Source: Nocardioidaceae bacterium SCSIO 66511
Lineage (GTDB): Bacteria; Actinomycetota; Actinomycetes; Propionibacteriales; Nocardioidaceae
Length of the DNA stretch: 64,000 nt
NCBI GenBank assembly: GCA_023100825.1
Contig: CP095846.1
Location: forward strand, 1,984,001-2,048,000
Direction of reading: 5' to 3'
The notes under the pieces are model-generated. The model saw only the letters and a program-made list of their open reading frames with translations. It made no database searches and was not told the DNA's origin. A program made the translations under genes and the position numbers. This document shows, piece after piece, positions 1 through 64,000 of this stretch (its first letter is position 1; each line of letters starts with the position of its first letter).

Positions 1-607
1 TCGAGGTGTGGTGTGTTGGTTTGGGTGTCGCGGGCAGCAGGATCAACGTGGCGACGAGCGCGATACCCATCAGCACGGAGACGCCGAAGAACGGCCCGCG
101 CCAGCTGATATCGCCGAGGAGCCCGCCCAACAGCGGACCGGCCGCGATGCCGAGTCCGAGCGCCGCTTCGTACAAGACGATCGCGCCGGCGAAACCGCCA
201 TGCGCGGAAGCGACGATGACAGCGAGCGAGGTGGCGATGAAGAGGGCGTTGCCGAGTCCCCAGCCGGCGCGGAAGCCGATGATGCCGCCGATCGACTGGG
301 AGAAGCCGGCCAGTGCCGAGAACGTCACGATGATCGCGAGGCCGGCGATGAGCGTACGTTTGGCTCCGAGTCGACTGGAGACCCAGTTCGTGACGAGCAT
401 CGCGACGGCTGTGACGACCAGATAGCTGGTGAACAGCAGGGTGACCTGGCTGGGGGAGGCGTCGAGCTGCGACGAAAGTGCGGGCAGGATCGGGTCTACG
501 AGACCGATGCCCATGAAGGAGATCACGCAGGCGAAAGCGACTGCGTACACCGCCTTGGGCTGGCGGAACATGCTGCTGCCGCCGTGTTCGGTCGTGGGCG
601 CTGTCAC
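1..607 (-). CDS. MFS drug-efflux-type transporter, 5' part only (cut by window edge)
   Basis: This is the N-terminal part (about 202 codons) of a major facilitator superfamily permease; the rest lies beyond the left edge of the window. The GTG start overlaps the stop of the upstream marR gene by four bases (GTGA), so the two genes form one translationally coupled unit. The visible protein has a short polar N-terminus and then about six hydrophobic segments, for example AVYAVAFACVISFMGIGLVD, an FTSYLVVTAVAMLVTNW stretch and ALGLGIAAGPLLGG, the last resembling motif C of drug/H+ antiporters. Coupling to a MarR regulator suggests efflux of a toxic compound sensed by that regulator. The substrate is not readable. 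Confidence 0.85.
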   Translation of the reverse strand, partial: MTAPTTEHGGSSMFRQPKAVYAVAFACVISFMGIGLVDPILPALSSQLDASPSQVTLLFTSYLVVTAVAMLVTNWVSSRLGAKRTLIAGLAIIVTFSALAGFSQSIGGIIGFRAGWGLGNALFIATSLAVIVASAHGGFAGAIVLYEAALGLGIAAGPLLGGLLGDISWRGPFFGVSVLMGIALVATLILLPATPKPTHHTS

Positions 608-1071
608 CGAGGGTCCTCCTTGTGGCTGGTGTGTACGTGTGCCGCGTCGGCGAGGCGCCGTAGCGCTGGAAGCGCGTCGACGAGCCGGTCGAGGTCGTCG
701 GGTTCGAGGGTGCCGACCATTTGCGCGATCGTGCCGGCGTAGTGCTGCAGCCGCTTGCCGACCAGCGCTTCGCCGGACAGGGTCAGGCCGATGATGACTG
801 CGCGACGGTCGCTCGGGTCGGGCGTGCGGTTGACGAGGGACTGGGCTTCGAGGCGGCGTACGAGACCGGTCATGGCGGGCTGGGTGACCGCCTCGCGATC
901 GGCGAGCGCGGTGAGGCGCATCGGGCCGAGCCGGTAGAGAGCTCCAAGAGTCGACGCCGCCGTGCGGCTCAGGCTGGAGTCGGGAGTGATCCGACGCCAG
1001 GCGAGCAACAGCGAGTCGAGCACCTCGGTCGCCTCTGTCAGCGGGGCGGAGACCGGCGTACGTTGTGGCAC
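604..1071 (-). CDS. MarR family transcriptional regulator
   Basis: A 155-residue winged-helix regulator of ordinary MarR length, starting at a GTG. The central part (LYRLGPMRLTALADREAVTQ then MTGLVRRLEAQSLVNRTPDP and SDRRAVIIGLT) is the classic MarR helix-turn-helix plus DxR beta-wing. MarR proteins are dimeric repressors released by small phenolic or drug ligands. The next gene on the same strand is an MFS transporter whose start overlaps this stop, so the likely job is to control that exporter and itself. The gap to the divergent vapB gene is about 95 bp and would hold both promoters. Confidence 0.9.
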   Translation of the reverse strand: MPQRTPVSAPLTEATEVLDSLLLAWRRITPDSSLSRTAASTLGALYRLGPMRLTALADREAVTQPAMTGLVRRLEAQSLVNRTPDPSDRRAVIIGLTLSGEALVGKRLQHYAGTIAQMVGTLEPDDLDRLVDALPALRRLADAAHVHTSHKEDPR

Positions 1072-1131
1072 GCAACCAGTTGTATCACGTGCTTATGTAA
1101 TTCCACGATTCGCCGTCGGTGACGCCGGAGA

Positions 1132-1161
1132 TTGATTCTGCATGCTGTACGCAGGCATAAT
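1132..1161 (+). promoter_or_regulatory. Candidate leaderless promoter of vapBC
   Basis: TTGATT at 1132-1137 and CATAAT at 1156-1161 are separated by 18 bases. The -10 box ends six bases before the ATG at 1168, so transcription would start at or next to the start codon, giving a leaderless mRNA. No Shine-Dalgarno sequence precedes that ATG, which agrees. This is prediction from sequence only. Confidence 0.5.
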
Positions 1162-1167
1162 GCAAGC

Positions 1168-1407
1168 ATGGTCCAGCTCACGATCCGCGACGTACCCGTC
1201 GAGGTCAAAGAAGCACTCGCGTCCGCAGCGACCTCGCGGGGCCAGTCGTTGCAGGCGTACGCGCTCGGCGTACTCAAACGCGAGGCGGATTTCATGACCA
1301 ACGCCGACCTCATCGCCGAGGTGGATCTCGACCGCGCACACCTCGCAGGTGAGGATGCGCCCGACGCAGCGGAGATCATCGACCTCGAACGCAAGCGTCG
1401 CGAGTGA
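1168..1407 (+). CDS. vapB: VapB/FitA-like ribbon-helix-helix antitoxin
   Basis: A 79-residue antitoxin. The N-terminus (VQLTIRDVPVEVKEALASAA then GRSL-like GQSLQAYALGVL) is the FitA/VapB ribbon-helix-helix pattern, which binds DNA as a dimer. The C-terminal tail, rich in acidic residues and ending in KRRE, is the kind of flexible segment that wraps the toxin. I chose the ATG at 1168 because the homologous fold begins there and because the predicted -10 box lies just upstream; an in-frame ATG at 1132 would fall inside the promoter. It overlaps the toxin gene by four bases (GTGA), typical of vapBC operons, and the complex should repress its own promoter. Confidence 0.85.
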   Translation: MVQLTIRDVPVEVKEALASAATSRGQSLQAYALGVLKREADFMTNADLIAEVDLDRAHLAGEDAPDAAEIIDLERKRRE

Positions 1408-1799
1408 TTGTCGTCGACGCGTCGGCGCTCACCGAGATGCTGGCGTTCGCCGGGGAGAGGGGTGAAGCCGCCGCCCGTGCGCTCGGGCGAGACGTCGAGT
1501 GGTGCGCCCCCGCGCACTGGTCGGCGGAGGTGTTCTCCGCGATCCGAGGGCTCACGCTCGGCGGCCAGCTCAGCGACGCTGCCGGGCGACAAGCCGTTGC
1601 TCGAATCCCGCGCCTGACCATCGATGGAGTCGGCCTCGAAGGGCTCATGGGGCAGATGTGGGCGTTGCGTCCGGAGATCAGCGGCTACGACTCTGCGTAC
1701 GTTGCGCTCGCTCGCTTGCGTTGTCTGACCCTGGTCACGGCCGATGGGCGGTTGGCGCGAGCGGCCGTGCGCCATTGTCGGGTCGAGGCGCTGCATTGA
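1404..1799 (+). CDS. vapC: VapC-type PIN-domain ribonuclease toxin
   Basis: A 131-residue PIN-domain protein starting at a GTG that overlaps the antitoxin stop. The acidic metal-binding residues are visible: Asp in VVDASAL near residue 5, Glu in SAEVFSAI near residue 41, Asp in GYDSAYVALA near residue 94, and Asp in VTADGRLARA near residue 112. VapC toxins are Mg-dependent site-specific RNases, usually acting on tRNA or rRNA, held inactive by VapB. Length and organisation are standard, and no catalytic residue seems missing, so the module is probably functional. The RNA target cannot be read from sequence. Confidence 0.87.
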   Translation: MIVVDASALTEMLAFAGERGEAAARALGRDVEWCAPAHWSAEVFSAIRGLTLGGQLSDAAGRQAVARIPRLTIDGVGLEGLMGQMWALRPEISGYDSAYVALARLRCLTLVTADGRLARAAVRHCRVEALH

Positions 1800-1848
1800 T
1801 CCCCGTGGCGTGTGCGGGGCGACGGACCTGTCGCCGTAGGCTGGTCGG

Positions 1849-4800
1849 GTGCCCTTTGCACTCACCTTGCTCGACGGCGTGCGCTGGCGTGGCGAACCGC
1901 TGGTCGGCGAGCGTCCGCGCGCGCTCATCGAGGCGCTGGTCGAGGCCGGCCCCACCGGCCTGTCCACCGATGCCCTGGTCGACGCGGTCTGGGCAGACAA
2001 GCCTCCGGCGAACCCGACGAAAGCACTGCAGGTGCAGGTCTCGCGGGTACGCGCGGCTACCGACCAACGGCTGATCGAACGCTCGCCGGCCGGGTACCGT
2101 CTCGGCCTCGCTCGCGACGAGGTCGACTTACTCACCCACCGGGACCTGAGTGCGGCCGCCCGCGCGGCGTACGACGACGGCCAGCTCGACAAGGCGCTCG
2201 TCGCCGCGCGCCGCGGACTCGAGATCGGGCCGTCCGACGACCTGCGGTTGGTGGTCGCACTTGCCGGCAGCCGATCCGGAGACCACGCCGCGGCGCTGCC
2301 GGTCCTCGAGGAGCTCTTCGCGCTCGACCCGACCGACGATGTGCTGTCCTGCCTGCTGCGCAGCGAGGCAGCCGTACACGGACCCGCGTACGCGCTCGAT
2401 CGCTACGAGCGCCATCGCCGCGAGCTCGCCGACCGGCTCGGCACCGATCCCGGTCCGGCCGTCCAGAGCGTCTATCGGGAGCTGCTCGCCGCCGACCGGC
2501 CGGTACGCGACGGTGTGCAGTACGACGGAAACGCACTGGTCGGCCGAGATACCGACGTGCGCGCGCTGCACACCCTCATCGCAAGTGCACGAGTCGTCTC
2601 GATCGTCGGTGCCGGCGGGCTCGGCAAGACCCGGCTCGCGCACGTGCTCGGCCGCGATGCTGAGCAGCCGGTCGTCCATTTCGTCGAGCTGGTCGGCATC
2701 GCGGCTCCTGAGGACGTCGTCGGCGAGGTCGGATCAGTACTGGGCGTACGTGACTCGATCGTGGCCCGCAAGTCGTTGACGCCCGAGCAGCGCGCCGACG
2801 TACGCGCGCGGATCGCGCAGCAGCTGTCCGTTGCGCCGAGCCTGCTCATCCTCGACAACTGCGAGCACGTGGTCGACGCCGTCGCCGATCTGGTCGCGTT
2901 CCTCGTCGCGACGTGTCGAGACCTACGGGTGGTGACGACCAGCCGTGCGCCGCTGAAGATCGCCGCCGAGCGGGTGTATGCGCTCGGGCAGTTACGGCCC
3001 GACGATGCCGTCGAGCTGTTCGAGGAGCGCGCGGTCGCGGCGCGGCCGAACGTCGCTCTCGACGAGCAGGCCGTCGCGGAGATCGTCGAACGCCTCGACG
3101 GGTTGCCACTTGCGATCGAGCTCGCTGCGGCGAAGGCACGGGTCATGTCGGTCGAAGACATCGCGCGGCGGCTCGAGAATCGGTTCGCCTTGCTGCGCGG
3201 GGGAGATCGAAGCGCTCCCGACCGCCACCAGACGTTGATCGCGGTGATCGACTGGTCGTGGAACCTGCTTGACGATCCCGAGCGCAAGGCACTGCGTTGG
3301 CTGTCGGTCTTCAACGACGGCTTCACGTACGAGGCGGCCGAGGCGATGCTCGGGCCGACGGCTCTGGAGAGCGTCGAGAGTCTGGTGCACCAGTCGCTGT
3401 TGTCGGTGCACGACTCGGGCTCGAGCGTGCGGTACCGAATGCTCGAGACCGTACGCGAGTTCGGCCGGATGCAGCTCGTCGACACGGGTGAGGACGCCGA
3501 CGCCGAAGAGGCGCAGCATTCGTGGATGCGTTCGTACGCAGAACGCCATCTGTTCGTGCTCTGGGGCGAGCGGCAGGTCGACGCGATGGACGCTCTGCGG
3601 ATCGAGGAAGGCAACCTCGCCGACGTACTGCGTCGGGCGCTCGCCGCTCGCGATCGCGAGACTGCCGTCGTCGTCTTCGCGGCGGTCGGGTGCTTCTGGT
3701 CGATCGTCGGGGCGCACGGACGCATCATCGCCCTCATCGACGCGCTCGAGGACGCACTCGACGGTTGGCGTCCGCCGCCCGAGCTCGTCGACCTCGCCCG
3801 GGTCGCGCTCGCGATCTCGTTGACGAATGCCGTGATAGCGGTACCCGAAGCCCATCGCTCGGCGCGCTCCATGCTCCGGGACCTCGGCGCGGAGTCGAAG
3901 CATCCCGCGATCCGGGCGGTCTGCGAGGTGACGCTCGCGTTCGATCCGTTCGACCCTGACGGCAGCGCGGAGCGCCTCGAGTCGCTTGCCGCAGATCCGG
4001 AACGGTACGTCGCGATGCAGGCGACGCAGTACCACAGCCATCTGCTCGAGAACGACGGAGACCCGGCGGGAGCGGCCCGGGCTGCTGAGCGCGCGCTCGC
4101 TCTGTGGCAGCCCGACGACGGTCCGTGGATAGCCGCGATCCTGCGTACGTCGTTGGCACAGCTGCTCGGCCAGATCGGCGAGTTCGACGAGGCCGCGAAG
4201 TATGCGGTCGAGTCGATCCCGGTACTCGACCGGCTCGAGGCCGTCGATGATGCGATCCAGAGCCGGGCCGTGCTGCTCGGCCAAGCGCTGGCGCACGGAT
4301 CGTCCGATCAGGCCGAGCGGATCTTCGAGGAGATCGAACGCTGTGATGCGCGAAGGCCGGGGTTCGCCACCGGCTCGATCATCACAACGGGCCGCGCTGA
4401 GCTACTGCTCGTACGTGGTGAGATCGAGGCCGGCCTCGCGGCGTACCGAGGGGCGATCGAGCAGTCGCGGACGATTCGCTTCCCCGGGCTCGGTGACGGG
4501 TACGTGGGCATGGAGCCCTGGATCCTGGCCGCGGAGTCGACGGCGCTCGCGGCGTACGCCTTGCACACTGACGACGCGGGCGAAGACCTCTGGCAGTTGG
4601 TGAGTGACAAGGTGGAGCGAGTATCGCGCCCGGACCGGCTCCACCTCGACTATCCGGTGCTCGGTGTCGTTCTGTTCGGTCTCGGGATGTGGAGCCTGCA
4701 CCGTGCGTGTGTGCCCGCCGAGGACGGCGTACGACTCTGTGTGTTCGCCGACCGCTTCGGCTACCCGCGGCGAATGCCAACCCTCGCGTGGGACAACGCG

Positions 4801-4938
4801 GTCGCCGCTGCCGAACGGTTCGCGCCGGGCGCACTGGCGAAGGTGTCGGATGAGTACGCCGACCGCCGTGGTCCCGAGCTCCTGCCCGAAGCACGCGAGT
4901 TCATCCTGCAGACCTTCCCAAACCACGCTGACACGTGA
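1849..4938 (+). CDS. AfsR/SARP-like regulator with BTAD, NB-ARC-type ATPase and TPR-like C-terminus
   Basis: A 1029-residue multidomain regulator starting at a GTG. Residues 1-90 form an OmpR/SARP-type winged helix (TGLSTDALVDAVW, then LQVQVSRVRAA). Residues about 95-215 are a bacterial transcriptional activation (BTAD) domain. An AAA/NB-ARC-like ATPase follows, with Walker A IVGAGGLGKTRLAHVLG near residue 255, Walker B SLLILDNCEHVVDAV near 330, and GLPLAIELAAAKARV near 420. The C-terminal 500 residues are alpha-helical and TPR-like. Such proteins act as ATP-dependent switches on secondary metabolism or export genes. It stands alone on the plus strand and its stop codon lies inside the long hairpin at 4923-5015. 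The neighbouring DrrAB exporter is a possible but unproven target. Confidence 0.88.
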   Translation: MPFALTLLDGVRWRGEPLVGERPRALIEALVEAGPTGLSTDALVDAVWADKPPANPTKALQVQVSRVRAATDQRLIERSPAGYRLGLARDEVDLLTHRDLSAAARAAYDDGQLDKALVAARRGLEIGPSDDLRLVVALAGSRSGDHAAALPVLEELFALDPTDDVLSCLLRSEAAVHGPAYALDRYERHRRELADRLGTDPGPAVQSVYRELLAADRPVRDGVQYDGNALVGRDTDVRALHTLIASARVVSIVGAGGLGKTRLAHVLGRDAEQPVVHFVELVGIAAPEDVVGEVGSVLGVRDSIVARKSLTPEQRADVRARIAQQLSVAPSLLILDNCEHVVDAVADLVAFLVATCRDLRVVTTSRAPLKIAAERVYALGQLRPDDAVELFEERAVAARPNVALDEQAVAEIVERLDGLPLAIELAAAKARVMSVEDIARRLENRFALLRGGDRSAPDRHQTLIAVIDWSWNLLDDPERKALRWLSVFNDGFTYEAAEAMLGPTALESVESLVHQSLLSVHDSGSSVRYRMLETVREFGRMQLVDTGEDADAEEAQHSWMRSYAERHLFVLWGERQVDAMDALRIEEGNLADVLRRALAARDRETAVVVFAAVGCFWSIVGAHGRIIALIDALEDALDGWRPPPELVDLARVALAISLTNAVIAVPEAHRSARSMLRDLGAESKHPAIRAVCEVTLAFDPFDPDGSAERLESLAADPERYVAMQATQYHSHLLENDGDPAGAARAAERALALWQPDDGPWIAAILRTSLAQLLGQIGEFDEAAKYAVESIPVLDRLEAVDDAIQSRAVLLGQALAHGSSDQAERIFEEIERCDARRPGFATGSIITTGRAELLLVRGEIEAGLAAYRGAIEQSRTIRFPGLGDGYVGMEPWILAAESTALAAYALHTDDAGEDLWQLVSDKVERVSRPDRLHLDYPVLGVVLFGLGMWSLHRACVPAEDGVRLCVFADRFGYPRRMPTLAWDNAVAAAERFAPGALAKVSDEYADRRGPELLPEAREFILQTFPNHADT

Positions 4939-5015
4939 GAAGTAGTGCGCCGAGACGTGACTTCTGCTGAGCAGAAGTCACGTCTCGGCGCGGCACTTCT
5001 CACGTGTCAGCGTGG
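4923..5015. terminator. Very long near-perfect hairpin between convergent genes
   Basis: Two nested inverted repeats form one stem of about 45 bp. The outer arms 4923-4942 and 4996-5015 match perfectly (20 bp). The inner arms 4947-4967 and 4971-4991 also match perfectly (21 bp). They are joined by a mostly mismatched 4-base internal loop and closed by the 3-base loop TGA. The stop codon of the AfsR-like gene lies in the outer arm and the ABC permease gene ends 22 bases beyond. The position suits a bidirectional terminator, but there is no T-run and the stem is far longer than usual. Confidence 0.6.
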
Positions 5016-5036
5016 AGCTTCTCGCGTCTCGGCGTA

Positions 5037-5897
5037 CTACATCTTGCGTTGGTACGACTTCACCGACAGCGGAGCGAAGACCGCGATCACCGCGGCACAG
5101 CCGAGCAGCGCCCAGCCGACCTCGGCCGTGACCGCGCCGTCGTTGGCGAGATCGCGTACGGCGGTCACGACGTGGGAGACCGGGTTGACCTTCACGAACG
5201 CCTCCAGCCAGCCGGGCAGCGTGTCCGCTGGTACGAACGCGTTCGACAGGAACGTCAGCGGGAAGAGGATCATCATCGAGATGCCCTGCACGCTCTGTGC
5301 CGAGCGGCCGATCGTGCCGACGAACGTGAACGCCCAGGCGAGCGACCAGCCGGCGACGATCACCAGCAGTGTTGCCGCAGCGACGCCGAGCACTCCGCCT
5401 CCCGGGCGGTATCCCATCGCGATGCCGGTCGCGAACGTCAGCGACGCGGCGATCGTGTAGCGCAACAGGTCGGCGACCATCGGTCCGGCCAATGGCGAGA
5501 TGCGTGCGATCGGTAGCGACTTGAACCGGTCGAACACGCCCTTGTCCATGTCCTCGCGCAATTGCACGCCGGTCGCCATGCAGGTCGTCAGCGCGGTCTG
5601 CGCGAGGATTCCGGGCACCATCAACGGTAGGTAGCTGGAGACGTCACCGCTGATCGCGCCGCCGAAGATGTACGCGAACATCGCGGTGAACAACAACGGC
5701 TGAGCCGTCACGTCGAAGAACTGCTCCGGGTTCCGGCGCATCTTCTTCATCGCCCGCCAGGCGAGCGCGAGCGTCTGGCTGACGGTCTCGCCGATCGACA
5801 CATGCGGTCGCGTCGCGGCGACCGGGTCCTCTTCGCGGAACTGCGGGGTGAGGCCGACACCCCCGCGACCGGCCTCACTGGTCATCAGATCTGTCAT
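5037..5897 (-). CDS. ABC-2 type transporter permease (DrrB-like)
   Basis: A 286-residue membrane protein of the ABC-2/DrrB family, which exports drugs, lipids or polyketides with a partner ATPase. About six hydrophobic segments follow a polar N-terminus, and the family signature region SIQ-like QSVQGISMMILFPLTFLSNA is present near the C-terminal third, followed by LPGWLEAFVKVNPVSHVV, which is strongly typical of daunorubicin-resistance permeases. I chose the ATG at 5897, preceded by AGGAGG seven bases upstream; a GTG three bases earlier is also possible. It overlaps the ATPase gene (TGATG), so the pair is one operon. The gene ends facing the large hairpin. Confidence 0.9.
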   Translation of the reverse strand: MTDLMTSEAGRGGVGLTPQFREEDPVAATRPHVSIGETVSQTLALAWRAMKKMRRNPEQFFDVTAQPLLFTAMFAYIFGGAISGDVSSYLPLMVPGILAQTALTTCMATGVQLREDMDKGVFDRFKSLPIARISPLAGPMVADLLRYTIAASLTFATGIAMGYRPGGGVLGVAAATLLVIVAGWSLAWAFTFVGTIGRSAQSVQGISMMILFPLTFLSNAFVPADTLPGWLEAFVKVNPVSHVVTAVRDLANDGAVTAEVGWALLGCAAVIAVFAPLSVKSYQRKM

Positions 5898-6913
5898 CAC
5901 GCAACCTCCTCGGTGTGTGTCTCATCGGAGTCCTGTGTTTCGTGGCCGGTGATCGCGAGGAACACCTCGTCCAGGCTCGGTTTCTGCACGCTGACCGACG
6001 TGATCGAGACGTCGGCGGTACGCATGGCGATGAGTACGTCGCCCGCTTGGTCGGCCGCGTCCATCGCGACGTTCAGCCTGGCGCGCTCCGGGCTGAGGAC
6101 CGGCTCGACGCCGAGCACCTCGCGTACCACCCCGACCGCGACGGGAACGTCGCCCTCGGCGGCGAGTTCGAGCTGCAGGGTCGAGACACCGACCGACGAC
6201 TTGAGCTCGTCGGACGTGCCTTCGGCGACCTTGCGTCCGCGGTCGATGACGGCGATCCGGTCGGCGAGCTGGTCGGCCTCGTCGAGGTACTGGGAGGTGA
6301 GCATCACTGTGCAGCCGTCATTGACGAGATCGCGAATGGTGTCCCACATCTGGCCGCGGGTACGCGGGTCGAGGCCGGTCGTCGGCTCGTCGAGGAAGAT
6401 CAGCGGCGGGCGGGTGATCAGACTGGCCGCGAGGTCGAGCCGTCGGCGCATGCCGCCGGAGAAATGCGAGATCGGCTTCTTCGCCGCGTCCTGCAGGCCG
6501 AAGCGTTCCAGGAGATCGGCAGCGGTGCTCTTGGCCTTCGCCGACCGAAGTCCCTGCAGGCGCCCGAACAACCATAGGTTCTCGGTTGCGGTGAGGTTCT
6601 CGTCGACGGATGCGTATTGACCTGTCACGCCGAGGAGTTGGCGTATGACGTGCGGTTGCTTGCGTACGTCTACGCCGAACACCTCGGCATGCCCCCCGTC
6701 GATGCGTAGCAGCGTTGCCAGCATCGAGAGCATCGTGGTCTTGCCCGCACCGTTGGGTCCGAGTACGCCGAACACCTCGCCGGTGCGGACCTCGAGATCG
6801 ATCCCGTCGACGGCGCGGTGGTCGCCGAAGACCTTGACGAGGCCTTCAGTACGCACTGCCGTGCGGGTCGCCGGGCGGATGGCCCGGGTTGAAGTCATGG
6901 TGTCTGTGCTCAT
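5897..6913 (-). CDS. ABC transporter ATP-binding protein (DrrA-like)
   Basis: A 338-residue ATPase of the daunorubicin-resistance type. Visible motifs are Walker A GVLGPNGAGKTTMLSML, signature FSGGMRRRLDLAASL, Walker B PPLIFLDEPTTGLD and a switch region MLTSQYLDEADQLADRI. The C-terminal 80 residues carry the DrrA-type regulatory domain ending in the PSLDEVFLAITG motif that contacts the permease. I chose the ATG giving MSTDTMTSTRA; an upstream in-frame ATG adds ten residues with no homology feature. It drives the permease encoded immediately downstream with overlapping start and stop codons. The substrate is unknown; drug or lipid export is family knowledge, not read here. Confidence 0.93.
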   Translation of the reverse strand: MSTDTMTSTRAIRPATRTAVRTEGLVKVFGDHRAVDGIDLEVRTGEVFGVLGPNGAGKTTMLSMLATLLRIDGGHAEVFGVDVRKQPHVIRQLLGVTGQYASVDENLTATENLWLFGRLQGLRSAKAKSTAADLLERFGLQDAAKKPISHFSGGMRRRLDLAASLITRPPLIFLDEPTTGLDPRTRGQMWDTIRDLVNDGCTVMLTSQYLDEADQLADRIAVIDRGRKVAEGTSDELKSSVGVSTLQLELAAEGDVPVAVGVVREVLGVEPVLSPERARLNVAMDAADQAGDVLIAMRTADVSITSVSVQKPSLDEVFLAITGHETQDSDETHTEEVA

Positions 6914-6986
6914 GCCGATGATCGTGCACCGGCACGGTTTCATCGCGGCTTCGAGCCAGTTTCATGCGACTCCGCGCCGTGAGACC

Positions 6987-7029
6987 GACGTTCGAGTGCG
7001 ACACGCCGCGCGTGTCGCACCCGAACGTC
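6987..7029 (-). terminator. Long hairpin downstream of the M14 peptidase gene
   Basis: Arms 6987-7006 and 7010-7029 pair over 20 bp with a single mismatch, closed by the 3-base loop CGC. It lies about 30 bases past the stop of the minus-strand peptidase gene and about 70 bases upstream of the DrrA-like start, so it should separate the two units. There is no T-run, as is common for actinobacterial terminators. Confidence 0.6.
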
Positions 7030-7061
7030 CGGCCCACGGGGGAGGAGCTGCCGGGGCGCGG

Positions 7062-9641
7062 CTACGGGATGTCGAGGCTCAACGGCTCCACGTCCGCGTC
7101 GGCCAACATCGCGGGCAGCTCACGAACCCAGCCGGCGGGATCCGCCGACGCACGACGCCCGGACGGTACGTAGACCGTCGCCGTATCGCCCGACCGTGCA
7201 ATCCGTACCGTCTGAGCGTGGTCGCGGAGCAGGTCGGCGGCGGCATCGGCGTCCGAGCTCGCCACCCGGACCGCGACAACGGCGTCGTGCGGCCGGTTGA
7301 GTGCTTCGGCGGCCTTGCGTGCCTCGGTGACATCGGCGGACCTGGCTGCCGACCCCGCGCGCGGTGCGAATCCGGCGTCTCGCGCCTGGGTGCCGCGTGA
7401 GGTCAGGATCGCGTTGTACAGCAGACGTGCGGTGCCGTCGGAGAACGCTCGGAAGTTCGGATCGGAGGAGAACACCGTGACGTCTCCGCTCCCGACCGGC
7501 TCGCTGATCTCGAACGCCGTCTCGCCGATCTCCTCGGCACCCTCCTGGTAACCGGACACGTACCAGTCGGCGGAGTCCGCGGCCGGGTACGCCGCGACGA
7601 CGCTCGCCGGGTCGGACGCCGTCATCACCGGGTCGGAGTTGTACATCACCCAGTCATCGGATCCGACACCCTTGGTGAGCGGCGAGTTGCCCTCGACGCC
7701 GGTGCGGAAGAGCGTGCCGGGAGCCTGACCGGTCGGCTCGGTGAGCACCGCGGTGGAGAGCCCGAGCTGCGCGGCGAGTTGGGTGCCGCCCTGCCACCCG
7801 ATCAGATGACCACCGTCGCTGACCCAGGCTCGCAGCGCATCGGCGCCGTCCGCACCGATCAGGTCGGCCATGGTCTCGGCATCTGTGTCGGGGACGATGA
7901 GCGTGTCGAGGCTCGACAAGGTCGACTCAGAGACCTGCGCCGGTCGTACGTCGACGTGCGGGATCTCCCAGTCACGGTCGAGGCGCCAGCGCAGCCAGCC
8001 CGCGCTCTGCGAGGGGCGGAACGGGCTGGAGTCGCGACTGAGCACGCCGACCGCGGCCAGTTTGCCGGGCAGCGGCATCGGGCGAACGCGCTGTCGGGGC
8101 AGCAGCTCGAGCGCGGACGCCTTGACCTTCGAGCCGGTGTAGCCGCCTTCGAGGTTCGACAGCAAGGCCATGCTCCAGCCGCTGACATCGTAGAAGTACG
8201 GGAACGGTACGTAGGTGTTCTCGTTCAGCATCGCCTGCACCCAGTGCTTCTCGGCCTGGGCAAGCGGCACCCAGTACGTGCCGCGCTGCATGGTCGCCGC
8301 GGCCGGCGCGCGGCCGTACTCCCGGAAGTCGGAGACGCGCACCGGTTTGGTGAGGCGATAGACCTTGACGCCGGCATCCTGCAACCGCTGGATCACGACG
8401 GAGAGGTCGCGCTGTTTGGCCTTCGTACCCGCGGAGAGGAAGTAGCCACAGACGCGCCGGCTCGGAACCGGTTGCTGCACGGTGTTGCCAGGGTTGAAGA
8501 CCTCGTTGGGTTCGAGGCGACACTGCTTGCCCTGCCGCTGCGCCTGCACATAGCTGCGATGCCAGTCGGTCAGCACGCTCTTGCGATGGGTTGCACCCGC
8601 GTAGAGCGAGGAGATTCCCGACAGGTAGTGCTTGCGCGTCTGCGCGGGGTACGTGGCGGCCTGTCCGACCTCGAAGGTCATCCCGGCCGCGCCGAACTGC
8701 GTCGTCGGGACGGTGTCGCCGTAGCCCTGGAAGAACAGGTCGTAGCCGGACTCGTACGTCTCGAACTCGAGGCCCTCCGAGGTGAACGACGCCGCATTGG
8801 CAGCGCCGTAGAGGTTGTTGACCCAGTTGACCGACTGGCTCGACGTCTCGTGGTACGTCGGATCGGTGTTGGGCGGGAAGAAGTAGCCGTCACCGCCCAT
8901 GCCGTGCTCGTCGATGAACAGCTGCGGCGGGAACTTGCGCAGCAGTGCGAGTTTCGCGTTGGTCTCGGGCTGCGTCTGTGCGAACCAGTCGCGGTTCATG
9001 TCGAAGGCGTAGCTGTTCTCGCGGGTATCAGCCGTACGGCCGTCGGGGTTCTGGCTGGGCATGAAGCCGACGAGTGCGTTCTTGGCGACCTTCTTGGCCA
9101 CACAGTCGGTGCGGTCGGCGAGTTCGTACATGATCTGCAGACCCGCGTCTCCCGCGGCGGGTTCGTTGCCGTGCACGTTGCCGGTGAGCCAGAGGATCGC
9201 GGGCATCCGCTTGGCGATGGCCTTCGCCTGACCCTTCGGCAGGTTTGGGTCACGGAGCTTCGCGGCGTCGCGGGAGATCCGCTTGAGTGCCGCGGGCTTG
9301 ACGTTGCCACTCGTACTGAGCAGCGCGTACTTCAGCGCCGTACCTCTGGACGTGTGTCCAGCGGTGCCGGTGACGACCTTGTCGCTGTTGCGGTCGATGA
9401 CGTTCATGTACCGATACAGCTGGCGAACGGTGGCCGGATGGTCGCCGAGCTCGAAACCCAACGACTCCTTCGGGCTCGGAACCTCGCCCGCATACTTCGG
9501 TGTGGTGGTGAGGACGCCGCACGGCGCGGACTGCTTATCGGCGCTCGGCGGGTCGGCGACCCCGGGGGACGTTCCCGCTGCGATTGCACCGCCGCCGATG
9601 ATCAGTGCTGCCGTTGCCAAGCCGATGCTGATCCGCCGCAT
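7062..9641 (-). CDS. Secreted M14-family zinc carboxypeptidase
   Basis: An 859-residue exported metallopeptidase. Residues 1-29 form a Sec signal peptide (MRRISIGLATAALIIGGG then AIAAGTSPGVA). The M14 zinc ligands are visible as His157 and Glu160 in GNVHGNEPAAGD and His246 in LFIDEHGMGGD, with the substrate-binding NPDG and MNRDW motifs between. The catalytic Glu lies in MTFEVGQAATYP. The C-terminal half (about residues 500-850) is an accessory region seen in large actinobacterial M14 proteins, with a glutamine-amidotransferase-like look. I chose the ATG at 9641 because the signal peptide starts there. It is monocistronic. A 10-base sequence identical to one lacI-gene operator lies 37 bases upstream of the start. 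Confidence 0.88.
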   Translation of the reverse strand: MRRISIGLATAALIIGGGAIAAGTSPGVADPPSADKQSAPCGVLTTTPKYAGEVPSPKESLGFELGDHPATVRQLYRYMNVIDRNSDKVVTGTAGHTSRGTALKYALLSTSGNVKPAALKRISRDAAKLRDPNLPKGQAKAIAKRMPAILWLTGNVHGNEPAAGDAGLQIMYELADRTDCVAKKVAKNALVGFMPSQNPDGRTADTRENSYAFDMNRDWFAQTQPETNAKLALLRKFPPQLFIDEHGMGGDGYFFPPNTDPTYHETSSQSVNWVNNLYGAANAASFTSEGLEFETYESGYDLFFQGYGDTVPTTQFGAAGMTFEVGQAATYPAQTRKHYLSGISSLYAGATHRKSVLTDWHRSYVQAQRQGKQCRLEPNEVFNPGNTVQQPVPSRRVCGYFLSAGTKAKQRDLSVVIQRLQDAGVKVYRLTKPVRVSDFREYGRAPAAATMQRGTYWVPLAQAEKHWVQAMLNENTYVPFPYFYDVSGWSMALLSNLEGGYTGSKVKASALELLPRQRVRPMPLPGKLAAVGVLSRDSSPFRPSQSAGWLRWRLDRDWEIPHVDVRPAQVSESTLSSLDTLIVPDTDAETMADLIGADGADALRAWVSDGGHLIGWQGGTQLAAQLGLSTAVLTEPTGQAPGTLFRTGVEGNSPLTKGVGSDDWVMYNSDPVMTASDPASVVAAYPAADSADWYVSGYQEGAEEIGETAFEISEPVGSGDVTVFSSDPNFRAFSDGTARLLYNAILTSRGTQARDAGFAPRAGSAARSADVTEARKAAEALNRPHDAVVAVRVASSDADAAADLLRDHAQTVRIARSGDTATVYVPSGRRASADPAGWVRELPAMLADADVEPLSLDIP

Positions 9642-9868
9642 GGTGCCCTCTCGTCCAGGTCCGTCGTACGCGCCGAAAAACGTTTCCGTGTGGTCGAACC
9701 CCGCGAGAGTCCAGGTCTGGACGTCCGAGCGTGAGCAACGTATCCCGGGCTCGAGCACTCGTCAATGCGGGCTCGACAGCGAATAGACAGGGGATAGGCA
9801 GCGGTCTGCGGGACGCTCGGGTGATCGATGTTGACTACCTGGAGGTGTGCGATGCCAACGGAATACGT

Positions 9869-10215
9869 GTTCGACTCGGCGTCACATCCGTACCGGTGGT
9901 CGCTGTCGTACCAGCGGGCATGGCAACGTGTCACGTTGCACGGCGTGTTTGCCGTGGGGAGCGGATGCTTGCCGTGCAGAGCGCGCGGGAAGTGGCGCTT
10001 CACCATGCTTACTTGGTAAACGACCACCACCGAATCGGCGAAAACCCAACAGAAACGGGAAAGTCGGCGACGAACCCCCAGGCCGAGGCTCGCGGCCCGC
10101 GTCGCCGCGTCTTTGCCCGGCCGTCGAGGTAGCAAGGCCGAAAGCGACGAGAAATCGGGCAGGCTGGTAGTCGCACCGAAAGCGCGGTTGAAGCCGGCAG
10201 CGGCGAGGGGTGACG
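9869..10215 (+). repeat. Dispersed palindromic repeat, copy 1 (core plus right arm)
   Basis: The core at 9869-10033 matches cores at 20.7, 30.8 and 58.0 kb: GTCACATCCGTACCGGTGGT at its start and ACCACCACCGA at its end. The right arm to about 10215 contains GTCGCCGCGTCTTTG and GGTAGTCGCACC, shared with copies 3 and 4, but no left arm is recognisable, so this copy looks truncated. It carries about 31 extra bases within the first hairpin region, including a duplicated GCCGTG segment, which shifts any reading frame. It fills most of the 766-base gap between the divergent M14 peptidase and lacI-type genes. The rest of the gap (9642-9868) shows no convincing gene. Confidence 0.8.
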
Positions 10216-10302
10216 CGGCGGGTTGACGCCGGAGGAGCCAATCTCCACCGGGGCCGTACGAGCAGAAGCCCGGAGCGATTCGCGTTCCGTAGGGGCAGGG
10301 CG

Positions 10303-10331
10303 TTGACAGCGCGAACCGCGAGGGTTAGATT
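10303..10331 (+). promoter_or_regulatory. Sigma-70-type promoter of the lacI-ABC-DraG operon
   Basis: TTGACA at 10303-10308 and TAGATT at 10326-10331 are separated by 17 bases, close to consensus. The predicted transcription start near 10338 lies immediately before a perfect operator palindrome, so bound repressor would block initiation. Confidence 0.75.
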
Positions 10332-10340
10332 CTGCGCAAT

Positions 10341-10356
10341 CCGTAAACGTTTACGG
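10341..10356. promoter_or_regulatory. LacI-family operator O1
   Basis: CCGTAAACGTTTACGG is a perfect 16-base palindrome with the central CG typical of LacI/GalR operators. It sits just downstream of the predicted transcription start and about 50 bases upstream of the LacI-type start codon, indicating autoregulation of the whole operon. Confidence 0.8.
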
Positions 10357-10375
10357 GCTTCGGCTCGGTCTGTCC

Positions 10376-10388
10376 TGTAAACGTTTCC
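10376..10388. promoter_or_regulatory. LacI-family operator O2 (half-degenerate)
   Basis: TGTAAACGTTTCC repeats the left half of O1 exactly (GTAAACGTTT) 35 bases downstream, which is a little over three helical turns. Two sites on one face could allow cooperative binding or a small loop. The sequence AAACGTTTCC also occurs at 9678-9687 before the M14 peptidase gene. Confidence 0.65.
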
Positions 10389-10407
10389 GACCTCCGGGAG
10401 AAGCACG

Positions 10408-11433
10408 ATGACGCAAGACCCCCATGCTGCGCCGACGATCCACACCGTCGCCGACGCCGCAGGCGTGTCTATCGCTTCGGTCTCCCGAGTCCTGAACGGA
10501 TTGACGACCAACGAGGAGACGATCCAGCGCGTACGCGCAGCTGTCGATGAGGTCGGGTACGTGCCCAACTCGGCGGCGAAGTCGCTGAAGACCAGCCAGA
10601 CCGGACAGATCGCGTTCGCGATGGAGAACATCGGCAACGCGGCGTATCTCGCAATGGTGCAGGCGATCCAGCCGGTGCTGCGTCAGGCGGGATACCGGCT
10701 GCTGTTGCACAGTACGAATGCCGACACCTCCGACGAGATCGACGTACTCCGCAGCCTCGGCCAGCGTTACGTCGACGGGTTGATCATGTGCCCGCTGCGG
10801 GTGACTCGTCGCCACCTCACCGAGCTCAAGCGCGCACAGTCGCCGGTCGTGGTGATCGGTCGGCTGCCCAAGTCCTGCCCCGTGGACAACGTCCATGTCG
10901 ACTCGCGTCCCGGCGTCGCCCGTGCGGTGGCGCACCTCGCCGAGCAGGGGCGTACCCGGATCGCATTGGTCGATGGGCCGCTCGACACCGTGCCGGGCAA
11001 GTCCCGGTACGCCGGCTACCAGGACGGTCTCGCCGAAGTGGGCATGACCGAGGACGCCGCTCGGGTCGCGTTCACTGACTTCACCGTCGAAGGGGGAGCG
11101 AAGGCGGCTGCCGAGATGTTGAAAGCCAAGCGGCCGCCGGACGCGTTCTTCGCGGCCAACGACTTGATGGCTCTCGGCGTCCTACAGGCGGTCCGCGAAG
11201 CCGGGCTCGACGTACCCGGCGACGTAGCCGTCGTCGGCATGGACGATACGGAGTTGGCGACCTCTTCGTGGCCGCCGCTGTCGAGTGTGTCGCTCGGCGC
11301 GCGCGAGCGTGGTCGGCTCGCGGCGGAGCTGCTGCTCGAGCGGCTGGCAAATCCCGGGCGTACACCGCACCGGATCAGCGTCGAGCCCGAACTCGTCGTA
11401 CGTGCGAGCTCCGGTACGGAGAGCACTCGATGA
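10408..11433 (+). CDS. LacI/GalR family repressor of the operon
   Basis: A 341-residue regulator with an N-terminal helix-turn-helix (TIHTVADAAGVSIASVSRVL, residues 11-30), a hinge helix ending near residue 60, and a periplasmic-binding-protein-like effector domain (LSQR-type RYVDGLIMCPL, AFFAANDLMALGVLQAVREA, VVGMDDTELATSSWPPLSSV). Members bind short CG-centred palindromes and are released by sugars. Two matching palindromes precede this gene, so it probably represses itself and the nine genes that follow. Its stop overlaps the first permease start (ATGA). The inducer is presumably the sugar or glycoside taken up by the operon's transporter. RBS GGGAGAAGC precedes the ATG. Confidence 0.93.
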   Translation: MTQDPHAAPTIHTVADAAGVSIASVSRVLNGLTTNEETIQRVRAAVDEVGYVPNSAAKSLKTSQTGQIAFAMENIGNAAYLAMVQAIQPVLRQAGYRLLLHSTNADTSDEIDVLRSLGQRYVDGLIMCPLRVTRRHLTELKRAQSPVVVIGRLPKSCPVDNVHVDSRPGVARAVAHLAEQGRTRIALVDGPLDTVPGKSRYAGYQDGLAEVGMTEDAARVAFTDFTVEGGAKAAAEMLKAKRPPDAFFAANDLMALGVLQAVREAGLDVPGDVAVVGMDDTELATSSWPPLSSVSLGARERGRLAAELLLERLANPGRTPHRISVEPELVVRASSGTESTR

Positions 11434-12332
11434 CCGCGACGACAGCGCCGACGGCACGCAAACCGTTCGTCGGCAACGGTGCCTGGCTGCTGCTCCTTCC
11501 TGCGCTGCTGCCGATCCTCGTCCTCAGCGTCTATCCGCTGTTGCGCGGCGTCTATCTCGGCTTCACCGACGCTCGCGCCGGCTACAACCTCCAGACGAAC
11601 TTCATCGGCCTCGACAACTACCGCGAGCTGTTGTCCGATGAGCTGTTCTGGGAGTCGTTCCGGATCGGACTGGTGTGGACGGTGTCGGTCACCGTGATCC
11701 AGTTCTTCCTCGCACTCGGCCTCGCTCTGCTCCTGAACCTCGACCTTCGGGGTCGCCTACTTGCCCGCACCCTTGCGGTCGTGCCGTGGGCGATGCCGCC
11801 CGTCGTCGTCGGCATCATGTGGTCGCTGGTGTACCGGCCGGATGCCGGTCTGCTGAACGAGATCCTGTACCGCGTCGGCCTCGAAGACCTCGGCGCGAAC
11901 TGGCTGGGGGAGTTTCACACCGCGCTTCCTGCCGTGATCGTGGTGGGCGTCTGGGCAGGCATGCCGGTCACGACGGTCGTGCTGCTGGCCTCACTACAGG
12001 GTGTTCCGCACGAGCTGCACGAAGCGGCGGCGATCGACGGAGCCAGTGCGTGGTCGCGGTTCAAGAACATCACCTGGCCGCATCTGCGCAGTGTGGTCGC
12101 CGCCATCACGACGTTGAACTTCATCTGGAACTTCAACTCGTTCGACCTCGTGTACGTCCTCACCAAGGGTGGCCCCGGCGGCAAGACGACGCTACCGATG
12201 CTGTTCGCGTACGACGAGGCGTTCCGCTACGGCAACTACGGGTACGCGGCCGCGCTCGGCAACGTGATGGTGCTGATCGTGCTGGTGTTCATCCTGATCT
12301 ACCTCCGCCGCCGGCTGAAGGAGTCCGCATGA
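11430..12332 (+). CDS. Carbohydrate ABC transporter permease, MalF/UgpA type
   Basis: A 300-residue inner membrane permease with six predicted helices. The cytoplasmic EAA loop that contacts the ATPase reads EAAAIDGASAWSRFKNITWP near residue 205, normal for carbohydrate uptake transporters of the CUT1 class. The start ATG overlaps the repressor stop by four bases. With the next gene it forms the heterodimeric channel of a sugar importer. No ATPase gene lies in the operon or anywhere nearby, so it probably borrows a shared MsiK-type ATPase encoded elsewhere, as is common in actinomycetes. Confidence 0.93.
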   Translation: MTATTAPTARKPFVGNGAWLLLLPALLPILVLSVYPLLRGVYLGFTDARAGYNLQTNFIGLDNYRELLSDELFWESFRIGLVWTVSVTVIQFFLALGLALLLNLDLRGRLLARTLAVVPWAMPPVVVGIMWSLVYRPDAGLLNEILYRVGLEDLGANWLGEFHTALPAVIVVGVWAGMPVTTVVLLASLQGVPHELHEAAAIDGASAWSRFKNITWPHLRSVVAAITTLNFIWNFNSFDLVYVLTKGGPGGKTTLPMLFAYDEAFRYGNYGYAAALGNVMVLIVLVFILIYLRRRLKESA

Positions 12333-13258
12333 GCACCGAAACGGCGAAGCCGGCGCGGGCGGTGAGCGATCCGGGTCGGTCGACCGCCACGCGCTCGCGG
12401 CGTCCGCGACGCCGCAACCCGATGAACCATGTGTCGCCAGGCGTACGCGCACTTCAGTACGCAGCCCTTGCGGCGTACCTGGTGTTCCTGGCGTTCCCAC
12501 TGCTGTGGATGCTCTCGACCGCGTTCGCCTCGCCCCAGGATCTCGTCGCGTTGCATCCCGGGATCATCCCCGACAACCCGACGCTCGACAATTTCGTCGA
12601 CGCGTTCACCGAGCAGGCGTTGGTGCGCTCGGCGTTCAACAGCCTGATCGTCGCGGTCGCGAGCGCCGCATTGACCGTCGTACTCGCGGTTCCGGCGGCG
12701 TACGCGTTGGTGCGGCTGCGCACGTGGATGACCAAGCCGGTGCTCGGTTGGGTGCTGCTCAGCCAGCTGTTCCCGTTCATCCTCGTGGTGATCCCGATCT
12801 TCCTGATGCTGCGTGACGCGCAGCTGGTCGATACGCGGATCGGCCTGATCCTGATCTACGTCGTGTGGATCATGCCGTTCGCCCTCTGGATGCTGCAGGG
12901 CTACGTGCGCGAGCTGCCGGTCGACCTCGAGGAGGCTGCGAGCATGGACGGCGCGGGGAGGGTTCAGATCCTGCGCGCGATCGTCTTCCCGCTGCTCCTG
13001 CCCGGCATCATCGCCACCACCCTGTTTGCGTTCATCACCGCTTGGAACGAGTTCTTCTTTGCACTGGTGCTGATCAAGAGCCCCGAGCTCGAGACGCTCC
13101 CGCTGACGCTCGCGCGATTCGTCGGTCTCGAAGGTGTCGCCCGTCTCGGCCCGCTCGCCGCCGGCTCGCTACTCGCAACGATCCCGAGCCTCGTCTTCTT
13201 CTCGTTCATTCAGCGCGGTCTCACCGGCGGACTGATGTCCGGTGCGACCAAGGGATAA
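12329..13258 (+). CDS. Carbohydrate ABC transporter permease, MalG/UgpE type
   Basis: A 309-residue permease, partner of the previous gene. The first 45 residues are unusually basic and polar (TRSRRPRRRNPMNHVSPG), then six hydrophobic helices follow. The EAA loop is EEAASMDGAGRVQILRAIVF near residue 205. The C-terminus QRGLTGGLMSGATKG is the signature end of CUT1 MalG-type permeases. It overlaps the preceding gene by ATGA and is separated from the binding-protein gene by 12 bases. The function is sugar or glycoside import; the specific substrate cannot be read. Confidence 0.93.
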   Translation: MSTETAKPARAVSDPGRSTATRSRRPRRRNPMNHVSPGVRALQYAALAAYLVFLAFPLLWMLSTAFASPQDLVALHPGIIPDNPTLDNFVDAFTEQALVRSAFNSLIVAVASAALTVVLAVPAAYALVRLRTWMTKPVLGWVLLSQLFPFILVVIPIFLMLRDAQLVDTRIGLILIYVVWIMPFALWMLQGYVRELPVDLEEAASMDGAGRVQILRAIVFPLLLPGIIATTLFAFITAWNEFFFALVLIKSPELETLPLTLARFVGLEGVARLGPLAAGSLLATIPSLVFFSFIQRGLTGGLMSGATKG

Positions 13259-13270
13259 GGAGCCCAACCC

Positions 13271-14551
13271 ATGAAATCAAGACTTCTCAGCGTCGTCGCG
13301 GTCAGTGCGGCCGTCGTTGGGCTGACCAGCGCATGTGGCGGTGACGACGGCTCGGGCGACGGAGGAAAGGTCGAGCTTCGGTTCCAGAGCCTCGCGTGGC
13401 AGGACGCATCGATCGCCGCCAACAAGGAGATCGTCGCCGAGTGGAACGACGAACACCCGGACGTCCAGGTGACCTACGACGGCGCCGAGTGGGACTCCGT
13501 ACACGACAAGCTGCTCACGGCCTTCGAGGGCGGTGACCCGCCGGACATCATCCATTACGAGGCATCGGCCGGACAGGTGTTCGCCGAAGGAGGCTATTTC
13601 GCGGACCTCGACCCGCTCCTCTCGGACGACTTCAAGTCCGGCATCGCCGACGATGTCTGGGACACCGTGAAGTACGACGACTACGGAACGGTCGGCGTAC
13701 CGTTTCTGATGGAGAACCGTCTTCCGATCGCCAACGCCACGCTGCTGAAGCAGGCGGGCGTCAAGATCCCGACGCCCGATGACCCGTGGACGTGGGACGA
13801 GTTCGCGGCGGCGGCAAAGAAGCTCACGAACGACGACACGTACGGCGTTGCGTTCCCGCTCGGTGATCCGGCAAACGCCATGGTCACGCTGTCGCAGAAC
13901 TTCGGCGGCGAGTACGTCGCCGACGGCCCCGAGATCTCGGCGGGCGACGAGGAGATCGAGGTACCCGAGCGTATTCACTCCATGCTGTACGACGACAAGA
14001 GCGCTTCGTCCGACACCGTCAGCTTGACCAGTACCGACGCGCTGCCCGGGTTCTTCGGCGGGAAGTACGCGATGGTCTTCGGCGCGACCTGGCTGCGCCA
14101 GCAGATGGTCGAGGAGTCTCCGGACGGCTTCGACTGGGTGACCATTCCACCGATCGAGGGCACCGAAGGCGCGACGCAGGCGGTCAACCCGCAGACCCTC
14201 TCGGTGGCCGCTCAGTCCGAGCATCCCGAGGAGGCCGCGGAGTTCATCGAGTTCTTCCTCGACGGCCAGAACATGGCCCGACTCGCCGAAGGCGACTGGC
14301 TCGTACCGACGAGTGACGATGCGCTCGACGCACTGCAGAAGCGGACCAACGGCAAGCAGGGATGGGATGTCGCGCTCGCGTCGGCAGATACGCTGACCGC
14401 CGCACCGTGGCGTCGTACGCCCGGTTTCCAGGAGTGGATGGACAAGATCGCGACGCCGGCGTTCCAGAAGTACTTCGGCGACGACATCGATGAGGACGAG
14501 CTCGTCTCCGAACTGGAGGACGGCAGCGACCTGTTGTCGGAGTCGCGTTGA
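13271..14551 (+). CDS. Extracellular solute-binding lipoprotein (family 1, sugar)
   Basis: A 426-residue ABC substrate-binding protein. The N-terminus is a lipoprotein signal with lipobox LTSAC, giving Cys22 as the lipidated residue, followed by a flexible Gly/Asp-rich linker. The body has the family 1 (MalE/UgpB-like) pattern: FEGGDPPDIIHYEASAGQVF near residue 80, VPFLMENRLPIANATLLKQA near 145 and PGFFGGKYAMVFGATWL near 260. The C-terminal tail is very acidic. AAGGAGCCCAACCC precedes the ATG. It captures the substrate outside the membrane and delivers it to the two preceding permeases. Its TTGA overlap with the next gene couples uptake to the glycohydrolases. Confidence 0.92.
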   Translation: MKSRLLSVVAVSAAVVGLTSACGGDDGSGDGGKVELRFQSLAWQDASIAANKEIVAEWNDEHPDVQVTYDGAEWDSVHDKLLTAFEGGDPPDIIHYEASAGQVFAEGGYFADLDPLLSDDFKSGIADDVWDTVKYDDYGTVGVPFLMENRLPIANATLLKQAGVKIPTPDDPWTWDEFAAAAKKLTNDDTYGVAFPLGDPANAMVTLSQNFGGEYVADGPEISAGDEEIEVPERIHSMLYDDKSASSDTVSLTSTDALPGFFGGKYAMVFGATWLRQQMVEESPDGFDWVTIPPIEGTEGATQAVNPQTLSVAAQSEHPEEAAEFIEFFLDGQNMARLAEGDWLVPTSDDALDALQKRTNGKQGWDVALASADTLTAAPWRRTPGFQEWMDKIATPAFQKYFGDDIDEDELVSELEDGSDLLSESR

Positions 14552-15549
14552 GTACGAACGGGCCGAGCAGAGAGCGTGCACGCGGTTGCCTGGCGGGACT
14601 GGCGGTCGGAGACGCGCTCGGCCGTCCGGCGGAGGGCATGGAGCCCGACGAGATCGCCGAGCGCTGGGGGCGCATCGAGGGGTACGTCGCCGACACGCCC
14701 CTCGGCAGTGACGACACGGAGTACGCGTTGCTCACGGCGAAGGCGCTGCTGACGTACCGGGAGAGGTTCAGCGCCGAGACCGTCGCGGATCTGTGGTACG
14801 CCGAGGTCGTGACGCAACGCGGAGGTTTCGCGGGCGGCGGCTTCAGCGAGATGGCTACGATCCGCAACCTCGAGCGCGGGCATCGGCCGCCGCGTTCGGG
14901 GCAGCACGCGCACGGTTGGAGCGACGGGCTCGCGATGCGGGTCGCGCCGATCGGCATCGTCGCGACGGGCGACCCGCAGGAGGCTGCGCGCTTGGCCGAG
15001 CAGGATGGCCTCGTCAGCCACAGCCACGAAGGTATCTACGCGGGCCAGGCAGTCGCTGCCGCGGTAGCGGTCGCGATGGACGGGGCCGACGCCGACCAGG
15101 CCTATGCCGCCGCGCTTGCGGCGGTGCCGGAGGACTCCTGGACGGCGCGAGACCTACGCCGCGGGCACGAGATCGTGCGTACCTCGCCGGACTGGTCGAC
15201 GGCAGGGCGAACGGCGGTCGCCGAGCTGGGCGTGCATCGTTACTACTGGGCAGACCTCGCACCCGAGGCGGTTGCATTGGCGTTCGTCGCCGTGCTGGCC
15301 GGTGCGGGTGACTTTCGCGAGACGGTCCTGAATGCGGTCAACCTCGGCCGCGACGCTGACACGATCGCGGCGATGGCCGGCGGTATCGCGGGCGCGATGA
15401 GCGGCATCGACGCGGTGCCCGCCGAGTGGCTGCCCGCCGTAGCTGTTGCTCCCGGCGTGTGCCTGCTGACGACGAAGGGGATGGATCCGATGGAGGTCGC
15501 CGACGACCTGTGCACACTGGCAGTCGAGTTGGGTGACGGGCGTGGCTGA
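14548..15549 (+). CDS. ADP-ribosylglycohydrolase (DraG/ARH) family protein, copy A
   Basis: A 333-residue all-helical DraG-family protein, starting at a TTG that overlaps the binding-protein stop. The dinuclear Mg site is intact: GLAVGDALG near residue 18, Asp55-Asp56-Thr57 in GSDDTEYAL, and Asp269/Asp271 in GRDADTIAAMAGGIAGA. Family members hydrolyse the bond between ADP-ribose, or a related ribosyl group, and an acceptor such as arginine or acetate; many family members have unassigned substrates. It lies in a sugar-uptake operon with two paralogues and a ribokinase-like gene, so I infer it cleaves an imported ribosyl-type glycoside rather than acting on modified proteins. No signal peptide, so cytoplasmic. 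Confidence 0.87.
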   Translation: MSTNGPSRERARGCLAGLAVGDALGRPAEGMEPDEIAERWGRIEGYVADTPLGSDDTEYALLTAKALLTYRERFSAETVADLWYAEVVTQRGGFAGGGFSEMATIRNLERGHRPPRSGQHAHGWSDGLAMRVAPIGIVATGDPQEAARLAEQDGLVSHSHEGIYAGQAVAAAVAVAMDGADADQAYAAALAAVPEDSWTARDLRRGHEIVRTSPDWSTAGRTAVAELGVHRYYWADLAPEAVALAFVAVLAGAGDFRETVLNAVNLGRDADTIAAMAGGIAGAMSGIDAVPAEWLPAVAVAPGVCLLTTKGMDPMEVADDLCTLAVELGDGRG

Positions 15550-16588
15550 GCGCAGCATCACCCAACGCACGTACGACACGGTCGCCGGTCTCAGCGCGGG
15601 CGATGCCGTGACGTGGTCGTCGTGGTGGCATCGCATGGCCAAACTCGGCCCGCGCCGGGCAGTACGTCTCGGTGAGGCGCGTGACCATGCGCGTGAGGCC
15701 GTGACGACCACCATTCCGACGCCGTACCTACATGCGTCGTCACCCGAACTGATCGACCCTGCGGGGCCGACCGACGACACCGAGTGGTTCGTGGTGGCCG
15801 TACGCCATCTGCTCGGGCAACGTCTCGACGGGACACCCACCGGCGAGCAGCACGGTGTCTGGGCAGAGCTCGCGGCGCTGCGGGCCGAGGGCGCCGCAGC
15901 GGTACGTGCCCGCATCGGTACGTCGATCGCGCTCGACAACCTGCAGCGAGGCGCGTACCCGCCCGTCAGCGGGCACGACAACCCGCACTATTTCGACGAC
16001 ATCGCATGCGTACGTGCCGTGGCGGCCGGTCTGTTGAGGCCGGGCGATGCGTCGGCGGCCGCTGGTCTCGCGGCGACCGATGCAGGGGTGACCCATGCAC
16101 TCGACGGCGTCTGGGGTGCGCGGGCCACCGCGGCTCTCGTCGCGTTGCTGGCCGCCGGAGGCGATCGTCAGGCGGCCGTCGACGCGGCTCTTCGCGAGCT
16201 ACCCGCCGAGAGTTGGATCGCGCACGTCGTGAGCGAATGCCTGTCGGTCGTCGAGCCGGCAGCGACTCCTGTCGACCTGGGTGCCAGGCTCGAACGCGAG
16301 GCAGTTGACCACGTCTACTCGTACGCGAACCAAGCGCCCGAGTCGCTCGGTCTCGTACTCGCGCATCTGAGCGTGGCCGACAGCTTCGATGCGATGCTGC
16401 TCGGTGCGCTCTGCCACCCACGGCACGCCGACGGGCTCGTACCACTCGCGGGAGCCGTTGCAGGTGCGGCGTTCGGCGGGCAGCGTCGCGACCTGCCGAG
16501 CCTCAAGGGCGTTTGCGTACGCGACCTCGACGGGGTCTCGCTCGACTCGGTCGTACACGAGATCATCGGCGGACAGGAGACGGTCTGA
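15533..16588 (+). CDS. ADP-ribosylglycohydrolase family protein, copy B (metal site partly lost)
   Basis: A 351-residue DraG-family protein overlapping copy A by 17 bases. The start is a GTG at 15533, or the in-frame GTG at 15542. The first motifs survive as SAGDAVTWSSWWH near residue 23 and Asp81-Asp82-Thr83 in PTDDTEWFV. However, the C-terminal metal motif, GRDADT in copy A, aligns here with HPRHADG, so one Asp has become His and the Thr has become Gly. The following helix LAGAVAGAAFGG is kept. It may be an inactive or regulatory subunit, or use altered chemistry. The intact reading frame and tight coupling argue against simple decay. Confidence 0.8.
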   Translation: MTGVAERSITQRTYDTVAGLSAGDAVTWSSWWHRMAKLGPRRAVRLGEARDHAREAVTTTIPTPYLHASSPELIDPAGPTDDTEWFVVAVRHLLGQRLDGTPTGEQHGVWAELAALRAEGAAAVRARIGTSIALDNLQRGAYPPVSGHDNPHYFDDIACVRAVAAGLLRPGDASAAAGLAATDAGVTHALDGVWGARATAALVALLAAGGDRQAAVDAALRELPAESWIAHVVSECLSVVEPAATPVDLGARLEREAVDHVYSYANQAPESLGLVLAHLSVADSFDAMLLGALCHPRHADGLVPLAGAVAGAAFGGQRRDLPSLKGVCVRDLDGVSLDSVVHEIIGGQETV

Positions 16589-17739
16589 TGAGTCTGCTCG
16601 ACAAGACGCTCGGATGCCTTGTCGGCGCCGCGGTCGGTGATGCGCTGGGTGGCGCCACCGAAGGCTGGACGCCGGCGCAGATCCGGGAGCGCTGGGGTGG
16701 TTGGGTTGAAGGCATCGTCCCGCCGTACTACGACGACTGGCGCACTGCGCGGCCGATTGCGCCGTACCACAAGGGTGATGGGCATGTCACCGACGACACG
16801 TTGATGACGCGACTGCTGATGGACGTGTACGCCGACAAGTCCGACCACCTCGACGCGTACGACGTCGCGGAGCGGTTGGTTCCGCGGATGATCTCCGAGC
16901 AGGTGTGGATTCCCGAGCTGGAACAGCACGCGCTGCCGCTGCAACGCGTCTTCCTTGCGGAGAAGTACATGGCGCTGCGCCTGCACTGGGGGCACGTCGA
17001 CCCACGCGAGGCCGGCATCGGCAACGCGGTCAACTGCGGCGCAGCGATGTACATCGCTCCCGTCGGTGTCGTCAACGCCGCCGACCCGGACTCCGCGTAC
17101 GCAGAGGCGATCGATATCGCAGGCGCACATCAAGCGTCGTACGGACGTGAGGCGGCCGGGGTGATGGCCGCGGCCGTCGCGTCGGCGATGGATCCGGACG
17201 CCACGGTCGACTCGGTGTACGACGCGGCGATCCGTCTCGCGCGCGACGGCACCCGCTCCGCGCTCGTAGCCGTGTGGGACGCGGCCGGAAGCGTCGGGAC
17301 CTGGGCTGAGGCGATCGAGTCCGGCGTACTGCGCGATGCGATGCGTCCGTACGACACGGTCGCCGATACGTACCGCGACCAGGGGCTCGGCGCGAGGCGG
17401 CCGAGCCGCGTGCACAGCATCGAGGAGCTCCCGCTCGCGTTCGGGTTCTTGCGTATCGCCAACGGCGACTGGCGGGAGACGGTTCTCGGAGGCGTGAACT
17501 ACGGGCGTGACTCCGACTCGATCGCGACGATGGGCGGTGCGATCGCGGGTGCACTAGGAGGTGAGTCGGCGGTACCGAGCGATCTCGCTTGCGCGGTCGC
17601 CGAAGCGAGTGGTCTCGACCTCGCCGGTCCGGCGCGTGAGCACGCCGCCGTCGCAGAGCGGATCCGGGTCGGCGACCACGAGCGACGCGTACGGATCGAG
17701 AAGTCGTACGGGCGGCTGCTTGACGGGCAGAGCCGATGA
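16588..17739 (+). CDS. ADP-ribosylglycohydrolase (DraG/ARH) family protein, copy C
   Basis: A 383-residue DraG-family protein. Its ATG shares one base with the stop of copy B (TGATG). Metal-binding motifs are complete: GAAVGDALGGATEGW at residues 13-27, Asp69-Asp70-Thr71 in VTDDTLMTRLLMD, and Asp308/Asp310 in GRDSDSIATMGGAIAGA. An insertion around residues 40-65 (WVEGIVPPYYDDWRTARPIA) distinguishes it from copy A and suggests different substrate recognition. Related standalone proteins of this length with a VEG-PPYYDDW segment are common in actinobacterial sugar operons. The stop overlaps the following kinase gene (ATGA). It is probably a cytoplasmic glycohydrolase acting in the same pathway as copy A. 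Confidence 0.87.
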   Translation: MSLLDKTLGCLVGAAVGDALGGATEGWTPAQIRERWGGWVEGIVPPYYDDWRTARPIAPYHKGDGHVTDDTLMTRLLMDVYADKSDHLDAYDVAERLVPRMISEQVWIPELEQHALPLQRVFLAEKYMALRLHWGHVDPREAGIGNAVNCGAAMYIAPVGVVNAADPDSAYAEAIDIAGAHQASYGREAAGVMAAAVASAMDPDATVDSVYDAAIRLARDGTRSALVAVWDAAGSVGTWAEAIESGVLRDAMRPYDTVADTYRDQGLGARRPSRVHSIEELPLAFGFLRIANGDWRETVLGGVNYGRDSDSIATMGGAIAGALGGESAVPSDLACAVAEASGLDLAGPAREHAAVAERIRVGDHERRVRIEKSYGRLLDGQSR

Positions 17740-18650
17740 GCCCGACCATCGCCGTCTTCGGCAGCGCGAACATGGACCACGTCGTACGGGTCGAGTCGGC
17801 ACCGCAACGCGGAGAGACGCTCACCGGCCGGTCGTACGACCAGCTGGTCGGCGGCAAAGGCGCCAACCAAGCACTTGCCGCGGCGCGTGCGGGAGCGGCC
17901 GTACGCATGGTCGGTGCCGTGGGCGATGACGCGGACGGCGCGGCAATCAGAGACGTGCTCCGAAGCGACGGCGTGGATACGAGTTCGCTCGACACTGTGC
18001 ACGTGTCGAGCGGTACCGCACACATCACCGTCGACGACCGAGGCGACAACTCGATCATCGTGGTGCCGGGAGCCAACGGCGAGGTGCGTACGCTCACCGA
18101 TTCGCACCGGCACGCGATCGCCGGATCAGACATGCTCCTTCTCCAGCTGGAACTGCCACTGGAGGCGGTCGTCGAGGCGGCGGCGTACGCCCGAAGCGTG
18201 GGCGTGCCGGTGATGCTGACGCCTGCGCCGGTGCTGCCGCTGACCGCAGCCCAGCTTGACGACGTCGACGTGCTGGTGCTCAACGAGCCCGAGTCAGCGG
18301 GTCTTTCGGGCGTAGCCGATCCGAGAAGGGCCGCCCGCGCCCTCGTCGAGATGGGCGTCGACGTCGTGGTCGTCACCCTGGGGGAGCGGGGATGCCTCTG
18401 TGTTGCGTCCGACGCTGACGAGGTGATCGAGGAATCGGCTCCGGCCGTCGAGGCGGTCGACACCACGGCTGCGGGCGACACGTTCGCGGGCTGTCTCGCG
18501 GTCGCCCTCGCGGAGGGTCGCGATCGCCGCGCAGCGCTGCTTTGGGCAGGTACGGCTGCGGCGCTGTCCGTACAGAGTTTCGGAGCATCGACGTCGATGC
18601 CCACCCGGGCGGCGATCGAGGCCGCCTTGGCAGAGAGGGGCGACGAATGA
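17736..18650 (+). CDS. PfkB-family carbohydrate kinase, ribokinase-like
   Basis: A 304-residue kinase. Motif 1 is VGGKGANQALAAARAGA (residues 34-50), which reads like ribokinase, and motif 2 is DTTAAGDTFAGCLAVALAEG with the catalytic Asp in AAGD. The N-terminal VFGSANMDHVVRV also matches ribokinases (GSxNxD). It overlaps its neighbours on both sides by ATGA. In this operon it would phosphorylate the furanose released by the DraG-family glycohydrolases, trapping it as a 5-phosphate for the pentose phosphate pathway. Specificity for ribose over another furanose or nucleoside is inference. Confidence 0.88.
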   Translation: MSPTIAVFGSANMDHVVRVESAPQRGETLTGRSYDQLVGGKGANQALAAARAGAAVRMVGAVGDDADGAAIRDVLRSDGVDTSSLDTVHVSSGTAHITVDDRGDNSIIVVPGANGEVRTLTDSHRHAIAGSDMLLLQLELPLEAVVEAAAYARSVGVPVMLTPAPVLPLTAAQLDDVDVLVLNEPESAGLSGVADPRRAARALVEMGVDVVVVTLGERGCLCVASDADEVIEESAPAVEAVDTTAAGDTFAGCLAVALAEGRDRRAALLWAGTAAALSVQSFGASTSMPTRAAIEAALAERGDE

Positions 18651-19837
18651 GCGACACCGCAATGCCGCTCGACGGGTTGCGCGTCATCGACGTGTCGACC
18701 CTGTTCGCCGGACCCCAGGCAGCCATGCACCTCGGCGACTTCGGCGCGGAGGTGATCAAGATCGAGCATCCCCGAATGCCCGACCCGGCGCGCGGGCACG
18801 GTGCGGCCAAGGACGGCCACAACCTTTGGTGGAAGACGATCGGGCGTAACAAGCGAACGATGACCTTGGACCTCGGCCGGGCCGAGGGGCAAGAGGTCTT
18901 CCGCCGCCTCGCGGACACAGCCGACGCGGTGATCGAGAACTTCCGACCCGACACCTTGGAACGCTGGCAGCTGGGCCCGGACCAGTTGCAGGAAACGAAT
19001 CCCGGGCTCGTCGTGGCCCGTCTCACCGGCTTCGGACAGATCGGTCCGTACCGACGCCGACCGGGCTTCGGCACCTTGGCCGAGGCGATGAGCGGATTCG
19101 CTGCTTTGACCGGTGAGCCGGACGGGCCGCCGACATTGCCGCCGTTCGGACTCGCCGACGGCATCGCGGGGCTCGCGACCGCCTACGCCGTGCTCACCGC
19201 GCTGCACGCGCGCCACTCGACCGGTCGTGGCCAGGTCGTCGACCTCGCGCTGATCGAACCGATCATGGCGATCCTGGGGCCGCAGGTGAGCCGTTGGGAC
19301 CAGCTCGGCACGGTCCAGCCCCGCAGAGGCAATCGATCGAGCGATAATGCGCCCCGCAACACGTACCGCACGGCAGACGGCAACTGGGTCGCGATCTCCA
19401 CAAGTGCGCAGAGCATCGCGGCGCGGGTCATGCACATCGTCGGTCGGCCGGATCTCGTCGATGAACCGTGGTTCGCTACGGGCAGTGGTCGGGTCGAGCA
19501 CGCCGACCTACTCGACTCGGTCGTCGGAGACTGGGTCGGTCAGCACACGCGCGACCAGGTCGTCGCGACGTTCGAGCGTGCGGAGGCGGCGATCGCACCG
19601 ATCTACGATGCGTCCGACATCGTCGAGGACCCGCAGTACGCCGCGCTCGGCACGATCCAGACGGTCGACGACCCGGATCTCGGCCCGCTCGCAATGCATA
19701 ACGTGCTCTTCCGGATGTCGGAGACACCGGGTGGTATTCGCTGGACCGGACGCGGACACGGAGCCGACACCGACGAGCTCCTCGAGGAGCTCGGCGTCGG
19801 TGATGTCGACGCCCTGCGTGAGCAGGGGATCGTATGA
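18647..19837 (+). CDS. Family III CoA-transferase (CaiB/BaiF type)
   Basis: A 396-residue CoA-transferase. The N-terminal pattern LRVIDVSTLFAGPQAAMHLG and DFGAEVIKIEHP is characteristic, and the catalytic Asp is expected at residue 171 in PPFGLADGIAGLA. Enzymes of this family move CoA from an acyl-CoA donor to a carboxylic acid such as formate/oxalate, carnitine, itaconate or citramalate. It overlaps the kinase gene and the CitE-like gene by ATGA. Placed after sugar-handling genes, it may activate the acid aglycone of the imported compound for cleavage by the next enzyme. This is inference from gene order; the acid is unknown. Confidence 0.9.
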   Translation: MSDTAMPLDGLRVIDVSTLFAGPQAAMHLGDFGAEVIKIEHPRMPDPARGHGAAKDGHNLWWKTIGRNKRTMTLDLGRAEGQEVFRRLADTADAVIENFRPDTLERWQLGPDQLQETNPGLVVARLTGFGQIGPYRRRPGFGTLAEAMSGFAALTGEPDGPPTLPPFGLADGIAGLATAYAVLTALHARHSTGRGQVVDLALIEPIMAILGPQVSRWDQLGTVQPRRGNRSSDNAPRNTYRTADGNWVAISTSAQSIAARVMHIVGRPDLVDEPWFATGSGRVEHADLLDSVVGDWVGQHTRDQVVATFERAEAAIAPIYDASDIVEDPQYAALGTIQTVDDPDLGPLAMHNVLFRMSETPGGIRWTGRGHGADTDELLEELGVGDVDALREQGIV

Positions 19838-20694
19838 CGCCCGCCGCGCGCGAGCTGGCGGTCACGTACCTCTACGTGCCTGCCGATCGGCCGGAGCGAG
19901 TGGCGAAGGCCTTCACGCTCGGCGCCGACGTCGTCATCATGGATCTCGAGGATGCCGTCGCCCCGGAAGCGAAGGTGGCTGCGCGCTCCGCGCTGCCGGC
20001 TCTGGTGAGCGCCCGCGGCGAGCAGCGGGTGCAGGTACGCGTCAACGCTGTCGACACCGAGTACGCTGCGGCCGACCTCGCCACGGTCGCCGGTCTCGAC
20101 ACCGACATCGAGGTACGCCTGCCCAAGGTCGAGTCGCCGCAGACGATCGACGAGGTACGCCGACTACTAGGAGGCGAACGCCCGATCCATGCGCTGGTGG
20201 AAACTGCGATCGGCATCGAGCAGGCCTTCGACATCGCGAGGTACGGGCCGCCTTTGGCATCGATCGGACTGGGCGAGGCCGATCTCCGCTCGGCCCTCGG
20301 CGTCTCCGACGACCGGGCGCTGGAGTGGGCGCGTGGGCGCATCGTGGTGGCCGCCGCGGCGGCCGGCCTACCGGCGCCGGCCCAGTCGCCGTACTTGAAC
20401 GTACGCGACCTCGTCGGCCTCAGTGAGTCGTCGCAGACCGGGCGTTCGCACGGGTTCGTGGGGCGTTGCGCCATCCATCCCGCGCAGCTGGCGCCGATCC
20501 GGGCGGCGTACCGTCCGGTCACTGAAGAGGTGGTGCGGGCGCAGGCGACACTCGACCGGCTGGCTCACGGCGCAGTAGACGTGCTCGACGACGGGAGCTT
20601 CATCGACCCCGCGATGGTCGGCGCTGCCCGCCGCGTACTGGACCTCGAACGACTCACTCGGGAGCCCGGCACTCGCTCGGGCTCGGCCAGCTAG
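19834..20694 (+). CDS. HpcH/HpaI aldolase / citrate lyase beta (CitE-like) protein
   Basis: A 286-residue TIM-barrel lyase of the CitE family. Mg and substrate contacts are visible in DVVIMDLEDAVAPEAK near residue 30, the arginine in VQVRVNA near 70, RLPKVESP near 95, and ALVETAIGIEQAF near 125, where the Glu is a metal ligand. Standalone CitE-like enzymes cleave or form malyl-CoA, citramalyl-CoA or hydroxymethylglutaryl-type CoA esters. It directly follows a family III CoA-transferase, so the pair could activate an acid as its CoA ester and then split it. It ends the ten-gene operon. The stop is followed after one base by repeat copy 2. Confidence 0.88.
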   Translation: MTPAARELAVTYLYVPADRPERVAKAFTLGADVVIMDLEDAVAPEAKVAARSALPALVSARGEQRVQVRVNAVDTEYAAADLATVAGLDTDIEVRLPKVESPQTIDEVRRLLGGERPIHALVETAIGIEQAFDIARYGPPLASIGLGEADLRSALGVSDDRALEWARGRIVVAAAAAGLPAPAQSPYLNVRDLVGLSESSQTGRSHGFVGRCAIHPAQLAPIRAAYRPVTEEVVRAQATLDRLAHGAVDVLDDGSFIDPAMVGAARRVLDLERLTREPGTRSGSAS

Positions 20695-20695
20695 C

Positions 20696-20830
20696 GTTCG
20701 GTTTCGGTGTCGCCACCGTACCGGTGGTCGCTGGCGTACCAACGGGCACGGCAACCTGCCACTTTGCATGGCGTCCCTGCCGTGCAGAGTGGAGTTTCAC
20801 CATGTTTACTTGGTAAAGCACCACCACCGA
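20696..20830 (+). repeat. Dispersed palindromic repeat, copy 2 (core only)
   Basis: A core of about 135 bases shared with three other loci. It contains the hairpin with arms CCACTTTGCATGG and CCGTGCAGAGTGG (13 pairs, two of them G-T), then TTTCACCATGTTTACTTGGTAAA and ACCACCACCGA. No long arms are present. It starts one base after the citE-like stop and lies between two convergent genes, where it may also work as a terminator. The remaining 31 bases to the next gene show nothing else apart from tandem CTAG at 20858-20865. Confidence 0.8.
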
Positions 20831-20861
20831 AGCGACCGGGAACCGACAGCGAAGCAGCTAG

Positions 20862-21329
20862 CTAGCGCTTGCGGTGCTCGGCCAGCATGTCGACGGACTT
20901 GGCGATCCTGCGCTCGCGGGTGGCCGCTGCCTTCGCGCCCTCGATCGACTCCACATGGAAGCGTTTGAGGCTGTACGAAAGGGTCTCGAAGAACGCCTCA
21001 GCCGTTGGGTTCCGAGCCAACGCCGCCGCAAAGTCGGCCGGAACGCTCACCTCGCGCGGGGTGGTATCGAGGGTGAGCGTCACATCGAGCTCGTCGTTGG
21101 CCGCCACACCCGCCGCCTCGCGGTTTGCTGCACTGACGCCGACCATGAAACGCCCGCCCATCGAGGCGACCGTGCTCCGGTACGTGTGGCCGTTGATGTT
21201 CACCTGCACTGGTGGTCGTTTGCCGCCGCCGAGTCTGTCCACGACATCGTCCGGTACCACGATCCCTGTTGCAGTCTTGCCCGACTGCTCGAGGACCGCC
21301 CGGAACTCGACGCTCGGCGATTCGCTCAT
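20862..21329 (-). CDS. YdeI/OmpD-associated-like protein with DUF1905 domain
   Basis: A 155-residue cytoplasmic protein. The N-terminal half is a DUF1905 beta-barrel-like domain (GKTATGIVVPDDVVDRLGGG, then VQVNINGHTYRSTVA and MGGRFMVGVSAANR). The C-terminal half (VPADFAAALARNPTAEAFFE, then LSYSLKRFHVESIEGAKAA) is the YdeI/OmpD-associated helical domain. The arrangement is common in actinobacteria; no biochemical role is established that I know of. I chose the ATG at 21329 because GAAGGAGC lies just upstream; an ATG 21 bases earlier is weaker. It converges with the citE-like gene across repeat copy 2. Confidence 0.78.
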   Translation of the reverse strand: MSESPSVEFRAVLEQSGKTATGIVVPDDVVDRLGGGKRPPVQVNINGHTYRSTVASMGGRFMVGVSAANREAAGVAANDELDVTLTLDTTPREVSVPADFAAALARNPTAEAFFETLSYSLKRFHVESIEGAKAAATRERRIAKSVDMLAEHRKR

Positions 21330-21464
21330 TGCGGCTCCTTCGCGCTCCATTCGGTTCTACCACAGCATGGCACCGGAGGTACGAACGCCGACGCCTCCGC
21401 TCCGAGCGATGCGGGTGGGATAGCGTGCGCTGCGGAGGGGGACCGACAGATTGCGAGACAACTG

Positions 21465-22418
21465 ATGGTCCTGAAGAAGAACTCGTACGCCGCTGCGGCC
21501 GCATTGGTGTCAGGTCTGCTGCTACCCGCGGGGGCAGCGCATGCCGATGCCGACGCACAGGTCGCCGCTCGAACTGCGCACCAGAAGGTCAGCCTGGTCA
21601 CCTACAACACCTGTCTCAACGACCGCTGTCGTGACGCATACGGGCTGAAGAGCCATGGCAAACGGTTGAGCAAGATCTGGAGCAACGTCGTCAACCGCAA
21701 GCGGGGCAAGAAGCGCGCCGATATCGTCGTCCTGCAGGAGACGGACTGGCGTGTCGTGGGAGCCGACGGCGAGAAGCTGGTCAAGGCGTTCCCCGGTTAC
21801 CGGATCGCTTCCAAGCGCGATGGCCGATGGATCCTGTACCGAACGGCGAAGCTGAAGAAATTCAATGACGGGTACGTCAATGTGGCGGGGCCGAGCAAGG
21901 AGGAGAAGGCATTTCCCTGGGCTCAGTTCGCGAGTCGTGCACATCCGAGCAACAAGGTCACAGTCGTCGACGTGCACTTCGCGTCACGTACGGACAAGCC
22001 CGCACAGGCGGGCGAGATCCGCAGGCTGAAGCAGGGACTGAGCGATGATCTTCCGCTCGGTTCGCGCACGGTGTTCGCGGGTGACTTCAACATCCTTGCC
22101 GGCGAGCCCAATGCCCGGCTGTTCAGATCGAGCTTTGCGAGGGCAGCCGGCGGGTTGACCGACCGTACGCCCAAGCGCAAGCGCACCAACACGCTGAAGC
22201 CCGCAGACGTACCGAAGATCCCGTACCGACCGAGTTCGGGCAAGCCCATCGACCATGTGTACGTCGGCGGCGGGCTCGACGTCATGCGCGGCGTGCGGTA
22301 CGGCGACGAGGGGGAGAAGCGAGTGACCAGCAAACGGGCCGAACGCAAGCGCTGGAACAAGCTCGTGCCCAAGCGGCGCTCGGACCACAACGCGGTGTAC
22401 GCGCTGCTGCGCTGGTGA
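21465..22418 (+). CDS. Secreted endonuclease/exonuclease/phosphatase family protein
   Basis: A 317-residue exported protein. A signal peptide covers about residues 1-27 (SYAAAAALVSGLLLPAGAAHA). The EEP-fold catalytic motifs occur in order: VTYNTC near residue 45, VVLQETDWR near 88, VVDVHFAS near 160, FAGDFNILAG near 200, IDHVYVGGG near 260, and a terminal RRSDHNAVYALL. This family cleaves phosphodiester bonds in DNA, RNA or phospholipids using Mg. An unusual density of Lys and Arg (KRGKKRAD, PKRKRTN, KRAERKRWNK) suggests affinity for nucleic acid or an anionic surface. A nuclease role is likely but not proved. It is followed by a strong bidirectional terminator. Confidence 0.85.
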   Translation: MVLKKNSYAAAAALVSGLLLPAGAAHADADAQVAARTAHQKVSLVTYNTCLNDRCRDAYGLKSHGKRLSKIWSNVVNRKRGKKRADIVVLQETDWRVVGADGEKLVKAFPGYRIASKRDGRWILYRTAKLKKFNDGYVNVAGPSKEEKAFPWAQFASRAHPSNKVTVVDVHFASRTDKPAQAGEIRRLKQGLSDDLPLGSRTVFAGDFNILAGEPNARLFRSSFARAAGGLTDRTPKRKRTNTLKPADVPKIPYRPSSGKPIDHVYVGGGLDVMRGVRYGDEGEKRVTSKRAERKRWNKLVPKRRSDHNAVYALLRW

Positions 22419-22428
22419 CAGACCGTCC

Positions 22429-22461
22429 GTCGGTGCGGCATACCGCCTATGCCGCACCGAC
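22429..22461. terminator. Bidirectional hairpin terminator
   Basis: GTCGGTGCGGCATA at 22429-22442 pairs perfectly with TATGCCGCACCGAC at 22448-22461 (14 bp) around the loop CCGCC. It lies between the convergent EEP nuclease gene and the GDPD gene, 10 bases from the first and 5 from the second. Confidence 0.75.
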
Positions 22462-22466
22462 ACGGC

Positions 22467-24287
22467 TCAAGCAGATCCTCGAACGGTCAGGAATCGCGAT
22501 AGGCCAACGAGGTCGTCGGAGTTGAGATGATCGACACCCGAGTCGGCGAGAACCGACCAGATCGACGTACGCGCCTGCCCGCGAGCGTCCGGTGTTCCCC
22601 AGAAACGCAGGCGGTAGCCACCTGCGTGTGCACGGCGGATCAGCGAACGCAGTTTCGCGTGCTCTGCTGCGCCGATAGGGCCCTCGCCTCGCCAGGTGAA
22701 GTGGTTCGCCCAGTTGTCGCTGACGAGCGGCATCAGGTTCGGGCTCAGATCGGATCCGAGGTCTGAGAGCCTGCCGTCGTAGCCGGCGTAACGCTGTCGC
22801 TGCTGGCGCATCAGGTCGAGTGGTCGATTGCCGCTCACGACCACCTGCACCGCACCGTCTCGCACCTTCGGAGCGAACTTGGTCAGGATCCTCTGGTGTG
22901 TACGCAGCTCTCGGTGCAGCGCGCGATACGTACGCGGGCCGTTGCTCTTGAGGTCGACGAGCAACTGAAGGGGCTCGTCATGCCCGTCGTAGACCGTGCC
23001 GCCGTTGTCGCGTACCCGCCGCTCGAGCGGGTCGAGATAGAGCGACTCGAGCGTCCGGCTCGGATCTACGTCCTTGCGGTCGTGCGCGACCAGCAGTTCG
23101 CCACCGACCAGCCAGACATCCGCTTCGACGCTGGTGAATCCTTCCGCGAGCGCATCGGCGAGCGGGCGGTCGTGCTCATAGTCGTTGTGTGCATGGGCTT
23201 GTGCGACCGGCTGGACCTCACCGGCCGCGGGGTCGCGGTACTGTGCGGGCAGGTCGACGCCACGTCTGGACATCAGATCTCGAAGGACGCCGGGTCTGTC
23301 GGTGATGAGTCCGTCGACGCCGATGCGCATGAAGTGCTCCATCGTGTCGCGGTCATCGACGGTCCATGGAATCACCGGCATGCCGGCGTCATGGGCATCA
23401 TCGACCATCGACCGGGTGACGTACGGCTCGAAGTCGGGATCGCCGATCGCACCGTCCTGCGGGAATCCCTGCACCGGCGACAGCGCATCGGCGTCGAAGC
23501 TGTCGACCGCCGCCACCAGATCGCCGTCGAAGTCGTCGATGTCGATGCCGCCCAGCCACGGTGACGCACCGGGCTGTCCGGTCTGCAGGAAGTCGCGGTT
23601 GGTGAGCGCGATGATCGGTAGTTCGGGCGCCACCTCTCGCATCATCATCAGTGCTCCCCAGTCGAAGCTCTGGATGGTCACCTGGTCGGCGATATCGGCT
23701 TCGTCGACGTCGGCGGCGACGGTACGTACGAACTGCGAACGCGGCGCCGTCTCGTCCGGTGCGCCGGCCTCGACCTTGGTCTCGACGTTGAGCATCACAT
23801 CGTCGGCCTCGTAGGTGTCGACCAGGTCGAAGACCTCGCGCAGTGTCGGCATCCGCGCACCGGGCGCGGCCTCCTGGTCGGGGAACTTCGCCAAGGTGGT
23901 GCTTCCGCAGTCGAGGGTGCGTACCTGGTCGAGGGTGAGGTCCTTGACGTAGTCGCCGACGTACGGATACTCCGGATCGCAGGGATGGGCGGGTGCCGTG
24001 TCTCGGCATTTCTCATCGCTCACCACACGGTCGTGGGTGACGACTGCGACCCGGTCCTCGGTGATCTGCACGTCCAGCTCGAGCGTCGAGACGCCGACGC
24101 GCAAGGCACGGGCGAATGCGGGCAGCGTGCTCTCGACGGTGAGCGCGATGCCGCCCCGGTGCGCCTGCAGATCGAACTCGGAAGCCGGCTCGGCCGATGC
24201 TCTCGATGCCGGACTCGTCGGCGTGCAGAGCACCGCCGACGCGAGTAGTGCGGACACGGCTGTGAGCGCAGCAGGGCGTTTGCGCAT
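22467..24287 (-). CDS. Secreted protein with two glycerophosphodiester phosphodiesterase-like domains
   Basis: A 606-residue exported protein with a signal peptide (residues 1-33, ending ASRASA). Domain 1 (about residues 38-330) is a GDPD: LQAHRGGIALTVESTLPAF carries the HRG and the E of the catalytic site, and VSTLELDVQITEDRVAVVTH the ELD and the second His. It ends with FMRIGVDGLITDRPGVLRDL, the usual GDPD end. Domain 2 (about 350-606) begins AHAHNDYEHDRPLADALAEG, with VEADVWLVGGELLVAHD and LLVDLKSNG, a PLC-like phosphodiesterase of the GDPD superfamily. Expected role: hydrolysis of glycerophosphodiesters or teichoic acid/lipid-derived substrates outside the cell. AAGGAGCC precedes the ATG. 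Confidence 0.85.
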   Translation of the reverse strand: MRKRPAALTAVSALLASAVLCTPTSPASRASAEPASEFDLQAHRGGIALTVESTLPAFARALRVGVSTLELDVQITEDRVAVVTHDRVVSDEKCRDTAPAHPCDPEYPYVGDYVKDLTLDQVRTLDCGSTTLAKFPDQEAAPGARMPTLREVFDLVDTYEADDVMLNVETKVEAGAPDETAPRSQFVRTVAADVDEADIADQVTIQSFDWGALMMMREVAPELPIIALTNRDFLQTGQPGASPWLGGIDIDDFDGDLVAAVDSFDADALSPVQGFPQDGAIGDPDFEPYVTRSMVDDAHDAGMPVIPWTVDDRDTMEHFMRIGVDGLITDRPGVLRDLMSRRGVDLPAQYRDPAAGEVQPVAQAHAHNDYEHDRPLADALAEGFTSVEADVWLVGGELLVAHDRKDVDPSRTLESLYLDPLERRVRDNGGTVYDGHDEPLQLLVDLKSNGPRTYRALHRELRTHQRILTKFAPKVRDGAVQVVVSGNRPLDLMRQQRQRYAGYDGRLSDLGSDLSPNLMPLVSDNWANHFTWRGEGPIGAAEHAKLRSLIRRAHAGGYRLRFWGTPDARGQARTSIWSVLADSGVDHLNSDDLVGLSRFLTVRGSA

Positions 24288-24407
24288 CGCGAGGCTCCTT
24301 CGACTGGACGTCATGCTGCCGCCAGCCAACGGGTCCAGTCGTACGTCTACGTGAACGCCGACCGGAATGCGGGCCAACTTCGATCGAGCACGCAGACGTC
24401 GCCGCGC

Positions 24408-25259
24408 TCAGTCGGCGGCGAATGCACCGTCCAGGAGCTCGTCGGCGCTGCGCTGGTCCGCTGCGTCGCGCGGGCGAGAGACGTACAGGTCGGCGTGATA
24501 GCAGCCGTCCGACTCCTTGCCGGAAGGGTCGAGGCCGTGGGCGAGTACGCGCGACATCGCCCACTGGCGTTCATCTGAATCGATGAAGCGGCGCTGCGCG
24601 AACGTACGTGACACACGTTCGGTGCGTAGGCCGTGCTGAGCGAGCGTATCGGCGATCGGTGCGTAGTCGTAGGTACGCAGGCAGAATGCTGCCACCCACA
24701 CCGGCCCCTTTCGGCAACGCATCAGACGGTCGAAGGTGCGTTCGGTGACGTACCCGACGCCACCCGTGGTCGTGATCAGGTCGACGTCGGCAACGAGCTC
24801 GGTGAGCCGCTCGGACGGCGGACCCTGCTCGAGGTTCTCGCTGCTGCCGGCGTCCATCGCACCGACGTCGACTCCGTACGCGATCGCGTTGGCCGCGACA
24901 TCGAGGCCGACGACCCGAGGCGCATCGGGCCGACGTCGGCGCGCCAGCAGCTCGCGATCAGCTTCGCGCAGCGCGGTCGTCGACAGGCCGCTCTTATCGG
25001 GATCGGTGAAGTGCCGGTAGACATCGGCCAGCCGCAGATCTGTGCGGAGCAAGGCACCGACGATCCCGTACGAGCTGCAGACGTCGAGCACCGTCGGTGG
25101 TGCGTCGGATGGAATCACCTCGAGCAGCCGGGTGAAGGCCTCGGCACCGTGCTGGGGGATCTCGTACGCGTACGGCTGCAGGGTGGTGAAGTACGGGCGG
25201 GGGTCGGGCTGATCGTAGATCGCACCGAAATCGGCCTTCTGAAGTGGCTGGTCGCTCAT
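24408..25259 (-). CDS. Class I SAM-dependent methyltransferase-like protein
   Basis: A 283-residue soluble protein. The central Rossmann-type nucleotide-binding motif reads VLDVCSSYGIVGALLRTDLR near residue 50, then RVVGLDVAANAIAYGVDVGA near 120 and DVDLITTTGGVGYVTERTFD near 165. This is the order expected of a methyltransferase-like fold. The acceptor is unknown and the catalytic side is not recognisable. GGAGG four bases before the ATG at 25259 decides the start; in-frame upstream codons lack homology. It is monocistronic, with a 76-base gap to the VOC gene on the same strand. Confidence 0.7.
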   Translation of the reverse strand: MSDQPLQKADFGAIYDQPDPRPYFTTLQPYAYEIPQHGAEAFTRLLEVIPSDAPPTVLDVCSSYGIVGALLRTDLRLADVYRHFTDPDKSGLSTTALREADRELLARRRRPDAPRVVGLDVAANAIAYGVDVGAMDAGSSENLEQGPPSERLTELVADVDLITTTGGVGYVTERTFDRLMRCRKGPVWVAAFCLRTYDYAPIADTLAQHGLRTERVSRTFAQRRFIDSDERQWAMSRVLAHGLDPSGKESDGCYHADLYVSRPRDAADQRSADELLDGAFAAD

Positions 25260-25335
25260 CGTCCTCCAGTCGTTCGACTCGTCGTCTCGCATACTGTAGA
25301 CAGATCCAGCGCCGCGCCATGCTCCGTCGTCGCAG

Positions 25336-25716
25336 CTACTCGTCCAACTGCTGGGTGAGGTTGACGGCGTTGCCATCGGGATCCTCGATATGCGCGACGC
25401 GCTGGCCCCATGGCATGTCGTTGGCCGGTCCGAGTGCGTGTCCGCCGAGGGACTCGACACGTTCGAGCGAGGAGTCGACCTCGGCCACGTCGATGCTCAG
25501 CAGCATCCGCTGGCCGGTCGCCCGTGCCGATCCGGTGTTGGCGTCGTCGCGGGCGACGATGCCGATCTCCGACCCACCGATGCGAAGCCCGAGATAGAAG
25601 ATCGGGCCATCGTCGGGTACGCGAGTCGCCTCCGACGCTGCGAACAACTGGGTATAGAAGGTGCGCAGGCGCTCGACGTCGGGCGTAGACAGGATCGGGA
25701 TCACGGTTGCAGCCAT
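25336..25716 (-). CDS. VOC (glyoxalase/bleomycin-resistance fold) family protein
   Basis: A 126-residue single-domain vicinal oxygen chelate protein. It starts VIPILSTPDVERLRTFYTQLF, typical for the family, and ends VAHIEDPDGNAVNLTQQ, where the Glu and DPDGN turn mark the second beta-alpha-beta-beta-beta module. VOC proteins bind a divalent metal and act as lyases, dioxygenases or drug-binding proteins. The first module lacks an obvious metal His, so a binding rather than enzymatic role is possible. Nothing in the context defines the substrate. Confidence 0.8.
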   Translation of the reverse strand: MAATVIPILSTPDVERLRTFYTQLFAASEATRVPDDGPIFYLGLRIGGSEIGIVARDDANTGSARATGQRMLLSIDVAEVDSSLERVESLGGHALGPANDMPWGQRVAHIEDPDGNAVNLTQQLDE

Positions 25717-25817
25717 CAGGACTCCTCGTCGTAGGTCAGTACGTACTACGACGAAGCCCAGACATCGGACTCATCGGCCACGAGTCCGTTGGGTCACTCA
25801 CCTGCAGTGCGGGGCGC

Positions 25818-26489
25818 TCAGCCGGGGAACGGCGGCAACGTCGTGCCGCGCCACCCGAACCGCTTCGCGGCCTTGTTGTCTCCGCGTACCTTGATGCGAT
25901 GCGAGCCGCGCTTGCGCCAGTCGCCGTGTTTCCAGACGTACCGGGTCGCCTTACCACGCCAGACGGGCCGACTTCCGGCCCGCGAGAGGTGGCGCTCGGT
26001 CATCGACACCCGGCCGTGACTGGTGCGCCGGAGCCAACCCGACCCCATCATCGCGGCGCCGTCGGTGAACCAGAACTTGTCCGTGGGCGAATTCAGTCGT
26101 TTGAGCTTGCCGCGACGCCAAGTGAGAACGGTGTAGCTCAGCGAGTGGGCACCCGCCGAGGTGAGCAGTACGAGCTCACGTCCCGATCGCCCATCCAGCC
26201 TTGCCGCGCCGTACCAGTCTCCGAACTCGATGTACGGCGCGCGCACCACCCGCCGCCGTACCTTGCCGCGGTCGGTGCGCACCCGTACAACGAGCTTGTG
26301 CTTGCCGCGTTTCTTGAACCGCACGACATCTCGCTTGCCGTTGCCATTGACGTCGACTCGGGCAACGACGCGCGCCGCTGCCCGATCGGTCGCCTGGATG
26401 GGATCGTCTGCGTCCGCGGGCGCTGTCGTCAGGGTTGCTGCAAGCACACCGAGAACGCCTGCGGAGACGGTGAGATGTCGGACTGTCAT
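25818..26489 (-). CDS. Secreted hypothetical protein with an EF-hand-like/FG-GAP-type motif
   Basis: A 223-residue exported protein. The signal peptide covers about residues 1-27 (VSAGVLGVLAATLTTAPADA). The mature part opens with VARVDVNGNGKRDVVRFKK, a calcium-binding loop of the FG-GAP/VCBS type found in beta-propeller or dockerin-like proteins. The rest is rich in Arg, Lys and Trp (KATRYVWKHGDWRKRGSH). No catalytic motif is recognised. The size and style, basic and beta-rich, resemble other small secreted proteins of this genome, such as those at 21.5 and 63.7 kb. The function is unknown. Confidence 0.7.
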   Translation of the reverse strand: MTVRHLTVSAGVLGVLAATLTTAPADADDPIQATDRAAARVVARVDVNGNGKRDVVRFKKRGKHKLVVRVRTDRGKVRRRVVRAPYIEFGDWYGAARLDGRSGRELVLLTSAGAHSLSYTVLTWRRGKLKRLNSPTDKFWFTDGAAMMGSGWLRRTSHGRVSMTERHLSRAGSRPVWRGKATRYVWKHGDWRKRGSHRIKVRGDNKAAKRFGWRGTTLPPFPG

Positions 26490-26526
26490 GTACGTACGGT
26501 CTCATGTTCGGGTGTCGCTGGGGTGG

Positions 26527-27081
26527 TCATTGAGCCGGCTCGTCGTCCGGCTCGGGCTCGGATTCGATCGCGAGGGTGAGCTTGCGCAGGAGTGCGCTGA
26601 GCTGCTCGCGTTCGGGCTCATCGAGTACGCCGATCAGCTCCTCCTCGGTGTTTCCGCGCAATGCCATTGCCTTGCGCCAGATCCGGATTCCCTTCGCAGT
26701 GGCCTCGACCTCGACACGCCGCCGGTCGCCCTCGACCGTGCGGCGTCGTACGTACCCCGCCCTTTCCAGGGTGTCGAGGCGACCGGTCATGCCGGCGGGA
26801 GAGACGTCTGAGTCTGTGGCGAGCTCGCTGGGCGAGGCCGTACCGGGCGTATCGCGAATCATCAGGCTGTGCAGCGTGTCGTACTCGAACCCCTGTAAGC
26901 CGGCCTCGCGTACCGATCGCTGTTTGTCGTCGCGCAGATAGCGAATGATCGTGCCGATACGCGCCACGATCGCCTCGACCGTGTCATCGAACTCGACGTC
27001 GATCCAATGGTTGCGCCAGCGCGCCACATGGCGATCGGCGTCGTCCTCGGCGGGTGTCGGGGTACGCGGGTCGGTGGACAT
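26527..27081 (-). CDS. MarR family transcriptional regulator of the divergent MFS gene
   Basis: A 184-residue MarR protein, slightly longer than usual because of N-terminal and acidic C-terminal tails. The core is LHSLMIRDTPGTASPSELAT, then SPAGMTGRLDTLERAGYVRR and RTVEGDRRRVEVEATAKG, the HTH and beta-wing. A near-perfect 20-base palindrome lies in the 60-base gap to the divergent MFS gene, overlapping that gene's promoter. Repression of the exporter, and possibly of itself, is therefore likely. Ligands of MarR proteins are typically small aromatic acids or drugs; here the ligand is unknown. Confidence 0.9.
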   Translation of the reverse strand: MSTDPRTPTPAEDDADRHVARWRNHWIDVEFDDTVEAIVARIGTIIRYLRDDKQRSVREAGLQGFEYDTLHSLMIRDTPGTASPSELATDSDVSPAGMTGRLDTLERAGYVRRRTVEGDRRRVEVEATAKGIRIWRKAMALRGNTEEELIGVLDEPEREQLSALLRKLTLAIESEPEPDDEPAQ

Positions 27082-27105
27082 GTCTCCAAGGTTACAGGTA
27101 TTTCG

Positions 27106-27135
27106 TTGACAGATAATTAGCTAGCGAAGTATATT
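27106..27135 (+). promoter_or_regulatory. Leaderless promoter of the MFS gene
   Basis: TTGACA at 27106-27111 and TATATT at 27130-27135 are 18 bases apart. The -10 ends six bases before the ATG at 27142, so the transcript should start at the start codon itself. No Shine-Dalgarno sequence is present, consistent with leaderless translation. Confidence 0.7.
27113..27132. promoter_or_regulatory. MarR operator palindrome
   Basis: ATAATTAGCTAGCGAAGTAT is a 20-base dyad centred on CTAG. Eight of ten base pairs are symmetric: ATA.TT.GCTAGC.AA.TAT. It fills the spacer between the -35 and -10 boxes of the MFS promoter, a position where a bound repressor would exclude RNA polymerase. Confidence 0.7.
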
Positions 27136-27141
27136 CGTCTC

Positions 27142-28401
27142 ATGACCGCATCCCTTCGGCCCGGCGTACGCGACGCTCTCGCCAGCACGGCCTATCGCTG
27201 GCTCGTCCTGGGTGGTGCGATCACGCGGTTCGGCAACGGAATCGCGCCAGTTGCGCTCGCCTTCGGCGTCCTCGACCTCGGCGGCTCCGCCGGCGACCTG
27301 GGCTTGGTCGTCGCGCTCTACGCGTTGGCCGACGTCGTGACCGTCCTGTTCGGGGGAGTACTCGGTGACCGGCTGCCGCGACAGTTCGTGATGGTCGGCA
27401 CGACGGTCCTTGCGGCGATCGTCCAGGCGACGGCCGCGGCGTCGTTGGTCGGCGGGTGGGGAGCGATCTGGCTGCTCGGGGTCCTCGGCATGCTCAACGG
27501 TGCGCTCGGTGCGCTCAACGGGCCGAGCTCGATGGCAATCGTCAAGCAGACGATCCCCGAAGCCTGTCTGCAACCTGCAGTCGCGTTCCGGCGCACCCTG
27601 ACCAACACCGCGCAGATCGTCGCGTACGGCGTAGCGGGTGTGCTCGTCGCATGGGTCGGGCCGGGTTGGGCGCTTGCGGTGGACGCGACCACGTTCGGTC
27701 TCGGTGCCTTGTGCTACACCCGGATTCGCGTACCCGCTGTCGCCGTCGTCGCGACGCACTCACTGCTCGCTGAGATGCGGGCGGGTGTGGCGGAGGTCTT
27801 CCGGCACACCTGGCTCTGGCTGCTCACCGCCCAGGCCTTCACGTATCACCTGTTCTACGGCGGCGCGCAGGACGTACTCGGTCCGATCGTGGTCAGCGGG
27901 GAGCTCGGGCGGCCGGCCTGGGGGTACGCGCTCGCCGCGATGATGTCCGGATTCCTGGTCGGAGGGATCGTCACGCTCGTGTGGCGACCGCGACGTCCGT
28001 TGTACGTCGGTGTGTGCCTGCTCGGGTTGACCGCGGCATTCCCGGCGGCGATGGCGGTCAGTGACTCGATGGTGGTCATCGCGGTCTGTGCCTTCGCGCA
28101 CGGGTTCGGGCTCGAGATCTTCAGCGTGGGCCTCGACCTGTCGATCCAGCAGAACATCGAAGAGCACCTGCTGTCACGGGTCTACGCATTCGACATGGCC
28201 GGTTCGTTCGTCGCCCGACCGCTCGGGCTCGCGCTCACGGGGCCCGTCGCGGCGTACTTCGGTCTTCGTACCTGGCTGGGCGTTGTGGCCGCCGTCATGG
28301 CGGCCAGTGTCGCTGTCGCGCTGTTGTCGCCGGCCGTACGCGGGTTGCAGCGCAAGGAGCTCGAACCGGTCGAACCCGTGCCCACCGGTCAGCGCGTCTG
28401 A
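27142..28401 (+). CDS. MFS transporter (drug efflux type)
   Basis: A 419-residue permease with about 12 hydrophobic segments. The first loop GVLGDRLPRQFVMVGTTVLA carries the MFS motif A (GxLaDrxxr). The two-half organisation and the N-terminus YRWLVLGGAITRFGNGIAPV resemble the DHA3/macrolide-efflux-like group. It lies divergently from a MarR gene whose predicted operator covers its promoter, so it is probably a regulated exporter of a toxic small molecule. Translation seems to be leaderless. It ends 19 bases before a strong bidirectional terminator. Confidence 0.88.
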   Translation: MTASLRPGVRDALASTAYRWLVLGGAITRFGNGIAPVALAFGVLDLGGSAGDLGLVVALYALADVVTVLFGGVLGDRLPRQFVMVGTTVLAAIVQATAAASLVGGWGAIWLLGVLGMLNGALGALNGPSSMAIVKQTIPEACLQPAVAFRRTLTNTAQIVAYGVAGVLVAWVGPGWALAVDATTFGLGALCYTRIRVPAVAVVATHSLLAEMRAGVAEVFRHTWLWLLTAQAFTYHLFYGGAQDVLGPIVVSGELGRPAWGYALAAMMSGFLVGGIVTLVWRPRRPLYVGVCLLGLTAAFPAAMAVSDSMVVIAVCAFAHGFGLEIFSVGLDLSIQQNIEEHLLSRVYAFDMAGSFVARPLGLALTGPVAAYFGLRTWLGVVAAVMAASVAVALLSPAVRGLQRKELEPVEPVPTGQRV

Positions 28402-28420
28402 GCAGGGCGTACCCAGAACC

Positions 28421-28461
28421 CGTCGCTCCCGTGCCGCCGACTCCGCGGTACGGGAGCGACG
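28421..28461. terminator. Bidirectional hairpin terminator
   Basis: CGTCGCTCCCGTGCCGC at 28421-28437 pairs with GCGGTACGGGAGCGACG at 28445-28461 over 17 positions with one G-T pair, around the loop CGACTCC. It separates the plus-strand MFS gene from the minus-strand dhaM gene, whose stop is two bases away. Confidence 0.75.
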
Positions 28462-28463
28462 AC

Positions 28464-28877
28464 TCAGCTCTGGTCGAGGTGAACCTGCTTCGGCAGCAGC
28501 CCGCGGTTCGCCTCCGCGGCGACGGCTTCGAGGTCGCCGCCGGTCGATGCGCGTACGACGGCGCCGAACAACCCCTCGACCAGGGGCGCACTCGACAAGT
28601 GCACGCGTTCTGCGAGATCTGGGTCGAGCAGCTCGTACGCAGTCTCGGCGCTCATCACCGCACTGCCCAGGTCGAGGAGTACGAGGATGCCAGAGGTGTC
28701 GCTGAGTGACTCGATCGCTGCGTGCACGGCGGTTGCGTCTGTGCCGAGCGATCCGTCGTCGGTGCCCGCCGCGATCTCGATCGGCGGAAGGTCGCCCTGC
28801 ACCATCTGTGCGGCGAGTGCGACGGCCGCGTCGGCCAGTGGTCTGCTGTGCGATACGACGACGATCCCGACGGTCAC
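28464..28877 (-). CDS. dhaM: DhaM, PTS-dependent dihydroxyacetone kinase phosphoryl donor subunit
   Basis: A 137-residue single-domain EIIA-mannose-like protein. It starts at a GTG overlapping dhaL (GTGA). The phosphorylated His is expected at His9 in VGIVVVSHSRPLADA, and the domain continues through GSLGTDATAVHAAIESL and LVLLDLGSAVMSAETAYELL, as in DhaM. It takes phosphate from HPr and passes it to ADP bound in DhaL, which phosphorylates dihydroxyacetone held by DhaK. Unlike E. coli DhaM, it has no fused HPr or EI domains; here HPr and EI are separate genes 2-5 kb away. Confidence 0.9.
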   Translation of the reverse strand: MTVGIVVVSHSRPLADAAVALAAQMVQGDLPPIEIAAGTDDGSLGTDATAVHAAIESLSDTSGILVLLDLGSAVMSAETAYELLDPDLAERVHLSSAPLVEGLFGAVVRASTGGDLEAVAAEANRGLLPKQVHLDQS

Positions 28878-29494
28878 GTCAACGTCTCCTTGGCCGCCTC
28901 GATGAGCATCACCGTGCTTACCGCCCCGGGATCGAGATGGCCTGCGCTGCGTTCGCCCAGATAGCTGGCGCGGCCTTTGCGTGCAACGAGTGCGGCGGTG
29001 TCGTCTCGAGCCTTCGCGGCTGCGGCCGCCGCTGAAGCGAGCTTCTCGCCGAGGCCTCCTTCGGTGCCGTCGAATGCGCCGAGCGCGGGTGCCCACGCGT
29101 CGTACATCGTCTTGTCGCCGAGCTCGGCCTTGCCGCGGGCGAGAACTCCCTCGACCCCGGCGCGCAGGCCAACGCCGAATGCTGCCGCGTCGACGGAGTC
29201 GACCGCACCGACGCCTGTTGCCATCCGGAGAAAGAAGGTGCCGTACAGCGGCCCGCTCGCGCCGCCGACGGCGCTCACCAGAGTCATGCCGACCTTCTTG
29301 AACAGCGCGTCAGCGGTCTCGTACGACTCGTCGTCGAGTACGCCGACGACCTTCTGCATGCCGCGGTCCATGTTCGTACCGTGATCGGCATCGCCGACGG
29401 CGGCATCGAGCTCGGTGAGGTACGCCGTGTTGTCGTGGATCGTCGCTGCGTAGGTGCGCAGCCAGCTCTCGAGGTCGGAGATACTCGCGGCCAT
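28874..29494 (-). CDS. dhaL: DhaL, ADP-binding subunit of PTS-dependent dihydroxyacetone kinase
   Basis: A 206-residue all-helical protein of standard DhaL length. The Mg-ADP-binding aspartates lie in LDAAVGDADHGTNMDRGMQK near residue 28, and the lid/nucleotide site in SAVGGASGPLYGTFFLRMA near 75. In PTS-type systems the nucleotide stays bound as a coenzyme and is rephosphorylated by DhaM. The gene lies three bases after dhaK and overlaps dhaM by GTGA, giving the order dhaK-dhaL-dhaM in one minus-strand operon. The function is cytoplasmic conversion of dihydroxyacetone to dihydroxyacetone phosphate. Confidence 0.92.
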   Translation of the reverse strand: MAASISDLESWLRTYAATIHDNTAYLTELDAAVGDADHGTNMDRGMQKVVGVLDDESYETADALFKKVGMTLVSAVGGASGPLYGTFFLRMATGVGAVDSVDAAAFGVGLRAGVEGVLARGKAELGDKTMYDAWAPALGAFDGTEGGLGEKLASAAAAAAKARDDTAALVARKGRASYLGERSAGHLDPGAVSTVMLIEAAKETLT

Positions 29495-29497
29495 CGG

Positions 29498-30493
29498 TCA
29501 CGCGCCCCAGCGCAGGCCGGGCGTGTTGACCGGGGCGTCCCACAGACGTACGAGCTCGTCGTCGCAGCGCAGCAGGGTGACCGAGCAGCCGGCCATCTCC
29601 AGCGAGGTCATGTAGCTGCCCACCAGCGACCGCGCGACCGTCAGGCCGGCGTCACCGAGGAGCCTGGAGACCTCGTTGAACATCACGTACTGCTCGATCA
29701 GCGGCGTACCGCCCATGCCGTTGACGAATGCGATCACCGAGTCGCCGCGGTCGTGTGGCAGATCGGCGAGCACCGGCTCGACGAGCATCGCCGCCACGTC
29801 GCGTGCGGGTGCGAGCGGTTTGCGTTCCCTGCCCGGCTCGCCGTGGATTCCGATGCCGACCTCGATCTCGTCGTCGCCGAGCTCGAACGTCGGCTTGCCA
29901 GCACTCGGAACGGTGCAGGATGTGAGCGCAACGCCCATGCTGCGCGCCGAATCGTTCACGCGTACGGCGAGTGCGTGCACGTCGTCGAGAGACTGCCCCT
30001 CTTCGGCAGCCGCGCCTACGAGCTTCTCCAGCAGTACCGTCGCGCCGACCCCGCGTCGCCCGGCGGTGAACGTGGAGTCCTGGACGGCGACGTCGTCATT
30101 GGTGACGACGGAACGTACGTCGACGTCGCCGGCGAGCTCGGCGGCCATCTCGAAGTTCATCACGTCGCCGGTGTAGTTCTTCACGATGTGCAGGACACCG
30201 GCACCGCCGTCGACGGTCTCCGTCGCGGCGGTCATCTGGTCGGGCACCGGGGAGGTGAAGACCTCGCCCGCGCACGCCGCGTCGAGCATGCCGACGCCGA
30301 CGAACCCGCCGTGCATGGGCTCATGGCCCGAGCCTCCGCCGGAAACCAACCCGACCTTGCCGGGACGCGGGGTGTCGCGGCGGTAGACGATGCGGTTGTC
30401 GTGGTCGACGCGGACGTGGTCGCCGTGCGCCAGCTCGACTCCCCGCAGCGACTCGGCCACGACGTCGGCAGGATCGTTGATCAACTTCTTCAT
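29498..30493 (-). CDS. dhaK: DhaK, dihydroxyacetone-binding subunit of PTS-dependent kinase
   Basis: A 331-residue DhaK of standard length. LVSGGGSGHEPMHGGFVGVG near residue 45 includes the conserved GSGHEP region, and the His that forms a hemiaminal with dihydroxyacetone lies in GIGIHGEPGRERK near residue 215. I chose the ATG giving MKKLINDPADVVAESL, the usual start of DhaK proteins; upstream in-frame codons add non-homologous residues. No Shine-Dalgarno is evident at this ATG. The 747-base region upstream, between dhaK and ptsI, is occupied by repeat copy 3, so the dhaK promoter must lie at the edge of or within that repeat. Confidence 0.94.
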   Translation of the reverse strand: MKKLINDPADVVAESLRGVELAHGDHVRVDHDNRIVYRRDTPRPGKVGLVSGGGSGHEPMHGGFVGVGMLDAACAGEVFTSPVPDQMTAATETVDGGAGVLHIVKNYTGDVMNFEMAAELAGDVDVRSVVTNDDVAVQDSTFTAGRRGVGATVLLEKLVGAAAEEGQSLDDVHALAVRVNDSARSMGVALTSCTVPSAGKPTFELGDDEIEVGIGIHGEPGRERKPLAPARDVAAMLVEPVLADLPHDRGDSVIAFVNGMGGTPLIEQYVMFNEVSRLLGDAGLTVARSLVGSYMTSLEMAGCSVTLLRCDDELVRLWDAPVNTPGLRWGA

Positions 30494-30552
30494 GTACGTA
30501 ATCTGAGCACAACGCGGGTGTGGTTGGGAAGGAAACAACCGCAAATCTCGGT

Positions 30553-31243
30553 GTGGCATGACGCTGCTCGTTCTTCAGTGCGACCACCCGACCGCTCGGT
30601 TTCGGCCCGCTGTCGGCTTTCCGACTCCTTTGGTGCGACTACCCGCCTGCCCGATTCCTCGTCGTCGTCGGCTGAGCGGTCGCCTTCGGTTGGGCAAAAG
30701 ACGCGGCGACGCGCGGAGCCGCCGCTTCGGTTCGGCTGCTTGGCGGTTTTGCCGTCACCTTGATATGGGATCGGGGTAACGTTCGGATTCGGCGTCACCT
30801 CCGTACCGGTAGTCACTGGCGTACCAACGGGCGCGGCAACCTGTCACTTTGCACGGTGTCCCTGCCATGCAAAGTGGAGTTTCCCCATGTTTACTTGGTA
30901 AATGACCACCCACCGACCCCGCAAAAGCTAACCGGAACGGGTTAGCCGGCAAGCAATCCAGCCCGGTAGCCGCGGCTCCCGCGTCGCGGCGTCTTTTGCC
31001 GAGCCAGAGGACGAGGGAAAGCCGACAGCGGGGGAATCGGGCAGCCGGGTAGTCGCACCCTAGAAGCGGAATGCCGACAGCGACGAGAACCGAAGCGGCG
31101 GGTAGTCGCACGGTAGAAGCGGAGAGCCGACGGCGAAGCCGAACTGGGCAGACGGGTAGTCGTACGGCGGAAGCGAAGAGCCGACAGCGAAGCCGAACCG
31201 GCAGACGGCGGTCGCACCGCGAACGACCGAAGCGGGAGCATCA
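30553..31243 (+). repeat. Dispersed palindromic repeat, copy 3 (largest; both arms)
   Basis: An imperfect inverted repeat of about 690 bases that fills almost the entire gap between dhaK and ptsI. The core at 30781-30916 is shared with the other copies. Outer arms 30634-30658 and 31033-31057 match at 24 of 25 positions as inverted repeats. Inner arms 30695-30713 and 30980-30998 match at 18 of 19. The hairpin CACTTTGCA/TGCAAAGTG lies in the core. The right end carries three to four tandem units of about 53 bases, and the left end carries at least one inverted unit. No open frame in it looks like a real gene. Confidence 0.85.
31047..31217 (+). repeat. Tandem 53-54 base units in the right arm of repeat copy 3
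   Basis: Units start at 31047, 31100 and 31154, with a partial one at 31207. Each begins GGGTAGTCGCAC (or close), followed by GAAGCGGA, GCCGACAGCGA and CCGAA. Unit lengths are 53, 54 and 53. They are degenerate, so they are old or have drifted. The left arm of the element contains the same unit in reverse orientation. Confidence 0.75.
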
Positions 31244-32914
31244 CAGCACGCCGCGTACTGCCTCTCGCGCTTCGTCCGGGTCGGCCGCGCCGAGCGCGGC
31301 CGCCGCGGCTCGCTCACAGGTGTCCAAGGTCAGCGACGACAGCCGCTGGCCGACGGCGGCGACTGCGGCCGGTGCCATCGACAGTGACGTGACGCCCATT
31401 CCGACGAGTACGGCGGCCAGCAGCGGGTCGGCCGCGGCCTCACCGCAGACGCCGATCGGGTGTCGGGCGCTCGCGCCGGCTGCGGCGGTCATCGAGATCA
31501 GGGTCAGAACGGCGGGCTGCCAGGGGTCGGAGAGGTACGCGAGCTCGCCCGAGAGGCGGTCGGCGGCCATCGTGTACTGCGTGAGGTCGTTCGTGCCGAT
31601 CGAGACGAAGTCGACGTGCTCCAGGATGCGGTGGGCCTGGATCGCCGCGCTCGGCACCTCAACCATCACGCCGGCTTCGAGTCCGAGTGAATGCACCTTC
31701 GCGGCGAACGACCGGGCCTCCTCGACGGTGGAGACCATCGGGGCCATCACCCGCGGTGTTGTCGCGGAGTCGCGAGCGGCCGCCGAGATCGCTTCCAGCT
31801 GGCGGTCGAGTAGGCCCCGATTTCGCCGGGCAAGACGCAGCCCGCGTACGCCGAGTGCGGGGTTTTCCTCGGCGGGCTGATCGGCGAACGCGAGCGGTTT
31901 GTCCGAGCCGGCGTCCAGCGTACGTATGACGACCTGTCGATCCGGCCCGAACGCCCGCAGCACTTCGCCGTAAACCGCAGCCTGCTCGTCTACGGACGGC
32001 TCCTGGGCGCGATCGAGGAAGCAGATCTCCGTACGGAACAGGCCGACACCTTCGACCGGAGCGTCGGCCGCGGCGCGTGCCGAGGCGCCGTCGTGGACAT
32101 TCGCAAGCAGTCGTATGCGGTGCCCGTCAGCGGTCGCGGCGGGACCAGTCCACGACCTGAGCTGCGCTCGGCGGCGAAGGTCGTCGTCGACCAACGCGCT
32201 CGCCAGCTGTTCGGGTGGTGCCACCCGAATCGTTCCTGCCGACCCGTCGACGAGCACCGACGTAGCGGCGGGTACGTCGGTGACCCCGACAGCACCGACG
32301 ACGCACGGGATCCCGAGTTGTCGAGCGATGATCGCCGTATGGCTAGTGGGCCCGCCGTGTTCGGTGACGAGTGCGACCGCTGTGGCCGGGTCGAGGGTCG
32401 CCGTGTCCGCCGGCGCGAGGTCGACCGCGACAAGTACGGACGGCTCCGCAGGCCGAGGTACGCCCGGCTCGGGTGCACCGACGAGTTCGGCGGTGACCCG
32501 GCGTTCGATGTCGTGCAGGTCCGTCACTCGCTCGGCCATCACCCCGCCGAGCTGGGTGAAGGTATCCGCGAACTGCGCGATCGCGCCGGAGACGGCCGCC
32601 AGCAGGTCATCGCCGCCCTCGACGCGGGTACGTACCGCGGCGGCGAGCCCGGGGTCGCGGGCGATGCCCGCAGTCGCAGTGAGGACCTCTGCCGCGTCGC
32701 CGTCGGCGGCCGACGCACGGCCGGTCAGCCGGTCTGCCACAGTGTCGACCGCAGAGTCGTAGGCGCCCATCGCTTCCTCGACACTGCCGTGACCGGCGAA
32801 TGCCTCGATCAACTCACGCGGCACGTCGGTGCGGACGACCGCCACAGGCGCGTACGCGATGCCCGGTACGACCGGAGTGCCGCGGATGACCCGGTCGTTG
32901 TCGTCGTTGGCCAT
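31241..32914 (-). CDS. ptsI: Phosphoenolpyruvate-protein phosphotransferase (PTS enzyme I)
   Basis: A 557-residue enzyme I. The phosphorylated His lies in GGPTSHTAIIARQLGIPCVV near residue 185. The PEP-binding barrel is visible as VGLFRTEICFLDR near 290, QVVIRTLDAGSDKPL near 335, GVRGLRLARRN near 365, and VSIGTNDLTQYTMAADR near 455, and the catalytic Cys in HPIGVCGEAAADP near 500. It transfers phosphate from PEP to HPr. The ATG giving MANDDNDRV was chosen; upstream codons are non-homologous. HPr is encoded divergently 58 bases away and dhaKLM lies downstream on the same strand, so this EI probably serves the dihydroxyacetone kinase. The stop lies at the edge of repeat copy 3. Confidence 0.95.
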   Translation of the reverse strand: MANDDNDRVIRGTPVVPGIAYAPVAVVRTDVPRELIEAFAGHGSVEEAMGAYDSAVDTVADRLTGRASAADGDAAEVLTATAGIARDPGLAAAVRTRVEGGDDLLAAVSGAIAQFADTFTQLGGVMAERVTDLHDIERRVTAELVGAPEPGVPRPAEPSVLVAVDLAPADTATLDPATAVALVTEHGGPTSHTAIIARQLGIPCVVGAVGVTDVPAATSVLVDGSAGTIRVAPPEQLASALVDDDLRRRAQLRSWTGPAATADGHRIRLLANVHDGASARAAADAPVEGVGLFRTEICFLDRAQEPSVDEQAAVYGEVLRAFGPDRQVVIRTLDAGSDKPLAFADQPAEENPALGVRGLRLARRNRGLLDRQLEAISAAARDSATTPRVMAPMVSTVEEARSFAAKVHSLGLEAGVMVEVPSAAIQAHRILEHVDFVSIGTNDLTQYTMAADRLSGELAYLSDPWQPAVLTLISMTAAAGASARHPIGVCGEAAADPLLAAVLVGMGVTSLSMAPAAVAAVGQRLSSLTLDTCERAAAAALGAADPDEAREAVRGVL

Positions 32915-32972
32915 ACGCGGCACGATACTGGGCGTACATCGCGCAGACAGCGCACGACCAGAGGGAGACCCC

Positions 32973-33233
32973 ATGCCCACCAAGACGGTGCACGTCGGTT
33001 CCTCGGTCGGTCTGCATGCCCGCCCAGCTGCCGTCATCGCCGACGCTGCAGGGTCGCAGGCGGCCACCGTGACGATCGCGAACCCGGGCGGTACGCCCGT
33101 CGATGCTGCATCGTCATTGCTGATCATGACGCTCGGAGCGAAGTTCGGGGATGTCGTGGAGGTGAGCAGCGACGACCAGGCTGCCGTCGACGCCATCGCA
33201 GCGTTGATCGAACGCGACCTCGACGCCGACTGA
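32973..33233 (+). CDS. ptsH: HPr phosphocarrier protein
   Basis: An 86-residue HPr. The active His lies in VGLHARPAAVIADAAG at residue 15, and the regulatory-Ser region reads DAASSLLIMTLGA near residue 46, with a serine in the expected place although no HPr kinase is visible here. It carries phosphate from enzyme I to DhaM. GAGGGAG precedes the ATG by about eight bases. It is divergent from ptsI, sharing a 58-base promoter region, so the two are probably co-controlled. Confidence 0.95.
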   Translation: MPTKTVHVGSSVGLHARPAAVIADAAGSQAATVTIANPGGTPVDAASSLLIMTLGAKFGDVVEVSSDDQAAVDAIAALIERDLDAD

Positions 33234-33269
33234 GCCGCCTCGAGCCGGCGGACCGGACCGGATCGGGAT

Positions 33270-33322
33270 CGGCGCGGATCGCACCTCCGGAAAGGGCGAT
33301 TATCGCGGTGCGGTCCGCGCCG
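33270..33322. terminator. Bidirectional hairpin terminator
   Basis: CGGCGCGGATCGCACC at 33270-33285 pairs with GGTGCGGTCCGCGCCG at 33307-33322 over 16 bp with one G-T pair. The 21-base apical region can fold a little further. It lies between the convergent ptsH and monooxygenase genes. Confidence 0.65.
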
Positions 33323-33357
33323 AGCCCCGGGTGACGAAGCGTAGGGAGAACGCAGCG

Positions 33358-35169
33358 TCACGACAGGTGGTGTACCTCCTGGAGGTCGTACACCGGCGTG
33401 GGGATCTGCTCGTGGCGAGCCTTGAGTTGCAGTGCGAGGTAGAGGGAGTAGTGGCGTGACTGGTGCAGGTTTCCGCCGTGGAACCACAGACCCTGCTGTT
33501 GGGTCGGCTTCCACATATTGCGTTGTTCGCCCTCCCACGGGCCGGGGTCCTTCGTTGTCGCCGAGCCGAGACCCCAGCACTTGCCGACCTTGTCGGCGAC
33601 CTCCTCGCTGATCAGGTCGGCTGCCCAGCCGTTCATCGAGCCGTAGCCGGTCGCGTACACCACGAGGTCGGCGGGCAGTTCCGTGCCGTCTTCGAGCACG
33701 ACGGCGTCCTCGCTGAGATGGTCTACCTGGCCCTTGGCCAGCTTCACCTCGCCGTTCGCGACGAGGTCGGCGGCTCCGACGTCGATGTAGTAGCCGGACC
33801 CACGGCGCAGGTACTTCATGAAGAGACCGGATCCGTCGTCGCCCCAGTCGTGGTCGAATCCGGCGGCCTCGAGAGAGGCGTAGAAGTCCTTGTCACGTTC
33901 GCGCATCTGGTCGTACAGCGGGATCTGGAACTCGTGCATGATCCGGTACGGCAGCGACGCGAACGTCAGGTCGGCCTTCTCCGTGGTGACCCCCGCGGCG
34001 AGTGCCTCCTCGGAGTACAACGCACCGAGCCCGATCTCCATCAGCGTGTCGGATCGCACGATGTGCGTCGACGACCGCTGCACCATCGTCACGTCGGCGC
34101 CGTTCTCCCACAGCGCGCCGCAGATGTCGAACGCCGAGTTGTTGGAGCCGATCACGACGCAGTGCTTGCCGGCGTACGCGTCCGGTCCCGGATGCTGCGA
34201 GGAGTGATGCTGCTCGCCCTTGAACACGTCCATTCCGGGCAGGTCGGGGAGGTTCGGCTTGCCCGACATGCCGGTTGCGAGCACGAGATGCTTCGGCTTG
34301 AGGGTTACGGGCTCGCCGTCGCGATCGACGGTGACCGTCCACTCGCCGGCATCGGCATCGTAGCTAGCCCGTTGCGCCTCGGTCTTGCCCCAGTAGTTGA
34401 GTTCCATGACCTTGGTGTACGACTCGAGCCAGTCGGCGATCTTGTCCTTCGGAGCGAACACCGGCCAGTTGTCGGGAAACTTGATGTACGGCAGATGGTC
34501 GTACCACACCGGGTCATGCAGACAGAGCGACTTGTACCGACCGCGCCACTGATCGCCCGGACGCTCATGCTTGTCGATCACGATTGTCGGTACGTCGAGC
34601 TGGCGGAGCCGGGCACCGAGTGCGATGCCGCCCTGCCCGCCGCCGATCACCAGCACGTACGGCTGCTGCTGGTACCCGAGCTCGCGAGCCTCGCGTTCGC
34701 GTCGTTCGAGCCATGACTCGCGTCCACGGTTGGCGCCGTGCTCTGCGCCTTTCGGCCTGGCGCGGCCCTTGGGTTCCTCGTACCCCTTGAGCTCGTAGAG
34801 CGTGGTCAGCAGCGTCCACGCGAGGTCGTCCTTGAGCCGGAGGTGACCCCGCCCGCGGCCGACGCCGGTCTCGAACTCGATCCACGCCTCGATGACGCCG
34901 TCGGACTCGACCGGCTCCTCGCTGACTCTGAAGTCGGAGGGTTCAACGTGGCCGAGTGACACCCCGAGCATGTCACCGACCTCGTCAGGCCCCTCGACGG
35001 TCTTGATGTTCCAGGTGAATGCAATCAAGTCCCGCCAGTAGCTATCCGTTGCGAACAGGTGGCTCGCAGCGTCGACGTCACGAGCGACAAGCGCCGCCTC
35101 GAAGTCGGTGAGCCACGCGTCGACGCGGTCACGAGCAGATTTCAGCTGCCGTTCGATTGTCTGCGTCAT
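33358..35169 (-). CDS. Flavin-containing NAD(P)H-dependent monooxygenase with N-terminal SnoaL-like domain
   Basis: A 603-residue protein. Residues 1-150 form a SnoaL/NTF2-like domain (DFEAALVARDVDAASHLFAT, then DSYWRDLIAFTWNIKTVEG). From about residue 170 comes an FMO-type flavoprotein: FAD-binding LVIGGGQGGIALGARLR, then ERPGDQWRGRYKSLCLHDP, the FMO fingerprint-like DVFKGEQHHSSQHPG near 370, NADPH-binding CVVIGSNNSAFDICGALWE, and DLVVYATGYGSMNG near 510. Such enzymes oxygenate ketones, amines or sulfides. It is divergent from a GAF-domain regulator with a dyad operator between them, suggesting substrate-induced expression. The start is the ATG giving MTQTIERQL; earlier in-frame codons overlap the regulator. 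Confidence 0.88.
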   Translation of the reverse strand: MTQTIERQLKSARDRVDAWLTDFEAALVARDVDAASHLFATDSYWRDLIAFTWNIKTVEGPDEVGDMLGVSLGHVEPSDFRVSEEPVESDGVIEAWIEFETGVGRGRGHLRLKDDLAWTLLTTLYELKGYEEPKGRARPKGAEHGANRGRESWLERREREARELGYQQQPYVLVIGGGQGGIALGARLRQLDVPTIVIDKHERPGDQWRGRYKSLCLHDPVWYDHLPYIKFPDNWPVFAPKDKIADWLESYTKVMELNYWGKTEAQRASYDADAGEWTVTVDRDGEPVTLKPKHLVLATGMSGKPNLPDLPGMDVFKGEQHHSSQHPGPDAYAGKHCVVIGSNNSAFDICGALWENGADVTMVQRSSTHIVRSDTLMEIGLGALYSEEALAAGVTTEKADLTFASLPYRIMHEFQIPLYDQMRERDKDFYASLEAAGFDHDWGDDGSGLFMKYLRRGSGYYIDVGAADLVANGEVKLAKGQVDHLSEDAVVLEDGTELPADLVVYATGYGSMNGWAADLISEEVADKVGKCWGLGSATTKDPGPWEGEQRNMWKPTQQQGLWFHGGNLHQSRHYSLYLALQLKARHEQIPTPVYDLQEVHHLS

Positions 35170-35234
35170 GGCTGCTCCCGTCGGATAGCATGTGTTCGGT
35201 AGCACACACCCCGTGCTGACCTGCAGGAAAGGGT

Positions 35235-35249
35235 TGCAACGGGGTTGCA
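35235..35249. promoter_or_regulatory. Candidate operator in the monooxygenase/GAF-regulator gap
   Basis: TGCAAC-GGG-GTTGCA is a perfect 6-base inverted repeat with a 3-base centre, 20 bases before the regulator's ATG and 66 bases before the monooxygenase ATG. It is the clearest dyad in the 99-base divergent gap and a plausible binding site for the GAF regulator. Confidence 0.5.
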
Positions 35250-35268
35250 GCGCAGGTAGGAGGCGATC

Positions 35269-36540
35269 ATGGTCTCGGACCCTCGCGCGACAGCGCTCCG
35301 ATCCGATCTGCGCTCCGACACCCGGCGTACGCACGCCGTACGCGACGCGGCGATGTCGGGGAGCGGCGCCACGTCGGGTCCGCGCTCGCTGATCGGCGAC
35401 TCCTGGCGCCGCGTACGCGCGCACGGGCTCGACCCGTCCGGCGCGCCCGAGGTCGCCCCGTTGTCGCAGAGCGACTTGCAGGCGCGACGCGAGCGCAGTC
35501 AGCTGCGCGACCTCCTGCCCCAGTTGCGTGAGCACCTGCGGCCGGCCGGCGACGCAGCCGGTCAGGCACTCGTCGTCTCCGATGCCGAGGGCCGCGTGCT
35601 GTGGCGCGAGGGAAGCACCGCCGTCTCGAGATACGCCGACCGTCTCGGCTTCGTCGGCGGTTCGGCGTGGACCGAGGGCAACGTCGGTACGAACGCCATC
35701 GGCACCTGCATCGTCACCGGGTCGCCGATCCACATCCACGCTGCCGAGCACTTCGCGCAGTCACATACGGCGTGGACCTGTGCGGCGGCCCCGTTGAAGG
35801 ATCCGGTCACCGGCCGGCTGCTCGGCGTCGTCGACCTCAGTGGCCCGGCGCGCACAGGACACGCCAACACTCTCTCGTTGGTGACGGTCGCCGCCCGCCT
35901 GGCCGAGGCAGAGGTACGCGCGGCACACCAGGACCGGCTGAACGCCCTGCGTGCCTTCGCGTCTCCGTTGCTGGCCAAGGTCGGCGGTAAGGCTTTGGCG
36001 CTCACTCCGGACGGCACGGCCGCCGCGGTGACCGGCCTGGTCGCTCCCACCCAGATCGCACTGCCCGATGCGATGACCGCGGGCGACCAGTGGGTGCCTG
36101 CCCTGGGCATGGTGCGAGCGGAGCCGCTGCCTGGCGGGTGGCTGCTGCGCGTACTCGAGGGCGATGCGCCGGATCCGGACTCCGCGACCTCGCTGCTGCT
36201 CGATCTGTCGGCGTCCGAGCCCTCCGTCGAAGTGACAGGCGCGAGCAGCGTCTGGACCCACCGTCCTTCGCCGAGGCACGCCGAGATCCTGCTCGCGCTC
36301 GTACGTCACCGCGACGGACGCTCCGCAGCACAGCTCGCGGACGATCTGTTCGGCGACCGCAGCCGGACGGTCACGGTGCGCGCCGAGATGTCGCGGCTTC
36401 GTCGCACCCTCGGTCCCATGCTGGTGCAGCGTCCGTACCGGCTCGCCGACAACGTCGACGCGCGGCTCGTGCTCCCCGACGAGCCGCTGGAGCTGCTGCC
36501 GGGGTCGACTGCTCCGGTGGTGACGGCGCTGCGCGCCTGA
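35269..36540 (+). CDS. GAF-domain transcriptional regulator (AcoR-like N-terminus, winged-helix C-terminus)
   Basis: A 423-residue regulator. The N-terminus (SLIGDSWRRVRAHGLDPSGA near residue 40) and GAF sensor (SAWTEGNVGTNAIGTCIVTG near 130, then HIHAAEHFAQSHTAWTCAAA and PVTGRLLGVVDLSGPA) match AcoR-type activators. It lacks the sigma-54 AAA domain. Instead the C-terminal 90 residues form a winged-helix (PRHAEILLALVRHRDGRSAA, then QLADDLFGDRSRTVTVRAEM and SRLRRTLG). This variant is common in actinobacteria, next to oxidoreductase or dehydrogenase genes. It probably activates the divergent monooxygenase when ligand binds GAF. AGGAGG lies before the ATG. Confidence 0.87.
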   Translation: MVSDPRATALRSDLRSDTRRTHAVRDAAMSGSGATSGPRSLIGDSWRRVRAHGLDPSGAPEVAPLSQSDLQARRERSQLRDLLPQLREHLRPAGDAAGQALVVSDAEGRVLWREGSTAVSRYADRLGFVGGSAWTEGNVGTNAIGTCIVTGSPIHIHAAEHFAQSHTAWTCAAAPLKDPVTGRLLGVVDLSGPARTGHANTLSLVTVAARLAEAEVRAAHQDRLNALRAFASPLLAKVGGKALALTPDGTAAAVTGLVAPTQIALPDAMTAGDQWVPALGMVRAEPLPGGWLLRVLEGDAPDPDSATSLLLDLSASEPSVEVTGASSVWTHRPSPRHAEILLALVRHRDGRSAAQLADDLFGDRSRTVTVRAEMSRLRRTLGPMLVQRPYRLADNVDARLVLPDEPLELLPGSTAPVVTALRA

Positions 36541-36716
36541 AGCCCGTCGGTCAAGCGAGAAATCGATTCGTACAACGCTGTTCGGCGCTGCCGACGACCG
36601 CTCGTCGCTCAATCCCTACCGTTCGCCGCATTCCACGTTGTTGTTTGAGTCGCCCCGGGAATAGGGCATCCAGGGGCCCGCATCGGATGTCTCGGGACGA
36701 CATACGAGGAGTCCAC
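36541..36716. other. Intergenic region before the amidohydrolase gene
   Basis: 176 bases with no convincing gene, hairpin or palindrome. It should hold the promoter of the downstream secreted amidohydrolase, but I could not identify clear -35 and -10 boxes. GAGGAG at 36706-36711 is the ribosome-binding site. Confidence 0.4.
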
Positions 36717-39700
36717 GTGAACGACGCCCATCTTGATCACGACCGAATCGGTACTCCGGACGGCCCGGCCGTCTCGCGCCGCACTCTGCTCGCCGGAGCG
36801 GGGGCAGCAGCGGCGATCGCCGCAACAGCGCCCCGGACGGATGCCGTCGCCGGGCCACGGCAAAAGGGCGGCGATTTCACCGCCCGCGAGGGAACGGACC
36901 TGGCGGCGAGCGTGTCACCGGACGGTGCGCACATCGCGTTCGACCTGCTCGGGGTGCTGTGGGTGATACCGCGTTCGGGAGGTCCGGCGCGCCGCCTGAC
37001 CAGCGACCTCTACGACATCACGCAACCGCAATGGTCTCCGGACGGACGCGAGCTGGTCTTCCAGTCGTACCGCGACGGTGTGTTCAACCTCTGGACGGTA
37101 CGCCGCGACGGCGGCCGATTGCGCCAGTTGACCAAAGGGCCGTACGACCATCGTGAACCACGATGGTCGGCCGACGGCGCTCGGATCCTGTTCAGCGGCG
37201 ACGCCTCCGGCAGCTATGGCATCTACGAGCTCGATATCGCGAGAGGCAACATCGCGACCGTCGTCGACACCGCCGAGGAGGAGTTCGAGCCGGCGTACTC
37301 GCCGGACGGCGCGAAGGTCGCCTTCGTCGTCGGCAACACCCGTATCGACACGGTCGACGTGCGCAGCGGTGCACGGGAGACCGTTGCCTCGGTCGAGGCG
37401 CCCGACGTCATCCACCAGCCCTCGTGGACGCCCGACGGGTCGAGCGTTGTGTACCACGTGCAGAGCGGCGACACGATGCGGTTGATACTCGACGATGAGC
37501 CGTTGACCGGCGACGAGTTGGTGTTCCCGTTCCAAGCCTCGTGGCTGAGTGATGACGAGTTCGTGTACGCAGCCGACGGTCAGATCCGTACTCGACGCCT
37601 CGGTAGTGACACGCACGAGACGATCGGCTTCAGCGCAGCGGTGCGGCCGAAGCGCGCCCGATACCGGCGTCGACGCCGAGAGTTCGAGGACCGCAAACCG
37701 CAGCAGGTCAAGGGAATCGGCAGTCCGGTGCTGTCTCCCGACGGCAAGAGTGTTGCGTTCCGTGCCCTCAACGACCTCTGGGTGATGCGGATCGGCGACC
37801 GGCCCCAGGCGCTCACTCGTGACGAGTTCTGGAAGTGCGATCCGGCCTGGTCGCCGGACGGCCGCAGACTCGCGTACTCGACCGATCGCGCAGGCACGCT
37901 CGACATCTGGGTACGCGACCTGCGCACCGGCAAGGACCGACAGGTGACCAATGTCGAGGACCGTGCGGCGCTCTCGGCTGCCTGGTCGCCGGACGGTACG
38001 GAAATCGCATTCCTCGATCAGGACGGCGCGTTATGGGTAGTCGACGTCGAGTCGAGTGACGTGCAGCGGGTCTTCCCCGCGACCTTCGAGCCGGGGCGTC
38101 CGACCTGGTCGCCGGACGGTCGGGTGATCGCGATGGCCGCCGTGATGCCCTACTCGAAGCGATACCGCGAGGGCCAAAGCAAGATCCTGCTGATTGAGAG
38201 GCGATCGGGCAGAGCGCGCTACGTGGACGCCGTCGAGAACAGCTCGTTGCAGACCCGCGGTGACGACGGCCCGGTGTGGTCGCCCGACGGTCGCCGGATG
38301 GCGTTCGCAGCCGAGAGCGCGCTGTACGTCCTCGACGTCGAATCGGACGGCACGCCTTCCGGGGCGGCGCGCAAGGTCACCGACGAAGTATGCGACGCGC
38401 CTTCGTGGGACGGCGGATCGAAGACCCTGCTGTACCTCAACAACGGGCGTTTGCGTACCGTCTCCGCCGACGGCGGACGTCCGCGAACGGTTCGAGTCCC
38501 ATTGACCTGGCGCAATGCCGAGGCGCCGAAGCGCTCGGTCGTGCACGCGGGCGTGATGTGGGACGGCGAGAGCGACTCCGTGCGCCGCGACGTCGACATC
38601 GTCATCGAGGGCAAGCGAATCGTCGCCGTGGAGGCCCATCGCGACGATCGGCAGGGGACCGTGATCGATGCCAGCGACCGGTTCGTGATGCCCGGTTTGA
38701 TCGACATGCACAACCATCGCGAGATGGCCGGCTACGCGTACGGTGCCAGGCAGGGTCGGATGTGGTTGTCGATGGGCATCACGACGACCAGGTCACCGGG
38801 GAGCCCGGCGTACCACATGGTCGAGGAGCGCGAGTCCGTTCAGTCGGGCGCCCGGCTCGGGCCTCGCTACTTCGCGACGGGGGAGGCGATCGACGGCCGC
38901 CGGATCTATTACAACTTCATGCGACCCACCTTCAGCGACCGTCAACTGGGCAAGGAGTTCGAGCGTGCAGAGGCGCTCGAGTACGACCTGATCAAGTGCT
39001 ACGTACGGCTTCCGGCCATGTGGCACAAACGTGCGATCGCGTTCGGGCACCGTATGGGCGTCCCCGTGACATCGCACTATCACTACCCGGCGATCGCCTT
39101 CGGCGGCGACGGGATGGAGCACACCGGGGCCACCAACAGGTTCGGGTTCTCGCGTACCGTCACGGCGCTCGGCAACGCGTACGACGACGTCATCGGGTTG
39201 TTCAACGCCTCGCACATGGCGCGTACACCGACGCTGTTCGGTTCGTCCGCGCTCTACGGCGAGGATCGTTCGCTGGTCGAGGACCGACGTACGCGGGCGT
39301 TCTACCCGCCGTGGCGGATGACGACGTTGGAAGCCGACGCCGATGAGGCCCGTGACACCGACCAGACCGTGGCGCTGGCGAATCTGCGCCGTCAGGTGGG
39401 TCAGGCGCTCGCGATGGTCGAAGGCGGCGGCAACGTCATCGCGGGCACGGATGCGCCGATCGACCATGTCGCGATCAGCCTGCACATGAACCTGCGCGCA
39501 ATGGTGAAGTACGGGTTCACTCCGCTGCAGGCACTGCGGACTGCAACGAGCGCCGCGGGCGACCACCTGAACGAACCGCTCGGACGAATCAAAGCCGGCG
39601 CGTACGCCGACCTCGCGATCGTCGACGGCGACCCGCTCTCGAACATCGCCGATGTCGCGGCGGTCGACCGGGTGCTCGTATCCGGCGTCGCACATTCGGT

Positions 39701-39863
39701 TGACGAGCTGCTCGAGCCGTACGAGGCCGCCGCGGCGCGGTCGGGCTCGATCGCCGCCAGCAAGGTCCGCACGCCCGTACCCGAGCCCGCCGATAACGAA
39801 CGCTTCTGGTGGCACGGCCAGGAGTACGTCGAGCACGCACGGAAGTCGTGTTGCGCCGGCTGA
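36717..39863 (+). CDS. Tat-exported beta-propeller (TolB-like) amidohydrolase
   Basis: A 1048-residue protein. I chose the GTG at 36717, five bases after GAGGAG, over an in-frame ATG 30 bases upstream. A twin-arginine signal is present (SRRTLLAGAGAAAAIAATAP near residue 24). Residues about 50-620 form a TolB/WD40-like propeller with at least nine W/Y-S-P/A-D-G repeats (PQWSPDGRE, PRWSADGAR, PAYSPDGAK, PAWSPDGRR and others). Residues about 640-1040 form an amidohydrolase: VMPGLIDMHNHREMAGYAYG supplies metal His ligands, and AGTDAPIDHVAISLHMNLRA and GRIKAGAYADLAIVDGDPLS follow. Family members hydrolyse cyclic or linear amides or peptides outside the cytoplasm; the substrate is unknown. Confidence 0.88.
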   Translation: MNDAHLDHDRIGTPDGPAVSRRTLLAGAGAAAAIAATAPRTDAVAGPRQKGGDFTAREGTDLAASVSPDGAHIAFDLLGVLWVIPRSGGPARRLTSDLYDITQPQWSPDGRELVFQSYRDGVFNLWTVRRDGGRLRQLTKGPYDHREPRWSADGARILFSGDASGSYGIYELDIARGNIATVVDTAEEEFEPAYSPDGAKVAFVVGNTRIDTVDVRSGARETVASVEAPDVIHQPSWTPDGSSVVYHVQSGDTMRLILDDEPLTGDELVFPFQASWLSDDEFVYAADGQIRTRRLGSDTHETIGFSAAVRPKRARYRRRRREFEDRKPQQVKGIGSPVLSPDGKSVAFRALNDLWVMRIGDRPQALTRDEFWKCDPAWSPDGRRLAYSTDRAGTLDIWVRDLRTGKDRQVTNVEDRAALSAAWSPDGTEIAFLDQDGALWVVDVESSDVQRVFPATFEPGRPTWSPDGRVIAMAAVMPYSKRYREGQSKILLIERRSGRARYVDAVENSSLQTRGDDGPVWSPDGRRMAFAAESALYVLDVESDGTPSGAARKVTDEVCDAPSWDGGSKTLLYLNNGRLRTVSADGGRPRTVRVPLTWRNAEAPKRSVVHAGVMWDGESDSVRRDVDIVIEGKRIVAVEAHRDDRQGTVIDASDRFVMPGLIDMHNHREMAGYAYGARQGRMWLSMGITTTRSPGSPAYHMVEERESVQSGARLGPRYFATGEAIDGRRIYYNFMRPTFSDRQLGKEFERAEALEYDLIKCYVRLPAMWHKRAIAFGHRMGVPVTSHYHYPAIAFGGDGMEHTGATNRFGFSRTVTALGNAYDDVIGLFNASHMARTPTLFGSSALYGEDRSLVEDRRTRAFYPPWRMTTLEADADEARDTDQTVALANLRRQVGQALAMVEGGGNVIAGTDAPIDHVAISLHMNLRAMVKYGFTPLQALRTATSAAGDHLNEPLGRIKAGAYADLAIVDGDPLSNIADVAAVDRVLVSGVAHSVDELLEPYEAAAARSGSIAASKVRTPVPEPADNERFWWHGQEYVEHARKSCCAG

Positions 39864-39888
39864 GCGTACGGGCGGCTACGGTGGCGCC

Positions 39889-41088
39889 ATGGGTTTCGAT
39901 GTCGAAGAGGTTCGCCGCCAGTTTCCATCTCTCGCCGGGGGCGTCGCCCACTTCGACGGGCCGGGCGGATCGCAGACGCCCGAGGCCGTCGCAGCGGCGG
40001 TGGCCGACACCTTACGGTCCTCGATTGCGAACCGCGGACGCGTGACTGACTCGGAGCGCCGCGCGGATGACATCGTCCGCGCGGCGCGGTCGGCGATCGC
40101 CGACCTGGTCGGCGTCGAGGCCAGGGGAGTGGTGTTCGGCCGCAGCATGACGCAGCTGACCTACGACTTCTCGCGAGCGCTCGCGAAGGAGTGGGGACCG
40201 GGCGACGAGGTCGTCGTCACCCGGCTCGATCATGACGCCGACATTCGACCGTGGGTGCAGGCCGCTGAGCATGCGGGCGCGACCGTTCGCTGGGCCGACT
40301 TCGACCCGCGTACCGGCGAGCTCGACGTCGACGGCCTCAAGGCCGTACTCAGCGACCGCACCCGGGTGGTCGCCGTCACTGCTGCGTCGAATCTCATCGG
40401 CACCCGCCCCGACATTCCGGAGATCGCCGCCGCGACGCACGCCGTCGGCGCACTCATGTTCGTCGACGGCGTGCACTACACCCCGCACGCTCACGTTGAC
40501 TTCGATGCGCTCGGTGCCGACGTGTTCGTCTGCTCGCCGTACAAGTTCTTCGGTCCACACTGCGGAGTGCTCGCGGCGCGTCCGAAGTTGCTGGAGTCCG
40601 TGCACGCCGACAAGCTTCTCCCGGCGACCGACGAGGTGCCCGAACGGTTCGAGCTCGGCACCTTGCCGTACGAGCTACTTGCCGGCACGACGGCGGCCGT
40701 CGACTTCCTTGCCGGTCTCGGTCACGGCGGTGCGCGCAGAGACGCATTGCGATCCGCGTACGACGCACTCGACAAGCACGAGGATACTCTGCGCGTACGC
40801 CTGGAGACAGCGCTGGACGAGACACCCGGCGTCACCATCTACTCGCGGGCGAAGCGGCGTACGCCGACGTTGCTGTTCTCGATCGACGGGGTGCCGTCCG
40901 CCGAGGTGCACCGTTCCCTCGCCGAGCGCGACATCAATGCACCGGCAAGCTCCTTCTACGCGCTCGAGGCATCTCGCAGGCTGGGTCTCGGCGATTCGGG
41001 CGCCGTACGTGTCGGCCTGGCGCCGTACACGAACGACGACGAGATCGACCGACTCATCGGTGCCGTCCGCGAGCTGGCTCCTCGCTGA
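39889..41088 (+). CDS. Class V aminotransferase, cysteine desulfurase-like
   Basis: A 399-residue PLP enzyme. The N-terminus FPSLAGGVAHFDGPGGSQTP matches the family. The PLP-binding Asp lies in LMFVDGVHYTPHAHVDF near residue 200, and the Schiff-base Lys in DVFVCSPYKFFGPHCGVLA near residue 222. The catalytic Cys loop of true cysteine desulfurases is not evident (SIDGVPSAEVHRSLAERDIN occupies the region), so it is more likely a kynureninase-like or isopenicillin-epimerase-like lyase/transaminase of the SufS-like VP_1994 group than an Fe-S donor. It starts 25 bases after the amidohydrolase stop, so the two may be co-transcribed. It converges with the response regulator gene. Confidence 0.85.
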   Translation: MGFDVEEVRRQFPSLAGGVAHFDGPGGSQTPEAVAAAVADTLRSSIANRGRVTDSERRADDIVRAARSAIADLVGVEARGVVFGRSMTQLTYDFSRALAKEWGPGDEVVVTRLDHDADIRPWVQAAEHAGATVRWADFDPRTGELDVDGLKAVLSDRTRVVAVTAASNLIGTRPDIPEIAAATHAVGALMFVDGVHYTPHAHVDFDALGADVFVCSPYKFFGPHCGVLAARPKLLESVHADKLLPATDEVPERFELGTLPYELLAGTTAAVDFLAGLGHGGARRDALRSAYDALDKHEDTLRVRLETALDETPGVTIYSRAKRRTPTLLFSIDGVPSAEVHRSLAERDINAPASSFYALEASRRLGLGDSGAVRVGLAPYTNDDEIDRLIGAVRELAPR

Positions 41089-41124
41089 CGAGCCGGCTTC
41101 AGCGCAGCAAACGCCCCTCGGCGG

Positions 41125-41736
41125 TCAGAACAGCTCTTGGCGGCTGCGGAGCCCGAGCTTGGCGAGGATCTTGCTCACATGGGTCTTCACCGTCGGCAGC
41201 TCGATGAACAGTTCCTTGGCGATCTCGGCGTTGGAGAAGCGCTGCAGCATGAACCCGAGCACCTCGCGTTCGCGTTCGGTCAGCCCGGACCGTTCGACGG
41301 CGGTCCGGAGACGGTCCGACTCGTCGCCGGACTCGGCGCCGAGCAGCCAGGTGCGGCGACCTTCGACGGTCGTACGAATGGTGTCGAGCAGGCGACCTGA
41401 GTCCTCTCCCTTGTGTACGAAGCTGTCGGCACCGGACAGGAACGACGCAGACGCATCATCCGCAGAGTTGTACGACGTGTAGATCAGGACGCGCGGGGCC
41501 GGCGTCATACTCTTCAGCTCTCGGCACAGCTCGATACCCCGCAGCTCGCCGTCGAGGCGGAGCGGAACGATCACCAAATCCGGTGCCAGGTCGTCGACCG
41601 CAATCAGCGCATCCTCTGCTGCGTCCGCTTCGCCGACGACCTCCATATCGGGCTGTGCGTCGATGACCGTCTTCAGCCCCAGCCGTACGACGGGATGGTC
41701 TTCGACGATGAGTACACGGATGGTCACGGATCTCAT
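41125..41736 (-). CDS. LuxR/NarL-type response regulator lacking the phosphoacceptor Asp
   Basis: A 203-residue two-domain regulator. The receiver domain begins VTIRVLIVEDHPVVRLGLKT with the acidic pair at residues 12-13. The expected phosphoacceptor position, normally LLD or LMD, reads DLVIVPLRLDG, placing Pro at residue 58 where Asp should be. The Thr/Ser (VLIYTSYNSA) and Lys (SFVHKGED) positions are retained. The LuxR HTH is normal: LTEREREVLGFMLQRFSNAE then IAKELFIELPTVKTHVSKIL. No histidine kinase is nearby. It is probably an atypical, phosphorylation-independent regulator. The ATG at 41736 was chosen; a GTG at 41727 is also possible. Confidence 0.9.
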   Translation of the reverse strand: MRSVTIRVLIVEDHPVVRLGLKTVIDAQPDMEVVGEADAAEDALIAVDDLAPDLVIVPLRLDGELRGIELCRELKSMTPAPRVLIYTSYNSADDASASFLSGADSFVHKGEDSGRLLDTIRTTVEGRRTWLLGAESGDESDRLRTAVERSGLTEREREVLGFMLQRFSNAEIAKELFIELPTVKTHVSKILAKLGLRSRQELF

Positions 41737-41812
41737 CCTTACAGACCGATTCATTCTCGGCGTCGCACACATAGCGTCGAGAGGACATGCCAACCCAGAA
41801 GGGACATCGCAG

Positions 41813-43039
41813 GTGACCTCAGCAGACGTCGTGGTGATCGGTGCCGGAACGGTGGGCGCGAGCATCGCGTACGAGGTGGCGAGCCGTGGCGCATCGGTGA
41901 TCGTGCTGGAGGAGGGCACCGACATCGGCAACGGCTGTTCGTACGCGAACGCCGGCCTGTTGGCGCCGAGCCACGTCGAGCCACTCACCACACCGGCGAA
42001 CGTACGCGCGGGTATGCGCTACATGTTCCAGCCCGACAGCCCGTTCCATCTGCATCCGGCACCACGGCTCGCTCCCTGGTTCGCGCGGTTCGTCAAGGCG
42101 TCCACGCCGGCACGGGCACGGCGACTCACGGCCCGGATGCGCGAGCTCGCGACGTACAGCACGGCAATGCACGCCGCGTACGCCGAGCGTGGCTTCGACA
42201 CGGGGTACGCCGCCAACGGATCACTGGATGTCTTCCTCACCGAAAAGGGCTTCGAGCGTGCCGTTGCCGGCCATACCGACGACGCGGGCGTCGTTCTGAG
42301 CGCCGACGCCGCGCGCGATCTGGAGCCGACGCTCGGCGAGATCGCCGGGGCGGTTCTGCGGCCCGATGAAGCGCAGGTCGGCACCCAGCAGTTCGTCCGC
42401 GCGACGCTCAAGGCCGCCGAGGAGCACGGTGCTCAGGTGCGTTGGGGCACCGGCGCACGACTCGTGACCAATGGGGATCGAATCGCGGGCGTTGACACGG
42501 TCGACGGCCGCATCACCGCGGGCACGTACGTCGTCGCGGCCGGGATGGGCAGCGCGGACCTGTGCGAGAGCGTGGGGATCCGGATGCCCATGGAGGGCGC
42601 CAAGGGCTACGTCGTCGACGTGGAGGTCGATGGTGCTGCACCGGGCATCCCGGTCTCGTTGCGGGAGGCGAAAGTGGTCGTGACTCCATACGCGGACCGG
42701 CTTCGGCTGTGCGGCACGCTGGAGCTCGGCAGCGACCCGAAGGCGATCAGCGCCCCACGGGTGGATGCGATCCGTGCCGCCGGCCGGCGTGGGATTCCGC
42801 ACGTACGCGAGAAGCGCACCATCCAGACCTGGGCAGGGCTGCGGCCGTGCACGGCCGACGGCGTACCCTCGATCGGTCGCAGCGAGCTCGTACGCGACCT
42901 CGTCGTCGCCGCGGGACACGGCATGTGGGGCCTGGTCTTGGCGCCCGTGACGGGTGAGCTCGTCGCGCGCGGCATCGTCGAGGAGGCGCCCACACTGCAT
43001 GAGGCGGCGTTCGCGCCGGACCGGTTCGGGCGCCGCTGA
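41813..43039 (+). CDS. FAD-dependent oxidoreductase, D-amino-acid dehydrogenase/DAO-like
   Basis: A 408-residue flavoprotein of the glycine/D-amino-acid oxidase family, starting at a GTG. The dinucleotide-binding fold is DVVVIGAGTVGASIAYEVAS at residues 5-24, followed by EEGTDIGNGCSYANAGLLAP, which is closely like DadA. TYVVAAGMGSADLCESVGIR near 245 and WAGLRPCTADGVPSIGRSE near 340 then GHGMWGLVLAPVTGELVA complete the FAD site. DadA-type enzymes oxidise D-amino acids, or hydroxyproline-like compounds, to keto acids. An amino acid permease gene follows 82 bases later, suggesting uptake and oxidation of the same amino acid. Confidence 0.88.
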   Translation: MTSADVVVIGAGTVGASIAYEVASRGASVIVLEEGTDIGNGCSYANAGLLAPSHVEPLTTPANVRAGMRYMFQPDSPFHLHPAPRLAPWFARFVKASTPARARRLTARMRELATYSTAMHAAYAERGFDTGYAANGSLDVFLTEKGFERAVAGHTDDAGVVLSADAARDLEPTLGEIAGAVLRPDEAQVGTQQFVRATLKAAEEHGAQVRWGTGARLVTNGDRIAGVDTVDGRITAGTYVVAAGMGSADLCESVGIRMPMEGAKGYVVDVEVDGAAPGIPVSLREAKVVVTPYADRLRLCGTLELGSDPKAISAPRVDAIRAAGRRGIPHVREKRTIQTWAGLRPCTADGVPSIGRSELVRDLVVAAGHGMWGLVLAPVTGELVARGIVEEAPTLHEAAFAPDRFGRR

Positions 43040-43121
43040 CCCACCTGGCCGGCGCAGTTGCCGGATCGTACGGGGGATCACGTACGACGACGCGCGATCG
43101 CGCGCGAGAACAGGAGCACCA

Positions 43122-44345
43122 ATGTCCGACGACACTGCGGAGCGCAAGGGCCTCGGCTTCGAGTCGATCACCTTCTGGCAGGGCGTCGCAATCATCTTCG
43201 GGGCGAACATCGGCGCCGGAATCCTGAGCCTTCCGTACGGCGCGCGCAACGGTGGCTTCCCGGCACTCGTCATCGCGTTGGCGATCGCCGGCTTCCTGAC
43301 GACGGTCTCGATGCTCTACATCGCAGAGGTGGCACTGCGTACATCGACGCCGCTGCAGCTATCCGGCCTTGCCCGTAAGTACCTCGGCAACGTCGGATCG
43401 TGGCTGATCTTCGCGGGCGTCGCGATCAACGGCCTCGGTGCTCTCATCGCGTACGCCAGCGGGAGCGGAAGCATCCTCGCGGATCTGCTCAACGTCCCGG
43501 AAACGGTCGGCAGCGCGTTGTTCTATGTTCCGGGTGTCGTGGTCATCTGGTTCGGTCTGCGCGCCACCGGACGGTCGGAACAAGCAATCACCCTTGCCAT
43601 GCTTGGCATCATCACGTTGCTGATTGCGTGGACGTTCATCGGCCCCGGCATCGACCTCGGCAACCTCGGAGAGCTCAGTCCGTACTACGTCGTACCGATC
43701 ATGAACCTCGCGGTGTTCGCGTTCATCGCGCAGTACACCGTTCCCGAGCTCGCGCGAGGTCTCGCCGCGCAGTCGCCGCGTATCCTTCCGGGCGCGATCA
43801 TCGCGGGGATGTGTGCGACCGGGTTCCTGCTCGCTCTCGTGCCGTTCGCCGCGCTCGGCATGATGGGCGCGGACGGGATCACGGAGGTGGTCACGATCGC
43901 GTGGGGTGACGAGCTTGGCGACGTCGCCTACTACCTGGCCAACATCTTTGCTCTGCTGGCGATGTTGACGTCGTTCTGGGCTATCGGACTCACCTTGATG
44001 ACGAACGTGTTCGACCGATTCTCCTGGCCCGCGCACGGGGCGCCGGCGTACCGCGTGGCCGCGCTCGTCCTGATAGTCGTACCACCGTTCTTGATCTCGG
44101 CCCTCGGCCTCGCCGGGTTCGTCTCGGCCCTCGGTTACGCGGGCGGCTTCGCCGGGGCGATCATGTCGGTCGTTCCGGTGCTGATGCTGCGACAAGCGAG
44201 ACGATCGGGCGATCGCGCGCCTTCGTGGCAGGCAGGTTGGGTGTCACATCCGGCTATCCAGGTCACACTCGTGGTGGTGTTCGGACTCGCATTCGTTTAC
44301 TCGCTGATGACCGCGATGGGCCTCGTTCCGGACGGTTGGGCATGA
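43122..44345 (+). CDS. Amino acid permease (aromatic/hydroxy amino acid permease-like)
   Basis: A 407-residue membrane protein with about 11 hydrophobic segments. The N-terminal helix VAIIFGANIGAGILSLPYGA is the diagnostic first segment of the AAAP/HAAAP permeases (TyrP, SdaC and relatives), which import aromatic or hydroxylated amino acids by proton symport. CAGGAGC lies seven bases before the ATG. A perfect palindrome CGCGCGATCGCGCG lies at 43091-43104 in the leader. It follows a DadA-like oxidase and overlaps an acetamidase/formamidase gene, so the three probably process one imported amino acid or amide. Confidence 0.87.
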   Translation: MSDDTAERKGLGFESITFWQGVAIIFGANIGAGILSLPYGARNGGFPALVIALAIAGFLTTVSMLYIAEVALRTSTPLQLSGLARKYLGNVGSWLIFAGVAINGLGALIAYASGSGSILADLLNVPETVGSALFYVPGVVVIWFGLRATGRSEQAITLAMLGIITLLIAWTFIGPGIDLGNLGELSPYYVVPIMNLAVFAFIAQYTVPELARGLAAQSPRILPGAIIAGMCATGFLLALVPFAALGMMGADGITEVVTIAWGDELGDVAYYLANIFALLAMLTSFWAIGLTLMTNVFDRFSWPAHGAPAYRVAALVLIVVPPFLISALGLAGFVSALGYAGGFAGAIMSVVPVLMLRQARRSGDRAPSWQAGWVSHPAIQVTLVVVFGLAFVYSLMTAMGLVPDGWA

Positions 44346-45241
44346 GACGTTTCGGCAGCGCACAAGCCCTGACGGCGTTCACGCCCGAGTACGAACCGGT
44401 TGGTGAGGTCGACCTCGGCGAGTCGTTCGTCGCCGAGACGCGGGACTGTTACGACGGCCAGATCGCGGCTCCGACGACGCTGCGCCCCGATATCGACATG
44501 AGCCGGTTCAATCGAGCGAGTGGGCCGATCAGGGTTGTAGGTACCGAAGCCGGCGACTGGGTACGCGTGTTCATCGAGCGGGTCGACGTGGCCGGGCCCG
44601 GCGTCATGGCGCTGACTCCCGGCCTCGGCGTGCTCGGCGAGACGATCGACGACGCCTCGACCCGGCTGCTGGACGTACGCGACGGTCGTGCGTGGCTGAC
44701 GCCGAAGATCGGGGTGCCGCTACGCCCCATGATCGGCATCCTCGGGATCGCGACCGCCGAGGAGAGCGTGCCCAGCTCCGTGCCGGGTCCACACGGTGGA
44801 AACCTCGATACACGCATCCTCGAACCGGGCGCGAGCCTGTGTCTGCGGGCCAATCAGCCCGGGCTCGGCCTCGCGGTCGGTGACCTGCACGCGGCGATGG
44901 GCGACGGCGAGCTCGGAGGCACCGGCATCGAGATCGGCGGTGAGGTGGTGCTCCGGGTGGAACGCATGGCGTCCGAGCTCGGTGACTGGCCCGTCGCCGT
45001 GACCGACGACGGTGTTCACGTACTGGCCAGCCGTACGCAGCTGACCGATGCCGTCCACGACGCCTTCGAGGACGCGGTGCGACTGATGGCCGACTGGCAT
45101 CAGCTGGCGTGGCCAGATGCATACCGGTTGACGAGTGTTGTCTGCGATCTGCGCATCAGCCAGGTCGTCAACCCGCGCGCGACGGCTCGGGTCTTCCTCC
45201 CGGCGTTTTGGTGCCCGGACGACCTCGCGAAGGTACCCTGA
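44342..45241 (+). CDS. Acetamidase/formamidase family protein
   Basis: A 299-residue enzyme of the FmdA_AmdA family. Signature stretches are SFVAETRDCYDGQI near residue 28, RPMIGILGIATA near 120, and GPHGGNLDTRILEPGASLCL near 148, then LAVGDLHAAMGDGELGGTGI near 180, which carries the metal-site Asp and His (GDLHAAMGDGE). The family hydrolyses formamide, acetamide and related short amides to ammonia and the acid. The ATG overlaps the permease stop by four bases. The amide may be taken up by that permease or may arise from it; the substrate is not known. Confidence 0.92.
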   Translation: MRRFGSAQALTAFTPEYEPVGEVDLGESFVAETRDCYDGQIAAPTTLRPDIDMSRFNRASGPIRVVGTEAGDWVRVFIERVDVAGPGVMALTPGLGVLGETIDDASTRLLDVRDGRAWLTPKIGVPLRPMIGILGIATAEESVPSSVPGPHGGNLDTRILEPGASLCLRANQPGLGLAVGDLHAAMGDGELGGTGIEIGGEVVLRVERMASELGDWPVAVTDDGVHVLASRTQLTDAVHDAFEDAVRLMADWHQLAWPDAYRLTSVVCDLRISQVVNPRATARVFLPAFWCPDDLAKVP

Positions 45242-45255
45242 AGCGAGGAGGCACC

Positions 45256-45393
45256 ATGATCGTCTTTTCGCTGATCGGGCTGGCGCTCATCGTCGGCGCA
45301 GGCTGGTACGTGATGCGTCGACGTGACGATGTGATGGACTATCACGACCTCGACGAGCCACGGATCAACCGCCACCGCGAGGGCGGCGTCTGA
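45256..45393 (+). CDS. Small single-span membrane protein
   Basis: A 45-residue protein: one N-terminal hydrophobic helix (VFSLIGLALIVGAGWYV) and a charged cytoplasmic tail (RRRDDVMDYHDLDEPRINRH). GAGGAGGCACC precedes the ATG, and it lies 14 bases after the acetamidase stop, so it is probably translated from the same transcript. The function is unknown; such small proteins sometimes stabilise a transporter encoded nearby. Confidence 0.6.
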   Translation: MIVFSLIGLALIVGAGWYVMRRRDDVMDYHDLDEPRINRHREGGV

Positions 45394-45408
45394 CGCTGCG
45401 CCCGGCGC

Positions 45409-45624
45409 TCAGGCGCTCTGCGCAAGCCCGACACAGGCCGGGCACGCCGAGACCGTGCGTACGACATGTCTTCCGGCGTCGTGGTCGTCGACGACGGCGC
45501 AGCAGGCGGGGCACAACGACTGCCAACCGTCGGCCACGTCGTAGGGGCTCGCGCACAGCTCGCACAGCGACGAGACCGCATCGTCTACGGCGTCGGCGGT
45601 GCGGGCACCCATCACCACGGACAT
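45409..45624 (-). CDS. Small cysteine-rich (zinc-ribbon-like) protein
   Basis: A 71-residue protein with three Cys pairs: SLCELCASPYD, SLCPACCAVVDD and SACPACVGLAQ. The first two pairs could make one treble-clef or ribbon zinc site, leaving the third free. No other domain is seen. It is encoded 71 bases downstream of ku on the same strand and could be co-transcribed with it. The function is unknown; zinc binding is inference from the Cys spacing. Confidence 0.6.
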   Translation of the reverse strand: MSVVMGARTADAVDDAVSSLCELCASPYDVADGWQSLCPACCAVVDDHDAGRHVVRTVSACPACVGLAQSA

Positions 45625-45695
45625 CGCTACCTCTCCTCGATCGCGTACGTCACCAGTGTCGTGGCCCGATGCCGCGAAGTCGGTGAGGCACGCCG

Positions 45696-46622
45696 TCAGG
45701 CAGAACGCTTGCCGGACGCAGACTTCTTCTTGGTCGAGGACTTGGAGGCCGACTTCTTAGATGTCGTCTTCTTGGCGCTCTTCTTGGGCTCCGCCTTCTT
45801 CGAGGCGGGCTTCTCATCCGATTCGTCTGCGGCCGAGCCACCGCCGGAGGTCGCCCGGTCGACGGACGCCTGGAGTGCCGACATCAGGTCGACGACGTTG
45901 TCGCCGGAGCCGTCGTCGGACTCTGCCGCAGGTGTGACCTCGCCGCCCTCCAGCTTCGCGTCGATCATCGCTCGCAGTGCGTCGGCGAAGTCGTCGGTGT
46001 ACTCCGATGCGTCGAAGTCGCCGGACATGGAGCTGACCAACGAGTTCGCCATCGCCTGCTCCTGCGGACGGATCGATACATCCTGGTCGAGGAAGTCGAA
46101 GTCGGCGGTGCGCAACTCGTCGGGCCACAACATCGTCGAGAGGACCAGCACGTCGTCGCGTACGCGCAGCGCGGCCAGCTGCTCGCGGGTGCTGATGGTG
46201 ATCTTCACGATCGCCACCATCTCGCTCTCGGTCAACGCCTCGCGCAGCAGTACGTACGGCTTGACGCCCTGTGCGCCCTCGGGTTCGAGGAGATACGACT
46301 TGTTGAAGTACACCGGGTCGAGCTGGTCGAGGGGTACGAACTCGAGTACCTCGATGGTTCGTTTGGTCGGCAGCGGAAGCTCGGCGAAGTCCTCGTCGGT
46401 GAGAACGACCATCGAACCGTCGTCGAGCTCGTAGCCTTTGGCGATGTCGCCGTACGCGACTTCCTCACCGTCGGTCTCGGCGACGCGACGGTAACGGATC
46501 CGGGCACCGTCGGAGCGTCGTACCTGCTTGAACGACACGTCGTGCTGATGTGTGGCGACATACATCTTGATCGGGATGTTAACCAGCCCGAACGAGACCG
46601 AACCCTTCCACATCGCGCGCAT
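45696..46622 (-). CDS. ku: Ku DNA end-binding protein (non-homologous end joining)
   Basis: A 308-residue bacterial Ku. The start MRAMWKGSVSFGLVNIPIKM is the family hallmark. The Ku core runs to about residue 250 (YGDIAKGYELDDGSMVVLTD, then FAELPLPTKRTIEVLEFVPL and YFNKSYLLEPEGA). The C-terminal tail (about 260-308) is very Lys- and Ser-rich, as in other actinobacterial Ku proteins, and may bind DNA. Ku forms a homodimeric ring on DNA ends and recruits ligase D. No ligD gene is in this window, so the partner is encoded elsewhere. It is apparently monocistronic or followed by the small Cys-rich gene. Confidence 0.95.
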   Translation of the reverse strand: MRAMWKGSVSFGLVNIPIKMYVATHQHDVSFKQVRRSDGARIRYRRVAETDGEEVAYGDIAKGYELDDGSMVVLTDEDFAELPLPTKRTIEVLEFVPLDQLDPVYFNKSYLLEPEGAQGVKPYVLLREALTESEMVAIVKITISTREQLAALRVRDDVLVLSTMLWPDELRTADFDFLDQDVSIRPQEQAMANSLVSSMSGDFDASEYTDDFADALRAMIDAKLEGGEVTPAAESDDGSGDNVVDLMSALQASVDRATSGGGSAADESDEKPASKKAEPKKSAKKTTSKKSASKSSTKKKSASGKRSA

Positions 46623-46774
46623 CTGACCACTCCTCTCGATGGCTATTGTCCCTTGCCGAGGTGCGGATCACCAGAAACCCGTACGACAGCGGCGAGGCGC
46701 GCCTCGCTGACGGGTAGACGTGGCCGCTATGCGAATCTCATCGGTGGGGGAGAGGAGACCGTCGGGCCAGGGGC

Positions 46775-47137
46775 TCAGCGCACGAGCATCATGATCAAAG
46801 CGATGACGACTGCGAGTACGACGAGCATGGCGATCACCGGCAGCCGGACACCCAATGTGGTGCCGCGGTCACCTGCTGCGGTGTTCGCGTCGACGGTGAC
46901 GATGCCGCTGGCTGAGACCATCAACGGCGTCTCGCCCTCTGGGCCGTGCGCCAGTACTCGGAAGTCACGGCCCTGCTCGACGGCGAGTGCGACCAGCATG
47001 CGTACTGCCTCGGTACGCACCGCCTCGAGGTTCGGACCCTCGACGCGCCTGATGGCGGGTCCGATGTCGATGCGAGCCGCGTACTCGGCCACGTACACGT
47101 GGATGTCGAAGCGCTGCCGCCACGGGTTCAGTCGCAC
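46775..47137 (-). CDS. C-terminally membrane-anchored protein paired with a MinD-like ATPase
   Basis: A 120-residue protein with a soluble N-terminal domain (WRQRFDIHVYVAEYAARIDI near residue 6, then VEGPNLEAVRTEAVRMLVAL) and one C-terminal transmembrane helix (GVRLPVIAMLVVLAVVIALI). It belongs to no family I recognise. It lies 11 bases after the MinD-like gene on the same strand, so they form an operon. The N-terminal domain of the ATPase also contains a short beta-rich segment with a similar look (FPVVVVTIDDNGVAVNGEMV). Together they might be a membrane-localisation or secretion-associated pair; this is inference. Confidence 0.65.
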   Translation of the reverse strand: MRLNPWRQRFDIHVYVAEYAARIDIGPAIRRVEGPNLEAVRTEAVRMLVALAVEQGRDFRVLAHGPEGETPLMVSASGIVTVDANTAAGDRGTTLGVRLPVIAMLVVLAVVIALIMMLVR

Positions 47138-47148
47138 TGTCTACACCC

Positions 47149-48819
47149 TTACAGGTTGGTCGCCACGGCCGCTGCCGCATCGAGCCACGCTCGCCGGGTG
47201 CGGGCGTGCAGCGCGTCGAAGTTGATCACTCCGGAGTACAGCGCGGGATCGTGGGGAACCGACACGACCTCGCGTACGAGCGGACCGAAATCGCGCACGA
47301 TGCGCTCCATGTTCGCATCGCGTCCGGGGGTACGCTGCGAGACAACGGCGACGGCTGACTTCGCGAGCGCGGCCGAATGCTCGTCGCGCTGTGCGAGCGC
47401 CTCCAACATCCGCGCTCCGGCTTCCGCGGTGTCCTCGACGTTGGTGCACGGCACGACGAGCTGGTCGGCGTGGCTGATCATCGCCCGCCAGTTGCTCGCC
47501 CGCTCGCTGTTACCGCTGTCCATCAGGATGAGCCGGTAGTACTTCGCGGCGATCTCATGCACCCGGTCGACCTCGTCGCCGGTCATCTCATGCTCGCCCT
47601 CGGTGCTCTGGTCCGACCACAGCACGTCGAACTTGTCGGACGCCTGGTGGTGCACGTAGCGCGCGAGCTGTGCGGCCTGGGCGCGCGCTCCGAGCAGTTC
47701 CTCGTACCTCGGGAGGAGGTCGAGCACGGTCGAGGCGTGTGGTCCGCGATGGCTACGCCAGGCCGCGGTGCCACGGGTCTCGTTGTTGTCCCAGCCGAGA
47801 ACGCCCGCGCCGCCGTACCGGCCGAACACCGCCGCCAAGCAGATCATCGTCGGAGTCTTGTTCGCCGATCCCTTCGGATTGGCGATCGCGATCGTGCGTG
47901 GGCCGGGCCAGTGTTGGCTGACCCGGCGGATGCTCTCGCGCTGGTCCATCTCGCGGCGCGACGGATGCGTGCGCATGCCCATCCGGGTCAGAACTCCGCG
48001 TACGCCCAACTGCGCCGGCCCGACGAGCGGCTGCGCTGCGATGAACGACTTGCGCCGTGCGCGTTGCCGCTCCGTCTCCGACCCGGTGCCGCCGTTGACC
48101 ACGTTTGCCGCAGTGATCCAGGGGTTCTCGACGACGTTGGCGTCGTCTCTGCTCGGCTCCGTACGGTCGAACGGATCGCTACCGTCTTCGTCGGCCCAGG
48201 GATGCGACTCATCGGCGGGCGAGTCCGGCTCGTCGTCGGCTACGTCAGAGGTCGGGGGGCCTACGGGATCGAACTCGTCGTCGAGCTCACCTTCTTGGAT
48301 GAGTTCGTCAGGGGTCTCGTCGTCGATCTGCTCCACCTCGCCGGTGTCGTCGTCGACGGCAACGGCGACGATCTCTCCCGTATCGGCGTCTTCGGGAGCG
48401 ACCTCCCAGTCGTCATCGGATGGTCGCTCGGCCGTGGCTACACCGCTGACGGCAACTGCCGTAGCAACGCCCGGCGATGAGCCGTTGTGCGCGGCCATGG
48501 CGACATGGCCGGTGTCGACCATCGACTGACGAGCCTGTCGAGTGCCCGCGCCGCCGCCTTCGAGTGCGGCCACATCGCTGACGTGGCCGTCGGGATGGAC
48601 AACGAGGCGGGTACGTCCGGTGTAGTCCTCAGCGACCGTGCGTACCGGACGGCGTAGGGCACGGGCGATTCTTCGCGACACCGCATCGATCGCGGCTTCG
48701 CGCGGGCTCTGGTCGGGATCGCGCTCCACCATCTCGCCGTTCACGGCGACGCCGTTGTCGTCGATCGTCACCACCACGACGGGGAAGGGAGCGGCGTCTG
48801 CCTCTCGACCCTCAGTCAT
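47149..48819 (-). CDS. MinD/ParA-like ATPase with long acidic N-terminal region
   Basis: A 556-residue protein. Residues 1-90 form a small domain. Residues about 130-240 are strikingly acidic and low-complexity. From about residue 310 comes a MinD/ParA-like NTPase: the deviant Walker A reads AIANPKGSANKTPT, keeping both lysines of KGGxGKT but with Ser and Asn replacing glycines. It continues GVLGWDNNETRGTAAWRS and LILMDSGNSERASNWRAM, then LVVPCTNVEDTAEAGARML. This organisation resembles EspI-like/ESX-associated and chromosome-partitioning ATPases of actinobacteria. AGGAG lies six bases before the ATG. It is co-operonic with the small membrane protein downstream. The role is unknown. Confidence 0.78.
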   Translation of the reverse strand: MTEGREADAAPFPVVVVTIDDNGVAVNGEMVERDPDQSPREAAIDAVSRRIARALRRPVRTVAEDYTGRTRLVVHPDGHVSDVAALEGGGAGTRQARQSMVDTGHVAMAAHNGSSPGVATAVAVSGVATAERPSDDDWEVAPEDADTGEIVAVAVDDDTGEVEQIDDETPDELIQEGELDDEFDPVGPPTSDVADDEPDSPADESHPWADEDGSDPFDRTEPSRDDANVVENPWITAANVVNGGTGSETERQRARRKSFIAAQPLVGPAQLGVRGVLTRMGMRTHPSRREMDQRESIRRVSQHWPGPRTIAIANPKGSANKTPTMICLAAVFGRYGGAGVLGWDNNETRGTAAWRSHRGPHASTVLDLLPRYEELLGARAQAAQLARYVHHQASDKFDVLWSDQSTEGEHEMTGDEVDRVHEIAAKYYRLILMDSGNSERASNWRAMISHADQLVVPCTNVEDTAEAGARMLEALAQRDEHSAALAKSAVAVVSQRTPGRDANMERIVRDFGPLVREVVSVPHDPALYSGVINFDALHARTRRAWLDAAAAVATNL

Positions 48820-48963
48820 TGCGTACTCCTTGCAATCGCAGAACGGCCAAGGCGCCACGAGTCGCCAAATGTACAGAGTCACCGACGAGGTCAGACCTTA
48901 TCGGTTCAGGGGCCGACGAGCGAGGTCGGTCTCACCCGAGCGCCCATTGCGAACGCACAACGA

Positions 48964-48996
48964 CGGGGTGGCGGCCCGGACCGGACCGCCACCCCG
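48964..48996 (-). terminator. Hairpin terminator
   Basis: CGGGGTGGCGG at 48964-48974 pairs perfectly with CCGCCACCCCG at 48986-48996 (11 bp); the 11-base loop contains a further CCGGACCGG dyad. It lies 24 bases past the stop of the minus-strand secreted-protein gene. Confidence 0.65.
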
Positions 48997-49020
48997 CCTA
49001 TGCGGTGCGTGGCGTTGGCG

Positions 49021-50325
49021 TTACTTCGCCTTCGCCTCGCTGTTGGCGAGGAAGATCGTCGACGTCAGCGGCTTCGCGACTTCGAGGAGCTTGATCTTCA
49101 ACCCTGTAACGGAGATCTTGCGCTTCTTCTTGGTGACGACGTTCGGGGTGATCTTGGCGATGCCCGGAATCGTGATGGACTTCTGGTTCTTGATCGCCTT
49201 GTTGATCTGCTTGGTGACGTTCCGGCCACCAGCCTGTACGCGCAGGACAGAGACGCCCGACTTCTTCACGTACTTGCCGTTCTTCTTCGTGACCTTCGCG
49301 AACGACTCGACAGCGCCGATCTTGAGGCTGTTGGTGAGCTTCACGTCGGCGATCCGCGCCCGTGTGTGCGCGACCGGCGACTTACCGAGCGTGCCTCGTG
49401 CCTGGCCGGAGGCGGCACCGATACGAACCGGCAGACCCGGGACGTTGACCCCGGCGACCGAGTTCTTGCGCCACTTGCCGTTGGTACCCGTGCACTTGAG
49501 CGGCTGGTGGGCGATCCGACCGGTGCTCACGACACCGTCGAGCAGCTCACCGCGCGCTGCCTGGCCGTACCCGTGCACACGACCGTGCTTCGGGATGCCC
49601 TGGACCTTGGTGAAGGTGTTGCCGACGCGAACGGTCTGGCCCTCGAGCGGCCCACCCGTGAGCACCTTGATCTCGAGCGCGACGCTGTTGTTGCGTGCGG
49701 AGTTCGCACCGACCTTGCCCTCGCTGTGCAGGAACCGCAGCTGCGCAAGGCCCGGGAGCTTGAACTTCTGGCCCGGGTTGATGTTGTCGGGATCGAACGG
49801 AATCGGGACCTCGACGCCGCCGAGCTTGGCCTTGATGCCCAGTAGGCTGACCTTGCCCTTCTGGGCGTACTTGCCGTTGGCATGACTCGACTCCGAGACA
49901 CCCTTCAAGCCTTCGATCTTGAGGGATCCGATGCCGCCCGCCTTGAGCTCGATATCGCCGACCGTCGTGGTCGACATCGACTTGACACCGCCCTTGATCT
50001 TCACCGAGCGCGCCTTGGTGGTGACTCCTCCGACGCTGACCTGGTCTCCCGGAAGGTTTACCTGCGCGAGGTGATCGGTGCGGGTCTTCCCGGTGTTCGT
50101 GGTGCACCCGATGAGTGCCCATGCGGTGCGGCCGGAGTCGACGAGGTGGTTGTTCGAGTTGTAGACGCGAGTCCCGTACGCCGAGGCGACGAAGTTGTAG
50201 CGTTTGGCGGACTGCGCTTTTGCGGTGTCATCCGCAGCGTGTGCACTTGTCGTCGCGGTGGCAAGACCGCCTGCGGTGAGAGTGGCGGTCGCGAACACCG
50301 CTACTGCCTTGGCGATTGATCTCAT
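49021..50325 (-). CDS. Secreted protein, choice-of-anchor P-like
   Basis: A 434-residue exported protein. The signal peptide (VFATATLTAGGLATATTSAHA) is cleaved near residue 31. The mature protein starts YNFVASAYGTRVYNSNNHLV, followed by WALIGCTTNTGKTRTDHLAQ, the pattern of the actinobacterial choice-of-anchor P family; it continues as a repetitive beta-rich, Lys- and Gly-rich chain with similar segments such as SVKIKGGVKSMSTTTVGDIE and ADVKLTNSLKIGAVESFAKV. No C-terminal sortase motif or transmembrane helix is seen (the C-terminus is IFLANSEAKAK), so the protein may be fully released. AAGGAGCAGA precedes the ATG. The role is unknown; cell-surface or secreted structural. Confidence 0.68.
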   Translation of the reverse strand: MRSIAKAVAVFATATLTAGGLATATTSAHAADDTAKAQSAKRYNFVASAYGTRVYNSNNHLVDSGRTAWALIGCTTNTGKTRTDHLAQVNLPGDQVSVGGVTTKARSVKIKGGVKSMSTTTVGDIELKAGGIGSLKIEGLKGVSESSHANGKYAQKGKVSLLGIKAKLGGVEVPIPFDPDNINPGQKFKLPGLAQLRFLHSEGKVGANSARNNSVALEIKVLTGGPLEGQTVRVGNTFTKVQGIPKHGRVHGYGQAARGELLDGVVSTGRIAHQPLKCTGTNGKWRKNSVAGVNVPGLPVRIGAASGQARGTLGKSPVAHTRARIADVKLTNSLKIGAVESFAKVTKKNGKYVKKSGVSVLRVQAGGRNVTKQINKAIKNQKSITIPGIAKITPNVVTKKKRKISVTGLKIKLLEVAKPLTSTIFLANSEAKAK

Positions 50326-50408
50326 TCTGCTCCTTACCCGTTCTGACACGGCGCGGTCCGGCCGCATCTTCGTTCCCGCTCCCTCGTGCGATCACTCAAG
50401 CACCATTC

Positions 50409-50425
50409 AACTACAGAGAGTAGTT
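50409..50425. promoter_or_regulatory. Inverted repeat upstream of the secreted-protein gene
   Basis: AACTAC-AGAGA-GTAGTT, a 6-base inverted repeat with a 5-base centre, lies 84 bases upstream of the secreted-protein start in a 213-base gap otherwise without features. It could be an operator. Alternatively it could serve the end of the tetR transcript, but it is too short for a strong terminator. Confidence 0.35.
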
Positions 50426-50538
50426 ACTTGCACGTAGTGTGAGATCGTGTGTCGCAATCCGATTGTGTGCACGTGGCGGTCCTCGTGTCTTGAGAACGAG
50501 CAAACACGCATCGGGTCACGCGTCGAGGTCGAATCGTC

Positions 50539-51075
50539 TCAACTCGTGAGCCGGGCGATCGCGTCCTCCAGCTCGCCGTGCGAGGCGGCGTCGCCGGTCG
50601 CGATCGCCTCCAGCAGAAAGCCATCCAGCATCGCCGCGATGGCAACTGCCGCAGAGTGCCCGACCAAGGTCGCCAGGTATCCGCGCAGATCCGACACCCA
50701 TGCTCGAGCGGCGGGGCGAAGCTCGGGCGTTCGTGCGGCGGCCAGGTACAGCTCGTACTCGAGCAGTGCCCGCTCGCGGTCGGCGAGGTAGTCGTGCGCG
50801 AGGTCGGCGAGATCGGTCGCGAGATCTGAGCCTGCGCCAATCTTCTTCTTCCATTGGTGAATCTGCGCGCGAGACCGCTCGGCGACGAGTTCGAGGGCTT
50901 CCGTTGTGAGTGCCTGCTGCGAGGGGAAGTAGTATGTGGTCGATCCCAGCGGGACTCCCGCTCGCCCAGCGATCGCGCGGTGCGTCGCGCGGGCCACGCC
51001 GACCTCCGCGATCACCTCGAGAGCTGCATCGAGGATCGCTTCCCGTCGGCGCGCCGGGTCACGTGGCCCGGTCAA
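50539..51075 (-). CDS. TetR family regulator of the SMR exporter
   Basis: A 178-residue TetR-type repressor. It starts at a TTG that overlaps the SMR stop by four bases. The DNA-binding domain is REAILDAALEVIAEVGVARA then THRAIAGRAGVPLGSTTYYF, and the C-terminal effector domain is helical (YLADRERALLEYELYLAAAR). A perfect 11+11 base palindrome lies upstream of the smr-tetR pair, so it probably represses both genes and is relieved by the exported cation or drug. Placing the regulator second in the operon gives direct feedback. Confidence 0.87.
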   Translation of the reverse strand: MTGPRDPARRREAILDAALEVIAEVGVARATHRAIAGRAGVPLGSTTYYFPSQQALTTEALELVAERSRAQIHQWKKKIGAGSDLATDLADLAHDYLADRERALLEYELYLAAARTPELRPAARAWVSDLRGYLATLVGHSAAVAIAAMLDGFLLEAIATGDAASHGELEDAIARLTS

Positions 51076-51392
51076 TGCGCCCCGCCCAGGTTGAGGACCA
51101 CAACCCCGCCGATCACGAGCGCGACGCCGACGACCTTGATCGGGCTGACGGACTCGCCGAGTGCCACGACGCCGACGGTGACGATCGCGGCGGTGCCGAG
51201 GCCGGCCCACATCGCGTACGCGACACCGATCGGGATCTCCCGCACCGTCTGTGCCAAGGAGAAGAACGAGCCCGCGTACGCCGCGAGGCAGGCGAGTGTC
51301 GGGAGCGTTCGGGTGAACCCGTGGCTCGCGGGTAGCAGGCTGGTGCCCAGTACCTCCAGCGAAATCGCCGCGAGTAGGTACGCGTACGCCAT
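51072..51392 (-). CDS. Small multidrug resistance (SMR/EmrE-like) transporter
   Basis: A 106-residue four-helix exporter. It starts AYAYLLAAISLEVLGTSLLP, carrying the essential membrane-embedded Glu (about residue 13) of the family, and ends VVGVALVIGGVVVLNLGG. SMR dimers exchange protons for quaternary ammonium compounds, guanidinium derivatives or polyamines. The ATG at 51392 matches the usual family start; there is no clear Shine-Dalgarno. It is followed by an overlapping tetR gene. A 24-base operator palindrome lies 26 bases upstream. Confidence 0.92.
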   Translation of the reverse strand: MAYAYLLAAISLEVLGTSLLPASHGFTRTLPTLACLAAYAGSFFSLAQTVREIPIGVAYAMWAGLGTAAIVTVGVVALGESVSPIKVVGVALVIGGVVVLNLGGAH

Positions 51393-51418
51393 ATCGCCCC
51401 CTCGGCTGTGGGATCGGC

Positions 51419-51442
51419 ACTTATGTACAAATGTACATAAGT
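51419..51442. promoter_or_regulatory. TetR operator of the smr-tetR operon
   Basis: ACTTATGTACA-AA-TGTACATAAGT: a perfect 11-base inverted repeat with a 2-base centre. It is the most AT-rich and most symmetric element in the divergent gap between smr and the CDF gene, and its length suits a TetR dimer pair. It starts 26 bases before the smr ATG. Confidence 0.8.
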
Positions 51443-51509
51443 CGGCCAGCGCAGCGCCAGGTGGGTTCGTGCGCAAAGATGGTGGCCAGCCCCTATTGCG
51501 AGGAGACCG

Positions 51510-52427
51510 ATGTCGGCCAGCGGAGGTACGAAGGCCGTTCTCGCGGCACTGATCGCAAACCTGTCGATCGCCGTGATGAAGTTCGTCGCGTACTTGCTGA
51601 CGAGCTCGTCGTCGATGCTGGCGGAGTCAATCCACTCGGTCGCCGACTCCGGCAACCAGGTGTTGCTGTTGTTCGGCGGTAAGGCCGCGCGCAAGCGAGC
51701 GGACGAGAAGCATCCGTTCGGCTACGGACGCGAGCGGTACATCTACAGCTTCATCGTGGCGATCGTGCTGTTCAGCGTCGGCGGGCTGTTCGCTCTCTAC
51801 GAGGCGTACCACAAGTGGCAGGATCCGCATGGGTTCCACGAGTGGCAGTGGGTTCCCGTCGCCGTCCTCGTCGGCGCGATCATCGCCGAGGGAATGTCGT
51901 TTCGAACTGCCATCCGCGAGGCGAACCAAGTACGCGGAAGGCAGAGTCTGCCGAGGTTCATCCGCACGTCGAAGGCGCCCGAGCTACCGGTGATCCTGCT
52001 CGAGGACTTCGGCGCGCTGGTCGGACTGTTGTTCGCGCTGTTCGGCGTCTCGATGACGTTGGCCACCGACGACGGGCGATGGGACGCCGCGGGCACAGCC
52101 GGTATCGGCGTCCTCCTCGTCGCGATCGCGGTCGTACTGGCGATCGAGACGAAGTCATTGGTGCTGGGGGAGAGCGCAACCCGTGAGCACGTCGAACAGA
52201 TCGAGGATGCGATCGCGAGCGGTGAGACCTCGGTGATCCACCTTCGTACGTTGCATCTCGGCCCCGACGAGTTGCTCGTCGCGGCGAAGATCGCCGTGCC
52301 GGCGACCGACTCCGCGGCCGATGTCGCTGCCGCGATCGACGCCGCCGAGCGGCGGATCCGCGACGCCGTGCCGATCGCGCGGGTCATCTACCTCGAACCG
52401 GACATCCGCCGCCCCGACAACCGCTGA
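51510..52427 (+). CDS. Cation diffusion facilitator (CDF) family transporter
   Basis: A 305-residue metal/H+ antiporter. Helix 2 carries the CDF signature SSSSMLAESIHSVADSGNQVL (residues about 32-52) with the metal-site Ser/Asp positions. KHPFGYGRERYIYSFIVAIV follows at about 70. The C-terminal cytoplasmic domain (LRTLHLGPDELLVAAKIAVP) is typical. Family members export Zn, Fe, Mn, Co or Cd; the subtype is not clear here. GCGAGGAGACC lies before the ATG. The gene is divergent from smr-tetR and its stop codon lies inside a hairpin. Confidence 0.9.
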   Translation: MSASGGTKAVLAALIANLSIAVMKFVAYLLTSSSSMLAESIHSVADSGNQVLLLFGGKAARKRADEKHPFGYGRERYIYSFIVAIVLFSVGGLFALYEAYHKWQDPHGFHEWQWVPVAVLVGAIIAEGMSFRTAIREANQVRGRQSLPRFIRTSKAPELPVILLEDFGALVGLLFALFGVSMTLATDDGRWDAAGTAGIGVLLVAIAVVLAIETKSLVLGESATREHVEQIEDAIASGETSVIHLRTLHLGPDELLVAAKIAVPATDSAADVAAAIDAAERRIRDAVPIARVIYLEPDIRRPDNR

Positions 52428-52458
52428 CGAGTCAGCGGTGCAGGACTGACGTGTCAGC
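52421..52458. terminator. Tandem dyads between convergent CDF and lutC genes
   Basis: CCGCTGAC-GA-GTCAGCGG at 52421-52438 is a perfect 8-base stem and includes the CDF stop codon. CTGAC-GT-GTCAG at 52446-52457 is a second small dyad of related sequence, and the outer CGCTGAC and final GTCAGCG can also pair. The lutC stop lies four bases further. Probable bidirectional termination. Confidence 0.5.
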
Positions 52459-52460
52459 GT

Positions 52461-53057
52461 TCAGACGAGTACGACGTGGAGGTTACGCGGGCCGTGAACG
52501 CCCTCGACACGCTCCAACTCGATGTCGCTCGTTGCCGACGGTCCGCTGATGAAGGTCAACGGCCGCGTCGGATCGAGGCGGGCGACCATCTCCGGCACGG
52601 AGTCGACGACCTGACCGGCGCGGACGACGCATACGTGTCGGTCGGGCACCAGGGTGAGGATTCGACGTCCTTGATCCGGGCCGGCGTCCAGCACGATGGT
52701 GCCGGTGCGCGCGCAGGCGACGACGGCGGCGGTGACGACGGCGTCGACATCGTCGAGGTCTCGCGCCGTGAGCCGCTGGTCGTCGACGGTCGCGCCGGGA
52801 GCCCAGGACGGGTCGAGGCCGGGCGGTACGACGACCGACGATGAGTCGGCAAGCCCGGCTCGGACAAGCGCCGCGATGTCGTCGCCACGATGCACGGTGG
52901 CGCGGTACTCGCCGACCCGGGTCGCGAACAGGTCGAGGACTTCCGTCGACCCCGGGGCAAGACGACCTTCGCGTTCGTACGTACGTGGAACGGCCACCTC
53001 GTCGGATCCACGTGTCGCCCGTTGGATCCGGGAGAGGATGTCTTCGCGCGCGCTCAT
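52461..53057 (-). CDS. lutC: LutC, lactate utilisation protein C
   Basis: A 198-residue LutC/YkgG-family protein. It starts MSAREDILSRIQRATRGSDE and ends TFISGPSATSDIELERVEGV then HGPRNLHVVLV, both diagnostic. The middle (VVPPGLDPSWAPGAT, then ACARTGTIVLDAGPDQGRRI) matches the substrate-binding part. LutC works with LutA and LutB in oxidation of L-lactate to pyruvate. The ATG overlaps the lutB stop by four bases. It is the last gene of the lutABC operon. Confidence 0.92.
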   Translation of the reverse strand: MSAREDILSRIQRATRGSDEVAVPRTYEREGRLAPGSTEVLDLFATRVGEYRATVHRGDDIAALVRAGLADSSSVVVPPGLDPSWAPGATVDDQRLTARDLDDVDAVVTAAVVACARTGTIVLDAGPDQGRRILTLVPDRHVCVVRAGQVVDSVPEMVARLDPTRPLTFISGPSATSDIELERVEGVHGPRNLHVVLV

Positions 53058-54520
53058 CGGTCGCCTCGTTCGCGACTCCACCAGGTTCGGAACGTCTCGT
53101 CCGGCGCGCGCGGTATGTCGCGGTCACGGGTCCATCCGCGAAGCGGCGGCGGAAGGGCCCGGGATCGACCGCGACCGAGCAGCCGACTGAGTCGGGCGAG
53201 CGGTCCGGCCCGGCGGAAGCGCCGCACATCCGACATGGTCCAGCTCGCTGCCGCCATCGCAATCGACTCCGCGGAGGGCATCGTGTGCTCTGCGGCGTAC
53301 TCGTCGACATGTCTCGTACGCAGGTGCACCAGCATCGACGGAATGTCGATCCGTACGGGACATGCATCGAAGCAGGCACCGCAAAGGCTCGATGCGTAAG
53401 GCAGGCTGGCGTTGTCTTCGACTCCCGTGAGCTGTGGCGACAGCACAGCGCCGATCGGACCGGGGTAGACCGAGCCATACGCGTGACCGCCGACGCGTTC
53501 GTACACCGGGCAGACGTTGAGGCAGGCGCTGCAGCGGATGCAGTTCAGCGCATCGCGTCCGTGCGGGTCGGACAGTACGGCGGTTCGGCCGTTGTCAACC
53601 AGCACCAGATGGAACTCCTGCGGCCCGTCTCCGGGCGTGACACCGGTCCAGGTGCTCGTGTAGGGGTTCATCCGCTCACCCGTCGACGACCGGGGGAGTA
53701 GCTGCAGGAAGACCTCGAGGTCTTGCCAGGTCGGTACGACCTTCTCGATGCCCATCACGGTGATCAGCGTCTCGGGGAGCGTCAGGCACATGCGGCCGTT
53801 GCCCTCGGACTCGACGACCATGCACGTACCGGACTCGGCGACACCGAAGTTGGCCCCGCTGACGGCGACCTTGGCGTTCAGGAACCGCTCCCGCAGATGT
53901 CGTCGCGCTGCCTCGGCGAGAGCGGCCGGATCATCGGTGAGCCCAGGGTCGACATCGTCCATCTCGGCAAGGAAGATGTCGCGGATCTCGCTTCGGTTGC
54001 GATGGATCGCGGGTACGAGGATGTGCGACGGCTTGTCATGGCCGAGCTGCACGATGAGCTCCGCGAGGTCGGTTTCGACGGCATCGATACCGGCTCGCTC
54101 CAGCGCTTCGTTGAGCCCGATCTCGGCCGTCGCCATCGACTTCACCTTGACGACCTCTCGCTCGCCCGTCGCGCGTACGAGATCGGTCACGATGTCATTT
54201 GCTTCCTTGGCGTCTCGTGCCCAGTGCACCGTGCCGCCCCGAGCGGTCACAGCGGCCTCGAACCGCTCGAGATGCGTTGCGAGGTCGGCCATCGTGGCGC
54301 GCTTGATCGCCTCGCCGGCGAGGCGCAGGTCTTCCCAGTCGGCGACTTCGCCGACCACATCCGCGCGCTTACGTCGGATGGTCGTCGTCGCGTGTCCGAG
54401 GTTGCTTCGTAGCTGGGGGTTCGCGAGCTCGTGCCGGGCGGCATCCGGGAACGGCTCGTCGCCGCGCAGCATCCCGACGCCGTTCGGTGCGACCGGCATG
54501 CCCAGAAAGGTCTGTGTCAT
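53054..54520 (-). CDS. lutB: LutB, iron-sulfur subunit of L-lactate utilisation complex
   Basis: A 488-residue LutB. Ferredoxin-like clusters are visible: CIRCSACLNVCPVYERVGGH near residue 310 and CGACFDACPVRIDIPSMLVH near 360, giving two 4Fe-4S sites. The N-terminal two-thirds (HWARDAKEANDIVTDLVRAT near 100 and FLNAKVAVSGANFGVAESGT near 215) belong to the LUD domain shared with LutC. The complex oxidises L-lactate to pyruvate at the membrane face. Start and stop overlap lutA and lutC by ATGA, so translation is coupled. No lactate permease is present nearby. Confidence 0.94.
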   Translation of the reverse strand: MTQTFLGMPVAPNGVGMLRGDEPFPDAARHELANPQLRSNLGHATTTIRRKRADVVGEVADWEDLRLAGEAIKRATMADLATHLERFEAAVTARGGTVHWARDAKEANDIVTDLVRATGEREVVKVKSMATAEIGLNEALERAGIDAVETDLAELIVQLGHDKPSHILVPAIHRNRSEIRDIFLAEMDDVDPGLTDDPAALAEAARRHLRERFLNAKVAVSGANFGVAESGTCMVVESEGNGRMCLTLPETLITVMGIEKVVPTWQDLEVFLQLLPRSSTGERMNPYTSTWTGVTPGDGPQEFHLVLVDNGRTAVLSDPHGRDALNCIRCSACLNVCPVYERVGGHAYGSVYPGPIGAVLSPQLTGVEDNASLPYASSLCGACFDACPVRIDIPSMLVHLRTRHVDEYAAEHTMPSAESIAMAAASWTMSDVRRFRRAGPLARLSRLLGRGRSRALPPPLRGWTRDRDIPRAPDETFRTWWSRERGDR

Positions 54521-55254
54521 GCGTGCTCCCTCGTCGAGGCGAGAATCTCCGCGAGGTGTACGGGCCGCGGACCGTTGTCGAGTCGCGCGAGCCCGCCGCC
54601 GATGTGCATCAGACAGGACGAGTCACCCGCCGACACGACATCGGCTCGCGTCTCGAGCACGTTGGTCATCTTGTCGGCGAGCATCGCCGCGGAGGTGTCG
54701 GCGTTCTTGAGTGCGAAGGTGCCGCCGAACCCGCAGCATTGATCGCTGTCGGGAAGTTCCACCAACTCGAGCCCGGCGACGTTGCGGAGCAGCCGCAGCG
54801 GCTTTTCACCGACTCGCAGCATGCGTAGCGAGTGGCAGGTCGGGTGGTACGTGACGCGGTGCGGGTAGTAGGCGCCGACGTCGTCGACCTCCAGCACATC
54901 GACCAACAGTTCGGACAGCTCGTACGTACGGTCGGCGACGGCGGCCGCGCGGCGGGCGAGCTGTGGGTCACCGGCGTCGTCGGCCAGCTGCTCGTGCTGG
55001 TGGCGAACAGATCCCACACACGATCCGGACGGCGCGACGACCAGATCGCAGTCCCCGAAGACATTCACGTGGTGGCGCACGAGTGGCCGAGCCTGCCGCG
55101 CGTACCCGGTGTTGATGTGCATCTGTCCGCAGCACGTCTGCTCAGGCGGGAATACGACCGTGTGGCCGAGACGTTCAAGCACGCTGACGACGGCCTTGCC
55201 GACGGCAGGGAACATCACATCGACGAGACAGGTGGCCATGAGTCCGATGCGCAT
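54517..55254 (-). CDS. lutA: LutA, CCG-domain subunit of L-lactate utilisation complex
   Basis: A 245-residue protein with two cysteine-rich CCG domains: PPEQTCCGQMHINTGYARQA near residue 38 and LPDSDQCCGFGGTFALKNAD near 170, each preceded by a single spaced Cys. These bind iron-sulfur or heterodisulfide-type cofactors as in GlcF and HdrB. It starts MRIGLMATCLVDVMFPAVGK, standard for LutA. It is the first gene of lutABC. The 162-base gap to the divergent tetR gene should hold its promoter; I found no clear GntR/LutR-type operator. Confidence 0.94.
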   Translation of the reverse strand: MRIGLMATCLVDVMFPAVGKAVVSVLERLGHTVVFPPEQTCCGQMHINTGYARQARPLVRHHVNVFGDCDLVVAPSGSCVGSVRHQHEQLADDAGDPQLARRAAAVADRTYELSELLVDVLEVDDVGAYYPHRVTYHPTCHSLRMLRVGEKPLRLLRNVAGLELVELPDSDQCCGFGGTFALKNADTSAAMLADKMTNVLETRADVVSAGDSSCLMHIGGGLARLDNGPRPVHLAEILASTREHA

Positions 55255-55336
55255 TGCACTGAGTCAAGCACGCCGCGGCGCGCTTGTCGCGGCTGCCTGT
55301 GCCACTCGGCGTGAACCAGGTCACTCGAAAATTCAT

Positions 55337-55365
55337 TTGTCCCTCGGAGACCACCGGCGTACAGT
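55337..55365 (+). promoter_or_regulatory. Promoter of the tetR-emrB operon
   Basis: TTGTCC at 55337-55342 and TACAGT at 55360-55365 are 17 bases apart. The -10 overlaps the dyad GTTTC-GAT-GAAAC that starts at 55364. Confidence 0.55.
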
Positions 55366-55376
55366 TTCGATGAAAC
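55364..55376. promoter_or_regulatory. Candidate TetR operator
   Basis: GTTTC-GAT-GAAAC is a perfect 5-base inverted repeat over the predicted -10 box, with further GAAAC and CGTTCC repeats just downstream. A bound TetR protein here would block its own promoter and the downstream exporter. Confidence 0.55.
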
Positions 55377-55416
55377 GAAACCGTTCCGTTCCATCCGATT
55401 TGGCGAGGTACTTCGC

Positions 55417-56043
55417 GTGACACCCGTGACCAAGAGCGAGCAGGCGACTGTGCAGAGTCGTCCGCGCGTCGCGGGCGAGCGCGAGGAGCAGATCCTCGAC
55501 GCCACTCTCGAGGTGTTGTCGGAGGTCGGGTACGACCGGCTCACGATGGATGCGGTCGCCGCCTCGTCCAAAGCGAGCAAAGCGACGCTGTACCGGCGCT
55601 GGTCGACCAAGGCGGACCTCGTCGTAGACGCCCTCGTACGCGCCAAGTGCGCGCCGGAGCCGTACGAGCCCGACACGGGGACCTTGCGTGATGACCTGAT
55701 CGCCGCGAGCTGTCGCGACACCGGTCTGAACGACCAGATGACGATGTCGCTGTTCGCCGGCCTCGTCTCGGCGCTGCAACACGACGCCCAGTTCTCGGCG
55801 GCGTTCCACGAACGCTTCCTGCAACCGATGATCGCGGCGACGGTCGCGCTGTTCGAACGAGCCCGCGACCGCGGGGAGATCGCAGATCACGTCGATCTCG
55901 AGCTGTTCAGCACGGTGCTGCCGTCAGTGGCACTGCACCGCACCTTCATTCTCGGCTTGCCGACCGACGAGTCGATGGTCCGGCGGATCGTCGACGAGGT
56001 CGTCATGCCCGCAATCAAATGCGCGTCTCGGGGCGCACACTAA
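55417..56043 (+). CDS. TetR/AcrR family regulator
   Basis: A 208-residue repressor starting at a GTG. The DNA-binding domain is REEQILDATLEVLSEVGYDR then LTMDAVAASSKASKATLYRR, a clear TetR HTH, and the C-terminal half matches the TetR_C_11-type dimerisation domain (AFHERFLQPMIAATVALFER). It is followed 93 bases later by a DHA2-type exporter on the same strand, a common regulator-pump pair. Autoregulation through the dyad at 55364-55376 is likely. The inducer is unknown. Confidence 0.9.
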   Translation: MTPVTKSEQATVQSRPRVAGEREEQILDATLEVLSEVGYDRLTMDAVAASSKASKATLYRRWSTKADLVVDALVRAKCAPEPYEPDTGTLRDDLIAASCRDTGLNDQMTMSLFAGLVSALQHDAQFSAAFHERFLQPMIAATVALFERARDRGEIADHVDLELFSTVLPSVALHRTFILGLPTDESMVRRIVDEVVMPAIKCASRGAH

Positions 56044-56136
56044 CCGCCCACCCGCCCACCTCGACCCATCAACAAGCGCCGGTTCGGTGGTCCCTCTATG
56101 ACCACAGAACCGAAAATCCAGACGAAAAGGAATGTC

Positions 56137-57735
56137 ATGACGACGAGCCTGCAAGAGCAAGGCCCGGGGGCGTCTGGCGCAGCCCGGAAACAACACCTCG
56201 GGATCGCATTGGTGGTCATCCTGACCGCCCAGCTGATGGTCGTGCTCGACAGCACGATCGCGAACATCGCGATCCCCTACATTGCGAACGACCTCGACTT
56301 CACCGACGCCGGTCAGTCGTGGATCATCACCGGCTACACGATCGCCTTCGGTGGCCTCCTCCTCCTCGGCGGCAGGCTCGGCGACCTGTTCGGCCGTCGG
56401 CGCGTGTTCATGGCGGGCGTACTGCTGTTCTCGCTCGCGTCGCTGCTGGGTGGTATCTCCTCGAATCAGGAACTGCTGCTCGCGTCGAGGGCGCTGCAGG
56501 GCGTCGGAGCCGCGATCGCGAGCCCGACCGCACTGGCGCTGATCACGACGAACTTCCCGGCCGGTAAGGCGCGCAACCGCGCATTCTCCGCGTACGCGAC
56601 GATGTCGGGTGTCGGGGCCGCAGTCGGCCTGATCCTCGGCGGTTGGCTCACCGAGTACTCGTGGCGCTGGACGTTCCTGATCAACGTGCCGGTCGGCGTC
56701 GCCGCCGCCGTGCTCGCGCCGATCTACCTGAACGAGAGCGCGCGGCGTCGAGTCGCGCTCGACATCCCCGGAGCACTCACCGGCACCGGCGGTCTGGTCG
56801 GCATCGTGTACGGCCTCACCCGCGCGGCGGAGGAGAGCTGGGGAGACACCTGGACCGTCGCTTCGCTGGCTGCCGGTGTGGCACTACTGGCGGTCTTCAT
56901 CCAGATCGAGCGGACCGTGAAGGAACCGCTGATGCCGTTCCGGATCCTTGCCAACCGTACGCGTGCGGTCAGCTTCCTGGTGATGATGCTGGTGCCGGCC
57001 GCGATGTTCGCGATGTTCTACTTCCTGGCGATCGTCGTCCAGGAGGGCATGGGCTACAGCTCATTGGAGACCGGGTTCGCGTTCCTGCCGTTCAGTGGAG
57101 GGTTGATCCTCGCGGCCGCGGTTGCATCGAACCTGATGTCGCGGGTCGACCCTCGATGGCTGGCGGGGGGAGGAACGCTACTCGGCGCGATCGGGCTGTT
57201 CGGGTTCTCGCGCATCCCGTACAACGACGGCACCGGGAGTCTGCATGCCGTGCAGAACATCGGCGTCGACGCGTCGTACGTGACGGATCTGCTGCCGTGG
57301 ATCCTGGTGATGTCGTTCGGCATGGGCATGGTCTTCGTACCCCTCACCGTGACGGCAGTGCACGGGGTCGCGTCCGAGGACTCCGGCATCGGGGCCGGCG
57401 TGCTCAACGCGATGCAGCAGATCGGCGGTGCGCTCGGTCTCGCGACCCTGAGCACCGTTGCGGTCAATGCGACGAAGGACAAGGCGACCGAGATCGCGGC
57501 CGGCGCGCAGAAGCTGATGGCACAGCTGCCCGGCGGTGGGCAGGGAGACGGACAGGCGAATGAGTTCCGTGAGGCTGTCGGCCAGGTTGCCTTCGCACAC
57601 GGCGCAACACTCGCGTTCGTCGTCGGCGCCGGGATGATCCTGGCGGGTTCGCTGATCACCCTGACGTTCCTCAACGCCAGCCATGAGGAGATCAACGACA
57701 ACGAAGGCGAGGCAGAGCCGGTGACTGTGGCGTAG
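56137..57735 (+). CDS. DHA2-family MFS multidrug exporter (EmrB/QacA-like, 14 TM)
   Basis: A 532-residue transporter. TM1 carries motif D1 LMVVLDSTIANIAIPYIAND, the DHA2 hallmark. Motif A reads LLGGRLGDLFGRRRVFMAGV and motif C SGVGAAVGLILGGWLTEYSW. Fourteen hydrophobic segments are predictable. A soluble Gly/Gln-rich loop near residue 470 (AQLPGGGQGDGQANEF) precedes the last helix. Proton-driven drug or toxic-lipid export is the family role. I chose the ATG at 56137, preceded by AAAAGGA; an in-frame ATG 39 bases upstream lacks a good ribosome-binding site. A strong terminator follows. Confidence 0.92.
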   Translation: MTTSLQEQGPGASGAARKQHLGIALVVILTAQLMVVLDSTIANIAIPYIANDLDFTDAGQSWIITGYTIAFGGLLLLGGRLGDLFGRRRVFMAGVLLFSLASLLGGISSNQELLLASRALQGVGAAIASPTALALITTNFPAGKARNRAFSAYATMSGVGAAVGLILGGWLTEYSWRWTFLINVPVGVAAAVLAPIYLNESARRRVALDIPGALTGTGGLVGIVYGLTRAAEESWGDTWTVASLAAGVALLAVFIQIERTVKEPLMPFRILANRTRAVSFLVMMLVPAAMFAMFYFLAIVVQEGMGYSSLETGFAFLPFSGGLILAAAVASNLMSRVDPRWLAGGGTLLGAIGLFGFSRIPYNDGTGSLHAVQNIGVDASYVTDLLPWILVMSFGMGMVFVPLTVTAVHGVASEDSGIGAGVLNAMQQIGGALGLATLSTVAVNATKDKATEIAAGAQKLMAQLPGGGQGDGQANEFREAVGQVAFAHGATLAFVVGAGMILAGSLITLTFLNASHEEINDNEGEAEPVTVA

Positions 57736-57793
57736 CCCGTCAGCCCGCCGAAACAGAACGTCGCGCCGCGCAGGGGACGGCGCGGACATCGGA

Positions 57794-57830
57794 GGCCCGG
57801 TCGGTTATCACCGACCGGGCCTTCGGCTTT
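57794..57830 (+). terminator. Strong intrinsic terminator after the exporter gene
   Basis: GGCCCGGTCGGT at 57794-57805 pairs perfectly with ACCGACCGGGCC at 57810-57821 (12 bp) around the loop TATC, followed by TTCGGCTTT. It lies 58 bases past the exporter's stop and is the most canonical terminator in the window. Confidence 0.85.
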
Positions 57831-57889
57831 GCGGTACGTCGGTGCGGGTCCGCGCCTTACGGGCTATGCCTCGCTGTTGGTGCTCGGGC

Positions 57890-58330
57890 TACCTTGGTTC
57901 GACTACCCGGCTGCCCGATCGTCGCCGCTGTCGCCTTCCCGCTTCCTTGGGATGGTGCAAAGACGCGGCGACGCGCGGAGGCGTCACTTCGGTTCGGTTG
58001 CCTGGCGGCTTTCCGGAACCTTGATTTGGGATCGGGGTAACGTTTGGTTTCGGTGTCACGTCCGTACCGCTAGTCGCTGGCGTACCAACGGGCACGGCAA
58101 CAATCCGCTTTGCACGGTGTCCCTGCCATGCAAAGCGGTGCTTCACCATGTCTACTTGGTGAAGCACCACCACCGACCCCGCAAAAGCCAACCGAATCGG
58201 GCAAGCCGGCAAGGAACCCGAAGTCGTAGCTGCGGCTCCCGCGTCGCCGCGTCTTTGCCGAGCCGGAAGGCGTGGGAAAGCCGACAGGGTCGAGAAGTGA
58301 AGCGGCGAGTGTCGCACGTAGAAGTACGAA
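57890..58330 (+). repeat. Dispersed palindromic repeat, copy 4 (core with both arms)
   Basis: About 440 bases. The core at 58042-58175 is flanked by arms containing an exact 18-base inverted repeat: CAAAGACGCGGCGACGCG at 57958-57975 and CGCGTCGCCGCGTCTTTG at 58240-58257. The core hairpin has arms CCGCTTTGCA and TGCAAAGCGG (10 bp perfect) and a second stem TTCACCA/TGGTGAA around TGTCTACT. The same blocks appear in copy 3 in the same order. It fills the gap between the exporter's terminator and the radical SAM gene; nothing gene-like is seen in the rest of that gap. Confidence 0.85.
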
Positions 58331-58404
58331 TTCAACAGCGAAGGCAAGTACAGCAGTCTCGGTGACCTTGCATTCCAACCCGAACATGTGTTCGACTGAG
58401 GTCC

Positions 58405-59442
58405 ATGCGTTGGGCTGGGCAGAACATCGATTCGGACGAGTGTGGAGCGCTGCCGGGACTACGTCGTCTCGACGGTTTGATCAAAAGCGTCACGACGCCG
58501 GAGTTCGACGGCGTGACCTTCCACGAGGTGGCGGCGAAGTCCGCCCTGAACCGCGTTCCCGGCGGTTCCCGGATGCCGTTCGGGTGGACGGTGAATCCCT
58601 ATCGAGGTTGTACGCACGCCTGCGTGTACTGCTATGCGCGTGGTTCGCACGAGTGGCTGGACCTCGATGCTGGACGCGATTTCGATACCCAGGTCGTTGT
58701 GAAGACCAACATCGCGGAGGTGCTGCGACGCGAGCTCACGCGGCGGTCCTGGAGTCGCGAGCTGGTGGCGCTCGGCACCAACACCGACCCGTACCAGCGC
58801 GCGGAGGGCCGATACCAGTTGATGCCCGGCATCATCGAGGCGTTCGTCGAGACGCGTACGCCGTTCTCGATTCTCACCAAGGGCACGCTGTTGCGTCGCG
58901 ACCTCGGGCTGCTCGCCGACGCAGCGCGTACGGTGCCGGTGGGCGTCGGCGTATCGCTCGCGATCGGTGACCCGACACTGCAGTCCCTGGTCGAACCCGG
59001 CACCCCGTCGCCGCGCGCGCGGCTGGCTCTCATCCGGGCGCTCGCCGATGCCGGCCTGCGTTGCGGGGTGATGGTCGCCCCGGTGCTTCCATGGATCACC
59101 GACTCCCGCGCCGATCTCGAAGACCTCGTCGGTGCCATCGCCGACGCCGGCGCTGCAGGCGTGACGGTGCTTCCGCTGCATCTGCGTCACGGCGCGCGCG
59201 AGTGGTACTTCAGCTGGTTGCAAGAGCATCGCCCTGGGCTCGTCGGGCGCTACCGGGCGCTCTATGGCGGAGACGCGTACGTACCCGAGTGGTACGAGCA
59301 ACGGCTTCGTTCGCGCGTGACGCCGCTCCTGCGTCGGTACGGGCTCGAGTCGGCGTACGGCATGCGCGGCCTCGACGAGTATGAGCGGGACACCGCTCTG
59401 GTACCGACGCCACCCCGTGAGCCGGAGCCGACGCTGTTCTGA
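58405..59442 (+). CDS. Radical SAM protein, Rv2578c/SplB-like
   Basis: A 345-residue protein of the actinobacterial Rv2578c family. The radical SAM cluster is CTHACVYCYARGSHEW (CxxxCxxC near residue 71), preceded by PFGWTVNPYRG, typical for this group. A TIM-barrel follows: LVALGTNTDPYQRAEGRYQL, FSILTKGTLLRRDLGLLADA and CGVMVAPVLPWITDSRADLE. It is related in sequence to spore photoproduct lyase-type proteins, although the organism probably makes no such spores, and the function of the family is unproven. No obvious Shine-Dalgarno lies before the ATG, so a downstream or alternative start is possible. Confidence 0.87.
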   Translation: MRWAGQNIDSDECGALPGLRRLDGLIKSVTTPEFDGVTFHEVAAKSALNRVPGGSRMPFGWTVNPYRGCTHACVYCYARGSHEWLDLDAGRDFDTQVVVKTNIAEVLRRELTRRSWSRELVALGTNTDPYQRAEGRYQLMPGIIEAFVETRTPFSILTKGTLLRRDLGLLADAARTVPVGVGVSLAIGDPTLQSLVEPGTPSPRARLALIRALADAGLRCGVMVAPVLPWITDSRADLEDLVGAIADAGAAGVTVLPLHLRHGAREWYFSWLQEHRPGLVGRYRALYGGDAYVPEWYEQRLRSRVTPLLRRYGLESAYGMRGLDEYERDTALVPTPPREPEPTLF

Positions 59443-59471
59443 CCGGCGGCAGAGCTCACTAGGCTTGACCG

Positions 59472-59930
59472 ATGGCCTACAGCAGCGAGTTCCCACCATT
59501 CGCGGTCACGGTCGACATGGTCGTGTTCGCCGACTCGGCGCGTCAGGTGCTGCTGGTCCGGCGTGGCTACCCTCCGTACGAGGGCGCGCTCGCGCTACCC
59601 GGTGGCTTCGTCGAAATCGACGAGTCGCTCGACGTGGCGGCACGTCGCGAGCTCGCCGAGGAGACCGGCGTCGACGTCGCCGGTGTGCGGATCGAACAGC
59701 TCGGTGCGTACGGCGACCCCGACCGCGACCCGCGTGGACGCACGGTCAGCGTCGTGTACGTCGCCGTACTTCCCGACGTAGCCGAGGCGACCGCCGGAGA
59801 CGACGCTGCCGCCGCCGACTGGCACCGACTCGCCGACCTCGACCCGAGTGCCCTCGCATTCGACCACGCGCAGGTCCTGTCCGACGCCGTCGCGGTCGTA
59901 CGCGAAAGGCCGCTCAGTCCGGGAAGTTGA
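59472..59930 (+). CDS. NUDIX hydrolase
   Basis: A 152-residue protein. The Nudix box is complete: GGFVEIDESLDVAARRELAE then ETGVD (GX5EX7REUXEEXGU) near residues 43-67. The N-terminus SEFPPFAVTVDMVVFADSAR and the RGYPPYEGALALPGG segment resemble the ADP-ribose/NrtR-type Nudix proteins. It cleaves a nucleoside diphosphate linked to another group. An ADP-ribose substrate is possible, which would be of interest given the DraG-family genes at 14.5-17.7 kb, but nothing here proves it. It starts 29 bases after the radical SAM gene and may share its transcript. Confidence 0.9.
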   Translation: MAYSSEFPPFAVTVDMVVFADSARQVLLVRRGYPPYEGALALPGGFVEIDESLDVAARRELAEETGVDVAGVRIEQLGAYGDPDRDPRGRTVSVVYVAVLPDVAEATAGDDAAAADWHRLADLDPSALAFDHAQVLSDAVAVVRERPLSPGS

Positions 59931-60069
59931 CCTTGCGTTTGTGTGACCCGATGTGGCTCGGGAGCGTAGCAGCCGCCGGGGCCCCTCGCAGCTCGCCGTC
60001 CACAGGCTTGTCCACGGCTCTCGGGCATGTCCTCGCGTTGCGTCGGCGGCGCCCCATATCGTCGTACTC

Positions 60070-63000
60070 ATGGTGGACTGGCTAAGGGTTCTGACCGACT
60101 CGACGATCGAGGCGACGGTCGGCGGGCAGGCCTTCCTGCGCGGCGCTTCGTACGCCCGCAACGGGCGGGTCGGCACTGTGAAGATCAACGACAACGTGAT
60201 CTTCGGGCGCGTCCACGGCACGGCGCGTGATCCGTATCAGCTCATCGTCGTCGCGGAAGACACCGCTGCTCCACGAGTGTCCGCCACTTGTACGTGTCCG
60301 GTCGGGGTCGACTGCAAACATGCGGCCGCGGCGATGATCGCGGCGCGGAGCCATATCGGCACGAGTACGAACGCACACCCCGCTCGCTGGCGCGATCCAC
60401 TCGACGACTTCGCAAGAGCGCAAGCGATCGATGATCGAGACGATGAACCACTGGCGTTGCAGTTCACCGTCCAGCGCGATTCGGCGGCGGCGTACGACGC
60501 TCGGCTCGCCGACAGCCGTCGGGTCACGATACGACCTGTGGTCAAGGGCAAATCCGGTCGCTGGATACGCGGACGCGCATCATGGCAGGCATTGCGCGAC
60601 CCGTGGCGCCCGACCGGCTATCGCCCCGCCCACGTTCAGCTCCTTCGACAGCTCTCCGCCCTGGGGGGAGAAGCTGTCCGATTCGCGTACAACGAATCCG
60701 ACCTCGACCTCGGCGACCTCCCGTCGTCGATGTGGAGCCTGCTCGACGAGGCGCGTGCGGCGGGCATCGAGTTCGTCGCCGGCGACGGCCATGACCAGGT
60801 GCTGGTACGCGATGGGGAAGCGTCATTGCGGTTCGACCTGGGGCGCGCCGAGCGTCCCGGTCACATCTCGCTCACAGCGGTCGTACGTATCGACGATGAT
60901 GAGCTCCCGGTCAGCGATGTCGAGCTGATCGGCTGGCCGCCACACGGGCTGTTCCGCACCGTCGGCCAGACCCTCGAGCTCCTGGAGCTCGTCGCTCCTC
61001 CGAACGAGCACGTCACCCGACTGCTCGGTGAGCCGATCACCATCCCGGTCGATGACATCGGCCTCTTCGTCGACGACTACTACCCGCTGCTCGGGCGTGC
61101 CGTCGAGGTGACGTCGAGCGACGGATCGGTCGAGCTGCCCGAGATCGCCACACCGCGCGTCCGGCTGTACGCCGAGTTCCGGCCGGGTCACGAGCTCGCG
61201 CTGCGGTGGGAGTACGTCTATGCGGTCGGAGACGACGAGCGTACGTACCCGATCGACTCGACCGATGAACCCGAGCGTCGCGACGTTCGCACGGAGCGGG
61301 AGCTGGCGGTGCGCGCGACCCGCATCGTCGCGCGCTGGTCGGCGTTGCTCGACCGCGACGGCACCATCGCCCCCGAGGCGAGTCTGCGAGGCATGGATGC
61401 CGTCGCCTTCACCGAGGATGCGCTACCCGTCGTCGAGCGTGACGAGCAGATCGACGCAGTGGTCACCGGCGACCCGCCCACCTACGCACCCGCGGCCGAC
61501 GCGCCGCGCATCAGCGTCTCGGCAACCGACGATCCCGACGAGACCGACTGGTTCGACCTGCGCGTGCGAGTGAGTGTCGGCGGCGAGAACGTCCCCTTCG
61601 AAGAGTTGTTCGCCGCACTCGCTCGCGGCGACACCCATCTGATCCTGCACACCGGTACGTACTTCCGCATCGACGACCCGAGTCTCGATCGTCTCCGCCG
61701 ACTGATCGAGGAAGCCCGCACGCTGCAGGACCGCGAGTCCGACGGCCTGCGGATCAGTCCGTTTCAAGCGGGCCTGTGGAGCGAGCTGGTGGAGCTGGGC
61801 GTCGTCGACGAGCAGAGTCGCCGCTGGCAGTCCCGAGTCGACGGCCTGCTCGATCTCGACGCGATCGCGCCCGTCGACGTGCCCGCAGGCGTACGCGCGT
61901 CGCTGCGGCCCTACCAGCGCGACGGGTTCCGTTGGCTGACCTTCCTCTACGAGCACGGGCTCGGCGGCGTCCTCGCCGATGACATGGGGCTCGGCAAGAC
62001 GCTGCAGACCCTCGCGATGATCACCCGTGTCCGTGCCGGGGGAGCGGTCGCGGCGCCGTTCTTGGTGGTGGCGCCGACGAGCGTCGTCCAGAACTGGGCG
62101 CGCGAGAGCGAGCGGTTCACCCCCGGACTCACCACGGTGGCGATCACCGAGACCGAGGCGCGGCGGCGTACACCGTTGTCCGAGGCGGTTGCGGGTGCCG
62201 ATGTCGTCGTGACCTCGTACGCGCTGTTCCGGATCGAGTACGACGCGTACGACGCGCTCGCCTGGGCGGGGCTCGTGCTCGACGAGGCGCAGTTCGTGAA
62301 GAACCATCAGGCGAAGACGTACCAATGCGTCCGCAAGCTGGCCGCGCCGTTCAAGCTGGCGATCACCGGCACGCCGCTCGAGAACAGCCTGATGGACCTC
62401 TGGGCCATGCTGTCGATCGTTGCGCCCGGTCTCTTCCCCAATCCGACCGCGTTCAAGGAGCACTACCGCAACCCGATCGAGCGCGGTAAGGACCCTGCGG
62501 CGCTGGAGACGCTACGGCGGCGCGTACGCCCGCTGATCCGTCGCCGCACCAAGGAGCTGGTCGCCGCCGACCTTCCGCCGAAGCAGGAGCAGGTGCTCGA
62601 GGTGGCGTTGTCGCCGCAGCATCGGCGCATCTATCAGACGCATCTCCAGCGGGAGCGGCAGAAGATCCTGCGGCTACTGGACGAGCCGGACGACAACCGC
62701 TTCACGATCCTGCGCTCGCTCACGCTGCTACGTCAGCTCAGCCTCGACCCGTACCTCATCGACGATATGTACGCGAACGTCCGGTCGAGCAAGATCGACG
62801 CGCTGCTGGACCAGCTTCGCGAGGTGGTCGGCGAAGGACATCGGGCGCTCGTGTTCAGCCAGTTCACCCAGTTCCTAGGGCGGGTCCGTGAGCGGCTCGA
62901 CGCCGAGGGCGTGACGTACGCATACCTCGCCGGCACCACCCGCGACAGAGCCGCCGCGGTCGAGGAGTTCAAGGGGGGCCACGCGCCGGTGTTCCTGATC

Positions 63001-63291
63001 AGCCTGAAGGCCGGCGGGTTCGGGCTCAACCTCACCGAGGCCGACTACTGCTTCGTCCTCGATCCGTGGTGGAACCCCGCCGTCGAGGAGCAGGCGGTCG
63101 ACCGCGCGCACCGCATCGGGCAGACCCGTCGGGTGATGATCTACCGGCTCGTATCGGCCGACACCATCGAGGAGAAGGTGATGGAGCTCAAGGCGCGTAA
63201 GCGCGACCTGGTGGCGCGGGTGATGGACGACGCGGCGGGCGAGCTGTCCGCGCCGCTGTCGGCGAGCGACATCCGCGGGCTGCTGGGCTGA
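60070..63291 (+). CDS. SNF2-family DNA/RNA helicase-like ATPase with N-terminal SWIM zinc finger
   Basis: A 1073-residue protein. Near residue 75 lies a SWIM finger, CTCPVGVDCKHAAAAMIAA (CxC...CxH). A long middle region (about 100-600) has no catalytic motif. The helicase core starts near 615 (RPYQRDGFRWLTFLYEHGLG): motif I DDMGLGKTLQTLAM, motif II VLDEAQFVKN, motif III ITGTPLENSLMDLW, then LVFSQFTQFLGRVRERL, motif V LKAGGFGLNLTEADY and motif VI AVDRAHRIGQTRRV. SWIM-SNF2 proteins remodel protein-DNA complexes or restart transcription (HepA/RapA-like); the exact role is unknown. It appears monocistronic. The ATG gives the usual N-terminus of this group. Confidence 0.92.
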   Translation: MVDWLRVLTDSTIEATVGGQAFLRGASYARNGRVGTVKINDNVIFGRVHGTARDPYQLIVVAEDTAAPRVSATCTCPVGVDCKHAAAAMIAARSHIGTSTNAHPARWRDPLDDFARAQAIDDRDDEPLALQFTVQRDSAAAYDARLADSRRVTIRPVVKGKSGRWIRGRASWQALRDPWRPTGYRPAHVQLLRQLSALGGEAVRFAYNESDLDLGDLPSSMWSLLDEARAAGIEFVAGDGHDQVLVRDGEASLRFDLGRAERPGHISLTAVVRIDDDELPVSDVELIGWPPHGLFRTVGQTLELLELVAPPNEHVTRLLGEPITIPVDDIGLFVDDYYPLLGRAVEVTSSDGSVELPEIATPRVRLYAEFRPGHELALRWEYVYAVGDDERTYPIDSTDEPERRDVRTERELAVRATRIVARWSALLDRDGTIAPEASLRGMDAVAFTEDALPVVERDEQIDAVVTGDPPTYAPAADAPRISVSATDDPDETDWFDLRVRVSVGGENVPFEELFAALARGDTHLILHTGTYFRIDDPSLDRLRRLIEEARTLQDRESDGLRISPFQAGLWSELVELGVVDEQSRRWQSRVDGLLDLDAIAPVDVPAGVRASLRPYQRDGFRWLTFLYEHGLGGVLADDMGLGKTLQTLAMITRVRAGGAVAAPFLVVAPTSVVQNWARESERFTPGLTTVAITETEARRRTPLSEAVAGADVVVTSYALFRIEYDAYDALAWAGLVLDEAQFVKNHQAKTYQCVRKLAAPFKLAITGTPLENSLMDLWAMLSIVAPGLFPNPTAFKEHYRNPIERGKDPAALETLRRRVRPLIRRRTKELVAADLPPKQEQVLEVALSPQHRRIYQTHLQRERQKILRLLDEPDDNRFTILRSLTLLRQLSLDPYLIDDMYANVRSSKIDALLDQLREVVGEGHRALVFSQFTQFLGRVRERLDAEGVTYAYLAGTTRDRAAAVEEFKGGHAPVFLISLKAGGFGLNLTEADYCFVLDPWWNPAVEEQAVDRAHRIGQTRRVMIYRLVSADTIEEKVMELKARKRDLVARVMDDAAGELSAPLSASDIRGLLG

Positions 63292-63364
63292 GCAGAATGG
63301 CTGCGAGCCGACGGCCGTTACCGCTACCTTGGGGCCGGTTCGCGCAACGCGGCGCCGTTCGGAG

Positions 63365-63381
63365 TGTAAAGTGCAGTTACA
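63365..63381. promoter_or_regulatory. Candidate operator before the UBP zinc-finger gene
   Basis: TGTAA-AGTGCAG-TTACA is a 5-base inverted repeat with a 7-base centre in the 111-base gap, 22 bases before the ATG. It would overlap the promoter. GTAGGAG is the ribosome-binding site. Confidence 0.35.
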
Positions 63382-63402
63382 TTCTCGGGAGTAGGAGTTG
63401 CC

Positions 63403-63660
63403 ATGCCAGGGTGTGACCATCTGGCGGGTGCGGCGAGCCCCGATCCGCCCGAAGTCCTCGAGTGCCCGGAGTGCGTCGCGGCGGACAGCACCTGGGTCGG
63501 CTTACGCCAATGCCTGGCCTGCGGGCAGATCGGTTGCTGCGACTCGTCACCAGGGCGACATGCGTCGGCACACTTCGACGTGACAGGTCATGCCACCGCT
63601 CGATCGATCGAACCCGGTGAGTTCTGGCGATTCTGCTTCATCCACCGGGTCATCGGCTGA
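63403..63660 (+). CDS. Small UBP-type zinc finger protein
   Basis: An 85-residue single-domain protein. The ZnF-UBP ligands are visible: CDHL near the start, CPECVAADSTWVGLRQCLACG with two CxxC pairs, then GCCDSSPGRHASAHFDVTGH and ATARSIEPGEFWRFCFIHRV with His residues and the aromatic Trp of the ubiquitin-tail pocket. In eukaryotes the fold binds the C-terminus of ubiquitin. Actinobacterial stand-alone versions are common, but their partner is unknown. A short dyad lies in its promoter region. Confidence 0.85.
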   Translation: MPGCDHLAGAASPDPPEVLECPECVAADSTWVGLRQCLACGQIGCCDSSPGRHASAHFDVTGHATARSIEPGEFWRFCFIHRVIG

Positions 63661-63717
63661 CGCTCTCGTATCCACCTTGGCGGCGTCTGACAGAGTGGGT
63701 GTGCCACCCGACGGGGG

Positions 63718-64000
63718 ATGAGCACGGCGAATCGGATGGAGTGGATGGTGTTCAGGTATGTAGGAGCGGTTGCGCTTGCGATCGCCTTGACGATGACCGC
63801 GGCATCCGGTGCTGCGGCCGACGAAACGCCGACCACGGTCCGCGCGAAGGTCGGCGACCAGGTGCAGATCCAACAGGAGCCGCGCGGCAAGAAGTGCGCG
63901 ACCCGGCAGGAGTACAAACGGATCAAGACCAAGGGCAAGCGTGGCACGACGCTGCGTCAGGTGCGCCGGATCATCGGGTCAAACGGCAAGCGTGAGCGGA
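63718..64000 (+). CDS. Secreted basic protein, 5' part only (cut by window edge)
   Basis: The first 94 codons of an exported protein that continues beyond the window. The signal peptide is VFRYVGAVALAIALTMTAAS then GAAADE. The mature part visible so far is Lys- and Arg-rich (QEPRGKKCATRQEYKRIKTK, then GKRGTTLRQVRRIIGSNGK) with one Cys. The motif VRRIIGSNGK resembles the small secreted tandem-repeat proteins of actinobacteria that carry a BLIP-like or SmpA-type segment, but I cannot assign it. In-frame ATGs at 63718, 63736 and 63745 are all possible; the last has GGAG close upstream. Confidence 0.6.
   Translation, partial: MSTANRMEWMVFRYVGAVALAIALTMTAASGAAADETPTTVRAKVGDQVQIQQEPRGKKCATRQEYKRIKTKGKRGTTLRQVRRIIGSNGKRER

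Follow-up and report, generated by a model that had tools for sequence, protein, structure and literature searches.

Why would three consecutive genes of the DraG/ARH family lie inside an operon for import and carbon catabolism? In the window analyzed here, a 64,000-nucleotide stretch of the genome of Nocardioidaceae bacterium SCSIO 66511, the initial annotation described three such genes (for proteins of 333, 351, and 383 residues) between a solute-binding lipoprotein and a ribokinase-like kinase, and matches to PF03747, PF01547, and PF00294 confirm this arrangement.

Operon structure, control region, and importer

The genes belong to an operon of ten tightly coupled genes, lacI-malF-malG-sbp-draG1-draG2-draG3-rbsK-caiB-citE (10408-20694, + strand), with the following features (positions in the window):

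10303..10331, + strand: sigma-70-like promoter, TTGACA-17-TAGATT, the single promoter-like site within 10000-21000
10341..10356, + strand: predicted LacI operator 1, CCGTAAACGTTTACGG, a perfect 16-mer palindrome immediately 3′ of the −10 element
10375..10390, + strand: predicted LacI operator 2, CTGTAAACGTTTCCGA, an imperfect palindrome
10408..11433, + strand: lacI, transcriptional repressor, 341 aa (PF00356 and PF13377), first gene of the operon
11430..12332, + strand: malF-type CUT1 permease, 300 aa, named from its position and its homologues in relatives
12329..13258, + strand: malG-type CUT1 permease, 309 aa (PF00528)
13271..14551, + strand: solute-binding lipoprotein (SBP), 426 aa (PF01547, SBP_bac_1)
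14548..15549, + strand: draG1, DraG/ARH family, 333 aa, TTG start (PF03747, E = 8.7e-65, 219.7 bits)
15533..16588, + strand: draG2, DraG/ARH fold, 351 aa (PF03747, E = 2.4e-22, 80.4 bits)
16588..17739, + strand: draG3, DraG/ARH family, 383 aa from the ATG (PF03747, 170.2 bits, E = 1.1e-49, the E-value being for a longer scanned ORF than the 383-aa protein)
17736..18650, + strand: rbsK, ribokinase-like PfkB kinase, 304 aa (PF00294)
18647..19837, + strand: caiB, class III CoA-transferase, 396 aa (PF02515, E = 7.9e-117, 390.9 bits), with Asp171 in an LADG motif
19834..20694, + strand: citE, HpcH/HpaI-type acyl-CoA C–C lyase, 286 aa (PF03328, E = 5.9e-27, 94.8 bits versus 25)

The coupling of the genes noted in the initial annotation is borne out at all operon junctions bar one: the overlap is 4 nt at lacI/malF, malF/malG, sbp/draG1, draG3/rbsK, rbsK/caiB, and caiB/citE, 17 nt at draG1/draG2, and 1 nt at draG2/draG3, leaving malG/sbp as the sole junction with a gap (12 nt). 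Control by one LacI repressor, also proposed there, agrees with the position of lacI as first gene and with the two operators 5′ of it. The sequence GTAAACGTTTMC occurs at only two places in the 4.6 Mb genome, both 5′ of the operon, and GTAAACGTTTAC is the putative LacI operator; like operators lie 5′ of lacI in all 12 loci inspected, and in 11 of these no more than one of the 8 palindromic pairs is broken. As shuffled sequences average 0.7 promoter-like sites, the argument for the promoter is its position and not its count. Together, the promoter, operators, and gene overlaps define the operon as one regulated unit. Among NCBIfam models, RbsR comes nearest to LacI, its 201 bits falling short of the cut-off of 382.

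Two permeases and the lipoprotein SBP provide the CUT1 ABC importer parts of the operon. None of its ten genes encodes an importer ATPase, and the three best ATPase matches elsewhere in the genome are 49–59% identical to rhizobial UgpC. The AF2 model of the SBP (pLDDT 88.9) has its best match, among those listed, to 3uor (Z 41.8, rmsd 2.2, 375 aligned). This model places the protein in a large oligosaccharide/glycoside group from which no clear ligand emerges: the 50 matches listed lie within Z 37.5–41.8 and have ligands from maltose to dinucleotides, so that no ligand was assigned and none excluded.

The three DraG proteins

All three DraG proteins exceed the PF03747 gathering score of 26.2 bits, and they account for the three matches to this family found in the genome. 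The metal motifs, which we take to be the N-terminal DDT and both Asp residues of the C-terminal DxD that form the di-metal site in the DraG/ARH family, are complete in DraG1 (DDTEY at 55, GRDADT at 267) and in DraG3 (DDTLM at 69, GRDSDS at 306); in alignment columns, the DD and both later Asp residues are kept in 12/12 DraG1 and 19/19 DraG3 sequences. DraG2 has lost the first Asp of the C-terminal DxD (RHADG at 297), a residue present in 0/12 DraG2 sequences versus 60/60 other DraGs in the same columns, and keeps the DD and the second DxD Asp (12/12 each). Only the Asp counts as a loss; the residue after the DxD is Ser in 9 of the 12 DraG2 sequences, as in DraG3. DraG2 also contains a conserved HDNPHYFDD at residues 148–156. 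Because it lacks a metal-site Asp and nearly always accompanies DraG1 across loci, DraG2 is, judged from sequence, probably either an altered partner or one without catalytic activity. The description of the three as glycohydrolases in the initial annotation is thus safe as a family name, all being members of PF03747, but not as a count of active enzymes, DraG2 probably not being a normal hydrolase.

That the three paralogues differ, as proposed, is clear from the tree, in which DraG1, DraG2, and DraG3 form separate, well-supported clades, and from the DNA, where the longest direct repeat that the genes have in common is 37 nt at 73%. Recent tandem duplication was rejected on both counts. PADLOC gave no match for the three DraG proteins, and blastn against phage records gave none.

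The family name and the metal motifs of DraG1 and DraG3 would also fit a classical reversal of ADP-ribosylation, the DraGs stripping proteins or nucleic acids of ADP-ribose and regulating the operon or its products, and S. coelicolor homologues appear as ADP-ribosylhydrolase candidates in the available portions of PMC5087735 and PMC9411070. We consider this role very improbable here, as the draG genes form part of an operon for import and carbon catabolism that encodes no transferase. A search for DraT (PF07357) gave no match in the genome, and as it gave none in any control genome either, it was set aside as evidence. The ADP-ribosyl-type substrate suggested in the initial annotation likewise finds no support. 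The Pfam matches of the operon include no Nudix or other nucleotide enzyme, the binding protein is placed as described above, and the S. coelicolor proteins presumed to correspond to DraG1 and DraG3 showed no activity toward one ADP-ribose substrate, according to the part of PMC13036486 available.

Gene-set conservation and a proposed pathway

RbsK scores 299.1–299.4 bits against the TIGR02152 ribokinase equivalog, for which the cut-off is 299.65, and is the best ribokinase match of the genome (299.1 bits; next 294.3). It carries NMD, GGKGAN, LELP, and GDTF at residues 12, 39, 138, and 245–250, which we take to be ribokinase substrate motifs. The CoA-transferase and lyase genes that follow went unnamed in the initial annotation. 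Asp171 of CaiB is presumably the catalytic Asp of class III CoA-transferases, and the best NCBIfam model for CitE is RipC_Ccl (NF038242; 167.3 bits, under the cut-off of 375). In two annotated Rhodococcus plasmid loci, relatives of CaiB lie beside CitE-type and PrpF- or PrpD-type genes, and one of these loci also has SLC13 genes; this is a dicarboxylate setting. According to the accessible text of PMC6689899, PF03328 lyases take HMG-, malyl-, methylmalyl-, and citramalyl-CoA, and assigning their substrates by sequence is unreliable; none was assigned to the lyase here on that basis. An acetoacetyl-CoA-synthetase-like gene (named by eye) lies on the opposite strand beside two similar loci, L010 and L011; it might hint at HMG-CoA cleavage and was set aside as evidence.

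Many Streptomyces and some rhizobia carry related gene sets, so the lack of conservation that the initial annotation named as grounds against its reading did not occur. Across 111 loci, CaiB is present in 83/94 with DraG3 versus 1/17 without it, while CitE and RbsK are present in 80 and 65 (one fragment included) of the 94, respectively; CaiB and CitE, which track the DraG3 clade, are candidate enzymes for the predicted metabolism of the remainder. The first 80 loci were all fetched by DraG2 similarity, and 70 of them are from Streptomyces and not independent. In assessable Streptomyces loci, CaiB and CitE are each found in 68/68 and RbsK in 56/68. CaiB/CitE are missing from L010-L013, L084, L086, L087, L090, L158, and L160 (L025 and L052 stop before this can be judged). 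With RbsK gone from 12/68 Streptomyces loci and CaiB/CitE from some others, the DraGs are not strictly bound to either half.

The Streptomyces loci bear on whether the substrate is imported at all. No transporter or LacI adjoins the set in 64 of 66 assessable loci, yet 9 of the 10 genomes listed for the genus taken as Streptomyces encode DraG3, as would fit salvage or detoxification of a ribosylated metabolite of the cell's own making, with the transporter secondary in some lineages. We rate this as improbable: MalF, MalG, and the binding protein are present in 10/10 non-Streptomyces loci of the first scan, an ABC importer occupies the same place in rhizobial loci, and 4 of the same 10 presumed Streptomyces genomes keep an unlinked binding protein (47–50% identical).

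In rhizobia, the binding protein does not align to the SBP of the window at E 1e-3, and ribokinase and CaiB/CitE never co-occur. Ten Hyphomicrobiales loci chosen for DraG3 include DraG4-type genes in 9, CaiB in 5, CitE in 4, and an intact ribokinase in 2 (plus one fragment), while 15 DraG-family loci from this order without DraG3 have CaiB in 0/15, CitE in 0/15, and an RbsK-like gene in 3/15. DraG4 is a fourth family member that replaces or joins the DraG1–DraG2 pair in other lineages; the enzymes therefore probably deal with two kinds of cleavage, anomer, or linkage. The rhizobial DraG4-type proteins branch outside the group that unites cluster DraG4 with lone DraGs and so are not strict orthologues of DraG4. 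A rhizobial protein of ~700 aa, considered as a DraG1–DraG2 fusion, proved by sequence and tree to be a DraG4-type domain with a C-terminal extension, and it provides no fusion evidence for a DraG1–DraG2 complex.

The operon structure, operators, family membership, conserved gene set, and metal-motif state come directly from the data; the reactions, their order, and the substrate class we infer. With slightly better than even confidence, we propose that the operon serves LacI-regulated import and catabolism of a ribofuranoside-like conjugate, the other half of which is a hydroxy-carboxylic acid. The CUT1 importer, with its ATPase encoded elsewhere, would take in the conjugate intact; DraG3, and DraG1 with its near-constant partner DraG2, would cleave the glycosidic bond or bonds at an ARH-type di-metal site; RbsK would phosphorylate the released ribose; CaiB would put CoA on the freed acid; and the CitE-type lyase would cut the resulting beta-hydroxyacyl-CoA to acetyl-CoA (or propionyl-CoA) and an oxo-acid. 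The order of import, cleavage, furanose phosphorylation, and metabolism of the remainder given in the initial annotation fits the evidence and is strengthened by the conserved gene set, its ADP-ribosyl component excepted.

The same logic could apply to another furanose, or to an oligosaccharide yielding a sugar acid for CaiB and the lyase, with RbsK working on a different pentose or an intermediate. RbsK falling 0.25 bits below the ribokinase cut-off, its absence from the 12 Streptomyces loci, and the modeled similarity of the binding protein to oligosaccharide binders would suit such a substrate, as would a 660–670 aa protein within the cluster of six relatives (C-terminal part FGE-like, N-terminal part without a Pfam match) and the sugar-acid dehydratase-type genes that adjoin other DraG genes. 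We nevertheless judge it rather unlikely, since no other protein of the genome matches the ribokinase model as well as RbsK, and the association of ribokinase with DraG3 loci is seen separately in actinobacteria and in rhizobia.

Extending the ribofuranoside proposal, we suggest tentatively, at somewhat short of even confidence, that the DraG1–DraG4 clades form an unrecognized small-molecule glycosidase family for a widespread, uncatalogued ribosyl hydroxy-acid eaten by soil, rhizosphere, and freshwater bacteria, with DraG2 as a degenerate partner subunit. We are aware of no ribosyl hydroxy-acid that is common in nature, and no description of the gene set was found in the open-access literature (preprints and most subscription papers lay outside the reach of the search). 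If the DraGs are catabolic glycosidases, a group of ADP-ribosylation-eraser annotations in Streptomyces would change, a conserved Streptomyces gene set would gain a testable role, and ADP-ribosylhydrolase activity would be one branch of a fold also serving carbon catabolism. The operon points to an unknown nutrient common to bacteria of several habitats and supplies ready targets in its binding protein, its repressor with a defined operator, and its CoA-dependent acid branch.

Comparison with known systems

The itaconate-type route (RipC/Ccl) and the beta-hydroxyacyl-CoA lyase Rv2498c resemble the acid branch in pairing a class III CoA-transferase with a PF03328 lyase; the operon differs in having no hydratase, in the score of CitE (167 bits versus 375), and in an acid that would come from a glycoside. 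In S. coelicolor, SCO2028-SCO2033 fits the set on the strength of the number and arrangement of the genes that lie between gltB and lgt (both named by eye) in S. violaceoruber L046, an assignment framed by what we take to be the SCO numbers of these two genes. Unlike the operon here, the S. violaceoruber set has DraG4 and lacks RbsK, an adjacent transporter, and LacI. The available portions of PMC5087735 and PMC9411070 list the DraG genes of the presumed S. coelicolor set as uncharacterized ADP-ribosylhydrolases, their authors remarking that ADP-ribosyl hydrolases far outnumber known transferases in Streptomyces.

E. coli yegTUV, under the repressor YegW/GgaR, similarly combines an importer, a DraG-family protein, and a PfkB kinase in one repressed operon, as described in the accessible part of PMC10819704. 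It differs in its putative nucleoside-type MFS transporter, its GntR regulator, its single DraG of another lineage, and its lack of CaiB and CitE. YegU groups with the lone DraGs L181/L182 (support 0.993); among the DraGs, BLAST matches it best to DraG3 (24%), and YegV is 22% identical to a rhizobial ribokinase. With nitrogen-fixer DraG and ARH1/ARH3, the three proteins have the PF03747 family and fold in common, and DraG1 and DraG3 the di-metal motifs; the AF2 model of DraG2 matches ARH3 (6hh3) with Z 25.1 and rmsd 3.3 over 276 aligned residues, identity being 14–19% among the first 36 structure matches listed. What sets the operon apart from these enzymes is its catabolic context and a DraG2 without one metal-site Asp.

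Operon and regulatory region

The three DraG/ARH-family genes (PF03747) that the initial annotation had placed at 14548-17739 are present there, and a PF03747 profile search of the whole genome returned no match beyond them. They lie within a ten-gene operon, lacI-malF-malG-sbp-draG1-draG2-draG3-rbsK-caiB-citE (10408-20694). Neighboring genes of this operon overlap by 1-17 nt at every junction except malG/sbp, where there is a 12 nt gap. The flanking genes look unrelated to it: upstream lies a minus-strand zinc carboxypeptidase-like gene, and downstream come an endonuclease/phosphatase-like ORF and a GDPD gene.

Promoter, operators and DraG-family genes
10303-10331: promoter TTGACA-17-TAGATT, the sole promoter-like match in 10-21 kb
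10341-10356: LacI-type operator 1, downstream of the promoter
10375-10390: LacI-type operator 2, downstream of the promoter
14548-15549: draG1, DraG/ARH family, 333 aa
15533-16588: draG2, DraG/ARH family, 351 aa
16588-17739: draG3, DraG/ARH family, 383 aa

The operator core pattern GTAAACGTTTMC occurs at two places in the 4.6 Mb genome, both of which are these operators. Operators of the same type precede lacI in 12/12 loci inspected; in 11 of them at least 7 of the 8 pairs are palindromic, and L077 has two imperfect operators (L numbers denote DraG-family loci of relatives). An esterase-like gene lies directly 5' of lacI in three loci (L008 2838-3668, L010 876-1700 and L011 2834-3658), with a PF00756 match in that of L008, the one of the three tested.

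Conservation of the gene set

A DraG2 similarity scan, from which the best 80 of 473 relatives were kept, yielded 70 Streptomyces records (one titled [Kitasatospora] papulosa); per-gene counts use loci with enough flank, so denominators vary. Among these best 80, the Streptomyces loci carry DraG1 (66/67), DraG3 (69/70), DraG4 (67/68), CaiB and CitE (68/68 each) and RbsK (56/68), with LacI and ABC genes adjoining in 2/66, while the ten other loci carry ABC genes (10/10), LacI (8/9), DraG3 (9/10), DraG4 (2/5), RbsK (2/6), CaiB (6/9) and CitE (5/8). Of 396 genomes sampled across the phylum, ten have a DraG3 match at E 1e-30: the window's own and nine of the ten listed genomes of one genus (g33), taken to be Streptomyces; the listing leaves out most of the genomes that have no match. 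DraG2 is rare in the window's own family (2/25 genomes, its own counted).

Several individual arrangements were also observed. Four g33 genomes (L152-L155) have a malF-malG-sbp set located apart from the DraG cluster; its binding protein is 47-50% identical to the window's, and a gene judged by eye to be glycosyltransferase-like is close by. Nonomuraea gerenzanensis (L090) has a DraG1-4 and RbsK cluster with no CaiB beside it; its best CaiB relative (65%) is at NZ_LT559118 8114829-8115989, about 0.6 Mb away. The KSB1 locus L013 (7230-11622) comprises an ABC importer followed by four DraG-family genes, and DraG3, CaiB and CitE were looked for there and not found.

As a control, 20 regions from 23 further DraG places in the window's order were examined. 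Five, all of genus g26, contain the same system minus DraG1 and DraG2, in the order lacI-malF-malG-sbp-draG3-draG4-rbsK-(660 aa protein)-caiB-citE; the remaining 15, several from the same genomes, contain CaiB in 0/15, CitE in 0/15 and an RbsK-like gene in 3/15. The 660-670 aa protein is conserved inside the cluster in Pseudonocardia nigra (L005 13882-15894) and the five g26 genomes, and is placed between rbsK and caiB in L172 and L174-L177; its C-terminal part is FGE/SUMF1-like and its N-terminal half has no Pfam match.

The gene set proved to be conserved across 111 loci (the best 80 DraG2 relatives, ten rhizobial loci, L090 and the 20 control regions): CaiB occurs at 83/94 loci with DraG3 versus 1/17 without (L071), the 11 DraG3 loci without CaiB including two (L025, L052) whose sequence ends too early to judge. 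CitE occurs at 80/94 DraG3 loci and RbsK at 65/94, one a fragment. As the loci are not independent, these counts are descriptions, not probabilities.

DraG3 matches were also found on 28 plasmid records, 20 of them full or near-full matches in Hyphomicrobiales. Ten of these 20 loci were examined, with DraG3 in 10/10 by design, DraG4-type proteins in 9/10 (all but L086), CaiB in 5/10, CitE in 4/10 and an intact ribokinase in 2/10 (L158, L160), L087 having a fragment of one. At none of the ten were ribokinase and CaiB seen together. DraG3, CaiB, CitE and RbsK are still recognizable between window and rhizobial loci (31-45%), whereas LacI (32%) and the permeases (22-28%) align weakly and the binding proteins do not align at E 1e-3, so the importer has diverged or been exchanged. 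The palindrome of the rhizobial clusters, around TGGTAACGTTCCCA, is also of another kind.

DraG paralogues and the metal site

By sequence, the window's three DraG paralogues are not alike. In a tree of 72 sequences, including rhizobial members, lone DraGs and E. coli YegU, DraG1 (12 sequences, support 0.988), DraG2 (12, 1.0), DraG3 (19, rhizobial members among them, 1.0) and DraG4 (10, 0.842) form separate supported clades; the paralogues are therefore ancient and have stayed next to one another. The nearest group to DraG4 is eight lone DraGs (0.993), and YegU clusters with lone DraG genes (0.993). The rhizobial DraG4-type protein is sister to the whole DraG4 plus lone-DraG group (1.0) and is thus not a strict DraG4 orthologue. 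Encoded after DraG3 (L084, L085, L159 and others), it bears a C-terminal extension of ~340 aa, with a weak Laminin_G match (E 0.004) in one of three scanned. Two lone DraGs of the YegU group (L181, L182) have a PfkB-like kinase close by, reminiscent of yegUV.

All 72 aligned sequences keep the N-terminal DD and, in the C-terminal DxD, the second Asp, whereas the first Asp of the DxD is present in 60/60 non-DraG2 sequences and 0/12 DraG2 sequences, in which H, N, K, V or L replaces it. DraG2 also has a conserved segment, HDNPHYFDD (residues 148-156), of which DNPHYFD is invariant in the DraG2 alignment. The AF2 model of DraG2 (pLDDT 86.1) shows a full ARH fold, matching ARH3 (6hh3) with Z 25.1 and rmsd 3.3 over 276 aligned residues. 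DraG2 is therefore predicted to be a non-catalytic or altered partner. With DraG1 called at 100 bits or more across the 111 loci, it was found at 77/81 loci having DraG2, three of the four exceptions lying at contig ends (L027, L072, L079; L074 does not), and at 0/30 loci without DraG2; among the latter, DraG1 is the best match of five lone DraGs, with scores of 51-71 bits.

Proposed pathway and comparison with known systems

Of all proteins in the genome, RbsK scores best against the ribokinase model, 0.25-0.55 bits below the cut-off, and it carries the usual substrate motifs; CaiB retains the catalytic Asp. The best PDB relatives of CaiB by sequence include formyl-CoA transferases and succinate-hydroxymethylglutarate CoA-transferase, and at two annotated Rhodococcus plasmid loci its relatives lie beside CitE-type, PrpF or PrpD-type genes (with SLC13 genes also present in one); a third locus carries no annotation. 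For the CitE-type lyase the nearest profile is RipC/Ccl, with a score far below the cut-off. Substrates of PF03328 lyases include HMG-, malyl-, methylmalyl- and citramalyl-CoA, according to PMC6689899, in which the authors caution against sequence-based assignment. Together, these relatives and substrates suggest that the second product is a beta-hydroxy acid and may be a dicarboxylate. Elsewhere, the DraG-family genes of Halalkalicoccus and Microvirga (L088 7923-9017; L089 7851-8867) adjoin mandelate-racemase or galactonate-dehydratase type genes, which suggests other sugar-acid contexts.

We infer that a conjugate of ribofuranose and a hydroxy acid would be imported and hydrolyzed by DraG3 and the DraG1-DraG2 pair, after which the freed ribose would be phosphorylated and the acid half cleaved via a CoA-dependent route. 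The analysis establishes the operon, the operators, the gene families, the state of the motifs and the co-occurrence, while the reactions and the substrate are proposals. This scheme as a whole we hold to be slightly better than an even prospect. That the operon handles a nutrient taken up from outside, as opposed to controlling ADP-ribosylation, is quite probable, and ribose is the rather likely sugar; a beta-hydroxy-dicarboxylate as the acid is an even call. The initial reading, catabolism of an imported ribosyl or ADP-ribosyl-type glycoside, is supported in part, as regards the catabolism of a glycoside; no evidence was found for an ADP-ribosyl substrate.

A literature search of open-access journal papers did not find the gene set described. 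In S. violaceoruber (L046) gltD and gltB are followed by one gene, by four DraGs and then by CaiB, CitE and lgt (glt and lgt assigned by eye), an order that fits SCO2028-2033 of S. coelicolor; this match uses the SCO numbers of gltB and lgt. If it holds, SCO2028 and SCO2030 fit DraG1 and DraG3. SCO2028-2031 are named as uncharacterized DraG/ARH homologues in PMC9411070, as are the first three in PMC5087735. SCO2028 and SCO2030 are reported in PMC13036486 to be inactive on U-alpha-ADPr, a result that concerns one substrate and is compatible with activity on others. Among described systems, E. coli yegTUV, likewise uncharacterized (PMC10819704), is arranged most similarly; unlike the window's operon, it has a single DraG, which belongs to another lineage, and lacks a CoA branch.
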